Source: Curtobacterium sp. TC1 (lineage in GTDB: Bacteria; Actinomycetota; Actinomycetes; Actinomycetales; Microbacteriaceae). From it: DNA of 64,000 bases. Positions 1 to 64,000 of this stretch are shown in pieces. The position numbers and the translations under genes were made by a program. The DNA lies in NCBI RefSeq assembly GCF_019844075.1, contig NZ_CP081964.1, positions 3,410,001 through 3,474,000 of the forward strand, read 5' to 3'. Numbering within the stretch: position 1 is the stretch's first letter; every line of letters begins with the position of its first letter. Under the pieces are notes generated by a model, which saw only the letters and a program-made list of their open reading frames with translations, was not told the DNA's origin and did no database searches.

Positions 1-32
1 ACGGCTGCTCGGGGGTCGGCACGTCCGACACG

Positions 33-1037
33 CTACTCGCCCCCGTACAGCTGCGGGTCCACGTCGAGGCCGTAGATGGCCAGACCCGACTCCCAGATCA
101 GGGCCGCACCGGCGCGGAGGCGATCGATGTCGCTCCCCGCGTCGAGCACCCGCACGACGTGCCCGCGCATCGCCACGGTGGCGCTGCCGACGGTGACGTA
201 CCGCGTGCCGTCGTCGTCCTGTCGCCGGACGGTCACCGGGTAGGGCTCGGACAGGCCGCGGAGGTCCTCGAGCACGAACACCGGACGCGAGCGTTGGTCG
301 GCGGCGAGCACCTGCTTCGCCTGGTCGATGCCCGTCAGCACGAGGACGCTCGGGATCCCGACGTCGTTCGCCCCCTTGATGTCGGTGTCGAGACGGTCAC
401 CGATGAACAGTGTCCGCCCGCCGCCGAAGCGCTCGACCGCTGCATCGAAGATCGGACGCTCCGGCTTGCCGGCGACCACGGGCATGCGGCCCACGGCCTG
501 GTGGACGGCGGACACGAGCGTGCCGTTGCCCGGCGCGATGCCGCGCTCGACCGGGATCGACCAGTCCATGTTCGTCGCGACCCACGGGATCGCCGGATCG
601 GCCAGCGCGAAGGACGCCTCGGCCAACTCCTTCCACCCGAGGTCCGGGGAGAAGCCCTGGATGACCGCGGCCGGGGAGTCCTCGGCGCTGCTCGTCACCG
701 TGAAGCCGGCGGCCTCGACGATGCTCGAGAGTCCGAGTCCACCGGTGACGAGCACGGTCGAGCCAGCGGGCACCAGCGTCGAGAGGAGCTGGACACCCGC
801 TTGCGATGACGTGACGACATCGTCCTCGGACACCTCCAGCCCGTAGCGCTCGAGGTGCTCGGCGACGTCGATCGGTCGCCGGGACGCGTTGTTCGTGATG
901 TACCCGACGCGGGCGCTCAGCGATGCGCGTGTGAGCGCCTCGACCGCGTGCGGGATCGCGTTCCGCCCCCGGTAGACGACGCCGTCGAGGTCCGTCAGGA
1001 CGACGTCGACGCCGTCCGTCGGCGCGGTCGGGACGTC
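33..1037 (-). CDS. HAD-IIA family phosphatase (NagD/Rv1692-like), start unresolved
   Basis: Predicted cytosolic Mg-dependent phosphatase. The first motif DLDGVVYRG holds the nucleophile Asp and is followed by TNNAS (motif II) and GDRLDTDI near the C-terminus (motif III/IV), with a C2-type cap between, as in NagD and glycerol-3-phosphate phosphatase Rv1692. The family is usually 260-350 residues; about 334 fit here. It follows the TPR gene on the same strand, the same pair as Rv1691-Rv1692. Odd: in this frame no ATG, GTG or TTG occurs for well over 60 codons before the nucleophile, and the TPR stop lies inside the overlap. The 5' limit given is only the first codon after that stop. The enzyme family is clear; substrate and start are not. 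Confidence 0.8.
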   Translation of the reverse strand, partial: DVPTAPTDGVDVVLTDLDGVVYRGRNAIPHAVEALTRASLSARVGYITNNASRRPIDVAEHLERYGLEVSEDDVVTSSQAGVQLLSTLVPAGSTVLVTGGLGLSSIVEAAGFTVTSSAEDSPAAVIQGFSPDLGWKELAEASFALADPAIPWVATNMDWSIPVERGIAPGNGTLVSAVHQAVGRMPVVAGKPERPIFDAAVERFGGGRTLFIGDRLDTDIKGANDVGIPSVLVLTGIDQAKQVLAADQRSRPVFVLEDLRGLSEPYPVTVRRQDDDGTRYVTVGSATVAMRGHVVRVLDAGSDIDRLRAGAALIWESGLAIYGLDVDPQLYGGE

Positions 1038-3081
1038 AGTCGGCTGCGGAGCCGTCGACGTCGCGGGGGTTGTCGTCGTCGACCTCGCCGGGCTGGTCGG
1101 CTTCGCCGGGCTCCCCGACGACGTCGGGCTCAGCGAAGACCGGTTCGTCGGCGAGGTAGTCGTCTTCGGCGTCGGCGTCGTCGAGCTGCTCGGCGTCGTC
1201 GACCTGCTCGGCGTCGTCGAGCTGCTCGGCGTCGTCGAGCTCGCCGGCGTCTCCGTGTTCTTCGACCTCGAGCGTTTCCTCGACCACATCAACTGTCTCC
1301 CAAGCGTTCTCGTCGGCGGCTTCGGCCAGGGCCGCTGCCGCACGGTCGACACGGGCCCACCACTCGTCGGCCTCGTCCTGCCGGCCCAGCTCCTCGAGCG
1401 TGGCCGCGTAAGCACTGTAGAGCGCCGGCGACCACGTGTAGGCCGTGGACGGGTCGAGCTGTGGAATCTCCAGCTCACCGAGCGCAGCTGTGGGGTTCCC
1501 GAGGTCGATACGGGCGCCGGACATCGCGATCGCGAGCTCGACCTGCACCGCGGTGTCGAGCGCGGCACGCTCCACCGAACGCCCGAGCTCGAGTGCTCGC
1601 TCCGGACGGCCGAGGCCACGCTCGCAGTCCACCATCATCGGGAGCTGGTCGTTGCGACCGGAGATGCGCCGGTAGGTACGGAGCTCGCGGAGTGCCGTCG
1701 CGAAGTCACCCAGGCGGTACGCCGTGATCGCAGCGGTCTCGCGGACGACACCGACGCGACCCGCACGACGAGCGGCGCTGAGGGCGTGCTCGTTGGCCAG
1801 GGCGGGGTCCTCGTCGACGAACAGCGCCGCAGCCACGAGGTGCCGGGCGACCCAGTCGGCGTTGTCCTTGCTGAGCGTCTTCAGCTCCATGCGCGCTGCG
1901 GGGTCGAGGTCACGCGCGTCGATCTCGTCGGGGATGTCCGGGTCGTCGTGACGCGGACGGATCGACTTCGTGCCGTACGGGTCGCGGTCTTCCCAGTCGT
2001 CACGGGCCGCTTCGCCGAAGCGTGCGCCGGCGTGACGCGTCCCGTCGCCGAAGCGGCGTCGGTCGTCGCCACCGTCACGGCGCGGACGGTCGCCGTCTCG
2101 GGCGGGACGGTCGGAGCCGCCACGGAAGGCCGGGCGGTCGCCATCACGACGCGGGCGATCCGACGATCCACCGCGGAACGACGGGCGGTCGTCGTCACGA
2201 CGCGGACGGTCGCCGTCGCGGGCGGGACGGTCCGAGCCGCCGCGGTACGCGGGGCGGTCGCCATCACGACGAGGACGATCCGAGGAACCCCCGCGGAACG
2301 GACGATCGCCGTCACGAGCCGGACGGTCCGAGCCGCCACGGTACGGACGGTCTCCATCGCGCGCGGGACGATCGGAACCGCCGCGATACGCGGGCCGGTC
2401 GCCATCACGACGCGGACGATCCGAGGAACCCCCGCGGAACGGACGATCCCCGTCACGAGCCGGACGGTCCGAGCCGCCACGGTACGGACGGTCACCGTCG
2501 CGTGCAGGACGATCGGAACCGCCGCGGTACGCGGGCCGGTCGCCATCACGACGCGGACGATCCGAGCCGCCCTGGTACGGACGGTCGCCATCACGACGCG
2601 GTCGGTCCGAGCCACCGCGGTAGGCGGGACGGTCGCCATCTCGGGCGGGACGGTCCGACCGGAACGGCCGATCACCATCACGACGCGGGCGGTCAGAACC
2701 GCCCTGGTACGGACGGTCGCCGTCGCGGCGCGGGCGGTCGGCACCCCGAGGGCCATCGCCGCGAGGCGGACGCCCGGAGTCTCCGCGATCGCTCCGCCAC
2801 GACGGACGATCGCCTCGGTCACCGGAACGGAACGGACGGTCACCGCCGCTCCGAGGAGCGCTGTCACGACGCGCAGCACCGTCGCGGAACGGACGGTCGG
2901 AGCGCTCCGGGCGGTCGCGACGGTCGCCCTCGCGTCGTTCGAAGTCACGAGGGCCAGACGACCAACGGCCTCCGCTCGCACCCTCACCCCGTGGGGCTCC
3001 GTCGCGGCGAGGAGCCCGATCGTCTCGTCGGGGTCGATCTCCTCGGTCGCCGTCGTTCCGTCGCTCGTCGTCGTTCGCCAC
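1036..3081 (-). CDS. TPR-like protein with long Arg/Asp/Gly-rich repetitive N-terminus
   Basis: 681 residues in three parts. Residues 1-345 are low-complexity and disordered, rich in DRP, RDGD and RGG. Residues about 395-590 form helical TPR-like repeats (KDNADWVARHL, HALSAARRAGRVG, GDFATALRELRTYRR), matching the small mycobacterial TPR protein Rv1691. Residues 600-681 are acidic with repeated AEQLDD/AEQVDD. A GTG start at 3081 is preceded by a GAGGAG ribosome binding site 6-7 nt upstream. The arginine-rich head could bind RNA or acidic partners and the acidic tail could oppose it; this is inference. The gene lies just downstream of the rrn operons, transcribed in the same direction, and its stop falls in the HAD frame. 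Confidence 0.8.
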   Translation of the reverse strand: MANDDERRNDGDRGDRPRRDDRAPRRDGAPRGEGASGGRWSSGPRDFERREGDRRDRPERSDRPFRDGAARRDSAPRSGGDRPFRSGDRGDRPSWRSDRGDSGRPPRGDGPRGADRPRRDGDRPYQGGSDRPRRDGDRPFRSDRPARDGDRPAYRGGSDRPRRDGDRPYQGGSDRPRRDGDRPAYRGGSDRPARDGDRPYRGGSDRPARDGDRPFRGGSSDRPRRDGDRPAYRGGSDRPARDGDRPYRGGSDRPARDGDRPFRGGSSDRPRRDGDRPAYRGGSDRPARDGDRPRRDDDRPSFRGGSSDRPRRDGDRPAFRGGSDRPARDGDRPRRDGGDDRRRFGDGTRHAGARFGEAARDDWEDRDPYGTKSIRPRHDDPDIPDEIDARDLDPAARMELKTLSKDNADWVARHLVAAALFVDEDPALANEHALSAARRAGRVGVVRETAAITAYRLGDFATALRELRTYRRISGRNDQLPMMVDCERGLGRPERALELGRSVERAALDTAVQVELAIAMSGARIDLGNPTAALGELEIPQLDPSTAYTWSPALYSAYAATLEELGRQDEADEWWARVDRAAAALAEAADENAWETVDVVEETLEVEEHGDAGELDDAEQLDDAEQVDDAEQLDDADAEDDYLADEPVFAEPDVVGEPGEADQPGEVDDDNPRDVDGSAAD
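2074..2742 (-). repeat. In-gene tandem repeats coding DRPxRDGDRPxRGGS
   Basis: About sixteen imperfect 13-16-residue units (DRPARDGDRPYRGGS and variants with A, F, Y or Q) cover residues 114-336 of the TPR protein. A higher-order 47-residue (141-bp) block is repeated exactly at residues 189-235 and 236-282. The repeats keep the antisense frames open, which creates long spurious reading frames there. Confidence 0.9.
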
Positions 3082-3311
3082 CGTTGCTCCTCATCGCGTG
3101 CCCGAGCCTGAGGTCGGGCGTTCGTCCGCTGTGTCGTTGTGTTGGGTGCCGCGCCGGTCGGACCGACGTTCGGGCTCCAGTCCATCACGAACCGGAGCCG
3201 GCGTCGAGCGACGAGCGGCGAAACAGAAATGGCCACCGGCCACCACCGTGAACGAGGGTCTCCCCTACGAGTTCACGATGGAGGGCCGATGGCCACATCT
3301 TCTTACGTTAA

Positions 3312-3428
3312 GTCCGGCGGCGTCCTACTCTCCCACAAGGTCCCCCTTGCAGTACCATCGGCGCTGAGAGGCTTAGCTTCCGGGTTCGGAATGTGACCGG
3401 GCGTTTCCCTCTCGCTATGACCACCGGA
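3312..3428 (-). rRNA. rrf: 5S ribosomal RNA, copy 1
   Basis: About 117 nt. The ends pair (TCCGGTGG with CCGCCGGA) and the core reads CCCGGTCACATTCCGAACCC followed by GGAAGCTAAGCC, as in actinobacterial 5S. It lies about 137 nt downstream of 23S. No strong T-tract terminator follows this copy; there is only a hairpin with CGTGAAC/GTTCACG arms near 3250-3280. Confidence 0.95.
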
Positions 3429-3564
3429 ACACTGTCGACCATGATCTGGTCTCAAACATGTCCCAGCTGTCGCTGAGCTATCTATTCAGTTTGATTCCCG
3501 ATCGTCTGTCGGGAACCACAAAGTGGACGCGAGCCCCGCACACGAAGGTGCGGGAAATCAGTGT

Positions 3565-6692
<3,128 letters not shown>

Positions 6693-6790
6693 CACAAAGA
6701 TTAAAATTGCGATCCGTCATCACCCACAACCATCAGCCCGAAGACCTCAGATCGATTGGATGACTCGAATCAAAGATGCTCGCGTCCACT

Positions 6791-6805
6791 GTGTAGTTCT
6801 CAACA
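6791..6805 (-). promoter_or_regulatory. boxA-like antitermination site in 16S-23S spacer, copy 1
   Basis: TGTTGAGAACTACAC on the minus strand resembles the actinobacterial rRNA boxA/leader motif (TTGAGAACT). The roughly 450-nt spacer (6693-7144) shows no tRNA gene in either operon. The same site recurs at 13426-13440. Confidence 0.6.
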
Positions 6806-7139
6806 TACGATCGGCACCACACTCCCCACCATCCAACGACAGTGCTTCATGCGGCCCAACGAAGGACACACCACGGATCACTCCATGCGGCCCAACCCCC
6901 AACCCACCTCACAGCAGATCAGGAAGCCTGGTCCCTCAGGACCCAACAACGTGCACCAGCCAACCCGTGCGACACCAACCCGTTCCAACCCCGCAAGCGG
7001 AGCGTACTGAGGCCAGCACCATCGGTACCAGCTGCACTGTCAATGTTCCACCCATGAGCTACCCGTCGGACACGTTCGGTCCGAATCAGGCGCCTGGACC
7101 ATGCATGCCCCGATGAGGGACAACACGAGGCCAGATGCT

Positions 7140-8667
<1,528 letters not shown>

Positions 8668-8830
8668 AAAATACAGACCCAACACCCGAAGGCATCAGAC
8701 CGAGTTGATTCTGACTGTTGACTGTCTACTGACAATCTTCAATCCAAAAGGAATTGTCTCAAACCCAACCAACCCGAAGGAAGGCCAGGCACGAGGTCAA
8801 TCAATAAATTGGCATTGACAATGTGCACGC

Positions 8831-8847
8831 TGTTGAGTTCTCAAGGA
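8831..8847 (-). promoter_or_regulatory. boxA-like leader motif upstream of 16S copy 1
   Basis: TCCTTGAGAACTCAACA on the minus strand matches the leader boxA seen before actinobacterial 16S genes. It is the last element shared with the second operon (15466-15482). Beyond 8858 the two upstream regions diverge completely, so the operons have different promoters. Confidence 0.6.
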
Positions 8848-8984
8848 CCAGACGCACTCACCACTCAGCACCATCAGGCACATCGTCAGAGAGGCATTCG
8901 TCTCGCGACACTGCAGATCACCTCGGTCGAGACCGTGGTTTTCATGGGTGTCGGTTGCCTGAGCGGGACCCCGTCCGGACTGCA

Positions 8985-9008
8985 TCACCAGGTGGTTCCA
9001 CCTGGTGA
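8985..9008. repeat. 24-bp perfect palindrome upstream of rrn copy 1
   Basis: TCACCAGGTGG and CCACCTGGTGA flank a 2-bp centre. It lies about 150 bp upstream of the shared leader of operon 1 and is absent before operon 2. It could be an operator or a cruciform; there is no T-tract. No convincing -35/-10 pair was found for operon 1. Confidence 0.5.
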
Positions 9009-9896
9009 CCGTCTCGGCCGTTCCGTTCTCCGCCTCAGCGGCAACGAGTGACAACATTACGGGGAGGTGAACGGGAGCGCCAGCCGGGCCACATCCCGGG
9101 CGTGTCGCCAGGTGGGCCTGCCTGAACCAAGACCGTCACCCGTCGTGCCATCCCTGTGGATCCACCCGCGGGACACCGGGACACCGGGACACCGGGACAC
9201 CGGGACACCGGGACACCGGGACACCGGGACACCGGGACACCGGGACACCGGGACACCGGGACACCGGGACACCGGGACACCGGGACACCGGGACGAGCAT
9301 CTCTCCCCAGGCAGCCTGATGACCAGCTTCGGCGGCGTAGTCGGCTGTTCCGCTCAGACCGGGAGCCGGTACGCGCTGAGCTCAGACGATTACCCTCGGG
9401 CCACAGCGCGGTCGCTCAGCAAGGAGACCCCACCGTGCTCAGTCATGGATCGAGATCCCGTCGCTATCCGCTGCGCCGGCTCGGCAAGGTTCAGCGCCGG
9501 CTCGAGGCAAGCACAGGCGGGCTCGAACGGAACTCCCCGTTTCGAGTCGCCCGACAACTGAAGCCACTCACGGCTGCCAACGACCACCAGAACACACTGG
9601 CCGCGATACCGCCCGTAATCTCGCTGCTCGCTCGTCACTGCCCCGCCGGCACCGACGTTCGCCGGAGCAGCAAGCGACCGCGGCGGCGCACAAGCACGAC
9701 CATCCATGAGCAGAGAGGGATGGGTGGTTGCCGTCGACGGGACTCAACCTTCGCTGCTCGCGAAGCACCAGCGCCAGCGCCAGCCACGAAGGGGCGCACA
9801 CCACTTCGGAGGCAGGAATGGGCGGACGGTATCCGCCGGCAGCAGCCCCTTCTCCTGACGAAGAGCCGCCACTGCGGAAGCGCCGGAAACGCAGAA
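9009..9896. other. Non-coding spacer between the two rRNA operons
   Basis: No credible gene is seen. Open frames here depend on the 8-bp array and have no ribosome binding site or recognisable domain. The stretch contains the tandem array at 9170-9294, presumably the promoter of operon 1 near its left end, and the terminator of operon 2 at its right end. Confidence 0.6.
9170..9294. repeat. 8-bp tandem array, unit GGGACACC, about 15.6 copies
   Basis: An uninterrupted, essentially perfect run of GGGACACC over 125 bp between the two rRNA operons. The period of 8 gives a 24-nt translation period. Such arrays change length by slippage. The unit is far too short and has no spacers, so it is not a CRISPR. 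Confidence 0.95.
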
Positions 9897-9924
9897 AACC
9901 CCTGACCAGTGCTGGTCAGGGGTT
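9897..9924 (-). terminator. Intrinsic terminator after rrn copy 2
   Basis: AACCCCTGACCAG and CTGGTCAGGGGTT form a 13-bp perfect stem with a 2-nt centre, followed on the minus strand by TTTTC. It lies about 22 nt past the 5S 3' end of the second operon. The first operon lacks an equivalent. Confidence 0.85.
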
Positions 9925-9945
9925 CCCTGGTGTTACTACGGTTAA

Positions 9946-10062
9946 GTCCGGCGGCGTCCTACTCTCCCACAAGGTCCCCCTTGCAGTACCATCGGCGCTG
10001 AGAGGCTTAGCTTCCGGGTTCGGAATGTGACCGGGCGTTTCCCTCTCGCTATGACCACCGGA
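9946..10062 (-). rRNA. rrf: 5S ribosomal RNA, copy 2
   Basis: Identical by eye to copy 1 at 3312-3428, and followed by the intrinsic terminator at 9897-9924. Confidence 0.95.
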
Positions 10063-10199
10063 ACACTGTCGACCATGATCTGGTCTCAAACATGTCCCAG
10101 CTGTAGCTGAGCTATTTATTCAGTTTGATTCCCGATCGTCTGTCGGGAACCACAAAGTGGACGCGAGCCCCGCACACAAAGGGTGCGGGAAATCAGTGT

Positions 10200-13327
<3,128 letters not shown>

Positions 13328-13425
13328 CACAAAGATTAAAATTGCGATCCGTCATCACCCACAACCATCAGCCCGAAGACCTCAGATCGATTGGATGACT
13401 CGAATCAAAGATGCTCGCGTCCACT

Positions 13426-13440
13426 GTGTAGTTCTCAACA
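13426..13440 (-). promoter_or_regulatory. boxA-like antitermination site in 16S-23S spacer, copy 2
   Basis: Same TGTTGAGAACTACAC motif as at 6791-6805. This spacer also has no tRNA gene. Confidence 0.6.
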
Positions 13441-13774
13441 TACGATCGGCACCACACTCCCCACCATCCAACGACAGTGCTTCATGCGGCCCAACGAAGG
13501 ACACACCACGGATCACTCCATGCGGCCCAACCCCCAACCCACCTCACAGCAGATCAGGAAGCCTGGTCCCTCAGGACCCAACAACGTGCACCAGCCAACC
13601 CGTGCGACACCAACCCGTTCCAACCCCGCAAGCGGAGCGTACTGAGGCCAGCACCATCGGTACCAGCTGCACTGTCAATGTTCCACCCATGAGCTACCCG
13701 TCGGACACGTTCGGTCCGAATCAGGCGCCTGGACCATGCATGCCCCGATGAGGGACAACACGAGGCCAGATGCT

Positions 13775-15302
<1,528 letters not shown>

Positions 15303-15615
15303 AAAATACAGACCCAACACCCGAAGGCATCAGACCGAGTTGATTCTGACTGTTGACTGTCTACTGACAATCTTCAATCCAAAAGGAATTGTCTCAAACC
15401 CAACCAACCCGAAGGAAGGCCAGGCACGAGGTCAATCAATAAATTGGCATTGACAATGTGCACGCTGTTGAGTTCTCAAGGACCAGACGCACTTGCTCCT
15501 CGGCTCGAATTCGAGCTTCAGCCACAAGGCTTGTGTACTTGGCTTGCCACCGGTGTGTCGTCGGACCCGGAGGTCCTGTGGCTCATCCCGAGGGGAGAGA
15601 ACCGGTGGGCTTGTC

Positions 15616-15644
15616 ATCCTAGGCGTCGAAGCGATCGAGCACAA
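15616..15644 (-). promoter_or_regulatory. Candidate sigma-A promoter of rrn copy 2
   Basis: On the minus strand, -35 TTGTGC (15639-15644) and -10 TAGGAT (15616-15621) are separated by 17 bp, reading into the leader and boxA of the second operon. A perfect 14-bp palindrome GCTCGAATTCGAGC lies about 100 bp downstream in the leader. Confidence 0.55.
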
Positions 15645-15838
15645 GGCTTGATCTGAACTTCAGTGGAGGATGGTCCCGCTTGAGGGCCGGCGTGCTCTGG
15701 GCTTTCGCTCCAGCCGCTCCGCCGCACCTTTGGGGTGACGAGTAGGAACTTTACGCAGGCCTGGGCGGGTGTGCCAAGCCAGGCCCGATCCCGGGCGTGT
15801 CGCGTCGTGCAACACGCGTCGTCCGGGTGTCCGCAGGG

Positions 15839-17158
15839 TCAGGCCAGCGTCACACCGGCGAGGGTCTTCTTGCCGCGGCGGAGCACGAGGACTCCCCCGT
15901 GCAGGGCGAGGTCCGACAACGGTGCGGCGGGGTCCTCGGCACGGACGTTGTTCACGTACACGCCGCCCTGGTCGATCGCACGCCGGGCTTCGCCGAGGGA
16001 CTTCACGAGCTCGGTCTCGACGAGGGCTCGTGCCACATCGGCTCCGGGCTCGAGGGTCACCGATCCCGATCCCGGCAGCTCCGCGATCGCCGACCGCAGC
16101 GTGACCGGGTCGAGCGCGCCGAGGTCGCCGTTGCCGAAGAGCGCGGCCGCAGCGTCGATCGCGGCATGGGTCGCATCGACCCCGTGCACCAGCGCGGTGA
16201 CCTCGAACGCCAGGGTCCGCTGCGCTTCGCGTCGGAACGGTTCGTCGGCGACCGCCTGCTCGAGCCGCTCGATCTCGGCGCGGGACAGGAACGTGAACTC
16301 CCGCAGGCGGGCGATCACGTCGGCATCCGCCGTGTTGAGCCAGAACTGGTACAGCGCGTAGGGCGAGGTCATCTCGGCGTCGAGCCAGACGGCGTTGCCC
16401 TCGCTCTTGCCGAACTTCGTGCCGTCCGAGTTCGTGATCAAGGGCGTCCCGAGCGCGTGCACGGTCGCACCCTCGGCACGACGGATGAGCTCCGTCCCCG
16501 AGGTCAGGTTGCCCCACTGGTCCGAGCCACCCGTCTGCAGCGTGCAGCCGTACTGCCGGAAGAGCTCCCGGTAGTCGAGGCCCTGCAGGATCTGGTAGCT
16601 GAACTCGGTGTAGCTGATGCCCGCGTCGGAGCTCAGCCGCGCGGCGACGGCGTCCTTCTTCAGCATCGAGTTCACCCGGAAGTACTTGCCGACGTCGCGC
16701 AGGAAGTCGATGGCGGACATCGGTGACGTCCAGTCCAGGTTGTTCACCAGCCGGACGCCGTTGTCACCGTCCGCACTGAGGAACCGGGACACCTGCGACT
16801 GCAGTCGCGCCACCCACTCGGAGACGGTCTCGCGGGTGTTCAGCGTGCGCTCCGCCGTCGGACGGGGGTCGCCGATGAGTCCCGTCGATCCCCCGACGAG
16901 CGCGAGCGGCTTGTGCCCGGCGAGCTGCAACCGACGCATGGTCAGGAGCTGCAGGAGGTTGCCGCAGTGCAGCGACGGTGCCGTGGGGTCGAACCCGCAG
17001 TAGTACGTGATCGGGTCACCGTCGAGGGCCTCTTGGAGTGCGGTCTCGTCGGTCGAGACCTGCACCAGACCACGCCAGCGCAGTTCGTCCCACACCGAGG
17101 CGAAGGTGGGGTCGTTCTGCTGGCGCGTCAGGACGTCTTGAGCGGTATCACTGGACAC
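15839..17158 (-). CDS. tyrS: Tyrosyl-tRNA synthetase
   Basis: Class I aminoacyl-tRNA synthetase that charges tRNA-Tyr in the cytosol; 439 residues, normal for the family. The HIGH-type motif is HCGN at residues 64-67, the tyrosine/ATP site GGSDQWGN lies at about 210-217, and the KMSKS loop is KFGKS at 248-252. The C-terminus ends in an S4 RNA-binding domain (VYVNNVRAEDP). The GTG start at 17158 is preferred to an in-frame ATG nine codons upstream, because a TACGAT -10 box ends 6 nt before it and would overlap the longer reading frame. It is separated from mpg by 126 bp containing one GGGAGGCCCGTGG word. Confidence 0.95.
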   Translation of the reverse strand: MSSDTAQDVLTRQQNDPTFASVWDELRWRGLVQVSTDETALQEALDGDPITYYCGFDPTAPSLHCGNLLQLLTMRRLQLAGHKPLALVGGSTGLIGDPRPTAERTLNTRETVSEWVARLQSQVSRFLSADGDNGVRLVNNLDWTSPMSAIDFLRDVGKYFRVNSMLKKDAVAARLSSDAGISYTEFSYQILQGLDYRELFRQYGCTLQTGGSDQWGNLTSGTELIRRAEGATVHALGTPLITNSDGTKFGKSEGNAVWLDAEMTSPYALYQFWLNTADADVIARLREFTFLSRAEIERLEQAVADEPFRREAQRTLAFEVTALVHGVDATHAAIDAAAALFGNGDLGALDPVTLRSAIAELPGSGSVTLEPGADVARALVETELVKSLGEARRAIDQGGVYVNNVRAEDPAAPLSDLALHGGVLVLRRGKKTLAGVTLA

Positions 17159-17164
17159 CCCGCC

Positions 17165-17170
17165 ATCGTA
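17165..17170 (-). promoter_or_regulatory. -10 box (TACGAT), leaderless tyrS promoter
   Basis: TACGAT lies 6 nt upstream of the GTG start of tyrS. The spacing would put transcription start at or next to the start codon. Confidence 0.45.
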
Positions 17171-17284
17171 GCGGCGGCGCACCACCGACAGGCGCCGTCG
17201 ACCGGGAGGCCCGTGGTGCGTCCGGGCCCACGCCGCCGGTTCCGGCGCGACGCGCCAGCGGCGGGCCGGCCGTGCCGGTGGGGA

Positions 17285-20678
<3,394 letters not shown>

Positions 20679-20687
20679 GCGGTGCGC

Positions 20688-21653
20688 CTACGCGGTTGCC
20701 GCGGCGGTCGCGGCGGTCGCCGTCGTCGCGCCGTTCGCGGCGAGGAGCCAGGCCAGCAGCGCCTTCTGGGCGTGCAGACGGTTCTCCGCCTCGTCCCAGA
20801 TGATGCTGCGCGGACCGTCGATGACGTCGGCGGTCACCTCGTAGCCGCGGTCGGCGGGCAGGCAGTGCATGAACACCGCGTCGTCGGCGGCGTGCGCCAT
20901 GAGGGCGTCGTCCACGCGGTACCCGGAGAAGGTGTCCAGGCGCGACTGCTTCTCGGACTCCTTGCCCATCGACACCCACGTGTCGGTGACCACGACGTCG
21001 GCGCCGGCGACCGCGGCCACCGGGTCCGTCACGACCAGCACGGACCCACCGGTCTCGGCCGAACGGTGCTCGGCATCGGTGACGACCTGCGGGGACGGCG
21101 AGAACTCGGCCGGGGCAGCGACGCGGACGTGCATGCCCGCCGTCGCGCCGGCGAGCAGGTACGACTGGGCCATGTTGCTCGCACCGTCGCCGATGAACGC
21201 CACCGTCTGGCCCGCCAGCGTGCCGCGGTGCTCGCGGATGGTGAGCAGGTCGGCGAGCAGCTGGCACGGGTGGAAGTCGTCGGACAGCGCGTTGACGACG
21301 GGGACGGTCGTGTCGGCAGCCATCTCCTCGAGACCGGCCTGGCCGTAGGTGCGCCAGACGATCGCCGACACCATGCGCTCCAGCACACGGGCGGTGTCGG
21401 ACGGGGTCTCCTTGCCGCCGAGCTGGCTGTTCGCCGTCGAGATGATCAGCGGGCTGCCGCCCAGGTCGGAGATGCCGACGTGGAACGACACCCGGGTGCG
21501 CGTCGACGACTTGTCGAAGATGACCGCGACGCTCTGCGGGCCGGCGAGGGGCTTCGCACCCCAGCGGTCGGCCTTCATCTGGTCGGCGATGTCGAGGATC
21601 GCGGACTGCTCGGCCTGGCTGAGGTCGTCGTCCCGGAGGAAGTGGCGGGTCAT
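20688..21653 (-). CDS. argF: Ornithine carbamoyltransferase
   Basis: Makes citrulline from ornithine and carbamoyl phosphate. 321 residues. Carbamoyl-phosphate site STRTR at 50-54, HPCQ at 128-131 and the ornithine-loop HCLP at 263-266 are all intact. The C-terminus has a short Ala/Thr run (about 14 residues) that is not part of the fold. The ATG at 21653 overlaps the argD stop (ATGA). Confidence 0.96.
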   Translation of the reverse strand: MTRHFLRDDDLSQAEQSAILDIADQMKADRWGAKPLAGPQSVAVIFDKSSTRTRVSFHVGISDLGGSPLIISTANSQLGGKETPSDTARVLERMVSAIVWRTYGQAGLEEMAADTTVPVVNALSDDFHPCQLLADLLTIREHRGTLAGQTVAFIGDGASNMAQSYLLAGATAGMHVRVAAPAEFSPSPQVVTDAEHRSAETGGSVLVVTDPVAAVAGADVVVTDTWVSMGKESEKQSRLDTFSGYRVDDALMAHAADDAVFMHCLPADRGYEVTADVIDGPRSIIWDEAENRLHAQKALLAWLLAANGATTATAATAAATA

Positions 21654-22873
21654 GCGGAGGTCTCCTGGGCGGCAGCGACGGCCGCGAGGCTCTGGGCGAG
21701 GATCGACACGAACTCGTCGATCTCGGCGTCGGACACGATGAGCGGCGGCGCGAGGCGCAGGCTCGACTCGTTCGGGGCGTTGATGATGAGGCCACGCTCG
21801 AGCGCGGCGGCGTTGACCGCAGCCGCGACCGGACCGGTGAGCCCGACGCCGATGAGCAGGCCGGTGCCGCGGACCTCCTCGACGAGCGGTGAACCGATAC
21901 CGGCGACACCGGCCCGGATCCGCTCGCCCTTGACCACGGCGGCCGCGACGAGGTCGGCGCGCTCGATCTCGGCGAGCACTGCGTTCGCCACCCGGGTGCC
22001 GAGCGGGTTGCCACCGAAGGTCGAACCGTGCTGGCCGGCCGAGAACAGGTCGGACGCCCATCCGAAGGTCACGAGCGCACCGATCGGGAAGCCGCCGGCG
22101 ATGCCCTTGGCCACCGTGATGGCATCGGGCGTGAAGCCGTGCCCCTGGTAGGTGAACCAGTTGCCCGTCCGTCCGACGCCGGTCTGGATCTCGTCGAGGA
22201 TCAGCAGCGCACCGTGCTCCTCGGTCAGTCGGCGTGCCGCGAGCAGGAAGCCCTCCGGCAGGTCGACGACGCCGGCCTCGCCCTTGATCGGCTCGATGAT
22301 GATCGCCGCGACGGTGTCGTCGATCGACGCTTCGAGCGCTGCGACGGTGGAGTCGATGTGCTCGACCCCCGGGATCATCGGCAGGAAGTCCTGCTGCAGC
22401 GCGGGCTTGCCGGTGAGCGCGAGCGCACCCATCGTGCGGCCGTGGAACCCCTGCTTCAGCGCGAGGATGCGGGTCTTCTGCCCGTCCGCGCCCTTGTTCA
22501 GGCGCGCGAGCTTGAAGGCGGCCTCGTTCGCCTCGGCACCGGAGTTCCCGAAGTACACCCGCCCGGCGTCGCCCGCACCGGTGATGCGCTTGAGGCGTTC
22601 CGCGAGCTCGAGCTGCGGCGGGGTCGCGAAGTAGTTCGACACGTGCACGAGCTTCGCGGCCTGGTCGGCGATCGCCTCGACCAGGACGGGGTGCGCGTGG
22701 CCGAGCGAGTTGACGGCGATGCCCGCCAGGAAGTCGAGGTACTCGTTGCCCTCGACGTCCCAGACACGACAGCCCTGTCCGCGCTCGAGCATGATCTTCG
22801 GCGGCGTCAGGGATCGCATGAGCGACGCCCCGAACCGGTCGTTCCAGGTCTCGGTCTGCGTCTCGCTGCTCAC
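21650..22873 (-). CDS. argD: Acetylornithine aminotransferase
   Basis: PLP-dependent class III aminotransferase of arginine synthesis, 407 residues. The Schiff-base lysine is K256 in [19 protein letters not shown] (227-232) binds the PLP ring; the phosphate-binding loop is [10 protein letters not shown]. The GTG at 22873 overlaps the argB stop (GTGA); the frame continues upstream inside argB, but those residues do not belong to the fold. Confidence 0.95.
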
Positions 22874-23922
22874 TGCTGCTGCCCCTTCTCGGTCGTGCTG
22901 GCCACGTGTTGGCCGGTGCTGGTGCTCGTCGACGGTGCTGCCACGCGTCGGCCGATCTCGGCGTGGGTCATCTGGTTCTCGGTTCGTCGGCTCGGGTCCG
23001 GGATCACCTCGGTGCCCGCACCGCGCAGGGTGAAGACCTCGAGCAGGATCGAGTGCGGGATCCGGCCGTCGATGATCGTCGCCCCGCCGACCCCGCCGAC
23101 CACGGCGTCGAGGCACGCGGTCATCTTCGGGATCATGCCCGACTCGAGAGACGGCAGGAGCTCGCGGAGCTCCTCGACCGCGATGAGGTCGACGAGCGAG
23201 TCGCGGTCCGGCCAGTTGCGGTACAGGCCGGGGACGTCGGTGAGCATGATGAGCTTCGACGCACGCAGCGCGATCGCCAGGGCACCGGCCGCCGCGTCGG
23301 CGTTGACGTTGAGCGCCTGGTCCGGGTGGGCGTCGTCGATCGCGATGCTCGAGACCACCGGGATCCGGCCGGCCTCGATCGCGGCGAGCACCCCGGAGGG
23401 GTCGACGTGGGTGATGTCACCGACGTGGCCGAGGTCGTACTCCTGCCCGTCGACGACCACGCCCTTCTGCTCACCGGTGAACAAGGACCCGCCGTCGCCG
23501 AACACGCCGACGGCCAGGCCCTCGCCGTGCTCGTTCATCAGGTCGACGATCTCGCGGTTGACCTCGCCCGCCAGGACGTCGCGGACGACCGTGATCGCCT
23601 CGGTCGTGGTGACGCGGTAGCCACCTCGGAACTCGGACTCGATGCCCTGTTCCTTGAGCGCGGCCGAGATCTGCGGACCCCCACCGTGCACCACGACGGG
23701 GTGCAGGCCGGCGTAGCGGAGGTAGACCATGTCCTCGGCGAACGCCCGCTTGAGGTCGTCGTTCACCATGGCGTTGCCGCCGAACTTGACGACGACGACC
23801 TTGCCGGAGAAGCGCTTGAGCCACGGCAGGGACTCGATCAGGGTCGCGGCCTTGACGGCCGCGAACTCGTGTTCCTCTTCCTTCGTGAGGGGCGTCCCGG
23901 CCCCTTCGGTGTCGTTCGCCAT
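22870..23922 (-). CDS. argB: Acetylglutamate kinase
   Basis: Phosphorylates N-acetylglutamate, the usual point of arginine feedback control. 350 residues, about 40-50 longer than most homologues. Glycine-rich VVKFGGNAM and HGGGPQIS bind ATP and substrate. Extra length lies in an N-terminal helix of the type linked to arginine-sensitive hexamers and in a Ser/Thr-rich C-tail after about residue 315 that appears disordered. The ATG overlaps the argJ stop by one base (TGATG). Confidence 0.95.
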
Positions 23923-25148
23923 CAGCTGGAGTACGCGCTGTTCTCGTGCACGTAGTCGTGCGTGAGGTCGTTGGTCAGGATCGTCGCCGCGTGCGTCCCG
24001 ACACCGAGGTCGATGCGCACGTGGGTGTCGCGCGGCGTCAGGTCGACGGTGTCGCTCGGCTGGTCCGGCGCACCGGCGTGGCAGACCCGGACACCGTTCA
24101 TGCTGACGTCGACCGCGTACGGGTCGAAGTCGGCGTCCGTCGTGCCGATCGCCGCGAGCACCCGGCCCCAGTTCGGGTCGTTGCCGAAGACCGCCGCCTT
24201 GAACAGGTTGTTGCGGGCGACGCTCCGGCCGACGGTCACGGCGTCGTCCTCGGTCGCGGCGTGCACGACCTCGATCGTGATGTCGTGGCTCGCGCCCTCG
24301 GCGTCCTGCTGCAGCTGGCGGGCCAGGTCCGCGCAGACCGCGGTCAGGGCTTCCTGGAAGTCGCCGACCTCGGGCGTCACCCCGCTCGCGCCCGACGACA
24401 GCAGCACGACGGTGTCGTTCGTCGACATGCAGCCGTCCGAGTCGACACGGTCGAAGGTGATGCGGGTGGCCGCGCGGAGCGCCTGGTCGAGCTGGTCCGG
24501 CGTCTGTACGGCGTCAGTGGTGATCACGACGAGCATCGTCGCGAGCCCTGGTGCGAGCATGCCCGCGCCCTTCGCCATGCCGCCGACCGTCCAGCCGTCC
24601 TCGGTCACCACGGACTGCTTCGCCTTGGTGTCGGTCGTCATGATCGCGGTGGCCGCATCCGGGCCGCCGTCGGCGCTGAGTGCGGCGCTCGCCAGGTCGA
24701 CCCCGCGCAGCACGCCGTCGCGGAAGGTCTGGTCGCCGACCCCGATCAGGCCGGTGGAGCAGACGACGACGTCGCCTGCGCCGATGCCGAGGGCGTCGCC
24801 CACTGCTTCGGCGGTCATGTGCGTGGTCTGGAAGCCGAAGGGACCCGTGAAGCAGTTGGCACCGCCGGAGTTCAGGACGACGGCACGCGCAGTGCCGTCA
24901 CCGACGACCTGGCGGGACCAGATCACCGGGTGCGCCTGCGCACGGTTGCTGGTGAACACCGCGGCGGCGGCCGCGTCGGGGCCGTCGTTGACGACGAGCG
25001 CCACGTCCGGCTTGCCGCTGGTCTTGAGGCCGGCGGTCACGCCGGCCGCGCGGAAGCCCGCTGCTGCGGTCACACCCTGCGGGGCCGGGAGGCCCGTGGC
25101 CGCTTCCGTCCCGCCGGTGGCGGTCGGTCCGTTGCTTGCGTCGGTCAC
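23922..25148 (-). CDS. argJ: Glutamate N-acetyltransferase / amino-acid acetyltransferase
   Basis: Recycles the acetyl group from acetylornithine to glutamate; 408 residues. Self-cleaving Ntn-fold enzyme: [16 protein letters not shown] carries the processing site, predicted Ala203-Thr204, with Thr204 as nucleophile. The N-terminal 25 residues are a Gly/Ala/Thr-rich extension, and codons 17-21 contain the GGGAGGCCCGTGG word found between genes elsewhere. GTG at 25148 overlaps the argC stop (GTGA). Presence of argJ means a cyclic acetyl pathway. Confidence 0.95.
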
Positions 25149-26242
25149 GGTGCGACTCCGTCCACGCTCAGGCCCAGGGTCTCCGGCAGACCGAGGGCGA
25201 TGTTGGTCGACTGGACGGCGGCGCCCGCCGTGCCCTTCGCGAGGTTGTCGAGTGCCGTCACGGCGACGACGCGGCCCGCGGCCTCGTCGACGGCGATGCC
25301 GACGAGTGCGGTGTTCGCACCGATCGTGTCCGCGACCCGGGGGAACTCGCCCTCGGGCAGCAGGTGCACGAACGGCTCGTCGGCGTAGGCCTGCTCCCAG
25401 GCGAGTCGCACGTCGCGCGCGCTCACCCCGGGGGTGATCTTGGCGGTCGTCGTCGCGAGGATGCCGCGCGACATCGGGACGAGCACGGGCGTGAACGAGA
25501 TGGTCACGTCGGCAGCACCCGCCACGACCAGGTTCTGCTGGATCTCCGGGACGTGCCGGTGCGTGCCGCCGACCGCGTAGGCGCTGGCGGAGCCCATGAT
25601 CTCGGACGCCAGGTAGGTGGTCGCGAGCTTCTTGCCGGCACCGCTCGGGCCGACGCTCAGCACCGCGACGATGTCGTCCGACTCGACGAGTCCAGCCTGG
25701 ATGCCCGGCTGGATGCCGAGCGTCACCGCGGTGACGTTGCACCCGGGGACGGCGATCCGCTTGGTGCCGATCAGGGCCGAGCGCTGCTTGCCCTGCGACG
25801 CGATGTCCTCGACCTCGCGCCACTCGTCGGCCGAGCCGGGGGCCGGGGCAGCGAGCAGGAGCTCGGGCAGGCCGTAGGTCCAGGCACCGTGGTACTCGCC
25901 GCCGTAGAACTGCTCCCAGGCCGCGGGGTCCGTCAGGCGGTGGTCCGCGCCGCAGTCCACGACGAGGGCCTCGTCACCGAGCTCCTCGGTGATCGCGCCG
26001 GACTGACCGTGCGGCAGCGCCAGGAACACGACGTCGTGCCCCCGGAGCGTCTCGGCCGTCGTCTTCTCGAGGGTCAGGTGTGACAGCGAGCGGAGGTGCG
26101 GCTGCGTCGCGATCAGCGGCTGTCCGGCGTTCGAGAACGCCGTCACCGTCCTGACGTCGAACTCGGGATGGACGGAGAGCACGCGCAGGAGCTCGCCACC
26201 CGCGTAGCCGGAGGCTCCCGCCACGGCGACGGATACGGACAT
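25145..26242 (-). CDS. argC: N-acetyl-gamma-glutamyl-phosphate reductase
   Basis: NADPH-dependent reduction of N-acetylglutamyl phosphate. 365 residues. Rossmann motif GASGYAGGE at 9-17; catalytic Cys168 in VPGCNVTA. An AAAGGTGG ribosome binding site precedes the ATG at 26242. First gene of the arg cluster, 78 bp after pheT. That gap shows no recognisable ARG box or terminator, so read-through from pheST is possible. Confidence 0.96.
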
Positions 26243-26320
26243 GGGATTCCACCTTTGGTCGGACTGGTCGTCGAGAGAGTCGGAGGCGGCGACCCCGGGC
26301 GGTGCTGATCCCGTCGTGGG

Positions 26321-28813
26321 TCAGTCGCGCAGGGTCGCCCCGAATCGCTCGCCGGCACGTCGGACTGCGCCGTCGCGGGCCTCGGTGGCCTCGGCAGCGG
26401 TCAGCGTGCGGTCCGTGGCACGGAAGCGCAGGGCGAACGTCAGGGACTTCTGTCCCTCGTCCACGCCGGAGCCCCGGTAGTCATCCACGAGCCGAGCATA
26501 CTCCAACAGGTCTCCGGCACCAGAGCGGACCGCATCCAACACGTCACCGGCCGGGACCCCGGCGTCGACGACCAGGGAGAGGTCCTGCGTCGCAGCGGGG
26601 TACGACACGATCGGCGCCACCGCGACGAGGTCGGGGGCCGCGGTCACCATGGCGTCGAGGTCGAGCTCGACCACGGCCACCACGCGGGGCAGCACCGCAG
26701 CAGCGGACAGCTCCGGCAGGAGTTCGCCGGCGACGCCCACGACGGTGTCGCCCACGAGCAGCGACGCCGCGCGGCCCGGGTGCAGCGACGGGTGGGTGGT
26801 CTGCGCGACGCGGAGTTCGACGCCGACGGCCCACGCGACCTGTCGCGCCGCGTCGATCGCGTCGGCGATGCCGTACGGCTCGGCGGCGACGCCCGCCTGC
26901 TTGACGACGCGGTTGCCGGTGAGCAGTGCGGACACGTGGAACGGCTGTGCGGGCAGGGACGCGTCGAGTGCCTGGAGGGTCGCACGGTCGGGCAGCGCGG
27001 CTCCGGCCGGGACCTCGTCGGTACCGAGCGTCACGCCCGTCGCCGGCAGGAACACCCGCGAGGTCTCGTAGAGCGCGACGTCGAGCAGGCCGCGCGAGAC
27101 GTTCCGGCGGGCGGCGTCGACGAGGGCCGGTACACCACTGCGCCGGAGCAGGTTCTGCTCACTGTCGAGGGCGTTCGCGAGCACGACGCTCGGGCCGCCG
27201 TCCGGGTCGATCCCCGGGTAGGCGTCCTGGGTCGCCGCGGAGACGAACGGTGCCGTCACCGCTTCGACCAGGCCCGCCGCCGCGAGGGCCGCGGAGACCC
27301 GACGTCGCGCCTGCTGGTGCGGGGTGAGTCCGCGTCCGGGCGGGGCGACGGGCAGCACGCTCGGGATGCGGTCGTACCCGACGATCCGCGCGACCTCCTC
27401 GACCAACGTGGTGTCGTCGGTGAGGTCGGGGCGCCAGGTCGGCGGCGTGACGGCGAGCTGCTCACCGTCGGCCTGCACCGTGGCGCCGATCGCGCGGAGG
27501 GTGTCGACGACCTCGGTGTCGGTGTAGTCCACACCGATGAGCTCGGCCGGACGCGTGGTCCGCATGGTGACCGTCGCGCGGGGCTCGGTGTCGACGAGGG
27601 TCGATCCGAGGGCGTCGGCCGTCCCACCCGCCAGCTCGACGAGGAGCTCGACGGCGCGGTTCGCCGCGGCCTCGGCCACGAGCGGGTCGACGCCGCGCTC
27701 GAAGCGACGGGAGGCCTCGCTCGGCAGCTTGTGGCGGCGAGCGGTCCGCGCGATCGAGACCTGGTCGAAGCCGGCTGCCTCGATCAGGACGTCGGTCGTG
27801 CTCGCCGAGATCTCGGTGCGGGCACCGCCCATCACGCCGGCGAGCCCGACGGGACCGTCGTCGTCGGTGATGACGAGGTCCTCGGGGTCGAGCTTCCGCA
27901 CGGCGCCGTCGAGGGTCTCGAGCGTCTCGCCCGCAGCGGCACGACGGACGCCCAGGCCACCGCGCACGGTCGACAGGTCGTAGCCGTGCAGCGGCTGGCC
28001 GAGCTCGAACATGACGTAGTTCGTGATGTCGACTGGCAGCGAGATCGCGCGGACGCCCGCCAGAGCGAGACGCGACACCATCCAGGCCGGTGTTTTCGCC
28101 GTGGGGTCGATGCCACGGACGACGCGGGTGACGAACGTGCTCGCGCCGACGCGACCCCGGATCGGGGCCTGGTCGTCGATCGTCACCGAGAAGCCCTCGG
28201 CCGTGCGGGAGGCGACGCGGTCGGCGGGGTCGTGGAAGCTCGCCCCGGTGGCGTGGGCGTACTCGCGCGCGACACCGCGCATGCTGAGCACGTACCCGCG
28301 GTCCGGCGTGACGTTGATCTCGACCGCGGCGTCGTCGAGGCCGAGGAGCGCGATGGCGTCCTCACCCACGGTCGGCTCCATGCCGAGGTCCGCGAAGCGC
28401 AGGATGCCCTCGTGCTCGTCGCCGAGACCGAGCTCACGTGCCGAGGCGATCATGCCGTCGGAGACGTGGCCGTAGGTCTTGCGGGCCGCGATCGGGAACG
28501 GGCCGGGCAGCACGGCACCGGGCAGCGTGACGACGACGAGGTCGCCCACGTCGAAGTTGTGCGCGCCGCAGACGATGCCGCGGGGCTCGGGCTCGCCGAC
28601 GTCCACCTGGCACCAGTTGATGGTCTTGCCGTTCTTCTGCGGCTCGGGGACGCGTTCGAGTACCCGGCCGACCACGACGGGGCCGGTCAGGTCGAAGGTG
28701 TGGACGTCCTCTTCCTCGAAGCCGACCGACACGAGCGCCGCGTGGACGTGCTCGAGGGTGACGTCCTCGGGGAGGTCGACGGACTCGCCGAGCCAACGGA
28801 GTGGGACGCGCAT
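26321..28813 (-). CDS. pheT: Phenylalanyl-tRNA synthetase beta subunit
   Basis: 830 residues, standard bacterial length. In order: N-terminal EMAP/OB tRNA-binding domain (about 40-155, GRVLERVPEPQKNGKTINWCQVD region), B3/B4 editing domain (about 215-390), B5 domain (about 410-480), catalytic-like core, and a C-terminal ferredoxin-like anticodon-binding domain (last 95 residues, ending KSLTFALRFRATDRTLT). Works with PheS as an alpha2-beta2 enzyme. The ATG overlaps the pheS stop by one base, giving tight coupling. Confidence 0.96.
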   Translation of the reverse strand: MRVPLRWLGESVDLPEDVTLEHVHAALVSVGFEEEDVHTFDLTGPVVVGRVLERVPEPQKNGKTINWCQVDVGEPEPRGIVCGAHNFDVGDLVVVTLPGAVLPGPFPIAARKTYGHVSDGMIASARELGLGDEHEGILRFADLGMEPTVGEDAIALLGLDDAAVEINVTPDRGYVLSMRGVAREYAHATGASFHDPADRVASRTAEGFSVTIDDQAPIRGRVGASTFVTRVVRGIDPTAKTPAWMVSRLALAGVRAISLPVDITNYVMFELGQPLHGYDLSTVRGGLGVRRAAAGETLETLDGAVRKLDPEDLVITDDDGPVGLAGVMGGARTEISASTTDVLIEAAGFDQVSIARTARRHKLPSEASRRFERGVDPLVAEAAANRAVELLVELAGGTADALGSTLVDTEPRATVTMRTTRPAELIGVDYTDTEVVDTLRAIGATVQADGEQLAVTPPTWRPDLTDDTTLVEEVARIVGYDRIPSVLPVAPPGRGLTPHQQARRRVSAALAAAGLVEAVTAPFVSAATQDAYPGIDPDGGPSVVLANALDSEQNLLRRSGVPALVDAARRNVSRGLLDVALYETSRVFLPATGVTLGTDEVPAGAALPDRATLQALDASLPAQPFHVSALLTGNRVVKQAGVAAEPYGIADAIDAARQVAWAVGVELRVAQTTHPSLHPGRAASLLVGDTVVGVAGELLPELSAAAVLPRVVAVVELDLDAMVTAAPDLVAVAPIVSYPAATQDLSLVVDAGVPAGDVLDAVRSGAGDLLEYARLVDDYRGSGVDEGQKSLTFALRFRATDRTLTAAEATEARDGAVRRAGERFGATLRD

Positions 28814-29853
28814 CAGACCACCGTTCCGAACTGCTGCGAGAAGCGGATGTCGCCCTCGAGGAAGTCACGCATGTCGTTCAGGCCGTTGCGGAACTGCAGC
28901 GTCCGCTCGATGCCCATGCCGAAGGCGAAGCCCTGGTACTCGTCCGGGTCGATCCCGGCGGCACGCAGGACGTTGGGGTTGACCATGCCGCAGCCACCCC
29001 ACTCGACCCACCGCGCGCCGCCCTTGGCGTTCGGCTGCCAGACGTCCATCTCGGCGCTGGGCTCGGTGAACGGGAAGTAGTTCGGGCGCAGGCGGATCTG
29101 GGCCTCGGCGCCGAAGACCTGGCGGGCGAAGTGCTCGAGCGTGCCGCGCAGGTGCGCCATCGTCAGGCCCTTGTCGATCGCGATGCCCTCGACCTGGGTG
29201 AAGACCGGCAGGTGCGTGGCGTCGAGCTCGTCGGCGCGGTACACACGGCCCGGGGCGATGACGTAGAGCGGGAGGTCGCGGGACAGCAGCGACCGCACCT
29301 GCACCGGCGACGTGTGGGTACGCATGACGAGGTGCCGGTCGACGGGCTCGACGAAGATCGTGTCCGCCATGGCCCGGGCCGGGTGGTCCTGGTCGAAGTT
29401 CAGCGCGTCGAAGTTGAACCACTCGTGCTCGAGCTCGGGGCCTTCTGCCACTTCCCACCCCATGCCGACGAAGATGTCCGCGACGGCTTCGTTGAGGAGC
29501 GAGAGCGGGTGGCGCGAGCCGGTCGGGCGGTGCGTCGGCAACGCGGTGACGTCGACGCGCTCGGCCTCGAGCCGCGCGCGCTCCTCCGCCACGGCGAGGA
29601 CCGACTCCTGCTCCGCGATCGCCGCGTTCAGCCGGCCGCGGGCCTGGCCGACGAGCTTGCCGGCGGCGGCCTTCTGCTCCGGCGGCACACTGCGCATCGA
29701 CGCGTTCATCCGAGCCAGCGGCGACTGCTCACCGGTGTGCTCGGCCCTGGCCTGCTTCAGTTCGGCGACCGTCGTCGTGGCGCGGACGGCGGCGAGTGCT
29801 GCGTCCACGGCGTCGGCGACGGCCGATTCGCTGATCTCGAGAGGTTCTGACAC
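28813..29853 (-). CDS. pheS: Phenylalanyl-tRNA synthetase alpha subunit
   Basis: 346 residues, class II synthetase catalytic subunit. An N-terminal coiled-coil tRNA-binding region (1-100) precedes motif 2 (GRVYRADELDATHLPVF) and motif 3 (GFAFGMGIERT). The GTG at 29853 is chosen because a TAGGCT -10 box lies 8 nt upstream and earlier in-frame codons overlap it; no ribosome binding site is seen. The equivalent of the substrate-pocket residue Ala294 of E. coli lies in the FAFGMGIER block. Confidence 0.95.
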   Translation of the reverse strand: MSEPLEISESAVADAVDAALAAVRATTTVAELKQARAEHTGEQSPLARMNASMRSVPPEQKAAAGKLVGQARGRLNAAIAEQESVLAVAEERARLEAERVDVTALPTHRPTGSRHPLSLLNEAVADIFVGMGWEVAEGPELEHEWFNFDALNFDQDHPARAMADTIFVEPVDRHLVMRTHTSPVQVRSLLSRDLPLYVIAPGRVYRADELDATHLPVFTQVEGIAIDKGLTMAHLRGTLEHFARQVFGAEAQIRLRPNYFPFTEPSAEMDVWQPNAKGGARWVEWGGCGMVNPNVLRAAGIDPDEYQGFAFGMGIERTLQFRNGLNDMRDFLEGDIRFSQQFGTVV

Positions 29854-29861
29854 GAGACCCA

Positions 29862-29867
29862 AGCCTA
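29862..29867 (-). promoter_or_regulatory. -10 box (TAGGCT), leaderless pheS promoter
   Basis: TAGGCT ends 8 nt before the GTG of pheS in the 67-bp gap after the rRNA methyltransferase gene. Confidence 0.45.
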
Positions 29868-29920
29868 CCGGCCGACGGGATACCACCCGCCTGCACCGGT
29901 CGGACTGTGGAGAGGAGGGG

Positions 29921-30784
29921 TCAGCTCCGGAGCGCGAACGCCGACTCGTACAGGCAGACCGAGGCAGCCGTCGCCAGGTTCATCGACTCCGCCTGGCCGT
30001 AGATCGGCACCTTCACCGCGCGGTCGACGAGCGCGAGGTCCTCGGTGGTGAGCCCGCGGGCCTCGTTGCCGAACACCCACGCGGTCGGGCCGTCGAGCAT
30101 GCCCTCGGCCCGGACCACCGGCAGATCGTCGCCCGACACGTCGGCCGCGAGCACCGTGTACCCGAGCGCCTTCGCCCGCGCGATCGTGTCGGCCAGAGTC
30201 ACGCCCACCGACACCGGCACGTGGAACAGCGAGCCCGTGGTCGAACGGACGACCTTCGGGTTGTACGGGTCCACCGACCGCCCGGTGAGGACCACCGCGT
30301 CGGCGCCGGCGGAGTCGGCGGCGCGGATGATCGTGCCGGCGTTCCCCGGGTCCCGCACCTCTTCGAGGATGGCGACCAGCCCCGGCAACGTGGCCGGATC
30401 GTCGGCGTCCCCACGGGCCTCCAGGTCGACGGCAGCAGCTGCGTCACCGACGCGACGGTCGGGGAAGACGTCCTTCACCGACGTCGGGAACTGCTGGCAG
30501 ACGGCGACGACACCCTGCGGCGTCACGGTGTCCGCCATCGCGTCGAGCACCTGCTCCGTCACGAACCAGGTGTCGACCGGCGCGTCGTCGAGCCCGTAGC
30601 GGGCTGCGGCCGTCGGCGTCACGTAGAGCTCGCGCAGGAGCTCCGGGGCGTACTCGAGTGCTTCACGCACCGCCTGCGGCCCTTCCAGCAGGAACAAGCC
30701 CGTTTCGGCACGGACGTCCTTCTTCGACAGGGCCGCGACGGCCTTCACGCGTCCGGCACGGGGGTTCTCGAGGAGATCGCTCAC
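29921..30784 (-). CDS. SpoU/TrmH-family rRNA 2'-O-methyltransferase
   Basis: 287 residues with an N-terminal substrate-binding domain (LFLLEGPQAVREAL) and a C-terminal SPOUT trefoil-knot domain. The three SpoU motifs are present: EVRDPGNAGTIIRAADSAG, WVFGNEARGL and IPIYG-like IYGQAESMNLATAASV. Predicted to use S-adenosylmethionine to methylate rRNA. Same place as tsnR in mycobacteria (between rplT and pheS). The exact rRNA target cannot be read from sequence. The GTG at 30784 has a TAGACT box 6 nt upstream and no ribosome binding site. Confidence 0.9.
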   Translation of the reverse strand: MSDLLENPRAGRVKAVAALSKKDVRAETGLFLLEGPQAVREALEYAPELLRELYVTPTAAARYGLDDAPVDTWFVTEQVLDAMADTVTPQGVVAVCQQFPTSVKDVFPDRRVGDAAAAVDLEARGDADDPATLPGLVAILEEVRDPGNAGTIIRAADSAGADAVVLTGRSVDPYNPKVVRSTTGSLFHVPVSVGVTLADTIARAKALGYTVLAADVSGDDLPVVRAEGMLDGPTAWVFGNEARGLTTEDLALVDRAVKVPIYGQAESMNLATAASVCLYESAFALRS

Positions 30785-30790
30785 GACCCA

Positions 30791-30796
30791 AGTCTA
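30791..30796 (-). promoter_or_regulatory. -10 box (TAGACT), leaderless methyltransferase promoter
   Basis: TAGACT ends 6 nt before the GTG. It lies just past the rplT terminator, so the methyltransferase/pheST block starts its own transcript. Confidence 0.5.
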
Positions 30797-30803
30797 GGAA
30801 CGA

Positions 30804-30833
30804 CGAAACCCCCGCCGTGCGGCGGGGGTTTCG
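30804..30833 (-). terminator. Intrinsic terminator after infC-rpmI-rplT
   Basis: A 14-bp perfect inverted repeat (CGAAACCCCCGCCG and its complement, 2-nt centre) 17 nt after the rplT stop. Each arm ends in AAA/TTT, so it can act in either direction. Confidence 0.85.
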
Positions 30834-30849
30834 CGAGCAGAAGAACTGA

Positions 30850-31233
30850 CTACGCAGCCTTCGGGGCCGAGGTGTCGGCCGGGAGGGCCTTCTTCGCGGT
30901 CTCGACGAGCGCGGTGAAGGTCTCGGGGTTGTTCACCGCGAGGTCGGCGAGGATGCGACGGTCGACCTCGACACCGGCCAGACCCAGACCCTGGATCAGA
31001 CGGTTGTAGGTGAGGCCGTTCGCGCGGGACGCAGCGTTGATGCGCTGGATCCACAGGCGACGGAACTCGCCCTTCTTCGCGTGACGGTCGCGGTACGCGT
31101 AGACGAGGGAGTGGGTGACCTGCTCCTTGGCCTTGCGGTACAGACGCGAACGCTGGCCGCGGTAGCCCTCGGCGCGCTCGAGGATGACGCGGCGCTTCTT
31201 GGCGGCGTTGACCGCTCTCTTTACTCGTGCCAT
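30850..31233 (-). CDS. rplT: 50S ribosomal protein L20
   Basis: 127 residues; binds 23S rRNA early in 50S assembly. Starts [15 protein letters not shown], and the core [15 protein letters not shown] and [14 protein letters not shown] blocks are intact. A short Ala/Pro tail follows. AAAGGAA precedes the ATG. Third gene of the infC operon. Confidence 0.98.
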
Positions 31234-31260
31234 TGCACTATTCCTTTACGATCCGGGGGC

Positions 31261-31455
31261 TCAGTGGCCGAGGAGCTTCTTGACGTTCTTCGCGTCTGCC
31301 TTGGAGAGGACCTGGTCCTCGTTCAGGCGGGCCTTGCGCTTGGAGCTCTTGACCTCGAGGTTGTGACGCATACCGGCCTGCTGCTTCATGACCTTGCCGG
31401 TACCGGTGATCTTGAAGCGCTTCTTCGACCCGGAGTGGGTCTTCTGCTTGGGCAT
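31261..31455 (-). CDS. rpmI: 50S ribosomal protein L35
   Basis: 64 residues, full length. Begins [20 protein letters not shown], the L35 hallmark, with basic residues throughout. It lies 27 nt upstream of rplT and about 60 nt after infC. Confidence 0.98.
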
Positions 31456-31515
31456 GGTGGTGCCTTTCCGTGGGATGGATGGGGGCCGCGTCGTTGCGGG
31501 GTCGGTCGGGGTGAC

Positions 31516-32181
<666 letters not shown>

Positions 32182-32206
32182 GCGGAGCTCCTTCAATCAG
32201 GTGGTG

Positions 32207-32234
32207 GTCGTCCGGGACGTATGCCCTGGACGAC
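32207..32234 (-). promoter_or_regulatory. Leader hairpin just upstream of infC
   Basis: GTCGTCC and GGACGAC form a 7-bp stem extended by GGG/CCC, about 11 nt before the infC ribosome binding site. It could modulate IF3/L20 translation; no family match is claimed. Confidence 0.4.
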
Positions 32235-32313
32235 AGCACGAGAGAGGAGATCTGACGCACGGATCGGAACCCGTTCGGCAGCCGCCCTGCGTCGGATCCG
32301 TGGACCCGACCGA

Positions 32314-32340
32314 CGTGTGCACCCAGTTGCGGTGCACACG
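32314..32340 (-). promoter_or_regulatory. 10-bp stem hairpin in infC leader / divergent gap
   Basis: CGTGTGCACC and GGTGCACACG pair perfectly around a 7-nt loop. The gap 32182-32484 between infC and the divergent DUF1844 gene must hold both promoters; no clear -35/-10 pair was found. A second dyad, ACGGATC...GATCCGT, spans about 32258-32302. There is no T-tract, so these are not ordinary terminators. Confidence 0.4.
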
Positions 32341-32484
32341 CGGAGCGGTGGTGACCCGGTAGCCTGGTGGAACGCGGCCGCGGGTGGGAGAGACTCCTCT
32401 TTCGTGACACCGTCCGAGCGATCCAGGAGAACCTGGTGGCACACGGACAGCATCTGCCGCGAGCGAGTCTAGCAGAGGAGCACC

Positions 32485-32841
32485 GTGACCGACACCCCGA
32501 TCGACGACGACGGCAGCGGCATCGACGCCGCCAGGGACATCTCGGAGGTGCCGGCCGTCGAACTCATCAACACCGTGGCCGTGCACCTGCTCAGCGCGGC
32601 GGCCGTGAAGGTCGGCCTGGCAGACGACCCGCAGGAGCAGACCGACCTCGACGAGGCGCGCAAGCTCATCACCGCGCTGGCCGGCCTGGTCACCGCCGCG
32701 GCGACCGAGATCGGCGACCACCACGCCCGTCCGCTGCGCGACGGCCTGCGTTCGGTGCAGCTCGCGTTCCGCGAGGCGTCGGCGATCCCGGACGCGCCGG
32801 GCGCCGGCCCGGGCGAGAAGTACACCGGCCCCGTCAACTGA
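32485..32841 (+). CDS. DUF1844 family protein
   Basis: 118 residues, cytosolic, mostly helical, function unknown. The core (PAVELINTVAVHLLSAAAVKVGL, then DLDEARKLITALAGLV) matches the DUF1844 family, which is often found next to infC in actinobacteria. The GTG at 32485 follows AGAGGAG at good spacing. Transcribed away from infC, ending at the strong terminator at 32887. The link to IF3 is positional only. Confidence 0.85.
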   Translation: MTDTPIDDDGSGIDAARDISEVPAVELINTVAVHLLSAAAVKVGLADDPQEQTDLDEARKLITALAGLVTAAATEIGDHHARPLRDGLRSVQLAFREASAIPDAPGAGPGEKYTGPVN

Positions 32842-32886
32842 CGGCTGGCAGCTGACGCGCGACGGGCCCTGTTCGTCAGGGCGTCG

Positions 32887-32926
32887 GACGGGAGGCCCGT
32901 GGCGGGATCGCCACGGGCCTCCCGTC
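32887..32926. terminator. Bidirectional terminator between DUF1844 and maltokinase genes
   Basis: A 17-bp perfect inverted repeat built from GACGGGAGGCCCGTGGC with a 6-nt loop, between convergent genes. Both arms contain the dispersed GGGAGGCCCGTGG word. Confidence 0.8.
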
Positions 32927-32944
32927 CGTCTCGGGGCGCGTGGG

Positions 32945-34348
32945 TCAGGACGCGCCGCGGCCCACCAGGCGCGTGACGGCCGCGAGCGGTATGCCGACCC
33001 AGTCGGGTCGGTTCCGGGTCTCGTAGACGACCTCGTAGACGGCCTTGTCGAGCTCGAACGCGTCGAGCAGCTCGCGGTGGGCGCTGAGGTCCGCGCCGGT
33101 CCCCCGCTGGTAGCCGTCGAGGAAGCGCACCCGGGCCTCGTCCGCCCACGCTGCGGCGTCGACCGGATCCGCGTCGTGCGCCAACGCTCCGGCGACGTAG
33201 TCGAACGACCGGAGCATGCCGGCGACGTCACGGAGGGTGACGTCCGGCAACGAACGTTCGGCCAGGGGACGGAGCGGCTCCCCCTCGAAGTCGAGGAAGA
33301 CCCAGCCGCGCGGCTCGGGGGCGGCGAGCACCTGGCCGAGGTGCAGGTCGCCGTGGATGCGCTGCAGGTCCGGCCAAGGCGTCGCCGTGGCGCGGGCGTA
33401 GACCGCTCGGATCGCGTCCGCGTGCTCGGCGACGGCCGGGGCCTCGCGCGCGGCCGTGTCGAGCCGCTCGTGCATCGTCGCGACCGCTGCGTCTCGTCGG
33501 GCCTCGTCGGCGGGTTCGGACGGCAGCGCCTCGGCGAGGGTGCGGTGGACGTCGGCCAGCGCCGCACCGAGCTGCTCGGCCCGGTCACCGAAGGGTGTGC
33601 CGGCGTGTGCTTCCTCGAGCGCCACGCGCCAGGCGTCCTCGAGGCCCGGGAGGAACTCCTGCGCGAACGCGAGGTGGCCGGTCGCCGTGCCGCTGCCCTG
33701 CCCGACGTCGGGCCAGCTGCTCCGCAACGCGCCGTAGACCAGGGGGACGCGTGCACTGCCGGCGGCGGACAACGCGAGCTGCGTCGTGACGTCGGGGTTG
33801 TCGCCGTGGTGCAGGACGCGGAACACCTTGATGATGACCCGGGCGCCGGACTCGGTGTCGCAGATGACCGAGGTGTTGGACTGCTCGCCGGTCAGGACGC
33901 GCGCACCGGTGACCCGGCCGATGGGGCGCAGGCTCTGCGGGTCGGCGTCGATGCGTGCGGCGAGCGCCGTGATCCACGCGTGGTCGGCGGTGGCGTCGGC
34001 GATGGTGCCGTCGGGGCCGCTGGTCACGGGTGACTGGTAGAGGACCGGAGCCGCAGGTGCTGCGGGGGCTTCGTCGAGGACGAGTCGGGTGCCGTCGGCG
34101 GTGGAGAGGGTGCGGAGGCGCGGCACGGACCCCTTCGAGGCGTACCACCGGCGGTCGGCGATCCAGGACTCGAGGTCGTGGTCGCTGGGGGCGGTGTGGC
34201 TCGGGGGTGCTGCGGTGTGGCTCGGGGGTGCGGTGTCGCGGGTGTCGGGTGCGGTGTCGCGGGTGTCGGGTGCGGTGTCGCGGGTGTCGGGTGCGGTGTC
34301 GCGGGTGTCGGGTGCGGTGTCGCTGGGGTGGCGGGCTCCGTCGCTCAT
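32945..34348 (-). CDS. mak: Maltokinase (Mak/Pep2-like)
   Basis: Phosphorylates maltose to maltose-1-phosphate, the donor for GlgE-type alpha-glucan synthesis. 467 residues. Aminoglycoside-phosphotransferase-like fold with the catalytic loop RIHGDLHLGQVL and metal motif FLDFEGEP, both typical of Mak. An N-cap domain begins at LESWIADRRWYASKG, a hallmark of Mak and TreS-Mak fusions. Residues 10-41 are DTRDTAP repeats, probably disordered. Neither treS nor glgE is adjacent, unlike the usual cluster. A TACGGT box lies 7 nt before the ATG. Confidence 0.88.
   Translation of the reverse strand: MSDGARHPSDTAPDTRDTAPDTRDTAPDTRDTAPDTRDTAPPSHTAAPPSHTAPSDHDLESWIADRRWYASKGSVPRLRTLSTADGTRLVLDEAPAAPAAPVLYQSPVTSGPDGTIADATADHAWITALAARIDADPQSLRPIGRVTGARVLTGEQSNTSVICDTESGARVIIKVFRVLHHGDNPDVTTQLALSAAGSARVPLVYGALRSSWPDVGQGSGTATGHLAFAQEFLPGLEDAWRVALEEAHAGTPFGDRAEQLGAALADVHRTLAEALPSEPADEARRDAAVATMHERLDTAAREAPAVAEHADAIRAVYARATATPWPDLQRIHGDLHLGQVLAAPEPRGWVFLDFEGEPLRPLAERSLPDVTLRDVAGMLRSFDYVAGALAHDADPVDAAAWADEARVRFLDGYQRGTGADLSAHRELLDAFELDKAVYEVVYETRNRPDWVGIPLAAVTRLVGRGAS
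34226..34321 (-). repeat. 21-bp tandem repeats in the maltokinase N-terminus
   Basis: About 4.5 near-perfect 21-bp units coding DTRDTAP. The period is a multiple of 3, so copy changes stay in frame. The GACACC-rich composition resembles the 8-bp array at 9170-9294. Confidence 0.9.
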
Positions 34349-34355
34349 GCAGCGG

Positions 34356-34361
34356 ACCGTA
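34356..34361 (-). promoter_or_regulatory. -10 box (TACGGT), leaderless maltokinase promoter
   Basis: TACGGT ends 7 nt before the ATG of the maltokinase gene in the 141-bp divergent gap. Confidence 0.4.
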
Positions 34362-34489
34362 CGCGCCGAGTGCTGGCGAGGTGCCGAGTCCGTTCCTCAT
34401 CCCTGCACAGCTCGCGGTTCTGGGCCACCCGTCCACAGAACGCGCCCGCGCTCGGACCGCACGGGCGCCGGCGGACGACACTTGCGGAC

Positions 34490-35950
34490 ATGCCGAGCCA
34501 GCACCCCGCCCCCGACACCGCCCGCACCGATCCCCGCCGGAGCTGGCGGATCCCCGACGACCGCCGACTGCCCGCGCTCGAGCCCCTCGCGTCGGCCGTC
34601 GAACGGCACGAGGCCGTGGCGCTCCGCGAGACCCTCTGGGACACCGAGGAGCGCGTGCTCGCGGGCGAAGGGGTGACGCTCACCCGTGCCCACGACGGTT
34701 CGTGGAGCCTCGACCGCGGCAAGGGTCCAGAGCCGCTGGGCCCGGACCTCGACTTCCCCGACGACGAGCAGCCCCCGCGCGATGCGGTCGAGGTGTTCCT
34801 GCGTGGGCGAGCGGTGGGGACGGTCCGCCTCCGGGACACCACGACGACCCTCGTCACCCTGCGGGGGAAGGATGGTCGGGTCCGGGCCGAGATCGCCGAC
34901 GTCCGGGTGGACGAAGGCGACCCGGACACCACCGTGCTGCGGTCCGCGCGGTGGTGGGCGCTGTCGGACGACGGGCGGGACGGCGCCACCGCACGGGCGG
35001 CGGAGCGGGCTCTGGACGACGCGGCCACCGAGCCACCGTCGACCGCGGCGGTCGCGGTCCCGCCGACTCCCGTGCTCGCTCCGGAGCGGCGCGGCAACCG
35101 GGCGAAGCGACCACGTTCGGGCACCGCCGCGGCATTCGTGCTGCGGGTGCTCGAGTCGCTGCGCGCCGACCTCGTCGCGGTCGACCCGCGGGTCCGTGCC
35201 GACGGCCACGAGTCCATGCACGACTTCCGGAAGGTGGTCCGTCGGCTGCGGAGCGTGCTCGCGGCGTACCGCGGAGCGCTCGACCGCGACGCGACCGAAG
35301 CGCTGCGGGCGGCCCTCGCCCAGGTCGGACGGGTTGCCGGTGCCGCCCGCGACGCCGAGGTCCTGCACGGCGGGCTGTTCCGGTCGGCAGCACGGGCTCC
35401 CGACGGGTTCGTCGACGCGCCGACGCTGGACCGGATCGGCGAGCGTGCGGCGGCACTCCGGAGCGCGGCCGCAGCGGAACTCCGCCAGGTCCTGCGTTCC
35501 GACGACTGGTTCCGCGCGCTCGATGCGCTGGACCAGATCCTGCTCCGCGCCCCGGCCGGACCGCACGCCCAGGACGACGCTGCCTCCTTCGTCGCGAAGC
35601 GCGTCGACCGCGAGCGCGCCCGGGTCCGGCGCCTGATCGACGGCGGATCGGACGACCTCGACGCCCTGCACGAGATCCGGAAGGCGGCACGGCGCCTGCG
35701 GTACGCGCTGCAGGCAGCCGGTGACGTCGCCGACCTGGGGAAGCGGCGGCTCGGTCGGCTGCGGCGGGTGCAGGAGACCCTCGGCGAGGCCCTCGACGCC
35801 GCCCACGCGGCAGCCGCCTACCGTCGGCTGTCCGGTCCCGCTGCTCGGGACGGCGCCGACACCTTCGGGTACGGGGCGCTGGCGACGGCCGAGCACGCCG
35901 TGCTCGAGCGGGGGCTGCGACGTTCGCGGAAGGTGCTCGCCCGACTGTGA
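34490..35950 (+). CDS. CYTH-CHAD domain protein
   Basis: 486 residues. Residues about 55-180 resemble a CYTH triphosphatase domain (LRETLWDTEERVLAGEGVTL; SWSLDRG), but the N-terminal ExExK motif that defines the active tunnel is missing. Residues about 215-486 form a CHAD domain with its conserved His/Arg helices (SMHDFRKVVRRLRSVL and LHEIRKAARRLRYAL). CHAD domains bind inorganic polyphosphate, so a role at polyphosphate granules is plausible. ATG at 34490 has no ribosome binding site; the frame continues upstream without homology. Monocistronic, divergent from maltokinase. Confidence 0.85.
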   Translation: MPSQHPAPDTARTDPRRSWRIPDDRRLPALEPLASAVERHEAVALRETLWDTEERVLAGEGVTLTRAHDGSWSLDRGKGPEPLGPDLDFPDDEQPPRDAVEVFLRGRAVGTVRLRDTTTTLVTLRGKDGRVRAEIADVRVDEGDPDTTVLRSARWWALSDDGRDGATARAAERALDDAATEPPSTAAVAVPPTPVLAPERRGNRAKRPRSGTAAAFVLRVLESLRADLVAVDPRVRADGHESMHDFRKVVRRLRSVLAAYRGALDRDATEALRAALAQVGRVAGAARDAEVLHGGLFRSAARAPDGFVDAPTLDRIGERAAALRSAAAAELRQVLRSDDWFRALDALDQILLRAPAGPHAQDDAASFVAKRVDRERARVRRLIDGGSDDLDALHEIRKAARRLRYALQAAGDVADLGKRRLGRLRRVQETLGEALDAAHAAAAYRRLSGPAARDGADTFGYGALATAEHAVLERGLRRSRKVLARL

Positions 35951-35975
35951 GCGCGGCCGGGCGTGAGGCTCGTCG

Positions 35976-36019
35976 CGCTGCTCGGCGCGCTGCTCGGCGG
36001 GCTGCTCGGCGGGCTGCTC
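35976..36019 (+). repeat. 12-bp tandem repeat before the MaoC gene
   Basis: GCTGCTCGGCGG-type units, about 3.5 copies, in the 85-bp gap between the CHAD and MaoC genes. Confidence 0.7.
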
Positions 36020-36035
36020 TGCGAGAATCGCAGGC

Positions 36036-36491
36036 GTGCCCCACTACCTCGAGGACCTCGCCGCCGGACAGACCTTCACGACCCCGGGTCGCACGATCAC
36101 CGAGGCGGACGTCGTGTCCTTCGCCTCGTGGACGAACGACAACAACCAGGTGCACACCGACGTGGAGTTCGCCGGCAAGACCCGGTACGGGCAGCGGATC
36201 GTGCACGGGCTGCTCGGCACCTCGCTCTGCCTGGGGCTGATCGCACGGACCGGGGTGTTCGAGGGGTCGGCCGTCGCACTGCTCGGGATCGACCAGTGGC
36301 GGTTCACCGAACCGGTGTTCATCGGGGACACCGTGACCTGCGAGGTCGAGATCCTGTCGACACGCCTGACGAGCTCCGGGACGACCGGCATCGTCGAGCG
36401 GACGGTCTCGCTGCGGAACCAGCGCGGCGACGTCGTGCAGCAGGGACGCATGGACGTGATGGTCCTGACGCGCGACGCCGCGATCGCCTGA
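36036..36491 (+). CDS. MaoC-family (R)-hydratase
   Basis: 151 residues, single hot-dog domain. The active-site Asp/His of (R)-enoyl-CoA hydratases appear in NDNNQVHTDVEFA, followed by KTRYGQRIVHGLLG. Predicted to hydrate 2-enoyl-CoA or an analogous acyl thioester in the cytosol. Begins with GTG after the 12-bp repeats; no clear ribosome binding site. No acyl-CoA genes flank it, so the substrate is unknown. Confidence 0.85.
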   Translation: MPHYLEDLAAGQTFTTPGRTITEADVVSFASWTNDNNQVHTDVEFAGKTRYGQRIVHGLLGTSLCLGLIARTGVFEGSAVALLGIDQWRFTEPVFIGDTVTCEVEILSTRLTSSGTTGIVERTVSLRNQRGDVVQQGRMDVMVLTRDAAIA

Positions 36492-36578
36492 CGCCGCCCC
36501 GGGCACCCACCGGTTCCTCCGGGCGGCAATCGTCGCGACGCTCTTTACAACGATGTACCGGAGCGGGAGCATGGAGCC

Positions 36579-38441
36579 ATGAGCACGCTCGACGGCACCG
36601 TGGCCGCACCTGACACCGCATCCGCTCCCGCACTCCCCCTCGCCTCGCGGCAGGACGGCACGTACCCCCGGCCGCAGATGCTCCGCGCCGCCTGGGCCGA
36701 CCTCGACGGCACGTGGTCCTTCCGGAACGACGGCGACGACTCCGCCTGGAGGACCGGGTTCCCCGACGCCCGCGACATCGTCGTGCCGTTCCCGCCCGAG
36801 TCCGCGGCCTCGGGCATCGACGAGCCCGGCTTCCACCCGGTGGTCTGGTACTCCCGTGCGATCACCCGCGCCGACCTCGAGGCCGCCGGTCACGGCACCG
36901 CCGCACCCCGACTCGTCCTGCACTTCGGCGCCGTCGACTACCGCGCCCGCGTCTGGATCGACGGCCAGTTCATCGGCGAGCACGAGGGCGGGCACACGCC
37001 GTTCTCGTTCGACGTGACCGACGCCCTCGCCACCGACGCCGACGCCGTCCACACCCTGGTCGTCCGTGCCGAGGACGACCCGCACGACCTGACCCAGCCC
37101 CGCGGCAAGCAGGACTGGCACGAGGACCCGCACGCCATCTGGTACCGCCGCACCACGGGCATCTGGCAGACGGTCTGGCTCGAGGCCGTGCCGACCGCCT
37201 CGATCGAGTCCCTGCGCTGGACGAACGTCGACCACGCCACCGTCCGCCTGACGGTTCGAATCGCTGGCGGCCGCACCGGCGGCGAGCGCCTGCGCGTCGT
37301 CGCCCGGTGGGACGAGCGCGACGAGCACCTCGCCACCGTCGAGTCCACGCTCGGCGACACCTCGGACGAGTTCGACGTGGTCGTGCCGATCTCGCGGCAG
37401 ACGAACGGGCAGGCCGAGGACGAACTGCACTGGACCCCGGACGCCCCGCGCCTGGTCGACGCCACGGTCTCGCTGCTCCCCCGTGCCGGTACGACGCCGA
37501 TCGACTCGGTCGCGTCCTACTTCGGGCTCCGCACCGTCGGCGTCGACGGCGGTACCTTCCTGCTGAACGGCCGCAGCCACGACGTCCGCAGCGTGCTGAA
37601 CCAGGGCTACTGGCCGGACTCGCACATCGCCGCACCGTCCCGCGAGGCACTGCGCCGCGAGGTCGAGCTCATCAAGGAGCTCGGATTCAACGCCGCCCGG
37701 AACCACCAGAAGATCGAGGACCCCCGGTTCCTGTACTGGGCGGACCGGCTCGGCATCCTGGTCTGGGGCGAGGCCCCCGGTGCCTACGCCTTCTCGCCAC
37801 GGGCCGTCCAGCGCCTGATGCGCGAGTGGATGGACGCCGTCGAGCGCGACACCTCGCACCCGTCGATCGTCACGTGGGTGCCGGCGAACGAGAGCTGGGG
37901 CGTGCAGCACATCGCCACCGACCCGGCGCAGCAGGCCTACGCCCGGTCCCTGGCCGACGTCACGCGGGCGATCGACCCGACGCGTCCGGTGATCTCGAAC
38001 GACGGGTGGGAGCACACCAACTCCGACATCGTCACGGTCCACGACTACGAGGGCGACGGGCCGCGGCTCGCGGCGACCTACGCGGACGACACCGCACGGA
38101 CTCGGCTCCTCGGAGGCATCGGCCCAGCGGATCGCCGCATCCTCGTCGGGGGCGCCGAGGACCAAGGCCAGCCCGTCATGCTCACCGAGTTCGGCGGCGT
38201 GAACTACCAGCCGGGCGTCCAGCGCGAGGACGGCTGGGGCTACACGTCGGCCAGTGACGGCGACGACTGGGTCACCCGCATCACGGCGCTGTACGACGCG
38301 ATCCGAGCGAGCTCGTTCCTGGCCGGCTCCTGCTACACGCAGCTGACCGACACCATGCAGGAGACCAACGGTCTGCTCAACGCCGACCGCTCCCCGAAGG
38401 TGCCGATCGAGCAGATCCGTCGCGCGGTCACCGGTCGCTAG
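36579..38441 (+). CDS. Glycoside hydrolase family 2 enzyme (beta-glycosidase)
   Basis: 620 residues with no signal peptide, so intracellular. Domain order: jelly-roll sugar-binding domain (about 35-210, RVWIDGQFIGEHEGGHTPFSFDVT), Ig-like sandwich (about 215-320), TIM barrel (about 325-615). The acid/base is Glu in VPANESWG and the nucleophile Glu in MLTEFGGVN. Closer to beta-glucuronidase-like GH2 than to LacZ, which is much larger. No transporter or regulator flanks it. The specific sugar cannot be decided. Confidence 0.9.
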   Translation: MSTLDGTVAAPDTASAPALPLASRQDGTYPRPQMLRAAWADLDGTWSFRNDGDDSAWRTGFPDARDIVVPFPPESAASGIDEPGFHPVVWYSRAITRADLEAAGHGTAAPRLVLHFGAVDYRARVWIDGQFIGEHEGGHTPFSFDVTDALATDADAVHTLVVRAEDDPHDLTQPRGKQDWHEDPHAIWYRRTTGIWQTVWLEAVPTASIESLRWTNVDHATVRLTVRIAGGRTGGERLRVVARWDERDEHLATVESTLGDTSDEFDVVVPISRQTNGQAEDELHWTPDAPRLVDATVSLLPRAGTTPIDSVASYFGLRTVGVDGGTFLLNGRSHDVRSVLNQGYWPDSHIAAPSREALRREVELIKELGFNAARNHQKIEDPRFLYWADRLGILVWGEAPGAYAFSPRAVQRLMREWMDAVERDTSHPSIVTWVPANESWGVQHIATDPAQQAYARSLADVTRAIDPTRPVISNDGWEHTNSDIVTVHDYEGDGPRLAATYADDTARTRLLGGIGPADRRILVGGAEDQGQPVMLTEFGGVNYQPGVQREDGWGYTSASDGDDWVTRITALYDAIRASSFLAGSCYTQLTDTMQETNGLLNADRSPKVPIEQIRRAVTGR

Positions 38442-38459
38442 CCGGGAGGCCCGCACTTC

Positions 38460-38510
38460 GTGAGCAGGAATGGTCGGGTCCGGCAGACGGACCCGACCAT
38501 TGCTGCTCAC
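38460..38510. terminator. Long inverted repeat after the GH2 gene
   Basis: Two 23-nt arms (GTGAGCAGGAATGGTCGGG...) pair with a single mismatch around a 5-nt loop, 18 nt after the GH2 stop. Probably a terminator, though no T-tract follows. The GGGAGGCCCG word lies immediately before it (38444-38453). Confidence 0.65.
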
Positions 38511-38592
38511 GGTGCACGCAGGTCGGCGTGCGGCCCGGCGCGCGGCCACCCGCCGGAGCGGGCCCGGGCCCTGGTCTGGGAGGATCGGGCGG

Positions 38593-39822
38593 GTGACGAG
38601 CGTGGCGGAGACGAGCCGGGCCTCCCGGTCGGGGGTGCGCAGCCTGCTGACCGGGCCCCGCAGTGCGTGGACCGTGCCCCTGCTGATCTGGGCGGCATCA
38701 CGGGTGGTGAGCACGCTGCTGCTCGCCACGGTGTTCGTGCTGGCGACCGCGAACGACTGGACGTTCGCGTCGTACCGGAAGGACCCGTCGTTCTTCACGT
38801 TCTCCGGATCGTGGGACGCCTCGTTCTACCGGACCATCGCGGAGCACGGGTACCCGGCCGCGCTCCCCCTCGACGACGCCGGCCACGTCCTGCCGAACGC
38901 CTGGGCGTTCCTGCCCGTGTTCCCCGCGGTCGTCCGGGTCGTGATGACCATCACCGGGGCGTCGTTCTGGGTCGCCGGCGTGCTCGTGGCGACCATCGCC
39001 GGCGCCGGCGCCTGCGTGCTGCTGTACCGGCTCGTGCTCGCGGTGGGCTGCTCGCACCGGGCCCGCTGGGCCACCGCGCTCTTCGCGTTCGCGCCGACCG
39101 GGTTCCTGCTGCAGGTCGCGTACGCCGAGAGCCTGCTGCTCGTGCTGCTGTTCGGGGCGCTGCTGGCCCTGGTGCGCCGGCGGTACTGGCTGATCGCGCC
39201 GCTCGGGGTCGTCGCGGCGTTCACGAAACCCGGAGTCCTCGCGCTCGCGGTGGCGCTGGCCGTGCACCTCGTCGTGCGGTGGGTGGAGTCCCGGCGGTCC
39301 GCGCGACCCGTCGAGGTGTTCCCCTGGCGTGACCGCATCGCGATCGTGGTCTCCGGACTCGTCGTCGCGGCGGCGGGCCTCGCGTGGCCGGTGATCGCCT
39401 CGGCCGTGACCGGACGGCCGAACGCCTACCTGGACACCGAGCTGTCGTGGTGGGTGGGGTTCGTCGGGCGACGACACTTCGCCCCGCTGACGCCGTGGTT
39501 CACGATGGCCTCGACCTGGCTCGGGCCGCTCGGCATCGTGCTCGTCGTCGTGGTGCTCGCCGGCGCGGTGTGGTTCTTCTCACGCAGGAGCACCCGGGCC
39601 CTGGGCACCGACGTGCTCGCGTTCACGGCGTCGTACGGGCTCTACCTGGTGGCGGTGTTCCTGCCGCAGCAGTCGTTGCCGCGGCTGCTCATGCCGATGG
39701 CGCCGTTGCTCGGGTCGGACGTGTTCGTGCGGACGCGGCGACGAGCGGTGACGTGGCTCGTGGTCGGGGCGTGCCTGCAGCCGATCGCCATCGTGCTGCT
39801 CTGGTTCCTCGGGTACCCCTGA
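38593..39822 (+). CDS. PIG-V-like polytopic membrane mannosyltransferase
   Basis: 409 residues with about nine predicted membrane helices. The large loop after helix 1 has WDASFYRTIAEHGYP, and helices follow with FLPVFPAVVRV and AYAESLLLVLLFG. This pattern matches PIG-V-type GT-C mannosyltransferases that use polyprenyl-phosphate mannose. GTG at 38593 is chosen for GGGAGG 8 nt upstream; the open frame continues upstream without homology. Codons 9-12 carry the GGGCCTCCC word. Acceptor unknown; envelope glycan or protein mannosylation is inferred. Confidence 0.8.
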   Translation: MTSVAETSRASRSGVRSLLTGPRSAWTVPLLIWAASRVVSTLLLATVFVLATANDWTFASYRKDPSFFTFSGSWDASFYRTIAEHGYPAALPLDDAGHVLPNAWAFLPVFPAVVRVVMTITGASFWVAGVLVATIAGAGACVLLYRLVLAVGCSHRARWATALFAFAPTGFLLQVAYAESLLLVLLFGALLALVRRRYWLIAPLGVVAAFTKPGVLALAVALAVHLVVRWVESRRSARPVEVFPWRDRIAIVVSGLVVAAAGLAWPVIASAVTGRPNAYLDTELSWWVGFVGRRHFAPLTPWFTMASTWLGPLGIVLVVVVLAGAVWFFSRRSTRALGTDVLAFTASYGLYLVAVFLPQQSLPRLLMPMAPLLGSDVFVRTRRRAVTWLVVGACLQPIAIVLLWFLGYP

Positions 39823-39883
39823 GCTGCTCGGGGTGTTCCTGAGATGCTCGGGGTGTTCGTGAACGCGGCGCGGGGCCCTCGGG

Positions 39884-40942
39884 CTACGCGTCGAACGTGT
39901 GGAACCAGGCGGTCCCGCCCGGGTGCTGCACCGTGATCATCTCGTCGAGGTCGCGGTAGGGGCCGTCCTGGTTGTGGCTCGCCGACTTGATGCGGATCGT
40001 GCCGTCGGACTCGGTGAAGACCTCGGACACGATGGTGGTGTGGTCCGGCGACCCGTTCGCGTTCCAGTCGTAGAAGACGATGTCGCCGACCTTGACCTTG
40101 TCGCGCTCGTCCGAGGAGCGCCGGGTCAGCCCGAACTCCGCGGCGTTCGTCTCGAGCCACGGGTCCATCGTCGGGCAGTACGTCCACGTGGCGCTGTGCT
40201 CGGCACCGGCTGCGCGGTTGTACCAGTCGGAGCGCTGCTCCCAGCCGCGGGCGATGAGCGTCTGGCTGACGTAGTTCGCGCAGTCGCCACCGATCGGGTT
40301 CATGGTGCCGTACTCGGACAGGTTGTAGTCCTTCCAGTGCGCCATCGCGTACTGGAGCTGCCGGTCGACGTCGGTCAGCGCGGCGTAGGCCACCGACGCC
40401 GTCGCGACAGCCGTGGACGCGTCGGGTACCGGGGCTGCCGTGGGTGCGGGCGTCGCCGTGGCCGAGTCCTGCGTCGCACCGGTCTGCCCGTCGTTCGCGG
40501 CACTGCCGTTGCCGTCCGACGACTGGTTGGCCGACGGGCTCGGCTCGATCGACTCGGTGAAGAGCGCGACGTCGGCGTCACCAGCGGTGTACATCGCCTG
40601 GTGCGGGGCCGTGAAGGCGACCTTCGACGGCGTCGCCGTGACGTCGCGCGCGGCGACCCCACCGACGGTGACGCCCTTGACCGCGGCGAGACCGGTCCCC
40701 GCGACGGTGACCGTGATGCCGCCGGCGAGCGGGACCTGCGCCGGGGTCAGGGACTTCGCGACGGGCTTCGGGGCGGTCGTGTTCTTGCCGGCGTTGCCGT
40801 CCTCGGCGTTGTCGTTCTTGCCGCTGCTGCCGTTCTTCTTGCCGGCATCGTCGCTGCCGGACGAGCACGCGGCGACCGCGAACCCGATCCCGGCGACGCC
40901 GGCGAGGGACAGGAGGGCGCGACGGTTCATCGAGGCAGTCAT
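39884..40942 (-). CDS. Secreted lipoprotein with IPT/TIG-like and amidase_6-like domains
   Basis: 352 residues. The N-terminus MTASMNRRALLSLAG is a lipoprotein signal peptide ending at the lipobox VAAC (twin Arg is only NRRAL). A Gly/Ser/Asn/Lys-rich linker follows, then an IPT-like segment (PAQVPLAGGITVTVAG), a second Ala/Thr/Pro linker, and a C-terminal domain with GGDCANYVSQTLIARGW, where the Cys is the likely nucleophile, as in the 'putative amidase' (PF12671-type) fold. Later His residues (SPDHTTIVSEV; ASHNQDGPYRD) complete a papain-like site. Likely acts on peptidoglycan or peptides outside the cell. Confidence 0.8.
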   Translation of the reverse strand: MTASMNRRALLSLAGVAGIGFAVAACSSGSDDAGKKNGSSGKNDNAEDGNAGKNTTAPKPVAKSLTPAQVPLAGGITVTVAGTGLAAVKGVTVGGVAARDVTATPSKVAFTAPHQAMYTAGDADVALFTESIEPSPSANQSSDGNGSAANDGQTGATQDSATATPAPTAAPVPDASTAVATASVAYAALTDVDRQLQYAMAHWKDYNLSEYGTMNPIGGDCANYVSQTLIARGWEQRSDWYNRAAGAEHSATWTYCPTMDPWLETNAAEFGLTRRSSDERDKVKVGDIVFYDWNANGSPDHTTIVSEVFTESDGTIRIKSASHNQDGPYRDLDEMITVQHPGGTAWFHTFDA

Positions 40943-41052
40943 GACACAGCCAGCGTAAGCGACACACCTGACGTTCCGGCACGGCATGATCGTCATCGGG
41001 GGGCGAGCGTCCTCCGTGTCCGCACGGACGCCTTCGAGAGGATCAGCAGACC

Positions 41053-41436
41053 ATGCCCGAGAGTCACGACTTCTTCGTCGCCACCGACCCCGAGACCGCT
41101 CGCGGCCAGGTCCGCTCGGCACTCGCCAACGAGGGCTACACGGTGGAGGACGCCGAGCAGGGCGCGCTCCGAGCCACCCGCGGCAGCCTGGGCCTCACGC
41201 TGCTCATCGGTGGCCTGGCGAACGACCGCACGTTCCACACTCGCCTCGACGTGCAGATCATGGTCACGCCGGACGGCCGCACCGTCGCACGGCTGCTGCG
41301 CGGCTCCGGCAAGTCCGCGATCAAGGGCGGTGCGCTCGGGATCTCGCGCGGCAACCGTGCGTTCGAGCAGGCCGCGAACGCGATCCACACGTCCTTCGCG
41401 CAGGCGGGTGTCCTGACGGACAGCTTCGCGAGCTGA
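41053..41436 (+). CDS. Conserved hypothetical protein, 127 aa
   Basis: Not recognised. A small alpha/beta protein without signal peptide or membrane span: an acidic helical N-terminus (DPETARGQVRSALANEGY), a beta-rich middle and a C-terminal helix. GAGAGGA lies about 10 nt before the ATG. Codon use fits its neighbours, so it is likely a real gene. Divergent from the amidase lipoprotein. Confidence 0.75.
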   Translation: MPESHDFFVATDPETARGQVRSALANEGYTVEDAEQGALRATRGSLGLTLLIGGLANDRTFHTRLDVQIMVTPDGRTVARLLRGSGKSAIKGGALGISRGNRAFEQAANAIHTSFAQAGVLTDSFAS

Positions 41437-41451
41437 CGCGGTCGCGTCGCT

Positions 41452-41479
41452 GACCCGCGGCACGCGGTGGCCGCGGGTC
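41452..41479 (+). terminator. Terminator after the 127-aa gene
   Basis: GACCCGCGGC and GCCGCGGGTC pair around an 8-nt loop and are followed by CTTGT, between convergent genes. Confidence 0.6.
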
Positions 41480-41549
41480 CTTGTACGCGTTCTCGGACAC
41501 GACACGCGGTGATCGACTCGTGGATCGTCGCGGACCGCGTGCGGGCTCG

Positions 41550-43418
41550 TCAGGAGCAGGACCAGTTGCGGTCGATCTCGGTCGAGCCGAACGGCGTCTT
41601 GTACTGGGTCATCGCGATCGGGCCGCCGAGGAGCCGCGCACCGGAGCATGCTGCCTGCGCCTGGTCGAGACGGCCGTCACCGATCGCGATCCAGCTCGGC
41701 AGGGTGTTCTTGCGCAGCGTGCTCGTCGCGGGGACCGTGCCGACGATGGTCCGGAACTGGTACGCCGTGGAGTAGACACCGACCTGGGTGACGCCGGCGT
41801 CCTGCAGCCCGGCGAGCATCCCCTCGAGCGCCGCGAGGTTCTGCGTCGTGTCGCTCAGGTGGGACAGGCCCGTCTCGACGTCGAGCCACCAGCGGTACTG
41901 CCCGGGGTTCGTGATCCCCCGGCTGGCCGCGTCGTCGTAGGCGCGGGCGTACCCGTACATGAACGAGCACGCGCGGGTGGTCGCCGGCTTGCCGTTCACC
42001 GCCGCGCAGGTGCCGTAGGTGTTGCGGGTCACGGAGTGCCCGGCCGGGTAGACGTTCGACGTCGGCCACACCGACGCTGCGCCTGCCCCGGGGTTGGCGA
42101 ACAGCGCGTAGACCTGCGTCTTCGGCTGTGCGGTACCGCCGGCGGACGATGCAGCCCAGGACAGCTGCTGCTGCAGGCACGGGTTGGTGGTGTTGCCGAG
42201 GCTCGAGTTCACCCCGACGATGCCGAAGGACTGGTCGGTCGGCACGCTCTTGCCGCACTGCGGGTACGAGACGTCCACGCCCGTCCCCGACCCGCTGTTG
42301 CCGTTGAGGAAGTACCCCACGACGTCGACGTACACGGTGGCCCTGCCCGCGGACACCTTCGCCTGCACCTGCCCACCGGACGCCAGCGGCGCGATGAGCG
42401 CGTTGCCGATCGTCTGCCCCTTGGCGTAGACCTGCGTCGGCACGCTCGAGGCGAGCCCCGCACCGACGACGCGGAGCGATCCCCCGACGCTGCCGCCGCC
42501 GACCTTGGCGTTGATGACGGCCGCGGTCGCGTTGCGCGGGACGCCTGCGGTGCCGGCGACGGTGACCTTCGTCGCGGTGGTGCCCGCGGCGACGGTCGCG
42601 GCGCGGACCGGGTGCGCCGACACGAACACCGACCCGTTGGCGTTCGGCGCGTAGTACCCGACGACGTCGGCGAGCACGCGCGCGGACCCGGAGGAGACCT
42701 TGGCCTGCACGGCACCGCCGGACAGCCGGACCGTCGTCGTGTTCGCGACGGTGGTGCCCTTGGAGTACATGAGCGAGACGACGCCGGCGTTGTTGCCGGA
42801 CGGGGTGAGGCGCAGTCGGCCGCTCGTCGCGGGACGGGACACGTCTGCCTGCAGCACGACGGCGGTGGCGTTCGACGGCACGCCCGCCTTGCCCGCGACG
42901 ACGATGCGCTTCGCGCCCGTGGTCACGGTGCCGTTCAGCACGTTCGTCGGCGCGAGCGGCGTGTACGTCGATCCGGTGGCGCTGGTGCCGTACCAGCCGG
43001 CGACGTCGAGCGCGACGGTCGCCTTGCCGGCCGAGACCTTCACCTGGGCCTTGCCGCTGGTGAGTCCGACCGTGGTGGTGCCCGAGATCGGTTGCGCCCT
43101 GGCGAAGTTCTGGATGGCGGGGCTCGCGGTGCTGCCGAACGGGGCGACGCTCACGTAGGCGGCCGCACTCGGCGAGGTCACGGTCGCGGTCAGCACGACC
43201 GCCGTCGCGTTCGACGGGATGCCGTTCCGACCGCCGAGCGTGACGGTCGTCAGCTTGCTCGTCGCGGTACCGGACCAGGCTCGCGCCGGCGCCACGGGCG
43301 TGAACCGCCCGGTGGTCGGCGCTGCGGCCGAGGCCGGCGCCACCGGGGCGACCACGAGCAGCCCAGCAGTGACGGCGAGCACCGTCCCGATCGATGCGAT
43401 GGCAGTCCTGAAGCGCAC
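41550..43418 (-). CDS. Secreted protein: three beta-rich repeats plus DUF1906-like glycosidase-type domain
   Basis: 622 residues. A Sec signal peptide (VRFRTAIASIGTVLAVTAG... cut near ASAAAP) leads to three homologous units of about 110 residues (roughly 35-145, 150-250, 252-360). Each has GIPSNATAVVL-like and ATVALDVAGWYG-like strands ending in V(A/V)G(W/Y)(Y/F). From about 370 the GVDVSYPQCGKSVP start and WWLDVETG motif point to a GH25/DUF1906-type TIM barrel; the Asp/Glu pair in LDVETG is a candidate active site. Probably wall-binding or wall-acting. Good GGGGGA site before GTG 43418. Monocistronic. Confidence 0.78.
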   Translation of the reverse strand: MRFRTAIASIGTVLAVTAGLLVVAPVAPASAAAPTTGRFTPVAPARAWSGTATSKLTTVTLGGRNGIPSNATAVVLTATVTSPSAAAYVSVAPFGSTASPAIQNFARAQPISGTTTVGLTSGKAQVKVSAGKATVALDVAGWYGTSATGSTYTPLAPTNVLNGTVTTGAKRIVVAGKAGVPSNATAVVLQADVSRPATSGRLRLTPSGNNAGVVSLMYSKGTTVANTTTVRLSGGAVQAKVSSGSARVLADVVGYYAPNANGSVFVSAHPVRAATVAAGTTATKVTVAGTAGVPRNATAAVINAKVGGGSVGGSLRVVGAGLASSVPTQVYAKGQTIGNALIAPLASGGQVQAKVSAGRATVYVDVVGYFLNGNSGSGTGVDVSYPQCGKSVPTDQSFGIVGVNSSLGNTTNPCLQQQLSWAASSAGGTAQPKTQVYALFANPGAGAASVWPTSNVYPAGHSVTRNTYGTCAAVNGKPATTRACSFMYGYARAYDDAASRGITNPGQYRWWLDVETGLSHLSDTTQNLAALEGMLAGLQDAGVTQVGVYSTAYQFRTIVGTVPATSTLRKNTLPSWIAIGDGRLDQAQAACSGARLLGGPIAMTQYKTPFGSTEIDRNWSCS

Positions 43419-43551
43419 GTGTTCCCCCGTTCCCCGCGCCCCCTTGGCGCACCGGGAGTCTAGGACGATGCGCTCAGCAACACACCACCCCTGTCCGCGA
43501 ACTGTGCATGACGACACAGTGACGCGAGCCTGTGGAACACGCCGAACGCAG

Positions 43552-43583
43552 AACGGCCCGGAACCTGTTGGTTCCGGGCCGTT
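43552..43583 (-). terminator. Terminator downstream of tRNA-Ala
   Basis: A 13-14-bp perfect stem AACGGCCCGGAACC with a short loop, 12 nt past the tRNA 3' end. Confidence 0.8.
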
Positions 43584-43595
43584 TCGGCATTGCCT

Positions 43596-43671
43596 TGGTG
43601 GAGCTAAGGGGATTCGAACCCCTGACCTTCTCATTGCGAACGAGACGCGCTACCAACTGCGCCATAGCCCC
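43596..43671 (-). tRNA. tRNA-Ala (anticodon CGC)
   Basis: 76 nt including an encoded CCA. The acceptor stem GGGGCTA pairs with TAGCTCC; D-arm GCGCAGTTGGTAGCGC; anticodon stem-loop TCTCG-TTCGCAA-TGAGA gives CGC (reads GCG); T-arm AGGGGTTCGAATCCCCT. No integrase or repeated 3' tRNA end lies nearby. Confidence 0.95.
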
Positions 43672-43740
43672 AAGTGCTCGACCACACTAGCACCACCGTT
43701 CGGCCGAACCGAAATCGTGGCCAGTCGGGCGAGCCGCGAC

Positions 43741-44838
43741 TCAAACCGCGCGACGCCGCCGCATGATCGCGTCGAGGTCGGCCTGCTGGTACGCGTCGTC
43801 GTCCAAGACCCCCATGCCAGCCCACTTGCTCGGCGGGGCGGCGGGCTCGTCGGCAGAAGCGGGGGCAGGAGCAGCGGGCGCACCGGCAGGAGCAGCCGGC
43901 GCCCGCAGTCCCAGCCGCTCGGCGAGACGCCCCTGGTCGTGCGCGGACAGCGACGCCGCCGCCTCTTCGAGCTCCGGACGCATCCGGGACACGGTGGCGA
44001 GCGACGGATCGGACTCCCCCGCACGGATCGCTGCGGCTTCGGCGTCCGCCTCGGCCTTGGCCTCGGCGACGCGCTCCTTGAGTCGCGCAGCGAGTTCGGC
44101 GGACGACTCCGGCGTGGCCGCGGGTACGGTCGGACGCTCCACGTACAGCGGCTTCGGCACCCGGCTCGGGGTCCAGCTGCGGTCCTGCGTGGGTTCTGCG
44201 GACTGCTCGGTGGTCAGCGGCGGCGCCGGGTCCGTCCACGTGGTCGTGGGCCGGGAGGCACGGGTCGCGCCCGCCTCGGCCGCTGCGACACGGGTCTTCC
44301 GCGCCGTCGCCACCTGGTGCAGCTGGGCGAGGACGGCTGCGGACCCACCCGCGGCGAGGAGTCCCGCGACACCGACGAGCCACAGGGCGGGTGCCGCGAC
44401 GAAGACGACGAGCGCGACGACGACGCCGAGCGTGCCGAACAGGGTGGCTCCGAGGCGGGAGCGGCGCATGCGCATCGCGGTCAGTGCGGGCACCGACGAC
44501 GCACGCTCGAGGACCGGGGCCTGCTCGGCGAGGCGGCGGGTGATCTCCCGCTGACGCGCGGCTTCATGGGCGCGGACGATGGCGGTGCGTTTGGCTTCTT
44601 CGGACCGGGCGACACGCTGCGCCTCGGCCAGGGACTTCGCGTTCATCTCGACACGGACCTCGTCGGGGAGTTCGGCGGTCTGCGCCAGGATCCGCAGGGT
44701 CTGCTGCAGCCGGATCGCGTTGCGTTCGGTGGCCAGGTACTGGCGTCGGGCGGCCCACGACGGCATCAGGTAGACGAGCCAGAGGACGGCCGCGACGAGC
44801 AGGACGATGCCGCCACCCCACGAGCCGATTCCTGCCAT
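43741..44838 (-). CDS. GlpR/Rv0996-like membrane protein
   Basis: 365 residues. One membrane helix at 8-26, a charged helical cytosolic part (30-125, KSLAEAQRVARSEEAKR), two adjoining membrane helices at 131-149 and 152-171, then an Ala/Pro/Glu-rich cytosolic tail. Its place after rimJ matches Rv0996 and the corynebacterial protein GlpR, a membrane receptor for the gephyrin-like division protein Glp. Homology to GlpR is inferred from position and topology, not aligned. No moeA/glp gene is present in the block. A TACCGT box lies 6 nt before the ATG. Confidence 0.7.
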   Translation of the reverse strand: MAGIGSWGGGIVLLVAAVLWLVYLMPSWAARRQYLATERNAIRLQQTLRILAQTAELPDEVRVEMNAKSLAEAQRVARSEEAKRTAIVRAHEAARQREITRRLAEQAPVLERASSVPALTAMRMRRSRLGATLFGTLGVVVALVVFVAAPALWLVGVAGLLAAGGSAAVLAQLHQVATARKTRVAAAEAGATRASRPTTTWTDPAPPLTTEQSAEPTQDRSWTPSRVPKPLYVERPTVPAATPESSAELAARLKERVAEAKAEADAEAAAIRAGESDPSLATVSRMRPELEEAAASLSAHDQGRLAERLGLRAPAAPAGAPAAPAPASADEPAAPPSKWAGMGVLDDDAYQQADLDAIMRRRRAV

Positions 44839-44844
44839 GCGAAC

Positions 44845-44850
44845 ACGGTA
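44845..44850 (-). promoter_or_regulatory. -10 box (TACCGT), leaderless GlpR-like promoter
   Basis: TACCGT ends 6 nt before the ATG at 44838. Confidence 0.4.
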
Positions 44851-44937
44851 GGGGCGGGGGTATCCCCGTCGCGTGATTGCGGAACGCGTGTTGCGCGTGT
44901 CGCGGCGGAATCCGTGGGACGTGCCACGGGCCTCCTG

Positions 44938-45597
44938 TCAGAGACGCGGCGTGGTGGTGATCGGCAGCGCCGCTTCGTCGCGGGCCGCGAGCGGCACGGC
45001 ACCGAGGCCGGGTGGCACCTGTCCACGGACCCACCGCTCGAGGACGCCCTCACGGACCTCTTCGGCGACGAGCGCGAAGCAGAAGTGGTCGCGCCAGTCG
45101 CCGTTGATGTGGATGTACCGGCGGCGCAGCCCTTCGTACCGGAACCCGAGCTTCTCGACGACGCGGAGCGACGGGGCGTTCTCGGGCCGGATGCAGATCT
45201 CGATGCGGTGCACCCCGACCGCGCGGAAGCAGTGGTCGACGGCGAGGGCGACCGAGATCGGGGTGACGTTGTGTCCGGCGGCGTCCTCGACGACCCAGTA
45301 GCCGATCGAGGCACTGGCCAGCGACCCGTAGGTGATGCCGGAGACGTTCAGCTGCCCGACGAACCGGCCGTCGAGCTCCATCGCGAACGGCAGTCCGAGT
45401 CCCGCGCGGGCGTTGGCCTGGAGCGCGCGGATGCTGCCGCGGACGTCGGTGGAGACGTGTCCTGAGGGGTTCGTGGCCTCCCAGGTGCGGAGCCACGATC
45501 GGTTCGACGCGAGTGCGAGGTCGAGGTCGCGGGTGTCACGGAGCCGGAGGGGCCGGATGGTGACCCGCCCGTGGGACAGGGTCGGGATCGTCGTCAT
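44938..45597 (-). CDS. rimJ: GNAT N-acetyltransferase (RimJ/RimL type)
   Basis: 219 residues. GNAT fold with the acyl-CoA loop in SASIGYWVVEDAAGHNVTP, then HRIEICIRPENAPSLRVVEKLGFRYEG, the classic RimJ C-terminal block. Predicted to acetylate the N-terminus of a ribosomal or other protein. In actinobacteria this gene usually follows moeA/glp; here it follows galU across a strong hairpin. The 3' end is 2 nt from a CCACGGGCCTCC word. Confidence 0.88.
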   Translation of the reverse strand: MTTIPTLSHGRVTIRPLRLRDTRDLDLALASNRSWLRTWEATNPSGHVSTDVRGSIRALQANARAGLGLPFAMELDGRFVGQLNVSGITYGSLASASIGYWVVEDAAGHNVTPISVALAVDHCFRAVGVHRIEICIRPENAPSLRVVEKLGFRYEGLRRRYIHINGDWRDHFCFALVAEEVREGVLERWVRGQVPPGLGAVPLAARDEAALPITTTPRL

Positions 45598-45640
45598 CGC
45601 TTGGTTCCTCCGGGATCCCGCCGCTGTGCGGGACGGGGTG

Positions 45641-45676
45641 TCCCGCCCGGGTCCGTGTGCACGGGCCCGGGCGGGA
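45641..45676 (-). terminator. GC-rich hairpin between galU and rimJ
   Basis: 17-nt arms (TCCCGCCCGGGTCCGTG) pair with one G-U, 2-nt centre, 8 nt after the galU stop. No T-tract, but very stable. Confidence 0.65.
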
Positions 45677-45684
45677 TGGCCGAC

Positions 45685-46575
45685 TCATTCGCCCGCGTTG
45701 AACTCCTTCAGCCACGACTTGAGGTCGGGGCCGAGGTCATCGCGGTCCGAGGCGAGCTGCACGATCGCCTTGATGTAGTCGAGTTTGTCACCGGTGTCGT
45801 ACCGGCGTCCACGGAACACGACGCCGTACACGCCGCCGGTCCACTCCTCGGCGCTCGCCATCTTCATGAGCGCGTCGGTGAGCTGGATCTCGCCGCCCTT
45901 GCCGGGCTCCTGCTTCTCGAGGACGTCGAAGACCTCGGGGCGGATGACGTAGCGGCCGATGATGGCCAGGTTCGAGGGCGCCTCGCCCTGCGGGGGCTTC
46001 TCGACGAGCCCGGTGATCTTCACGACGTCGTCGGTGTCGGTCGGCTCGACCGTGGCGATGCCGTACAGGTGGGTCTGCGACTCGGGGACCTCGAGCAGCG
46101 CCACGATCGTGGCGTTCTTCTCACCCTGGACCTCGATCATGCGCTTGAGCAGCGGGTCGCGGGCGTCGATGATGTCGTCGCCGAGCAGCACGGCGAACGG
46201 CTCGCGGCCGACGTGCATCTTCGCGCGGAGCACCGCGTGGCCGAGGCCGAGCGGGTCGCCCTGACGCACGTAGTGCATGTCGGCGAGGTCCGTCGACTGG
46301 TTGACCTTCTGCAGCTTCTCGTGGTCACCCTTCTTCTTGAGGGTCTCCTCGAGCTCCGACACGTGGTCGAAGTGGTTCTCGAGTGCGTTCTTGTTGCGGC
46401 CCGTGATCATCAGGACGTCGGTGAGTCCTGCGTCGACGGCCTCTTCCACCACGTACTGGATGGCTGGCTTGTCGACGACGGGGAGCATCTCCTTCGGCAT
46501 CGCCTTGGTCGCGGGGAGGAAGCGAGTGCCCAGCCCTGCCGCTGGGATCACCGCCTTGGAAATCTGGAAGCCCAT
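45685..46575 (-). CDS. galU: UTP-glucose-1-phosphate uridylyltransferase
   Basis: Makes UDP-glucose for cell-wall polysaccharides and glycolipids. 296 residues. The nucleotide motif AVIPAAGLGTRFLPATK with the catalytic Lys in PKEML is at residues 7-32; GDDIID binds metal; VEKP and GRRYDTGDK blocks complete the site. The ATG at 46575 gives the normal start MGFQISKAVIPAAG and has a TACGGT box 7 nt upstream. Confidence 0.97.
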   Translation of the reverse strand: MGFQISKAVIPAAGLGTRFLPATKAMPKEMLPVVDKPAIQYVVEEAVDAGLTDVLMITGRNKNALENHFDHVSELEETLKKKGDHEKLQKVNQSTDLADMHYVRQGDPLGLGHAVLRAKMHVGREPFAVLLGDDIIDARDPLLKRMIEVQGEKNATIVALLEVPESQTHLYGIATVEPTDTDDVVKITGLVEKPPQGEAPSNLAIIGRYVIRPEVFDVLEKQEPGKGGEIQLTDALMKMASAEEWTGGVYGVVFRGRRYDTGDKLDYIKAIVQLASDRDDLGPDLKSWLKEFNAGE

Positions 46576-46582
46576 GCCCCAG

Positions 46583-46588
46583 ACCGTA
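46583..46588 (-). promoter_or_regulatory. -10 box (TACGGT), leaderless galU promoter
   Basis: TACGGT ends 7 nt before the galU ATG, in the 115-bp divergent gap with the 5-FCL gene. Confidence 0.45.
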
Positions 46589-46677
46589 TCCGATCCGGGT
46601 TTCCGGGGCATGTCATCGCTACAGGGGACACGGCATCAGCGCGTTTCCCGGCGGGAAGCCGCAACGGGTGCCCTCGG

Positions 46678-46683
46678 TAGACT
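46678..46683 (+). promoter_or_regulatory. -10 box (TAGACT), leaderless 5-FCL promoter
   Basis: TAGACT ends 7 nt before the ATG at 46691. No ribosome binding site is present. Confidence 0.5.
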
Positions 46684-46690
46684 CCTGCGC

Positions 46691-47275
46691 ATGATCGCCG
46701 ATCTCGGGAACGAGAAGCGCGCCCTGCGAGCCGAACTCCGGCAGCGGCGGCGCACCCGGACCACGACGGAACGCGACGCGGACAGCGCGGCGCTCACCGC
46801 CACCCTGCAGCGCTTCGCCGAGGAGCGCCAGGTCACCTCACTGGCGCTGTACCTGTCGGCGTCGGACGAACCCAACGTCCGCCCGTTCCTGAACTGGGCG
46901 TTCGCGCACGACATCCGCGTGCTCCTGCCGGTGACGCGTGAGGACGGCCTGCTCGACTGGGCGGTCGGCGACGGGGAGAGCGAGACGGAGGGCATCTTCG
47001 GCATGCCGGAAGTCGTCGGCGAGGTCCTGTCCCCGCTCGCCATCAACGACGTCGACGCGATCCTCGCCCCCGCGGCGGCGGTCGGGCACGACGGCGTCCG
47101 GATGGGATGGGGTCGCGGCTACTACGACAAGACCCTCGGGTCCATGGCGAAGCGCCCGCCCGTCTATGCTGTGATCTTCGACGCGGAGTACCTCGACGAG
47201 GTCCCGCGCGAACCCCACGACGAACCCGTTGACGGCATCATCACGCCGTCGCGCATCATCACGTTCCGGAGCTGA
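46691..47275 (+). CDS. 5-formyltetrahydrofolate cyclo-ligase
   Basis: Returns 5-formyl-THF to the active folate pool with ATP, forming 5,10-methenyl-THF. 194 residues. The hallmark GWGRGYYDKTL is near residue 145, with KRALRAELRQRRR at the N-terminus binding phosphate. The ATG at 46691 is set by the leaderless promoter; the longer open frame runs into galU. One base separates its stop from the FmdB-like GTG, so the pair is coupled, as in Rv0992c-Rv0991c. Confidence 0.93.
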   Translation: MIADLGNEKRALRAELRQRRRTRTTTERDADSAALTATLQRFAEERQVTSLALYLSASDEPNVRPFLNWAFAHDIRVLLPVTREDGLLDWAVGDGESETEGIFGMPEVVGEVLSPLAINDVDAILAPAAAVGHDGVRMGWGRGYYDKTLGSMAKRPPVYAVIFDAEYLDEVPREPHDEPVDGIITPSRIITFRS

Positions 47276-47276
47276 C

Positions 47277-47561
47277 GTGCCCACCTACTCGTACCGTTGC
47301 ACCGAGTGCGACAACGCGTTCGACATCAAGCAGTCGTTCTCCGACGCCACCCTGACCGAGTGCCCGGTGTGCGGCGGTGTCCTGCGCAAGGTGTTCTCCC
47401 CCGTCGGCGTGACCTTCAACGGCGGTGGCTTCTACCGCACCGACTCGCGCCCGGCGCCGAAGTCCGAGGGCTCGTCGAGCACGCCGGCGAAGTCGGAGAC
47501 GAAGGCCACCCCGGCCAAGACCGAGTCGAAGCCGAGCACGCCGAAGCCCAGCGCCTCCTGA
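47277..47561 (+). CDS. FmdB-family zinc-ribbon protein (Ruc/Rv0991-like)
   Basis: 94 residues. PTYSYRCTECDNAFD and ECPVCGG supply two CxxC pairs that bind Zn. The rest (from about 60) is a Ser/Lys/Pro/Thr-rich disordered tail. In mycobacteria the counterpart Rv0991c (Ruc) is a redox-sensitive chaperone-like protein; the same role here is inferred from family and position beside 5-FCL. GTG start one base after the preceding stop. Confidence 0.88.
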   Translation: MPTYSYRCTECDNAFDIKQSFSDATLTECPVCGGVLRKVFSPVGVTFNGGGFYRTDSRPAPKSEGSSSTPAKSETKATPAKTESKPSTPKPSAS

Positions 47562-47587
47562 CCACGAGCACTCCTCGCCGATAGGTT
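47558..47587 (+). promoter_or_regulatory. Candidate mscL promoter
   Basis: CTGACC (47558-47563) and TAGGTT (47582-47587) are spaced 18 bp, 45 bp before the mscL GTG; the -35 overlaps the FmdB stop. Confidence 0.4.
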
Positions 47588-47632
47588 GATGGGGTCGCCG
47601 TCCGGCGACTGTCCTCGACCGGAAGGAGTCCC

Positions 47633-48133
47633 GTGAAGGGCTTCAAGGAGTTCCTGCTCCGCGGCAACGTCATCGACCTGGCCGTCGCAGTCGTCATCGG
47701 TGCTGCGTTCACCGCGATCGTCACGACGATCGTCAACGCACTGATCAACCCGCTCATCGGTGCCGTCTTCAACGCGTCGAGTCTCGACAAGGCGCTCATC
47801 GTCGAGATCCCGACGGTCTCCGGTGGCGATGCGAAGATCCTCTTCGGCGCGATCATCGGTGCGGTGCTCAACTTCGTCATCGTCGCCGCGGTCGTCTACT
47901 TCGCCCTCGTCGTACCGGTCAACCACCTGAAGAAGGTGGCCTTCGAGCGCGTCAAGAACGACGAGCAGCAGACCCCGCAGGACGTGCCCCCGACCGACGT
48001 CGAGGTGCTGCTCGAGATCCGCGACCTGCTCCGCTCCCAGAACGGCGAGCCGACGAGCACGGGTTCAGGTGCGCACGTCGCTCCGAGCACCGCGCCCGAG
48101 GGCCCCGGCATCGGCGGCTCGACGAAGCTCTAG
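47633..48133 (+). CDS. mscL: Large-conductance mechanosensitive channel
   Basis: 166 residues. Homopentameric membrane valve that opens under osmotic downshock. The N-terminal KGFKEFLLRGNVIDLAVAVV amphipathic helix and TM1 pore are intact, TM2 lies at about 78-100 (GAIIGAVLNFVIVAAVVYF), and the cytosolic DVEVLLEIRDLL helix forms the bundle. A GGAAGGAG site precedes the GTG. Confidence 0.97.
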   Translation: MKGFKEFLLRGNVIDLAVAVVIGAAFTAIVTTIVNALINPLIGAVFNASSLDKALIVEIPTVSGGDAKILFGAIIGAVLNFVIVAAVVYFALVVPVNHLKKVAFERVKNDEQQTPQDVPPTDVEVLLEIRDLLRSQNGEPTSTGSGAHVAPSTAPEGPGIGGSTKL

Positions 48134-48159
48134 CAGGGGGCATCCCACCGACGGCGCCG

Positions 48160-48229
48160 CGATCGCGCCCCTCCACGGCCATCGCGCCCCGACTCTTCGG
48201 GGCGCGATGCCCGTTCGGGGGCGCGATCG
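48160..48229. terminator. Nested double hairpin between mscL and the phosphatidyltransferase
   Basis: An inner perfect hairpin (CATCGCGCCCCGA with its complement, 4-nt loop, 48180-48209) sits inside outer arms CGATCGCGCCCC and GGGGCGCGATCG (48160-48171, 48218-48229). GGGGCGCGAT thus occurs four times in 70 bp. Located between convergent genes. Confidence 0.65.
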
Positions 48230-48276
48230 TGCGCTACCGGCCGCAGCCGGCGTCGAGGTGCGGCAGGGGGCTCGCG

Positions 48277-48858
48277 TCAGGCGGTGACGCGGCGGCGCTT
48301 CGCGAACATCGCGACGGCGTACTGGATGCCGGCGAGCACGTGGCCCACGGTGCCGAGGTACACGAAGACCAGGGCGACGACCCGCACCCACGGCGCGTTC
48401 TCGTCGACGGCGTGCACGGCCGAGAAGAGCAGCACCGGCAGGCCCACGAAGAGCAGTGCGGAACGGATCTTGCCCGTCCACGTGACGTCGAGGTCCGGGT
48501 TGCCGCGGAACAGCACGCTCGACAGCACGACGAGCACCAGGTCGACGAGCACGACGACGGCGACGACCCACCACGGCAGCAGTCCGGTCAGCACGAGCGA
48601 CAGCACGATCGCGATGATGGCGAGGCGGTCGGCGACGGGGTCGATCGCCTTGCCGAGCTTCGAGCCCTGGTCGAACTTGCGAGCGATGAAGCCGTCCGCC
48701 CAGTCACTCACCCCGATGACGACGAGGACGACGAGCGCCCAGCCCGGGTGTCCGGCGACGACGAGCCACACGAACACCGGGATCAGCAGCAGCCGGACCA
48801 GCGAGATCAGGTTCGGCCAGGTCTGCCAGTCGGGGCGCCGCCGTACGGTGTCAGTCAT
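48277..48858 (-). CDS. CDP-alcohol phosphatidyltransferase family protein
   Basis: 193 residues, about five or six membrane helices. The full catalytic motif D-x2-DG-x2-AR-x8-G-x3-D-x3-D is exact in SDWADGFIARKFDQGSKLGK...DPVAD. Transfers a phosphoalcohol from a CDP-lipid: phosphatidylglycerophosphate or cardiolipin synthase are both possible, and the sequence does not decide. A TAGCCT box lies 8 nt before the ATG. Confidence 0.9.
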   Translation of the reverse strand: MTDTVRRRPDWQTWPNLISLVRLLLIPVFVWLVVAGHPGWALVVLVVIGVSDWADGFIARKFDQGSKLGKAIDPVADRLAIIAIVLSLVLTGLLPWWVVAVVVLVDLVLVVLSSVLFRGNPDLDVTWTGKIRSALLFVGLPVLLFSAVHAVDENAPWVRVVALVFVYLGTVGHVLAGIQYAVAMFAKRRRVTA

Positions 48859-48866
48859 CGCAGGCC

Positions 48867-48872
48867 AGGCTA
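48867..48872 (-). promoter_or_regulatory. -10 box (TAGCCT), leaderless phosphatidyltransferase promoter
   Basis: TAGCCT ends 8 nt before the ATG at 48858; it overlaps the end of the 99-aa ORF region. Confidence 0.4.
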
Positions 48873-48876
48873 CCTG

Positions 48877-49176
48877 CTACCAGTGGGGCGGGACGTCGCG
48901 CCGGAGCTGGTCGTCGTTCTCACCGTCGCGGTGTCGCGCCGGTTCCGGCGGCGGTGCCGGGTCGTAGCCCGGCACCGGCTGGGTGGTGACGCGTCTGGGG
49001 CGCCGCACCGGGCCTCCCGACAGGTCGTCCGTGTCGCGTTCTGGAGACGCTGCTGGACCGGGAGGCGCGGCTGACGACGCGTCGTCGGCTCGCGTCCACG
49101 TGCCCACCAGCTGGTCCGTCTCCGGCGTCACCGGACCGGCGGGCCGGGAGGCCCGCCGACTCGGCCGGTCGGTCAT
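48877..49176 (-). CDS. Small Pro/Arg/Asp-rich hypothetical protein, 99 aa
   Basis: Not recognised. It starts with an ATG that overlaps the stop of the helicase-like gene by 4 nt (ATGA), a strong sign of coupled translation. No membrane helix or signal; composition (PPGPAASPERDTDD, PPPEPARHRDGEND) predicts disorder. Two GGGAGGCCCG-type words lie inside it (49009-49018, 49146-49155), coding Arg/Ala/Ser/Pro stretches. Could be a partner of the helicase-like protein or a young ORF; not certain to be a gene. Confidence 0.5.
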   Translation of the reverse strand: MTDRPSRRASRPAGPVTPETDQLVGTWTRADDASSAAPPGPAASPERDTDDLSGGPVRRPRRVTTQPVPGYDPAPPPEPARHRDGENDDQLRRDVPPHW

Positions 49177-52100
49177 CGGCGTGCGGGGATCGGGGGGATC
49201 GAGATCTCCTGCGTGGCACCACGGTCGACCCCGAGCACGGCGGCGACGGTGTTCGCGACGCGGTCCGGGTCGGAGAACAGCTGGAACGCGTGCACGCGGA
49301 CGTAGTGCCAGCCGAGTCGGCGCAGGACCTCGGGGCGCAGGCGCAGGGACTCACGCAGCGACCCCTTGACGAGCGACGCGTCGGTCTCGATCGTGACGCA
49401 GACCCCGCCGTGCGCCGCCACCAGGCCGAGCTTGCCGCGGTGTCCGAGCGCGACCGGGATGCCGCGCATCTCGAGGCGACGGGCCAGGTCCACGAGCAGC
49501 GGGTCGGAGTCGTCCGGTACGTACTCGGCGGTGGTGCGCGCACGCACCTCGGCCAGGATCTCGGCGAGGGCGACGGTGCCGTGGCCCATGCGCTCGGCCT
49601 CGATGTCGGACGGCTGGAAGCACGTCACGATCACCATCGAGCGGCGCGCACGGGTCATCGCGACCGCGAGCAACCGCTCGCCGCCGGGCTTGCCGAGCGG
49701 ACCGAAGTCGCGCAGGACGCGGCCGTGCGGGGTGCGGCCGTAGCCGATCGAGAACACGACGCGGTCGCGGCTCTGCGCGACCGACTGCTCGAGCGTCGCC
49801 ACGATGAACGGCTCGGCGCGGTCGCCGATGACGAACTCGGTCAGGTCCTTGTGCCCCTGCGCCGCGGTCAGCACGGCTTGCTCGACGCGCACGGCGTGCT
49901 TCGCCGAGGCGGTGATGACCATGAGCGACTCGGACGGGCGGGTGCGGGCGTGGTCGATGACGAGGCGGACCACGCGGTCCACCTCGGCGTCGACGCTCTC
50001 GACGGCGCCGGACTCGGGGTCCGGCACGGCCTTGCCGTCGCTGACGTAGTCGAGCGCGATCGAGCCGTGCCCGAGGAACGACCCGGCCCACGGGAGCGAC
50101 TCGATCTTGCCGCCGTAGAAGCGACGGTTCACGAGCTCTGCCAGGTCCTCGCCGCCGGCACGGTACGACCGCGAGAGCGACAGGGTCGGCAGCAGGGTGG
50201 AGAGCTTCGCCAGGGCGGAGTCGGCGTGGAAGGCGTCGAGGGTGCCCTCGTCGACCTGCAGCGCACGGTGCTCGGGGTCGACGGCGATGCGGAACGGCGA
50301 CGGCGTCTGCGTGACCGGGTCACCGAAGACGACGGTCTGGCGCGCACGGCGGACGGCTCCGACGGTCTCGGCGATCGTCACGGCTCCGGCGTCGACCAGG
50401 ATCACGGTGTCGAACGGCATCGTGTCGGCGATCTGCGACACCTCGTACGGGCTCGCGAGCCACACGGGCGCGATCGACCGGGACAGGTGCGGCGCGGAGT
50501 CCTGGAGCAGCCGCGAGGTGATCGCACCCTCGCGCAGCTGGGTCTTCAGCGCCGTGGCCTCTTCCGGCCAGTCGACGAGTCCGACCTTCCAGTTCTCGGC
50601 GAGCTGCCACGCGAGGCCCTGGGAGACCCCGGCCGCGTGGGCGTCATCGACGAGGCGGAAGTCGGCCTCGACCCGGTCGAGCATGTCGGTGTTCGCGCCG
50701 AGCAGCGCCCGGTCGGACTCGAGCATGGTCTCGAGCGCGGACTGCCACCAGGCGAGCTCGAGCTCGGCCGGCACCTGCAGGTCCGGCACGTGCCGGTTCG
50801 CCAGGTCGGTGATGAGCGGCTCGAGCTGCAGGTCGCGCAGGGTCTGCATGAGCTCGGTGCGCTCCTGCAGGTTGTGCAGGACGTCGGACTCGGCCGCGAG
50901 CTCGGCGATCGTGGGGACGAGCTGGTCGACCGGGGTGTTCGCGAGCTGACGGTCGCGCTCGGTCCGGCCGAGCGGCTCGTCGAGGCGCGCGAGGTCCTCG
51001 GCGACGTTCGAGAACAGCACCTGCACGTCCGCGATGCCCGTGGGCACCTCGGGGTTCACGCCGGCGGCGACGTAGCGCTGCCAGAGCACGCGCTGCTGCT
51101 GCACCCGGGTCAGGGCCTCGTGCAGGTCGGAGACGTGCACGCCGGGTCGGACGTACTCGCGAGCGAGCTTCTTCAGGCGACGACGGTTCGTCGACGACAT
51201 CGGGGCGCCCTCGCCACGCGGGGCCGTGGCGGCGACGAGCTCCGACACCGAGCGGTCGAAGACCACCGGCAGGAAGCGGTCGAGGGTGTCACGGATCTCG
51301 GTGAGCAGGCGCAGGTAGATACCGAGCTCGTTGATCGTCGTGAACTGGCGCATGTGCGTCGTGGCGACGAGGTCGTGCGCCCGGCGGAGCAGCGTCGGCA
51401 GACCGTCGGAGTCGAGGTCCTTCGCGATGCGGTGCGCGCGCTGGGCGCCGTCGCTGGTGGAGAACTTCGCGCCGTACCAGGGCGAGTCGTCGGGGCCGTA
51501 ACGGAACTCACCGAGGTTGGCCGCGCTGACCATCGTCTCGGCGACACGCGAGCGCCCCTCGACCATGGACGCCACGGACTGCTTCGACAGGCGCGCGGTC
51601 GTCGACGGTGGGACCGGCAGGAGCGACAGCCTCGAGAGCTCGACCAGGCAGTCGAGCACCGAGACGCCGAAGTCGGCGTCCTTGCGGGTGAGCGAACCGC
51701 GGTAGTCCTTCAGGACCTTGCGGAGCCGGACCAGGGCGTCGTCGACCTCGCGGAGGTTCGGACGTGCGGCCTTCTCGTTCCGCGCGATGGCACGGACGAC
51801 GTCGCGGCGCAGGGTCGACGGTGTGACCGCGACGCCGGGCAGCTGGACCTCGCCGAAGCGCGCGGCGATACCCCGCAGGGTCGCTCGGCGCGGGCTCACC
51901 ACGAGGACGCGCTTGTTCGCGGCGACCAGGCCACCCAGGGCGTTCACGATCGTCTGGGTGCCGCCGGTGCCGGGCAGGGTCTTCACGACGATGGAGTTGC
52001 CGGCCGCGATCTGCGCGATCACGTTCTCCTGCTCGTCGTCGGCGTCGAGCAGCAGGGTGTCGGTCTCCGGGCTGCGCTCGTCCGACGGGGTCTGCTCGAC

Positions 52101-53063
52101 CGGGTGGTACGACTGCTCGACCTGCCACTTGGCGCTCGGGTTGCCGGCGAGGGCGTCGAGCACCGGGTGGGACAGGTCGCCGGTGTCCTCGACCATGCCG
52201 GTCGCGACCTCGGCGAACGTGGAGACCACGAGCCGGGCGTGCACCGAGAAGCCGGGGATGTGCGCGGTCAGGCCGCGCAGTCGGTCGATGACGGGGTTCG
52301 GCGTGAACGAGCCGTCCTGCTGCGCGAGCGCCACGAAGGACTGCGCGTCGAGGATGACGCCGAACTGTTCGTGCAGGGCGTCGGCGAGACCCGGGTTGAG
52401 CACGGGTTCGCCGAGGAGCCGGACCTCGAAGTCACGGCCATGGCGGCGGATCGCCAGCGGGCGCAGCAGCACCGGGCCGCGGAACTGCTCGTCGCCGTGC
52501 TTCCAGTCGGCCATGCCGATGCCGAGCTTCACGGCGTCGATGCCGCGCACCGTCGCGAGCTCGGTGCCCTTCGCCTCGACCTGGCCGGCGGCGACGCGGG
52601 CCGCACGGAGCGCCACCTCGTCGCGGATCAGGCTGGACAGCAGGGTGGTCTTGCCGGTGATGAACTGGGCGAGGCCGCCCGGGTGCGTCGTCGACAGCTC
52701 GATGCGGGAGCGGGGGTGGTCGCTGAAGTGGGTGAGCGGGCTCGTTCCGCCGACGCCGGTGAGCTGGCCGCGCCAGCCGTCCCACGTCGGTTCGGCCGCG
52801 TTGCCCGCCTGCAGCCGGGGGTCGCCGAGGCTGATCGCCTGCGGGCTGGTCAGCTGCAGTTCCGGGCGGAGCGTGCGGTCCGGTTCGTCGTCGGTCCGGT
52901 CCTGGTCCACGTCCTGCTGCTCGTCTCGGTCGTCTCGCTCGTCGCGGTGGTCGCGCTGACCGCGGTCGTCTCGCTCGTCGTCGGGGCGCTCGTGGGCACC
53001 CTCGACGGGGACGTCGTCGTTCACGTCGTCCTCACCGTCGGTCACCCTGTCCGCTCGCCACAC
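49173..53063 (-). CDS. DUF4011-type SF1 helicase-like protein with degenerate ATPase and nuclease motifs
   Basis: 1296 residues. Order: acidic, Asp/Arg-rich head (1-65); helicase-associated N-region (GWRGQLTGVGGTSPL; GIDAVKLGIGMADW; GPVLLRPLAI); ATPase domain 1 from about 340; long insertion; domain 2 (SLSRSYRAGGEDLAELVNRRFY; GERLLAVAMTRARR); and a C-terminal Vsr-like end (LGWHYVRVHAFQLFSDP). Walker A reads PGTGGTQT, so the Lys is Gly368. Walker B reads VILVDAGAV, so Asp-Glu is Val890-Asp891. The motif III Gln and motif V QGDE are also gone, and the nuclease Asp is Gly (KLGLV). Predicted inactive enzyme that may still bind DNA or partners. GTG 53063 is set by a TACAGT box 7 nt upstream; 53045 and 53024 are alternatives. 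Confidence 0.85.
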   Translation of the reverse strand: MWRADRVTDGEDDVNDDVPVEGAHERPDDERDDRGQRDHRDERDDRDEQQDVDQDRTDDEPDRTLRPELQLTSPQAISLGDPRLQAGNAAEPTWDGWRGQLTGVGGTSPLTHFSDHPRSRIELSTTHPGGLAQFITGKTTLLSSLIRDEVALRAARVAAGQVEAKGTELATVRGIDAVKLGIGMADWKHGDEQFRGPVLLRPLAIRRHGRDFEVRLLGEPVLNPGLADALHEQFGVILDAQSFVALAQQDGSFTPNPVIDRLRGLTAHIPGFSVHARLVVSTFAEVATGMVEDTGDLSHPVLDALAGNPSAKWQVEQSYHPVEQTPSDERSPETDTLLLDADDEQENVIAQIAAGNSIVVKTLPGTGGTQTIVNALGGLVAANKRVLVVSPRRATLRGIAARFGEVQLPGVAVTPSTLRRDVVRAIARNEKAARPNLREVDDALVRLRKVLKDYRGSLTRKDADFGVSVLDCLVELSRLSLLPVPPSTTARLSKQSVASMVEGRSRVAETMVSAANLGEFRYGPDDSPWYGAKFSTSDGAQRAHRIAKDLDSDGLPTLLRRAHDLVATTHMRQFTTINELGIYLRLLTEIRDTLDRFLPVVFDRSVSELVAATAPRGEGAPMSSTNRRRLKKLAREYVRPGVHVSDLHEALTRVQQQRVLWQRYVAAGVNPEVPTGIADVQVLFSNVAEDLARLDEPLGRTERDRQLANTPVDQLVPTIAELAAESDVLHNLQERTELMQTLRDLQLEPLITDLANRHVPDLQVPAELELAWWQSALETMLESDRALLGANTDMLDRVEADFRLVDDAHAAGVSQGLAWQLAENWKVGLVDWPEEATALKTQLREGAITSRLLQDSAPHLSRSIAPVWLASPYEVSQIADTMPFDTVILVDAGAVTIAETVGAVRRARQTVVFGDPVTQTPSPFRIAVDPEHRALQVDEGTLDAFHADSALAKLSTLLPTLSLSRSYRAGGEDLAELVNRRFYGGKIESLPWAGSFLGHGSIALDYVSDGKAVPDPESGAVESVDAEVDRVVRLVIDHARTRPSESLMVITASAKHAVRVEQAVLTAAQGHKDLTEFVIGDRAEPFIVATLEQSVAQSRDRVVFSIGYGRTPHGRVLRDFGPLGKPGGERLLAVAMTRARRSMVIVTCFQPSDIEAERMGHGTVALAEILAEVRARTTAEYVPDDSDPLLVDLARRLEMRGIPVALGHRGKLGLVAAHGGVCVTIETDASLVKGSLRESLRLRPEVLRRLGWHYVRVHAFQLFSDPDRVANTVAAVLGVDRGATQEISIPPIPARR

Positions 53064-53070
53064 ATCCGAC

Positions 53071-53076
53071 ACTGTA
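53071..53076 (-). promoter_or_regulatory. -10 box (TACAGT), helicase-like gene promoter
   Basis: TACAGT ends 7 nt before the GTG at 53063, in the divergent gap to the CitE-like gene. Confidence 0.4.
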
Positions 53077-53208
53077 GGCGGGAACGCGCGCCCTCTCTGG
53101 CAATGAACCGAGGTTTCGGGGTTTCCGGTACACGGCGTCAGGCGTCCGATCCGACGCGACAGACCTCCGATCGGCCGTCCGGCACGTCCGATGTGGTACC
53201 AACGGGGC

Positions 53209-54081
53209 ATGGCCATCGACGACCGCATCACCCCGTCCGCCCCCACGCCGAACCGGCGTCGATCGGTCCCCGCCGAGATCTCCCGCTCGTGGCTGCTCGT
53301 CTCCGGTACCGCGACCGACCGGTTCGAGAAGTCCCAGCGGTCCCGCGCCGACCAGATCATCCTGGACATCGAGGACGCCGTCGACCCCGCCGCCAAGCCC
53401 TCGGCGCGGCAGGGCGTGGCCGCGTGGCTGGCCGGTGGCGGCGAGGCCTGGGTGCGGATCAACGACGTCACGACCGACTTCTGGGCCGACGACGTCGAGG
53501 AGCTCCGTGGCCTGCCCGGGCTGCAGGGCGTGATGCTCGCGAAGACCGAGTCCCCGGCCCAGGTCACCGACACGTGGCACCGGCTCGGCGGTCAGACCCC
53601 GGTGATCGCACTGGTCGAGTCGGCGCTCGGCATCGAGGAGTCCGTCTCGATCGCGCGGGCGCAGGGCGCGTTCCGGCTGGCGTTCGGCTCCGGCGACTAC
53701 CGCCGCGACACCGGCACGAGCGCCGACACCCTGGCGATGGCGTACCCGCGGTCGAAGCTCGTCGTCGCCTCGCGCGTCGGTGACCTGCCCGGCCCGATCG
53801 ACGGCCCGACGGTGGGATCGTCGCACCCGATCCTGCGCGAGCAGTCCCAGGTCGCGGTGTCGCTTGGCCTGACCGGCAAGCTCTGCCTGGACACCGAGCA
53901 GCTGCCCGTCATCAACGAGGTCATCTCCCCCACGCCGACCGACGTCGCCTGGGCGCAGGACTTCCTCGACGACTTCGAGGCCCGCGGCAAGGTCATCCGC
54001 GACGGATCCGACCTGCCGCGCCTGGGTCGGGCGCAGAAGATCCAGCGGCTCGCACAGGCGTTCGGCGTGGAAGCGCGGTAG
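53209..54081 (+). CDS. HpcH/HpaI aldolase / CitE-like lyase
   Basis: 290 residues, TIM-barrel C-C lyase. SWLLVSG, then QIILDIEDAVDP (metal-binding Glu/Asp), WVRIND (substrate Arg) and VIALVESALGI (second metal Glu) match the CitE-like branch. It lacks the other citrate lyase subunits, so it is a stand-alone enzyme acting on a short CoA ester or 2-oxoacid. ATG at 53209 with no ribosome binding site; an imperfect TACCAA box lies 6 nt upstream. Confidence 0.85.
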   Translation: MAIDDRITPSAPTPNRRRSVPAEISRSWLLVSGTATDRFEKSQRSRADQIILDIEDAVDPAAKPSARQGVAAWLAGGGEAWVRINDVTTDFWADDVEELRGLPGLQGVMLAKTESPAQVTDTWHRLGGQTPVIALVESALGIEESVSIARAQGAFRLAFGSGDYRRDTGTSADTLAMAYPRSKLVVASRVGDLPGPIDGPTVGSSHPILREQSQVAVSLGLTGKLCLDTEQLPVINEVISPTPTDVAWAQDFLDDFEARGKVIRDGSDLPRLGRAQKIQRLAQAFGVEAR

Positions 54082-54091
54082 GACTGCTCCC

Positions 54092-54559
54092 ATGACCTGG
54101 TCCAACGTCCCCGGCGGTCCGCCGCAGTCCTCGCCCGGCCCCCAGGACCCGCAGCGCGCGGCCTGGGAGCGCGGTGGCACCACGCTGTTCCCGCCGGCGA
54201 AGCTCGCCGACCGGATCTCGACCGTGCTGCTGCTGGCCTTCGGGGCGGTCATGACGATCGTCACCGCTGTCGTCAGCATCATCGCGGTCATCTCGGCGAC
54301 CGCGACGTGCGACGCCTCGGCCGGGTGTACCCCCGGCGGCTACATCGGCGGCACGGCCATCGCTGTCGGCGGTGCGTTCGTGATCGGGGTCGCCACGATC
54401 GTGCTGGCGATCGGCGCCTGGATCCGCCGGAAGTCGTCGTGGTGGATCGCCGCGATCGGCTTCGTGCTCGCGATCGGCGTGATCGCGTGGGGCGGGGTCG
54501 TCTTCGCGAACGCGGCCGACGGCGAGACCGCGTCGTCGTCGGTGTCCGCGAGCGCCTAG
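54092..54559 (+). CDS. Small integral membrane protein, 155 aa
   Basis: Not assigned to a family. A Pro/Gly/Gln-rich cytosolic N-terminus (1-40), then three predicted helices at about 43-68, 82-108 and 115-140, and a Ser-rich tail. Two Cys in the loop ATCDASAGCTP may form a disulfide. It starts 10 nt after the CitE-like stop, so probably the same transcript. Confidence 0.75.
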   Translation: MTWSNVPGGPPQSSPGPQDPQRAAWERGGTTLFPPAKLADRISTVLLLAFGAVMTIVTAVVSIIAVISATATCDASAGCTPGGYIGGTAIAVGGAFVIGVATIVLAIGAWIRRKSSWWIAAIGFVLAIGVIAWGGVVFANAADGETASSSVSASA

Positions 54560-54609
54560 CGCCGACGCGCACGGCGCTGGTCCTGCCGGACCGACTCCGA
54601 ACGACACGA

Positions 54610-54702
54610 TCGACGTCGTACGACAACGAGTTCGTCGGTCGTTGCGACCGCAACCAGTTGCGCGCGCGCAGCGACGACATCGTCGATGTCGTACGACGTC
54701 GA
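54610..54702. repeat. 15-bp inverted repeat enclosing smaller hairpins
   Basis: TCGACGTCGTACGAC (54610-54624) and its exact complement (54688-54702) are 63 nt apart. The loop itself holds GTTGC-GACC-GCAAC and TCGTTG/CGACGA pairs. Followed by short TCGCA/TCGCG runs to about 54750. Possibly a structured RNA or a terminator complex of the upstream operon. Confidence 0.5.
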
Positions 54703-54765
54703 GACTGTCGCATCGCATCGCATCGCACCGCGTCGCGTCGCGCGGGCAGACGCGACCGGGCGCCG

Positions 54766-54806
54766 GACGGGAGGCCCGTGGCGGACACGGCCCCGGGCCT
54801 CCCGTC
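54766..54806 (+). terminator. Hairpin made of two GGGAGGCCCG words
   Basis: GACGGGAGGCCCG (54766-54778) and CGGGCCTCCCGTC (54794-54806) form a 13-bp stem with a 15-nt loop, 23 nt before the FAD monooxygenase gene. Same design as the terminator at 32887. Confidence 0.55.
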
Positions 54807-54816
54807 CGACACGGCG

Positions 54817-54822
54817 TAGCGT
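54817..54822 (+). promoter_or_regulatory. -10 box (TAGCGT), leaderless FAD monooxygenase promoter
   Basis: TAGCGT ends 7 nt before the ATG at 54830. Confidence 0.45.
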
Positions 54823-54829
54823 CCAGGGC

Positions 54830-56077
54830 ATGGTGACGGTGTCGCGGACGACGGTCGCGGTGGTCGGTGGCGGCCCCGCCGGGGTCGTCCTCGGACTGCT
54901 GCTCGCCCGGGCCGGCATCGACGTGCGCGTCATCGAACAGCACGTCGACTTCAACCGGGACTTCCGGGGCGACACCGTGCACGCCTCGACGATCCGGCTG
55001 CTCGACGAGCTCGGCCTCGGCGATCGCTTCCGGGCGCTGCCGCAGTCGCGGCTCGACGACTTCTCCCTGCCCATGCCCGACGGGTCGCGGCTGCTGCTCG
55101 GCGACTTCTCGCGGCTCGCGCCCCCGTACGACCACGTGGCGATGGTGCCGCAGTGGGACCTGCTCGACCTGCTCGTCACCGCTGCGCGGCAGGAACCGCC
55201 GTTCGACATCGCGATGGGCCTCGCGGCGACCGGGCTCATCGAGGAGAACGGCGTCGTCTCCGGGGTGCACCTGCGCCGGCGCGACGGGAGTGGTGACGCC
55301 GAGGAACTCCGCGCCGACGTCGTGATCGCGTGCGACGGACGGAACTCGGTCCTGCGTCGGGCCGCGGGCTTCGTGCCGCGCGCGTTCCCGGTGCCGTTCG
55401 ACACCTGGTGGTTCCGGCTGCCCCGGCATCCGGGAGACGCCGCGAGCGCCCTGACGCCGGCGTTCTCGGACCGGGACGTGCTGCTGAGCTTCCCGCGGCC
55501 CGACTACCACCAGGTCGCGTACTTCGCCCCGAAGGGTTCGGACGCGGCGCTGCGGGCCGAGGGCGTCGACGCCTTCCGGGCGCGGGTGGCGCGCCTCCGT
55601 CCGGACTTCGCCGACCGGGTCGACGCGATCGGCTCGATGGACGACGTGCACGTGCTCGACGTCCGGATGGACCGGTTGCGGCGGTGGTGGCGGCCGGGTC
55701 TGCTGTGCATCGGCGACGCGGCCCACGCGATGTCACCCGCGGGTGGGGTGGGGATCAACCTGGCGGTGCAGGACGCCGTGGCGACCGCCGCGATCCTGGC
55801 GCCGGCGCTCCGGCACGGGCGGAGCGGTACGGCGCTGAGCCCTGCGCTGGCCGCGGTGCAGCGTCGTCGGAGGCCGCCGGCCGTGGTCGTCCAGTCGGCG
55901 CAGGCCGTGCTGCACCGCGTCGTCTTCGAGCGGGCGTTCGCGGGGCAGCTGCGGAACGGGCCACCGCTGCTGCCCGTGCTGCTCGCCCGATTTGTGCCGC
56001 CGTCGCGGGGCCTCTACGCCCGGGGCATCGCCTTCGGCCCGCTGCCGGAGCACGCGCCGGGCTGGGCGCGGCGCTGA
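54830..56077 (+). CDS. FAD-dependent monooxygenase (PHBH/UbiH fold)
   Basis: 415 residues. Dinucleotide motif VVGGGPAGVVLGLLLARAG at the N-terminus, the FAD/NAD(P)H DG motif in ACDGRNSVLRR, and the GD motif CIGDAAHAMSPAGGVGINLAVQDA. A single-component aromatic-type hydroxylase using NAD(P)H and O2 is predicted. No aromatic catabolism gene is nearby, so the substrate is unknown; natural-product or xenobiotic oxidation are possible. Confidence 0.88.
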   Translation: MVTVSRTTVAVVGGGPAGVVLGLLLARAGIDVRVIEQHVDFNRDFRGDTVHASTIRLLDELGLGDRFRALPQSRLDDFSLPMPDGSRLLLGDFSRLAPPYDHVAMVPQWDLLDLLVTAARQEPPFDIAMGLAATGLIEENGVVSGVHLRRRDGSGDAEELRADVVIACDGRNSVLRRAAGFVPRAFPVPFDTWWFRLPRHPGDAASALTPAFSDRDVLLSFPRPDYHQVAYFAPKGSDAALRAEGVDAFRARVARLRPDFADRVDAIGSMDDVHVLDVRMDRLRRWWRPGLLCIGDAAHAMSPAGGVGINLAVQDAVATAAILAPALRHGRSGTALSPALAAVQRRRRPPAVVVQSAQAVLHRVVFERAFAGQLRNGPPLLPVLLARFVPPSRGLYARGIAFGPLPEHAPGWARR

Positions 56078-56136
56078 GCCGGGGACGTGCGACGCACCCT
56101 GGGCGTGACCGTGCACCCCCGGCGCATGCTGGGCGC

Positions 56137-57015
56137 ATGAAGCAACGAGTCATCGGAGACGTGTCGGTCAGCGCCATCGGTCTGGGCGGGATGCCCATGT
56201 CGATCGAGGGGCGCCCCGACGAACGACAGTCCATCGCGACCATCCACGCCGCGCTCGAGAACGGTGTCACACTCATCGACACCGCGGACGCGTACCACCT
56301 GGCCGCCCACGACGAGGTGGGACACAACGAGGAGCTCATCGCCCGGGCCGTCCGCGAGTTCCACGGCGACACCGAGTCGATCCTCATCGCCACGAAGGGC
56401 GGACACCTGCGACCGGAAGCAGGCGCCTGGGCGCAGAACGGCCACCCGGAGTACCTGAAGCAGGCGGCGAAGGCGTCGGCGAAGCGCCTCGGCGTCGAGG
56501 CGATCGGCCTGTACCAGTTCCACCGCCCGGACCCCGCGGTCCCCTACGCCGAGTCCATCGGCGCGCTCGGCGAGCTGCTCGACGAGGGCGTCATCCGGAT
56601 GGCCGGCATCTCGAACGCAGACCCCGACCAGATCCGGACGGCGAACGAGGTCCTCGACGGACGGCTGGCCTCGGTGCAGAACCAGTTCTCGCCGAAGTTC
56701 CGGTCGAGCGAGCCGGAACTCGAGCTCTGCGACGAGCTCGGGATCGCGTTCCTGCCGTGGAGCCCGCTCGGCGGCATCGCGAACGCCGCGGATCTCGGCA
56801 CCGCCTACGAGGACTTCGCGTACATCGCGCGGGACCGTGGCGTGACCCCGCAGGTCATCGCGCTCGCGTGGGAGCTGCAGAAGAGCGACGTGGTCGTCCC
56901 GATCCCCGGGGCGTCGCGGCCGCAGTCGATCCTCAACTCGCTGACCGCACCGACCGTGAAGCTGCGGCCGGAGGACGTCGCCCGTCTGGACGCGTCGCAG
57001 CCGGCGGCCGTCTGA
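56137..57015 (+). CDS. Aldo/keto reductase
   Basis: 292 residues, (beta/alpha)8 NADPH oxidoreductase. Catalytic tetrad visible: Asp and Tyr in IDTADAYHLAAH, Lys in IATKGGHLR, His in YQFHRPDP. NADPH-binding SxPQSI-type block (GASRPQSILN) near the C-terminus. Starts about 60 bp after the monooxygenase stop, same direction. Substrate unknown. Confidence 0.92.
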   Translation: MKQRVIGDVSVSAIGLGGMPMSIEGRPDERQSIATIHAALENGVTLIDTADAYHLAAHDEVGHNEELIARAVREFHGDTESILIATKGGHLRPEAGAWAQNGHPEYLKQAAKASAKRLGVEAIGLYQFHRPDPAVPYAESIGALGELLDEGVIRMAGISNADPDQIRTANEVLDGRLASVQNQFSPKFRSSEPELELCDELGIAFLPWSPLGGIANAADLGTAYEDFAYIARDRGVTPQVIALAWELQKSDVVVPIPGASRPQSILNSLTAPTVKLRPEDVARLDASQPAAV

Positions 57016-57030
57016 GCCGTCGCCGACACG

Positions 57031-57070
57031 ACGACGCCCCGCGGTTCCGGTCGGAGCTGCGGGGCGTCGT
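57031..57070. terminator. Bidirectional terminator between aldo/keto reductase and lipoprotein genes
   Basis: ACGACGCCCCGC and GCGGGGCGTCGT form a 12-bp stem with a 16-nt loop between convergent genes. Confidence 0.7.
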
Positions 57071-57093
57071 GGTGTCGGGGCCTGGTGTGGCGA

Positions 57094-57579
57094 CTAGTTG
57101 CTCGGGCAGACCGCCGAGACCTCGTTCAGCGAGGACTGCACGTCGGTCTGGGCGTCCTTCGCCTCGGCGGAGTCGCTCGAACCGCTGGAGGTGAGCGCCG
57201 AAGCGTAGCCCTCCGCGTCCTCGCTGAAGTCCTCGAAGGCGTCGTGGACGTCGTCGTTGGTGACCTTCGGCAGCGCGGCATCGAGCCGGTCGGCGAACTC
57301 ACCGACGAGCTTCGCCCGGGCAGCAGGATCGGCCGGCGCCGACGACGACGTCTGCTCGTCGATGAACGACTTGAGCTCGTTCTCGACCAGGGCGCATGCC
57401 TCGGCCTTCGTCTGCGCGGGCGCAGCAGCCGAGGTCTTCGACGGTGCGGACGTCTTCGACGTCTCCGCCGAGGCACCGTCGTCGGACGACCCGCCGTCGT
57501 CGGACGATCCGCCGGAGCAGCCCGCCAGCAGCGTCACGGCGACGAGCGCGGTGGTGACCGCGGTGAGGGTGCGGCGCAT
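57094..57579 (-). CDS. Secreted lipoprotein A (helical, two extracellular Cys)
   Basis: 161 residues. MRRTLTAVTTALVAVTLLAGC is a type II signal with lipobox LAGC. A Ser/Asp-rich linker follows, then a helical domain from about 55 with Cys in EACALVENEL and at the C-terminus VCPSN. Its ATG overlaps the stop of lipoprotein B by one base. Likely exposed on the outer face of the membrane; function unknown. Confidence 0.8.
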   Translation of the reverse strand: MRRTLTAVTTALVAVTLLAGCSGGSSDDGGSSDDGASAETSKTSAPSKTSAAAPAQTKAEACALVENELKSFIDEQTSSSAPADPAARAKLVGEFADRLDAALPKVTNDDVHDAFEDFSEDAEGYASALTSSGSSDSAEAKDAQTDVQSSLNEVSAVCPSN

Positions 57580-57989
57580 CAGGAGTTGCACTCCTTCTGG
57601 AAGGCGTTGCCGGCGTCCTGCACCTTGGTGCTGGACTTCGTGAGCGCCGAGACGTCGGCCGACTGCGGGTCGTCAGCGATGTCCTCGATCTGGTCGACGA
57701 GGTCACCGTAGGCGGCCTCGAACGCCTCGCCCTTGTCCTGCAGGTCGTCGTCGGACAGGTCGTCGACGCCGTCGGAGATCTTCTCGTCGAGCTCCTTCAG
57801 CTTCGTGACGGCGGCGTCCGGGTCGGACTGCAGGTTCGCGGCCTCGGACTGCACGCCCTCGGCGGCGGACTTGACCGTCTTCTCGAACTGGGTGCACTGG
57901 TCGGCCTTCGACGGCCCGGTCGAGCAACCGGCGAGCAGGGTGAGCGCGAGGCCGGCGGTGGCGAGCGCGATGAACTTGTTCTTCGGCAT
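57579..57989 (-). CDS. Secreted lipoprotein B (paralogue-like)
   Basis: 136 residues. MPKNKFIALATAGLALTLLAGC signal with lipobox LAGC; helical domain with Cys in ADQCTQFEKTV and FQKECNS, the same Cys placement and acidic helices as lipoprotein A. First of the two-gene operon. Function unknown. A short ancient duplication is inferred from layout and composition; residue identity is low. Confidence 0.8.
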   Translation of the reverse strand: MPKNKFIALATAGLALTLLAGCSTGPSKADQCTQFEKTVKSAAEGVQSEAANLQSDPDAAVTKLKELDEKISDGVDDLSDDDLQDKGEAFEAAYGDLVDQIEDIADDPQSADVSALTKSSTKVQDAGNAFQKECNS

Positions 57990-58090
57990 GGTGGAGAGTC
58001 CCCCTCGATCGGTCCGCACTCCCCCGGATGAGGTGCAGATCCGTCATCGAGCGTACATGGGGCACTCACAGGATGACCGGCTGCCCGGCG

Positions 58091-58096
58091 TACCGT
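58091..58096 (+). promoter_or_regulatory. -10 box (TACCGT), leaderless quinone oxidoreductase promoter
   Basis: TACCGT ends 7 nt before the ATG at 58104. Confidence 0.45.
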
Positions 58097-58103
58097 CGAG
58101 GGC

Positions 58104-59069
58104 ATGCGCGCCATCACGTTCGACGACACCACCATGTCCGTGACCGACCTGCCCGACCCGGTGCCCGCCGCGGGCGAGGTGCTCATCGAGGTCGCCGCCG
58201 CCGGGGTGAACAACGCCGACCTGCAGCAGCGCGCGGGGAACTACCCGCCGCCGCCCGGCGCTTCGGAGATCCTCGGGCTCGAGGTCTCCGGCACCGTCCG
58301 GGCGCTCGGTGACGGCGTGACCGCGGTGGCCGTCGGCGACCGCGTGTGCGCGCTGCTGTCCGGCGGCGGCTACGCGTCGCTCGTCGTGGCACCGGCAGCC
58401 CAGGTGTTGCCCGTCCCCGACTCCGTCGACCTGGTCGAGGCCGCCGGCCTGCCCGAGGCCGCCTGCACCGTGTACTCGAACATCGGCATGCTCGCCGGAC
58501 TCCGCCCCGGCCAGACCCTGCTCGTGCACGGCGGCACCGGCGGCATGGGCTCCCACGCCGTGCTGTGGGCGAAGGCGCTGGGCGCGACGGTGATCGCCAC
58601 GAGCGGCGGCGACCGCAAGGTCCAGGCGTCGCGGGACCTCGGTGCCGACCTGGTCGTCGACCACCGCTCCGAGGACTTCGTCGAACGCGTCCTGGCGTTC
58701 ACGGACGGCGTCGGGGTCGACGTGGTCCTCGACGTCGTCGGGCCGGCCTACCTGGCACGGAACCTGCAGGCCCTCGCGCCCAACGGGCACATCGCCGTCA
58801 TCGCCTCGGGCAGCGGCAGCACCGCCGAACTCGACCTCGGTGCGCTGATGCGGAAGCGGGCGTCGATCAGCGGCACGACCCTGCGCGCCCGCCCGCTCGC
58901 CGAGAAGGCCGCCATCGTCGCCGCCGTCCGCGAGCACGTCTGGCCCTTCGTCGCCGACGGCAGCGTCCGACCGGTCATCGACACCGTCCTGCCGCTGGCC
59001 GAGGTCGAGGAGGCGCACCGGAAGGTCCGCGACGGCGAGGTCGTCGGGAAGGTGCTGCTGACGCCCTAG
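58104..59069 (+). CDS. NAD(P)H quinone oxidoreductase (PIG3-like MDR)
   Basis: 321 residues, zinc-free medium-chain reductase. AAAGVNNADLQQRAGNYPPPPGASEILGLEVSG-type N-domain (read in short: GVNNADLQQRAG, EILGLEVSG) and the NADPH loop LLVHGGTGGMGSHAV. Lacks the catalytic-Zn Cys/His set, so a quinone or enone reductase. The stop shares a CTAG with the stop of the convergent ABC ATPase gene. Confidence 0.9.
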   Translation: MRAITFDDTTMSVTDLPDPVPAAGEVLIEVAAAGVNNADLQQRAGNYPPPPGASEILGLEVSGTVRALGDGVTAVAVGDRVCALLSGGGYASLVVAPAAQVLPVPDSVDLVEAAGLPEAACTVYSNIGMLAGLRPGQTLLVHGGTGGMGSHAVLWAKALGATVIATSGGDRKVQASRDLGADLVVDHRSEDFVERVLAFTDGVGVDVVLDVVGPAYLARNLQALAPNGHIAVIASGSGSTAELDLGALMRKRASISGTTLRARPLAEKAAIVAAVREHVWPFVADGSVRPVIDTVLPLAEVEEAHRKVRDGEVVGKVLLTP

Positions 59070-59842
59070 GCGTGGACGCGGGAGAGGAACTCGATGAGCG
59101 CCGGGTGCTGCGGTGCGTCGAGGACCTCGGCGGGGACACCCTGCTCGACGACCTCGCCCCGGTGCAGGAACACGATCCGGTCGGCGACGTTCCGTGCGAA
59201 GTGCATCTCGTGCGTGGTCATCAGGATCGTCGAGCCCTGCCGCTTCAGCTCGGTGACCAGGTCGAGCACCTCGCCGACGAGCTGGGGGTCGAGTGCGCTC
59301 GTGACCTCGTCGAGCAGCAGGAGCTCGGGGTCGGACGCGATCGCCCGGACGATCGCGACGCGCTGCTGCTGCCCGCCGGAGAGCCGGTCCGGGTAGGCGT
59401 CGGCGAACTCCGCCAGCCCGATGCGCTCGAGCAGCCGACGCGCGGTCGCCTCTGCCTCGGCCCGCCCGACGCCGTGCACCTGGCGCGAGGCGAGCGTCAC
59501 GTTGTCGAGCACGGTCATGTGCGGGAACAGGTTGAACTGCTGGAACACCACGCCGATCCGTGCACGGACGCCGTCGACGGCGATGCGGGGATCGGCGATG
59601 TCGGTCCCCTGCAGCAGGATCTCGCCGTCGTCGATGCCCTCGAGCAGGTTCACCGTCTTGAGCAGGGTCGACTTGCCCGAGCCGGACGCCCCGATGACGC
59701 AGATGACCTCGTGGCGGTGCAGCGTCAGGTCGATGCCGCGCAGGACCTCGTGCTCGCCGAAGGCCTTGCGCACCCCACGCAGTTCGAGGACCGCAGCGTC
59801 CGCACCCGACGCACCACGGGCCTCCTGGCCGACCTCGCTCAT
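59066..59842 (-). CDS. Amino-acid-type ABC transporter ATP-binding protein
   Basis: 258 residues. Walker A GASGSGKST, Q-loop VFQQFNLFPHMTV, signature LSGGQQQRV, Walker B LLLLDEVTSALDP, H-loop TTHEMHFAR: all intact. The FNLFPHMTVLDN block is typical of polar amino-acid (GlnQ/HisP-type) importers. The first 15 residues contain the CCACGGGCCTCC word (59814-59825). ATG-stop overlap with the permease gene shows coupling. Confidence 0.94.
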   Translation of the reverse strand: MSEVGQEARGASGADAAVLELRGVRKAFGEHEVLRGIDLTLHRHEVICVIGASGSGKSTLLKTVNLLEGIDDGEILLQGTDIADPRIAVDGVRARIGVVFQQFNLFPHMTVLDNVTLASRQVHGVGRAEAEATARRLLERIGLAEFADAYPDRLSGGQQQRVAIVRAIASDPELLLLDEVTSALDPQLVGEVLDLVTELKRQGSTILMTTHEMHFARNVADRIVFLHRGEVVEQGVPAEVLDAPQHPALIEFLSRVHA

Positions 59843-60717
59843 ACGGTCCCTCCGATCTGCTCGCGCCGCTGCTGGCGGCGCGCGATCGCGTCCGTGACGC
59901 GGATCAGCGGCAGGCTGATCACCACGAACAGCAGTCCCGCGACGAAGTACGGCGTGAAGTTGTAGGTCTCCGCCTGGGCGATCTGCGCCGACCGGACCGC
60001 GTCGACGGCGCCGAGTATCGACACCAGACCGACGTCCTTCTGCATCGAGACGAAGTCGTTCATCAGCGCCGGTGTGACCTTGCGGATCGCCTGCGGCAGC
60101 ACCACGAGCCGCAGGGTCTTCGCGTGCGAGAGTCCGAGCGACCGGGCGGCGAGACGCTGCGACGGGTGCACGGCCTCCATGCCGGCACGCAGGACCTCGG
60201 CGATGTACGACGAGTACGTCAGGACGATCGCGATGGTGCCCCAGACCTCGGCGGGGAGCCGCGGGAACACCCCGAGCCCGGGGATCCCGTAGCCGACCAG
60301 GTACAGCACGATGATGAGCGGCAGGCCGCGGAACAGGTCCGTGTAGCCGGTCGCCAGCATCCGCAGCGGGAAGAACACCGGGTTCCGCAGGCCCCGCACC
60401 ACTGCGAGCAGGGTGCCGAACACCGCGACGCCGATGGCGCTGAAGAACAGGATCCGGACGTTCAGCCAGAGGCCCAGCAAGATGTCCGGGAAGGTGTCGA
60501 TCGCGGTCTGCGGATCGAAGAACGACTGTTGGACCGCTGCCCAGCCGGGGGTGTTCACGACGCCGAAGTAGGCGATCGCGATCACCACGAGCGTCGACAC
60601 CACCGACACCACGATCGACCGGCGTCCGCGCTGCCGGCGGTAGAGCCGCCGCTCGGCCTCGACCTGGCTCGGCGCGGCTGCGGCGACCGGGGTCCCGGCG
60701 CCTGCTGGCACGGTCAT
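59839..60717 (-). CDS. Amino-acid-type ABC transporter permease
   Basis: 292 residues, a single HisM/GlnP-type unit. A 35-residue Ala/Arg-rich cytosolic head, a first helix (VVSVVSTLVVIAIAYFGVV), then about five more helices; EAA loop near RSLGLSHAKTLRLVVLPQA. A homodimer is expected because only one permease gene is present. Four bases follow the binding-protein stop. Confidence 0.92.
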   Translation of the reverse strand: MTVPAGAGTPVAAAAPSQVEAERRLYRRQRGRRSIVVSVVSTLVVIAIAYFGVVNTPGWAAVQQSFFDPQTAIDTFPDILLGLWLNVRILFFSAIGVAVFGTLLAVVRGLRNPVFFPLRMLATGYTDLFRGLPLIIVLYLVGYGIPGLGVFPRLPAEVWGTIAIVLTYSSYIAEVLRAGMEAVHPSQRLAARSLGLSHAKTLRLVVLPQAIRKVTPALMNDFVSMQKDVGLVSILGAVDAVRSAQIAQAETYNFTPYFVAGLLFVVISLPLIRVTDAIARRQQRREQIGGTV

Positions 60718-60721
60718 GCGG

Positions 60722-61546
60722 TTACTTCAGGACCGGGGTGTTGGTCTCCGAGGAGAGCCACTTGGTCTGCAGGTCCTCGAGCGTGCCGTCGTCCGTCAGC
60801 GACTTGAGTGCCTTGTCCACCTTGCTCGTGAGCTCCGAGCCCTTCGGCAGGACGAAGCCGAACTGGTCACCCTTGCCGTCGGACGGGAACTGCGCCGACA
60901 CCGTGCCGTCGTCGAGCTGCGCTGCGGCCATGTAGAACGCCGTCGGCAGGTCGGTGACGATCGCGTCGATCTGGCCCGACTTCAGTGCGAGCACGGCGTC
61001 GTCGTTCGAGTTGAAGACCTGCGGGGTGATCCCCAGCACGCTCTTCACGCTCGCGATCGACGTGGACCCGGTGGCGACCCCGATCGCGTCCTTCTTGAGG
61101 GCGGCGATGCTCGTGTCGTCGACGGCCTTCGAGGTGCTGGTCGTCACCACGGCCTGCGTGGTCGTGTAGTACGCGCTCGACATGTCGACGGCCTTCTTGC
61201 GCTTGGCGTCGATCGAGAACTGCTGGACGTTGAGGTCCCAGTCCTTCGGACCCGGTGCGATCGCGCTGTCGAAGGTGCTGCGCTTCCAGACGACGTCGGA
61301 CTTGCTGTAGCCCATCTCCTTCGCGACCGCGTAGGCCACGGCGGACTCGAAGCCCTTGCCGGACTCCGGCTTGTTGTCCTCGATCCACGGCGAGTACGCC
61401 GGCTCACCGGTGGCGATCGTCAGCTTGCCGTCGGTGACGGTGCCGTCCGAGCCGGAGCTGCTGCCCCCGGAGGAGCAGGCCGACAGGGCGAGGGCGGCGA
61501 CCGCGGCGGTGGCGACGGCGAGGGTGAAGCGGAGGGATCGGGTCAC
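60722..61546 (-). CDS. Amino-acid-type ABC transporter substrate-binding lipoprotein
   Basis: 274 residues. Lipoprotein signal with lipobox LSAC, then a family 3 periplasmic-type binding fold (KLTIATGEPAYSPWIE; GKGFESAVAYAVAKEMGY; VATGSTSIASV). GTG at 61546 follows GAAGG at 8 nt. A TACACT -10-like box is at 61585-61590. The bound amino acid cannot be named; cystine, glutamine or arginine-type are all possible. Confidence 0.92.
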   Translation of the reverse strand: MTRSLRFTLAVATAAVAALALSACSSGGSSSGSDGTVTDGKLTIATGEPAYSPWIEDNKPESGKGFESAVAYAVAKEMGYSKSDVVWKRSTFDSAIAPGPKDWDLNVQQFSIDAKRKKAVDMSSAYYTTTQAVVTTSTSKAVDDTSIAALKKDAIGVATGSTSIASVKSVLGITPQVFNSNDDAVLALKSGQIDAIVTDLPTAFYMAAAQLDDGTVSAQFPSDGKGDQFGFVLPKGSELTSKVDKALKSLTDDGTLEDLQTKWLSSETNTPVLK

Positions 61547-61732
61547 GGTCGAGGCCTTCGTGCGAGGGGCTGGGGGCAGGTCGAAGTGTACTTCGCGCTG
61601 GGATACCAACGCGACTCCTGGCGTCTCACGCGACCCGGTCCCGTGTCACACACCAGTCGACGAGGCGACGAGCGGCTGGTAATCTGGCGACGCGGGCTGA
61701 ACCGGGCGCATGCTCGGCTGAGGTCTGAGATC

Positions 61733-61762
61733 AAGGGGCGTCCCAGCACGGGGCGCCCCCTT
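61733..61762. terminator. Terminator between DUF3800 gene and ABC operon
   Basis: AAGGGGCG pairs with CGCCCCCTTT (one bulge), giving T runs mainly on the plus strand. It probably ends DUF3800 transcription on the minus strand. Confidence 0.55.
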
Positions 61763-61790
61763 TCTGCGCCAGGGACGTCCTCGAACTCCG

Positions 61791-62582
61791 TCACGGCCAG
61801 ACGACGATCGCATCGCGACGAGCGTTCGTCACCTCGGTGCGCCAGACGGGCCGTAGCTCGGCCCACATCGTCTCGTCGCAGACGCTGCCGCTTTTCGAGC
61901 CGGGCGCTTGGAACCGCCGGAACCCTGCGTACGCGACCAAGTCGGCTGCCTGGATGAAGTACGAGGACGCGGAGTCACGAGGAACTGGATCCTCGACGAG
62001 CAGCGGCGCGCTGACGCGAGTACCCCCTGGTGCGAAGCTGTGCCGACGGAACCTGCGGTGGATCGCGCGGACCGTTGCGTCGTCACCTCCGTCGTGCACG
62101 AGGATGATCGGTGTGCCGGATTGCTCGGACCGGATCCGGAGACGCTGGAGCAGGTACGTCCACGCGCGGTCCTCGGGCCGGTAGTCCATCGGGCGGGCCT
62201 CTTTGTCGATGACGATCGCGAAGACCCCGGAGGCCACGACGGTCAGCGCACCGAGCGACCTCCGGAACACATCGCGCCGCTGGCCGTCCCCGAGCCCCAG
62301 GTCACGGAGATCTCCTCGTCCACGCAGGAGCACGTTCGCCTTGAGCTCGTGGCGCAGGAGGATGCCGTACGTGTCCCGGATCTCACGACGGACCCCCGTG
62401 AGCCAGTCGAGACGATCGGTCCAGTCTCCGCCCGGGACGAGCACACACCCCAGCGTGTAGGTGCGAGTCGCGCCCGGAGAAGCAGCCGGATCACCCTTGT
62501 CGCCGGTCTCGTCGACGTACGCGAACTCGAACGGTGCGTCGAGGGCCGCACGGGCGAGGGCGGGAACGCGACCGGAGTCCAT
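61791..62582 (-). CDS. DUF3800 family protein
   Basis: 263 residues. Hallmarks YVDETGDKG near residue 22, RHELKA at about 80 and IQAADLVAYA at about 215 carry the conserved acidic residues of DUF3800, which is predicted to be an RNase-H-like nuclease fold. These genes are often found in defence or mobile regions, but no partner gene lies here. Its codon use is a little less GC-biased than the neighbours. TATGTT lies 6 nt upstream of the ATG, with a TACCA/TGGTA dyad over it. Confidence 0.85.
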   Translation of the reverse strand: MDSGRVPALARAALDAPFEFAYVDETGDKGDPAASPGATRTYTLGCVLVPGGDWTDRLDWLTGVRREIRDTYGILLRHELKANVLLRGRGDLRDLGLGDGQRRDVFRRSLGALTVVASGVFAIVIDKEARPMDYRPEDRAWTYLLQRLRIRSEQSGTPIILVHDGGDDATVRAIHRRFRRHSFAPGGTRVSAPLLVEDPVPRDSASSYFIQAADLVAYAGFRRFQAPGSKSGSVCDETMWAELRPVWRTEVTNARRDAIVVWP

Positions 62583-62588
62583 CCGACG

Positions 62589-62594
62589 AACATA
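62589..62594 (-). promoter_or_regulatory. -10 box (TATGTT) with overlapping dyad, leaderless DUF3800 promoter
   Basis: TATGTT is the best consensus match of all the -10 boxes noted, 6 nt from the ATG. TACCA-CAT-TGGTA (about 62592-62604) overlaps it and could be an operator. It also overlaps the cupin gene stop region. Confidence 0.5.
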
Positions 62595-62607
62595 CCAATG
62601 TGGTACG

Positions 62608-63105
62608 TCAGTCCGCCATCGTGAAGTCCTCGAACGAGAACCCCGGCGACACGAGGCAGCTCAGCAGCACCTCGCCGTCGTTCGGGATCGTCCGCTGCCA
62701 CACGCCACCGCGCACGAACGCCTGCGCGTCGTTCACCCGATCGCGACCGGCGTCGGGCCCGAGGGTGATCCGCGCGCCGGGCTCGGGAGCATCACCGGAG
62801 CCGCCGAGTTCGAGCTCGACGGTGTCGGGCCCGTGCCACATCCAGATCTCGTCGCTCGTGACCCGGTGCCAGGCCGAGGCCTCGCCCGGGGGCAGCAGGA
62901 AGTGGATCAGGGTGGCAGCGGGACGGTCCCCCGCGGGCGTCGTCACCGTGGCCGGCGAGGTCCAGGTGCGGACGTACCAACCGCCTTCGGGGTGCGGTTC
63001 CATGCCGAGGGCGATGGCGCGCTTCGGCACGTCGAGCCACTCGATCAGTTCGCCGTCGACGGTGCGACGGGCGGCCATGCCGGGGCGGGGTGCGGTCTCG
63101 GTCAT
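62608..63105 (-). CDS. DUF985 cupin protein
   Basis: 165 residues. Small RmlC-like jelly roll with EWLDVPKRAIALGMEPHPEGGWYVRTW, AWHRVTSDEIWMWHGPD and CLVSPGFSFEDF, the DUF985 pattern; conserved His/Glu residues suggest a metal or sugar site. Its ATG overlaps the amidohydrolase stop by 4 nt, so the two are co-translated. Biochemical role unknown. Confidence 0.87.
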   Translation of the reverse strand: MTETAPRPGMAARRTVDGELIEWLDVPKRAIALGMEPHPEGGWYVRTWTSPATVTTPAGDRPAATLIHFLLPPGEASAWHRVTSDEIWMWHGPDTVELELGGSGDAPEPGARITLGPDAGRDRVNDAQAFVRGGVWQRTIPNDGEVLLSCLVSPGFSFEDFTMAD

Positions 63106-64000
63106 GATTCCTCCACAGGGATGACAGGGCGGGCAGGGCGGTCGGGCGACGACGTGGGCACGCCGGTCAGCGCTCCGTCGACGGCGCGGACGACCCCACG
63201 GATGACGGTGGCGGCTGCGCGCCCGGCACCGTCCTCGACGAGCTCGGCGAGTGCGTCGGGCACGGTCCGGGCGTCGACGTCGAAGACGGCCAGGTCGGCG
63301 CGGGCGCCCACGGCGAGGTGGCCGATGCGGTCCGGTCCGACGGCGAGCCCCATGGCGTGCGCACCGCCGAGCGTCGCCGCCGCCAGGAGCCGCTCGTGCA
63401 GGTCGCGGTGCCCGTAGCCCTGGGCGCGGGCGATCCGGTGCAGGGCGGTGACGTCGGCCATCAGGTCGAGGGACGGCGACGACGAGAGCGAGTCGGTGCC
63501 GATGGCGATCGGGCTGCCCTCGCGCAGGTAGTCGGCGACGGGCGGCGGGTCGAGGCCGATGACGGCGTTCGACCGCGGGCACAGCGCGACGGCGGTGCCA
63601 CGGGCGCGCAGGAGTGCCCGGTCGGCGGCGGTCATGTAGACGCCGTGCGCGATGTGGCAGTCCGGGCCGAGCACCCCGAGCCGGTCGACGAACGCGGTGG
63701 CGCTCGCCCCGAACCCGAAGGCCCGCAGCGCCCGGAACGAGGGCACGTTCGCCAGGTGCCAGTCGTTGCCGTGGCCGACGCCGTCGACGCCGTCGAGTCC
63801 GGGAACCGGTCCGAGGGCGACGCGCTCCCCCTCGAAGGCCGCTTCACCGAGGTGCAGGTGCAGCCGGAGCCCGCGCTGCCGGACGATGTCGGGGAGTTCG
63901 AGCAGGGGCGCGACCTCGAGCGAATAGGGCGCGTGCGGTGACAGGCCGGCCCCGGGGGTGGTCGGGATCCGGGCGAGTTCGTCGAGCACCTGGTCGCGGC
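63102..64000 (-). CDS. Amidohydrolase family deaminase (5' end outside window)
   Basis: At least 299 residues; continues beyond the window edge. Metal-dependent hydrolase of the ATZ/TRZ or SAH-deaminase type: LSPHAPYSL, then LHLHLGEA, HGVYMTAADRALL, ALCPRSN and AIGTDSLSSSPSLD with the metal Asp. C-terminal VGARADLAVFDVD closes the composite beta domain. The N-terminal HxH metal motif lies off the edge. Exact substrate (formimidoyl-glutamate, aminofutalosine, guanine or other) is not decided. Confidence 0.85.
   Translation of the reverse strand, partial: RDQVLDELARIPTTPGAGLSPHAPYSLEVAPLLELPDIVRQRGLRLHLHLGEAAFEGERVALGPVPGLDGVDGVGHGNDWHLANVPSFRALRAFGFGASATAFVDRLGVLGPDCHIAHGVYMTAADRALLRARGTAVALCPRSNAVIGLDPPPVADYLREGSPIAIGTDSLSSSPSLDLMADVTALHRIARAQGYGHRDLHERLLAAATLGGAHAMGLAVGPDRIGHLAVGARADLAVFDVDARTVPDALAELVEDGAGRAAATVIRGVVRAVDGALTGVPTSSPDRPARPVIPVEES

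Follow-up and report, generated by a model that had tools for sequence, protein, structure and literature searches.

Inactive relatives among helicases and nucleases

Pseudohelicases are a known kind of protein. PriA of Deinococcus radiodurans has neither ATPase nor unwinding activity, binds DNA, with evidence for an interaction with DnaB, and displays helicase motifs that are poorly conserved, there across the whole phylum (PMC4504706). The nuclease-like domain of RecC, devoid of catalysis, makes a hoop for single-stranded DNA (PMC1185551), and in AddB the locus for Chi recognition lies in the helicase-like region (PMC4824097).

The protein described here belongs to Curtobacterium sp. TC1 and is encoded in a stretch of 64,000 nucleotides (the window: contig NZ_CP081964.1, positions 3,410,001 to 3,474,000). 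Combining a helicase fold, lost ATPase motifs and purifying selection, it is a pseudohelicase. It resembles D. radiodurans PriA in the poor conservation of its helicase motifs, PriA being a member of a different helicase family, with neither nuclease domain nor tail peptide. It differs from RecC and AddB, which are subunits of active complexes; no gene for a partner helicase was recognised at the window locus. Its predicted fold is that of an intact SF1B helicase of the Upf1/Dna2 type (pLDDT 89), where a long and largely helical insertion separating P-loop from Walker B sets the model apart from Dna2, Upf1 and IGHMBP2, the solved structures of which are those of working enzymes.

The strongest family scores of the window protein are with PDC-S37 (311 bits) and with the anti-phage helicases ProA (NF058533, 301.4 bits against a cut-off of 1500) and Hhe (NF042953, 130.8 bits against 2000). 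Helicase core and C-terminal part align with all three; the models are longer (1,903 positions for ProA, 1,797 for Hhe, 1,550 for PDC-S37) and their cut-offs much higher, while the window protein is shorter, and dead. Two intact orthologues, L148 and L149 (numbers in L, f and G are our handles for loci, families and genomes), fail the ProA cut-off as well, at about 804 bits. Pfam returns weak matches to REase_MTES_1575 (23.1 bits for a cut-off of 38.2, with the catalytic Asp replaced), AAA_11 and AAA_12, all below their cut-offs. DUF4011 finds no match in the window protein, whereas L148 and L149 reach 27.0 and 28.9 bits for a cut-off of 22.2; PF13195 is annotated in some Microbacteriaceae members (precomputed annotation). 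The nuclease family takes its name from MTES_1575, a protein both larger and different (PMC3710099), and a DUF4011 gene is described as a core flank of a defence hotspot in P. aeruginosa (PMC10250203).

Intact orthologues from Angustibacter and Dermatophilaceae have the same domain order as the window protein (DUF4011, SF1B helicase, REase_MTES_1575), at about 35% identity. Like the dead proteins, they have mscL nearby and a tail peptide ending in PPHW, separate or fused; unlike the window protein, they carry all ATPase motifs and the nuclease Asp, and DUF4011 and nuclease pass the Pfam cut-offs in the two that were tested.

A full-length frame with replaced catalytic residues

The gene, present as one copy in its genome, is open for 1,296 codons followed by a stop. 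The features of the locus are as follows.

49173..53063, minus strand: pseudo-helicase/pseudo-nuclease gene, 1,296 aa, GTG start; distant relatives NCBIfam ProA and PADLOC PDC-S37
53064..53076, minus strand: possible leaderless promoter, TACAGT, 7 nt, then GTG (inferred from sequence)
52647..52670, minus strand: P-loop look-alike AQFITGKT, residues 132-139, N-terminal domain; judged not to be a P-loop
51951..51974, minus strand: dead Walker A, PGTGGTQT, residues 364-371; Lys site is Gly368; strand-loop-helix kept in the predicted model
50379..50405, minus strand: dead Walker B, VILVDAGAV, residues 887-895; Asp-Glu site is Val890-Asp891
50307..50327, minus strand: altered motif III, FGDPVTQ, residues 913-919; Gln lost
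50142..50168, minus strand: retained motif IV, SYRAGGEDL, residues 966-974; Arg968 in 252/252 close homologues
49758..49778, minus strand: altered motif V, AQSRDRV, residues 1096-1102; QGxE lost
49641..49661, minus strand: retained motif VI, AMTRARR, residues 1135-1141; Arg1138 and Arg1140 in 252/252 close homologues
49209..49481, minus strand: Vsr-like (REase_MTES_1575) nuclease-derived domain, below the Pfam cut-off; catalytic Asp lost, Glu1226 kept
48877..49176, minus strand: 99-aa ORF ending in PPHW, partner/tail peptide; its ATG overlaps the helicase stop (ATGA, 49176-49173)
48880..48891, minus strand: PPHW C-terminal tip of the 99-aa ORF; same place in 141/146 loci
48277..48858, minus strand: CDP-alcohol phosphatidyltransferase, between the PPHW ORF and mscL
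47633..48133, plus strand: mscL, convergent with the helicase gene, conserved anchor of the locus (Pfam MscL, synteny)

An earlier note on this DNA had described a full-length frame, related to the DUF4011/SF1 helicase-nucleases, which had lost the residues of Walker A and B, of motifs III and V and of the nuclease, and which was under selection. The description is borne out: all the motifs that it quoted sit at the residues given. Intact relatives read PGTGKSQT, FDEASQ, GDERQLP, QGDERD and IDLAV at the same alignment columns, so that the motifs of the window protein are replacements and not the outcome of misalignment; the nuclease Asp site has become GKLGLVA (residues 1210-1216). Absent from that earlier list, the Q motif, motif IV (YR) and motif VI (TRARR) are intact. 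The window protein starts with MWRAD (translated there as VWRAD), and so do listed proteins of Curtobacterium, Frigoribacterium and Frondihabitans, a recurrence which supports the GTG start. Identity to a protein of C. oceanosedimentum is 97%, in line with a Curtobacterium-like genome.

Such a protein might still work as an enzyme, by way of unusual residues or of a second P-loop, and it does retain the arginines of motif VI together with the Q motif. Looking elsewhere in the chain for an intact GKT/S and DE, as the earlier note had proposed, yields a single candidate, the string at residues 132-139, the pattern of which is matched in 206 of 253 sequences (252 close homologues and the window protein, a set heavy in Curtobacterium). 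We rejected it as a P-loop: in the predicted model a helix precedes it, its Lys is replaced by Arg, Gln, Asn or Thr in 32 of the 253, and the P-loop of intact relatives is a normal one at the usual place. No hydrophobic-DE site came up in a pattern scan of the window protein, and we hold persistence of the enzyme activity to be very improbable.

Conservation of the dead motifs

The 252 close homologues comprise 120 listed proteins and 132 loci above 1,000 bits, a partly redundant collection, rich in Curtobacterium, where one entry is the window's own copy. None has a Lys at the Walker A site, which is occupied by Gly (193), Ala (45), Ser (12), Leu (1) or Val (1). All five tested motif groups are lost in 133/133 locus rows labelled Microbacteriaceae or f1 (window's copy included), as well as in four loci without family label and in the window protein. 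The remnants of P-loop and motifs III, IV and VI are better kept than the protein as a whole: in the 253 sequences, the mean frequency of the major residue is 0.971 for the P-loop, 0.982 for motif III, 0.982 for motif IV and 0.986 for motif VI, against 0.783 for the whole protein, with 0.915 for Walker B, 0.938 for the nuclease Asp region and 0.812 for the nuclease Glu region.

This conservation bears on the view of a pseudogene kept by chance, which would account for the loss of the catalytic motifs and for the stop flagged within the matched part of seven listed Microbacteriaceae matches. The open frames of those seven exceed 1,300 codons, however, and those of the listed Microbacteriaceae matches mostly exceed 1,200. 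Median dN/dS is 0.083 (39 relatives, 37 of them named Curtobacterium and two other Microbacteriaceae), below the values of all four neighbouring genes compared: CitE-like 0.128, MscL 0.194 (37 pairs), phosphatidyltransferase 0.283 and the 99-aa ORF 0.373, comparisons which are not independent because all share the window copy. The gene is under selection, as the earlier note had it, and decay is excluded; chance survival is already refuted by the data.

In a rival reading, the pocket of the Microbacteriaceae protein might still bind a nucleotide, or a similar ligand, without hydrolysis, and this binding would switch the protein between states. Seven of the eight P-loop positions, six of seven in motif VI and five of six in the Q motif are invariant (at least 0.99) in the 253 sequences; the Lys site, the only P-loop position to vary, is nearly always occupied by a small residue, and the strand-loop-helix of the P-loop is kept in the predicted model. 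Against this, proteins that lose the Walker Lys as a rule bind nucleotides less tightly, and the pocket is hardly recognisable in the dead proteins of f3, f4, f9, f10 and f20. Nucleotide sensing therefore cannot be the shared function of the family, and what is left is a variant proper to Microbacteriaceae, where the pocket is conserved; we see this as a rather unlikely account.

Distribution, intact orthologues and apparent repeated loss

A helicase match was found in 197 of 199 Microbacteriaceae genomes and in 292 of 297 genomes of the order (E up to 0.001, so that single weak matches may be other helicases). A profile search recovered the gene in 30/30 re-searched genomes, some of about 0.8 and 0.9 Mb; these were 25 genomes from other families of the order, for which matches had mostly been weak, partial or unlisted, and five small Microbacteriaceae. 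Seven genomes stay without a match by profile search, all fragmented drafts of 40-610 contigs, and because these sampled drafts have no copy the gene may not be indispensable. At the level of the class the count falls to 93 of 296 genomes, many of them by short stretches alone, with near-full-length matches outside the order in f38 (Jiangellaceae by its nearest named proteins), f25 and single genomes of f45 and f36.

Intact orthologues exist within the order in f5 (Angustibacter) and in part of f18, of the Phycicoccus/Pedococcus type, which we take to be Dermatophilaceae. They carry GKS/T, DEAS, GDxxQ, QGxE and the nuclease Asp. Family f5 is represented by two genomes in three rows (without genome G236), L148 being identical to an Angustibacter protein; of the 13 rows of f18, five are fully intact, one partly so and seven dead. 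The 18 other families of the order have dead rows only, some of these rows being truncated by the end of a contig and three families consisting of one partial row each. What replaces the catalytic residues differs between dead families: the Lys site is mostly Gln in f6 and Ala in f7 and f8, while outside the order it is Arg in f38, and Walker B reads ADGG, DDAS, EEAS, LEAS or LDAVQ. At least one genome with a dead gene (L266, G203, f6) also has a separate intact relative elsewhere, in a frame of 2,167 codons.

The homologues from other classes used for rooting (L248-L251) are intact in 4/4 cases, and a further outgroup homologue, L253, keeps its ATPase motifs and has lost the nuclease Asp. The outgroup-rooted tree was made from 69 chosen rows with the motif columns removed; a first tree was without L161, L163, L223, L213, L155, L181, L182, L218 and L209. 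Loci truncated by a contig end (L161, L163, L223, L155, L213 and others) were scored where letters were present, and some genomes appear under two locus numbers (L148/L182, L145/L181, wide stretches L224-L243), L081 being the window's own copy. The gene tree follows families. On the 69-row tree the dead rows make five groups inside or beside the intact ones (44, 4, 5, 1 and 1 rows), and the AU test rejects one common clade of dead rows (p = 0.00038, on a 24-row subset of the 69). If intact sets were never regained, the catalytic set would have been lost at least five times; dropping this premise leaves five changes on the tree.

The nuclease Asp or Glu tends to outlast the ATPase motifs in f12, f16, f7 and the dead rows of f18. 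Apparent intermediates from this last family (L151, L212, L214, L172, L199) have lost part of the ATPase motifs and kept GDxxQ and the nuclease Asp/Glu, which suggests that the ATPase goes before the nuclease.

A linked peptide ending in PPHW

An ORF ending in PPHW lies downstream of the helicase gene in 141 of 146 loci (within 1.2 kb, same strand, enough flank), for 1/146, 1/181, 0/181 and 0/223 in controls and 0/3 in outgroup loci. The pattern was first noticed in the loci later counted, a few genomes being counted twice, and the invariance of PPH in 34 aligned tails is by construction, since the tails were picked by that pattern. A 4-nt overlap of the ORF start with the helicase stop, as in the window, is possible in 67 of 175 separate cases. 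Elsewhere the tail is fused to the C-terminus of the helicase: in f10 (5/5 loci, 4 genomes), f6 (7/14 genomes), f1 (3/59 loci) and members of f14, f16, f18 and f19. The alternation between fused and separate tails needs six changes on the tree. Overlap and fusion argue for joint action of helicase and peptide in the order.

The 99-aa ORF of the window has no Pfam or NCBIfam match. That the peptide belongs exclusively to the helicase had to be rejected: the tail profile has matches in 93 of the 148 genomes of the class, some of them from families in which no helicase match is full-length. The peptide must then have a role of its own and is probably older than its pairing with the helicase. For 20 picked tail loci without a full-length helicase match, fmdB or mscL is within the stretch in 13 and not in seven. 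Many tail peptides outside helicase loci end in PPHH, and the small PPHW/PPHH protein is widespread in the class, often near fmdB or mscL without the helicase (L268, L269, L272, L273, L290 and others).

Genomic neighbourhood

The helicase gene faces mscL, then fmdB and the 5-formyltetrahydrofolate cyclo-ligase gene, in most Microbacteriaceae loci with enough flank. Outside this family, 61 loci with short flanks (L133-L193) have mscL in 22 cases and fmdB in seven more; these genes lie beside intact helicase genes (L148, L149, L150, L152, L182-184, L190) and dead ones (e.g. L146, L156, L158, L168, L187). Among 24 wider stretches, 14 have mscL in common and the upstream genes differ: crude gene picking in these 24 showed no conserved upstream partner, the identified shared clusters being mscL, fmdB and the window's own. 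The phosphatidyltransferase of the window (cardiolipin-synthase/PgsA-like) was matched only in Curtobacterium and two near-identical loci, and is probably not part of the helicase module. Further away, two tandem rRNA operons (16S-23S-5S; 3312-15302, minus strand) explain a stretch of 55-61% GC in a window of about 71% GC.

The earlier note had thought of a partner in DNA repair or defence. Its defence side would make the protein a sensor or decoy derived from anti-phage helicases of the ProA/Hhe type, in line with its best family scores. Those scores are, however, far below the cut-offs; the gene is single-copy and near-universal, its tree follows families, it is kept in sub-megabase genomes, and its identified conserved neighbours (mscL, fmdB, the cyclo-ligase gene, the PPHW ORF) are not defence genes. 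The proposal is not sustained, and we consider it improbable. Nor did repair gain support, as LexA-type boxes, which 20 of the 211 loci have upstream and 30 have within the gene (shuffled 1), show no enrichment indicative of a DNA-damage regulon, and the exact LexA core occurs once upstream and four times inside the gene (shuffled 1; 211 loci). PafBC-like boxes are in excess upstream (27 against 5 inside the gene, shuffled 9; 211 loci), an excess not counted as support because 11 of 12 examples are Microbacteriaceae strings that hardly differ from one another and lack the TAGG half.

A proposed scaffold rather than a motor

The explanation that we prefer, and to which we give an even chance, is that of a conserved pseudohelicase acting as a non-catalytic scaffold that binds nucleic acids in some housekeeping process, together with the PPHW tail. 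Its basis is made of the dead motifs, the selection on the gene, a tree that follows families, repeated loss (if there was no regain), the intact predicted fold, and the linkage and fusion of the tail; we infer binding, docking and the process served. The ancestor would have been an SF1B (Upf1/Dna2-like) helicase-nuclease with a DUF4011-like N-terminus. Fold, locus and tail peptide would have persisted through the loss of the ATPase and, in the window's family, of the nuclease. DNA or RNA might then be held in the helicase channel and by the nuclease-derived domain, by analogy with AddB (helicase-like region) and RecC (nuclease-like domain), and the PPHW peptide, whether from the following, often overlapping, ORF or as a C-terminal fusion, would dock the complex to a partner. 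Gripping and docking are proposed on the strength of the predicted fold and of the precedents of PriA, RecC and AddB. Of the scaffold or nucleic-acid binder put forward in the earlier note, it is the fold that gains from the model, predicted as intact; binding would have to follow from it.

Several facts sit uneasily with the scaffold. In Microbacteriaceae the remnants of the pocket are among the most conserved parts, and a pure scaffold would not need them; the tail peptide occurs without a full-length helicase match, there is no damage-regulon signal, and seven drafts have no copy. An AlphaFold2 model of a fused tail gave a disordered linker and a tip with pLDDT of about 71, then 56, with no confident docking. 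A broader claim, that scaffold and not motor is the selected function, that the pseudoenzyme arose at least five times independently, and that dead protein and PPHW peptide make a near-universal two-part machine with a housekeeping role in most families of the order, even in sub-megabase genomes, appears to us possible, at somewhat less than an even chance.

The earlier note knew of no described function, and our search of the open-licence literature found, among the papers listed, no description of either the helicase family or the PPHW peptide. In the literature surveyed pseudohelicases are single cases, whereas here a whole order has a helicase-nuclease of 1,300 aa without chemistry, nearly universal and strongly selected. 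This order-wide pseudohelicase, apparently arisen repeatedly and linked to a tail peptide, suggests that on several occasions an enzyme was converted into a structural component, one that these cells seldom do without. Intact orthologues of the same order provide natural controls, and what helicase-nucleases do besides unwinding and cutting becomes a testable question in actinobacteria; the PPHW peptide, widespread in the class, gains a functional lead. What the earlier note did not have is the conservation across the order, the orthologues that are intact, the repeated losses and the PPHW peptide. As a caution for annotation, the dead proteins go by the names of AAA family ATPase, ATP-binding protein or DEAD/DEAH box helicase.
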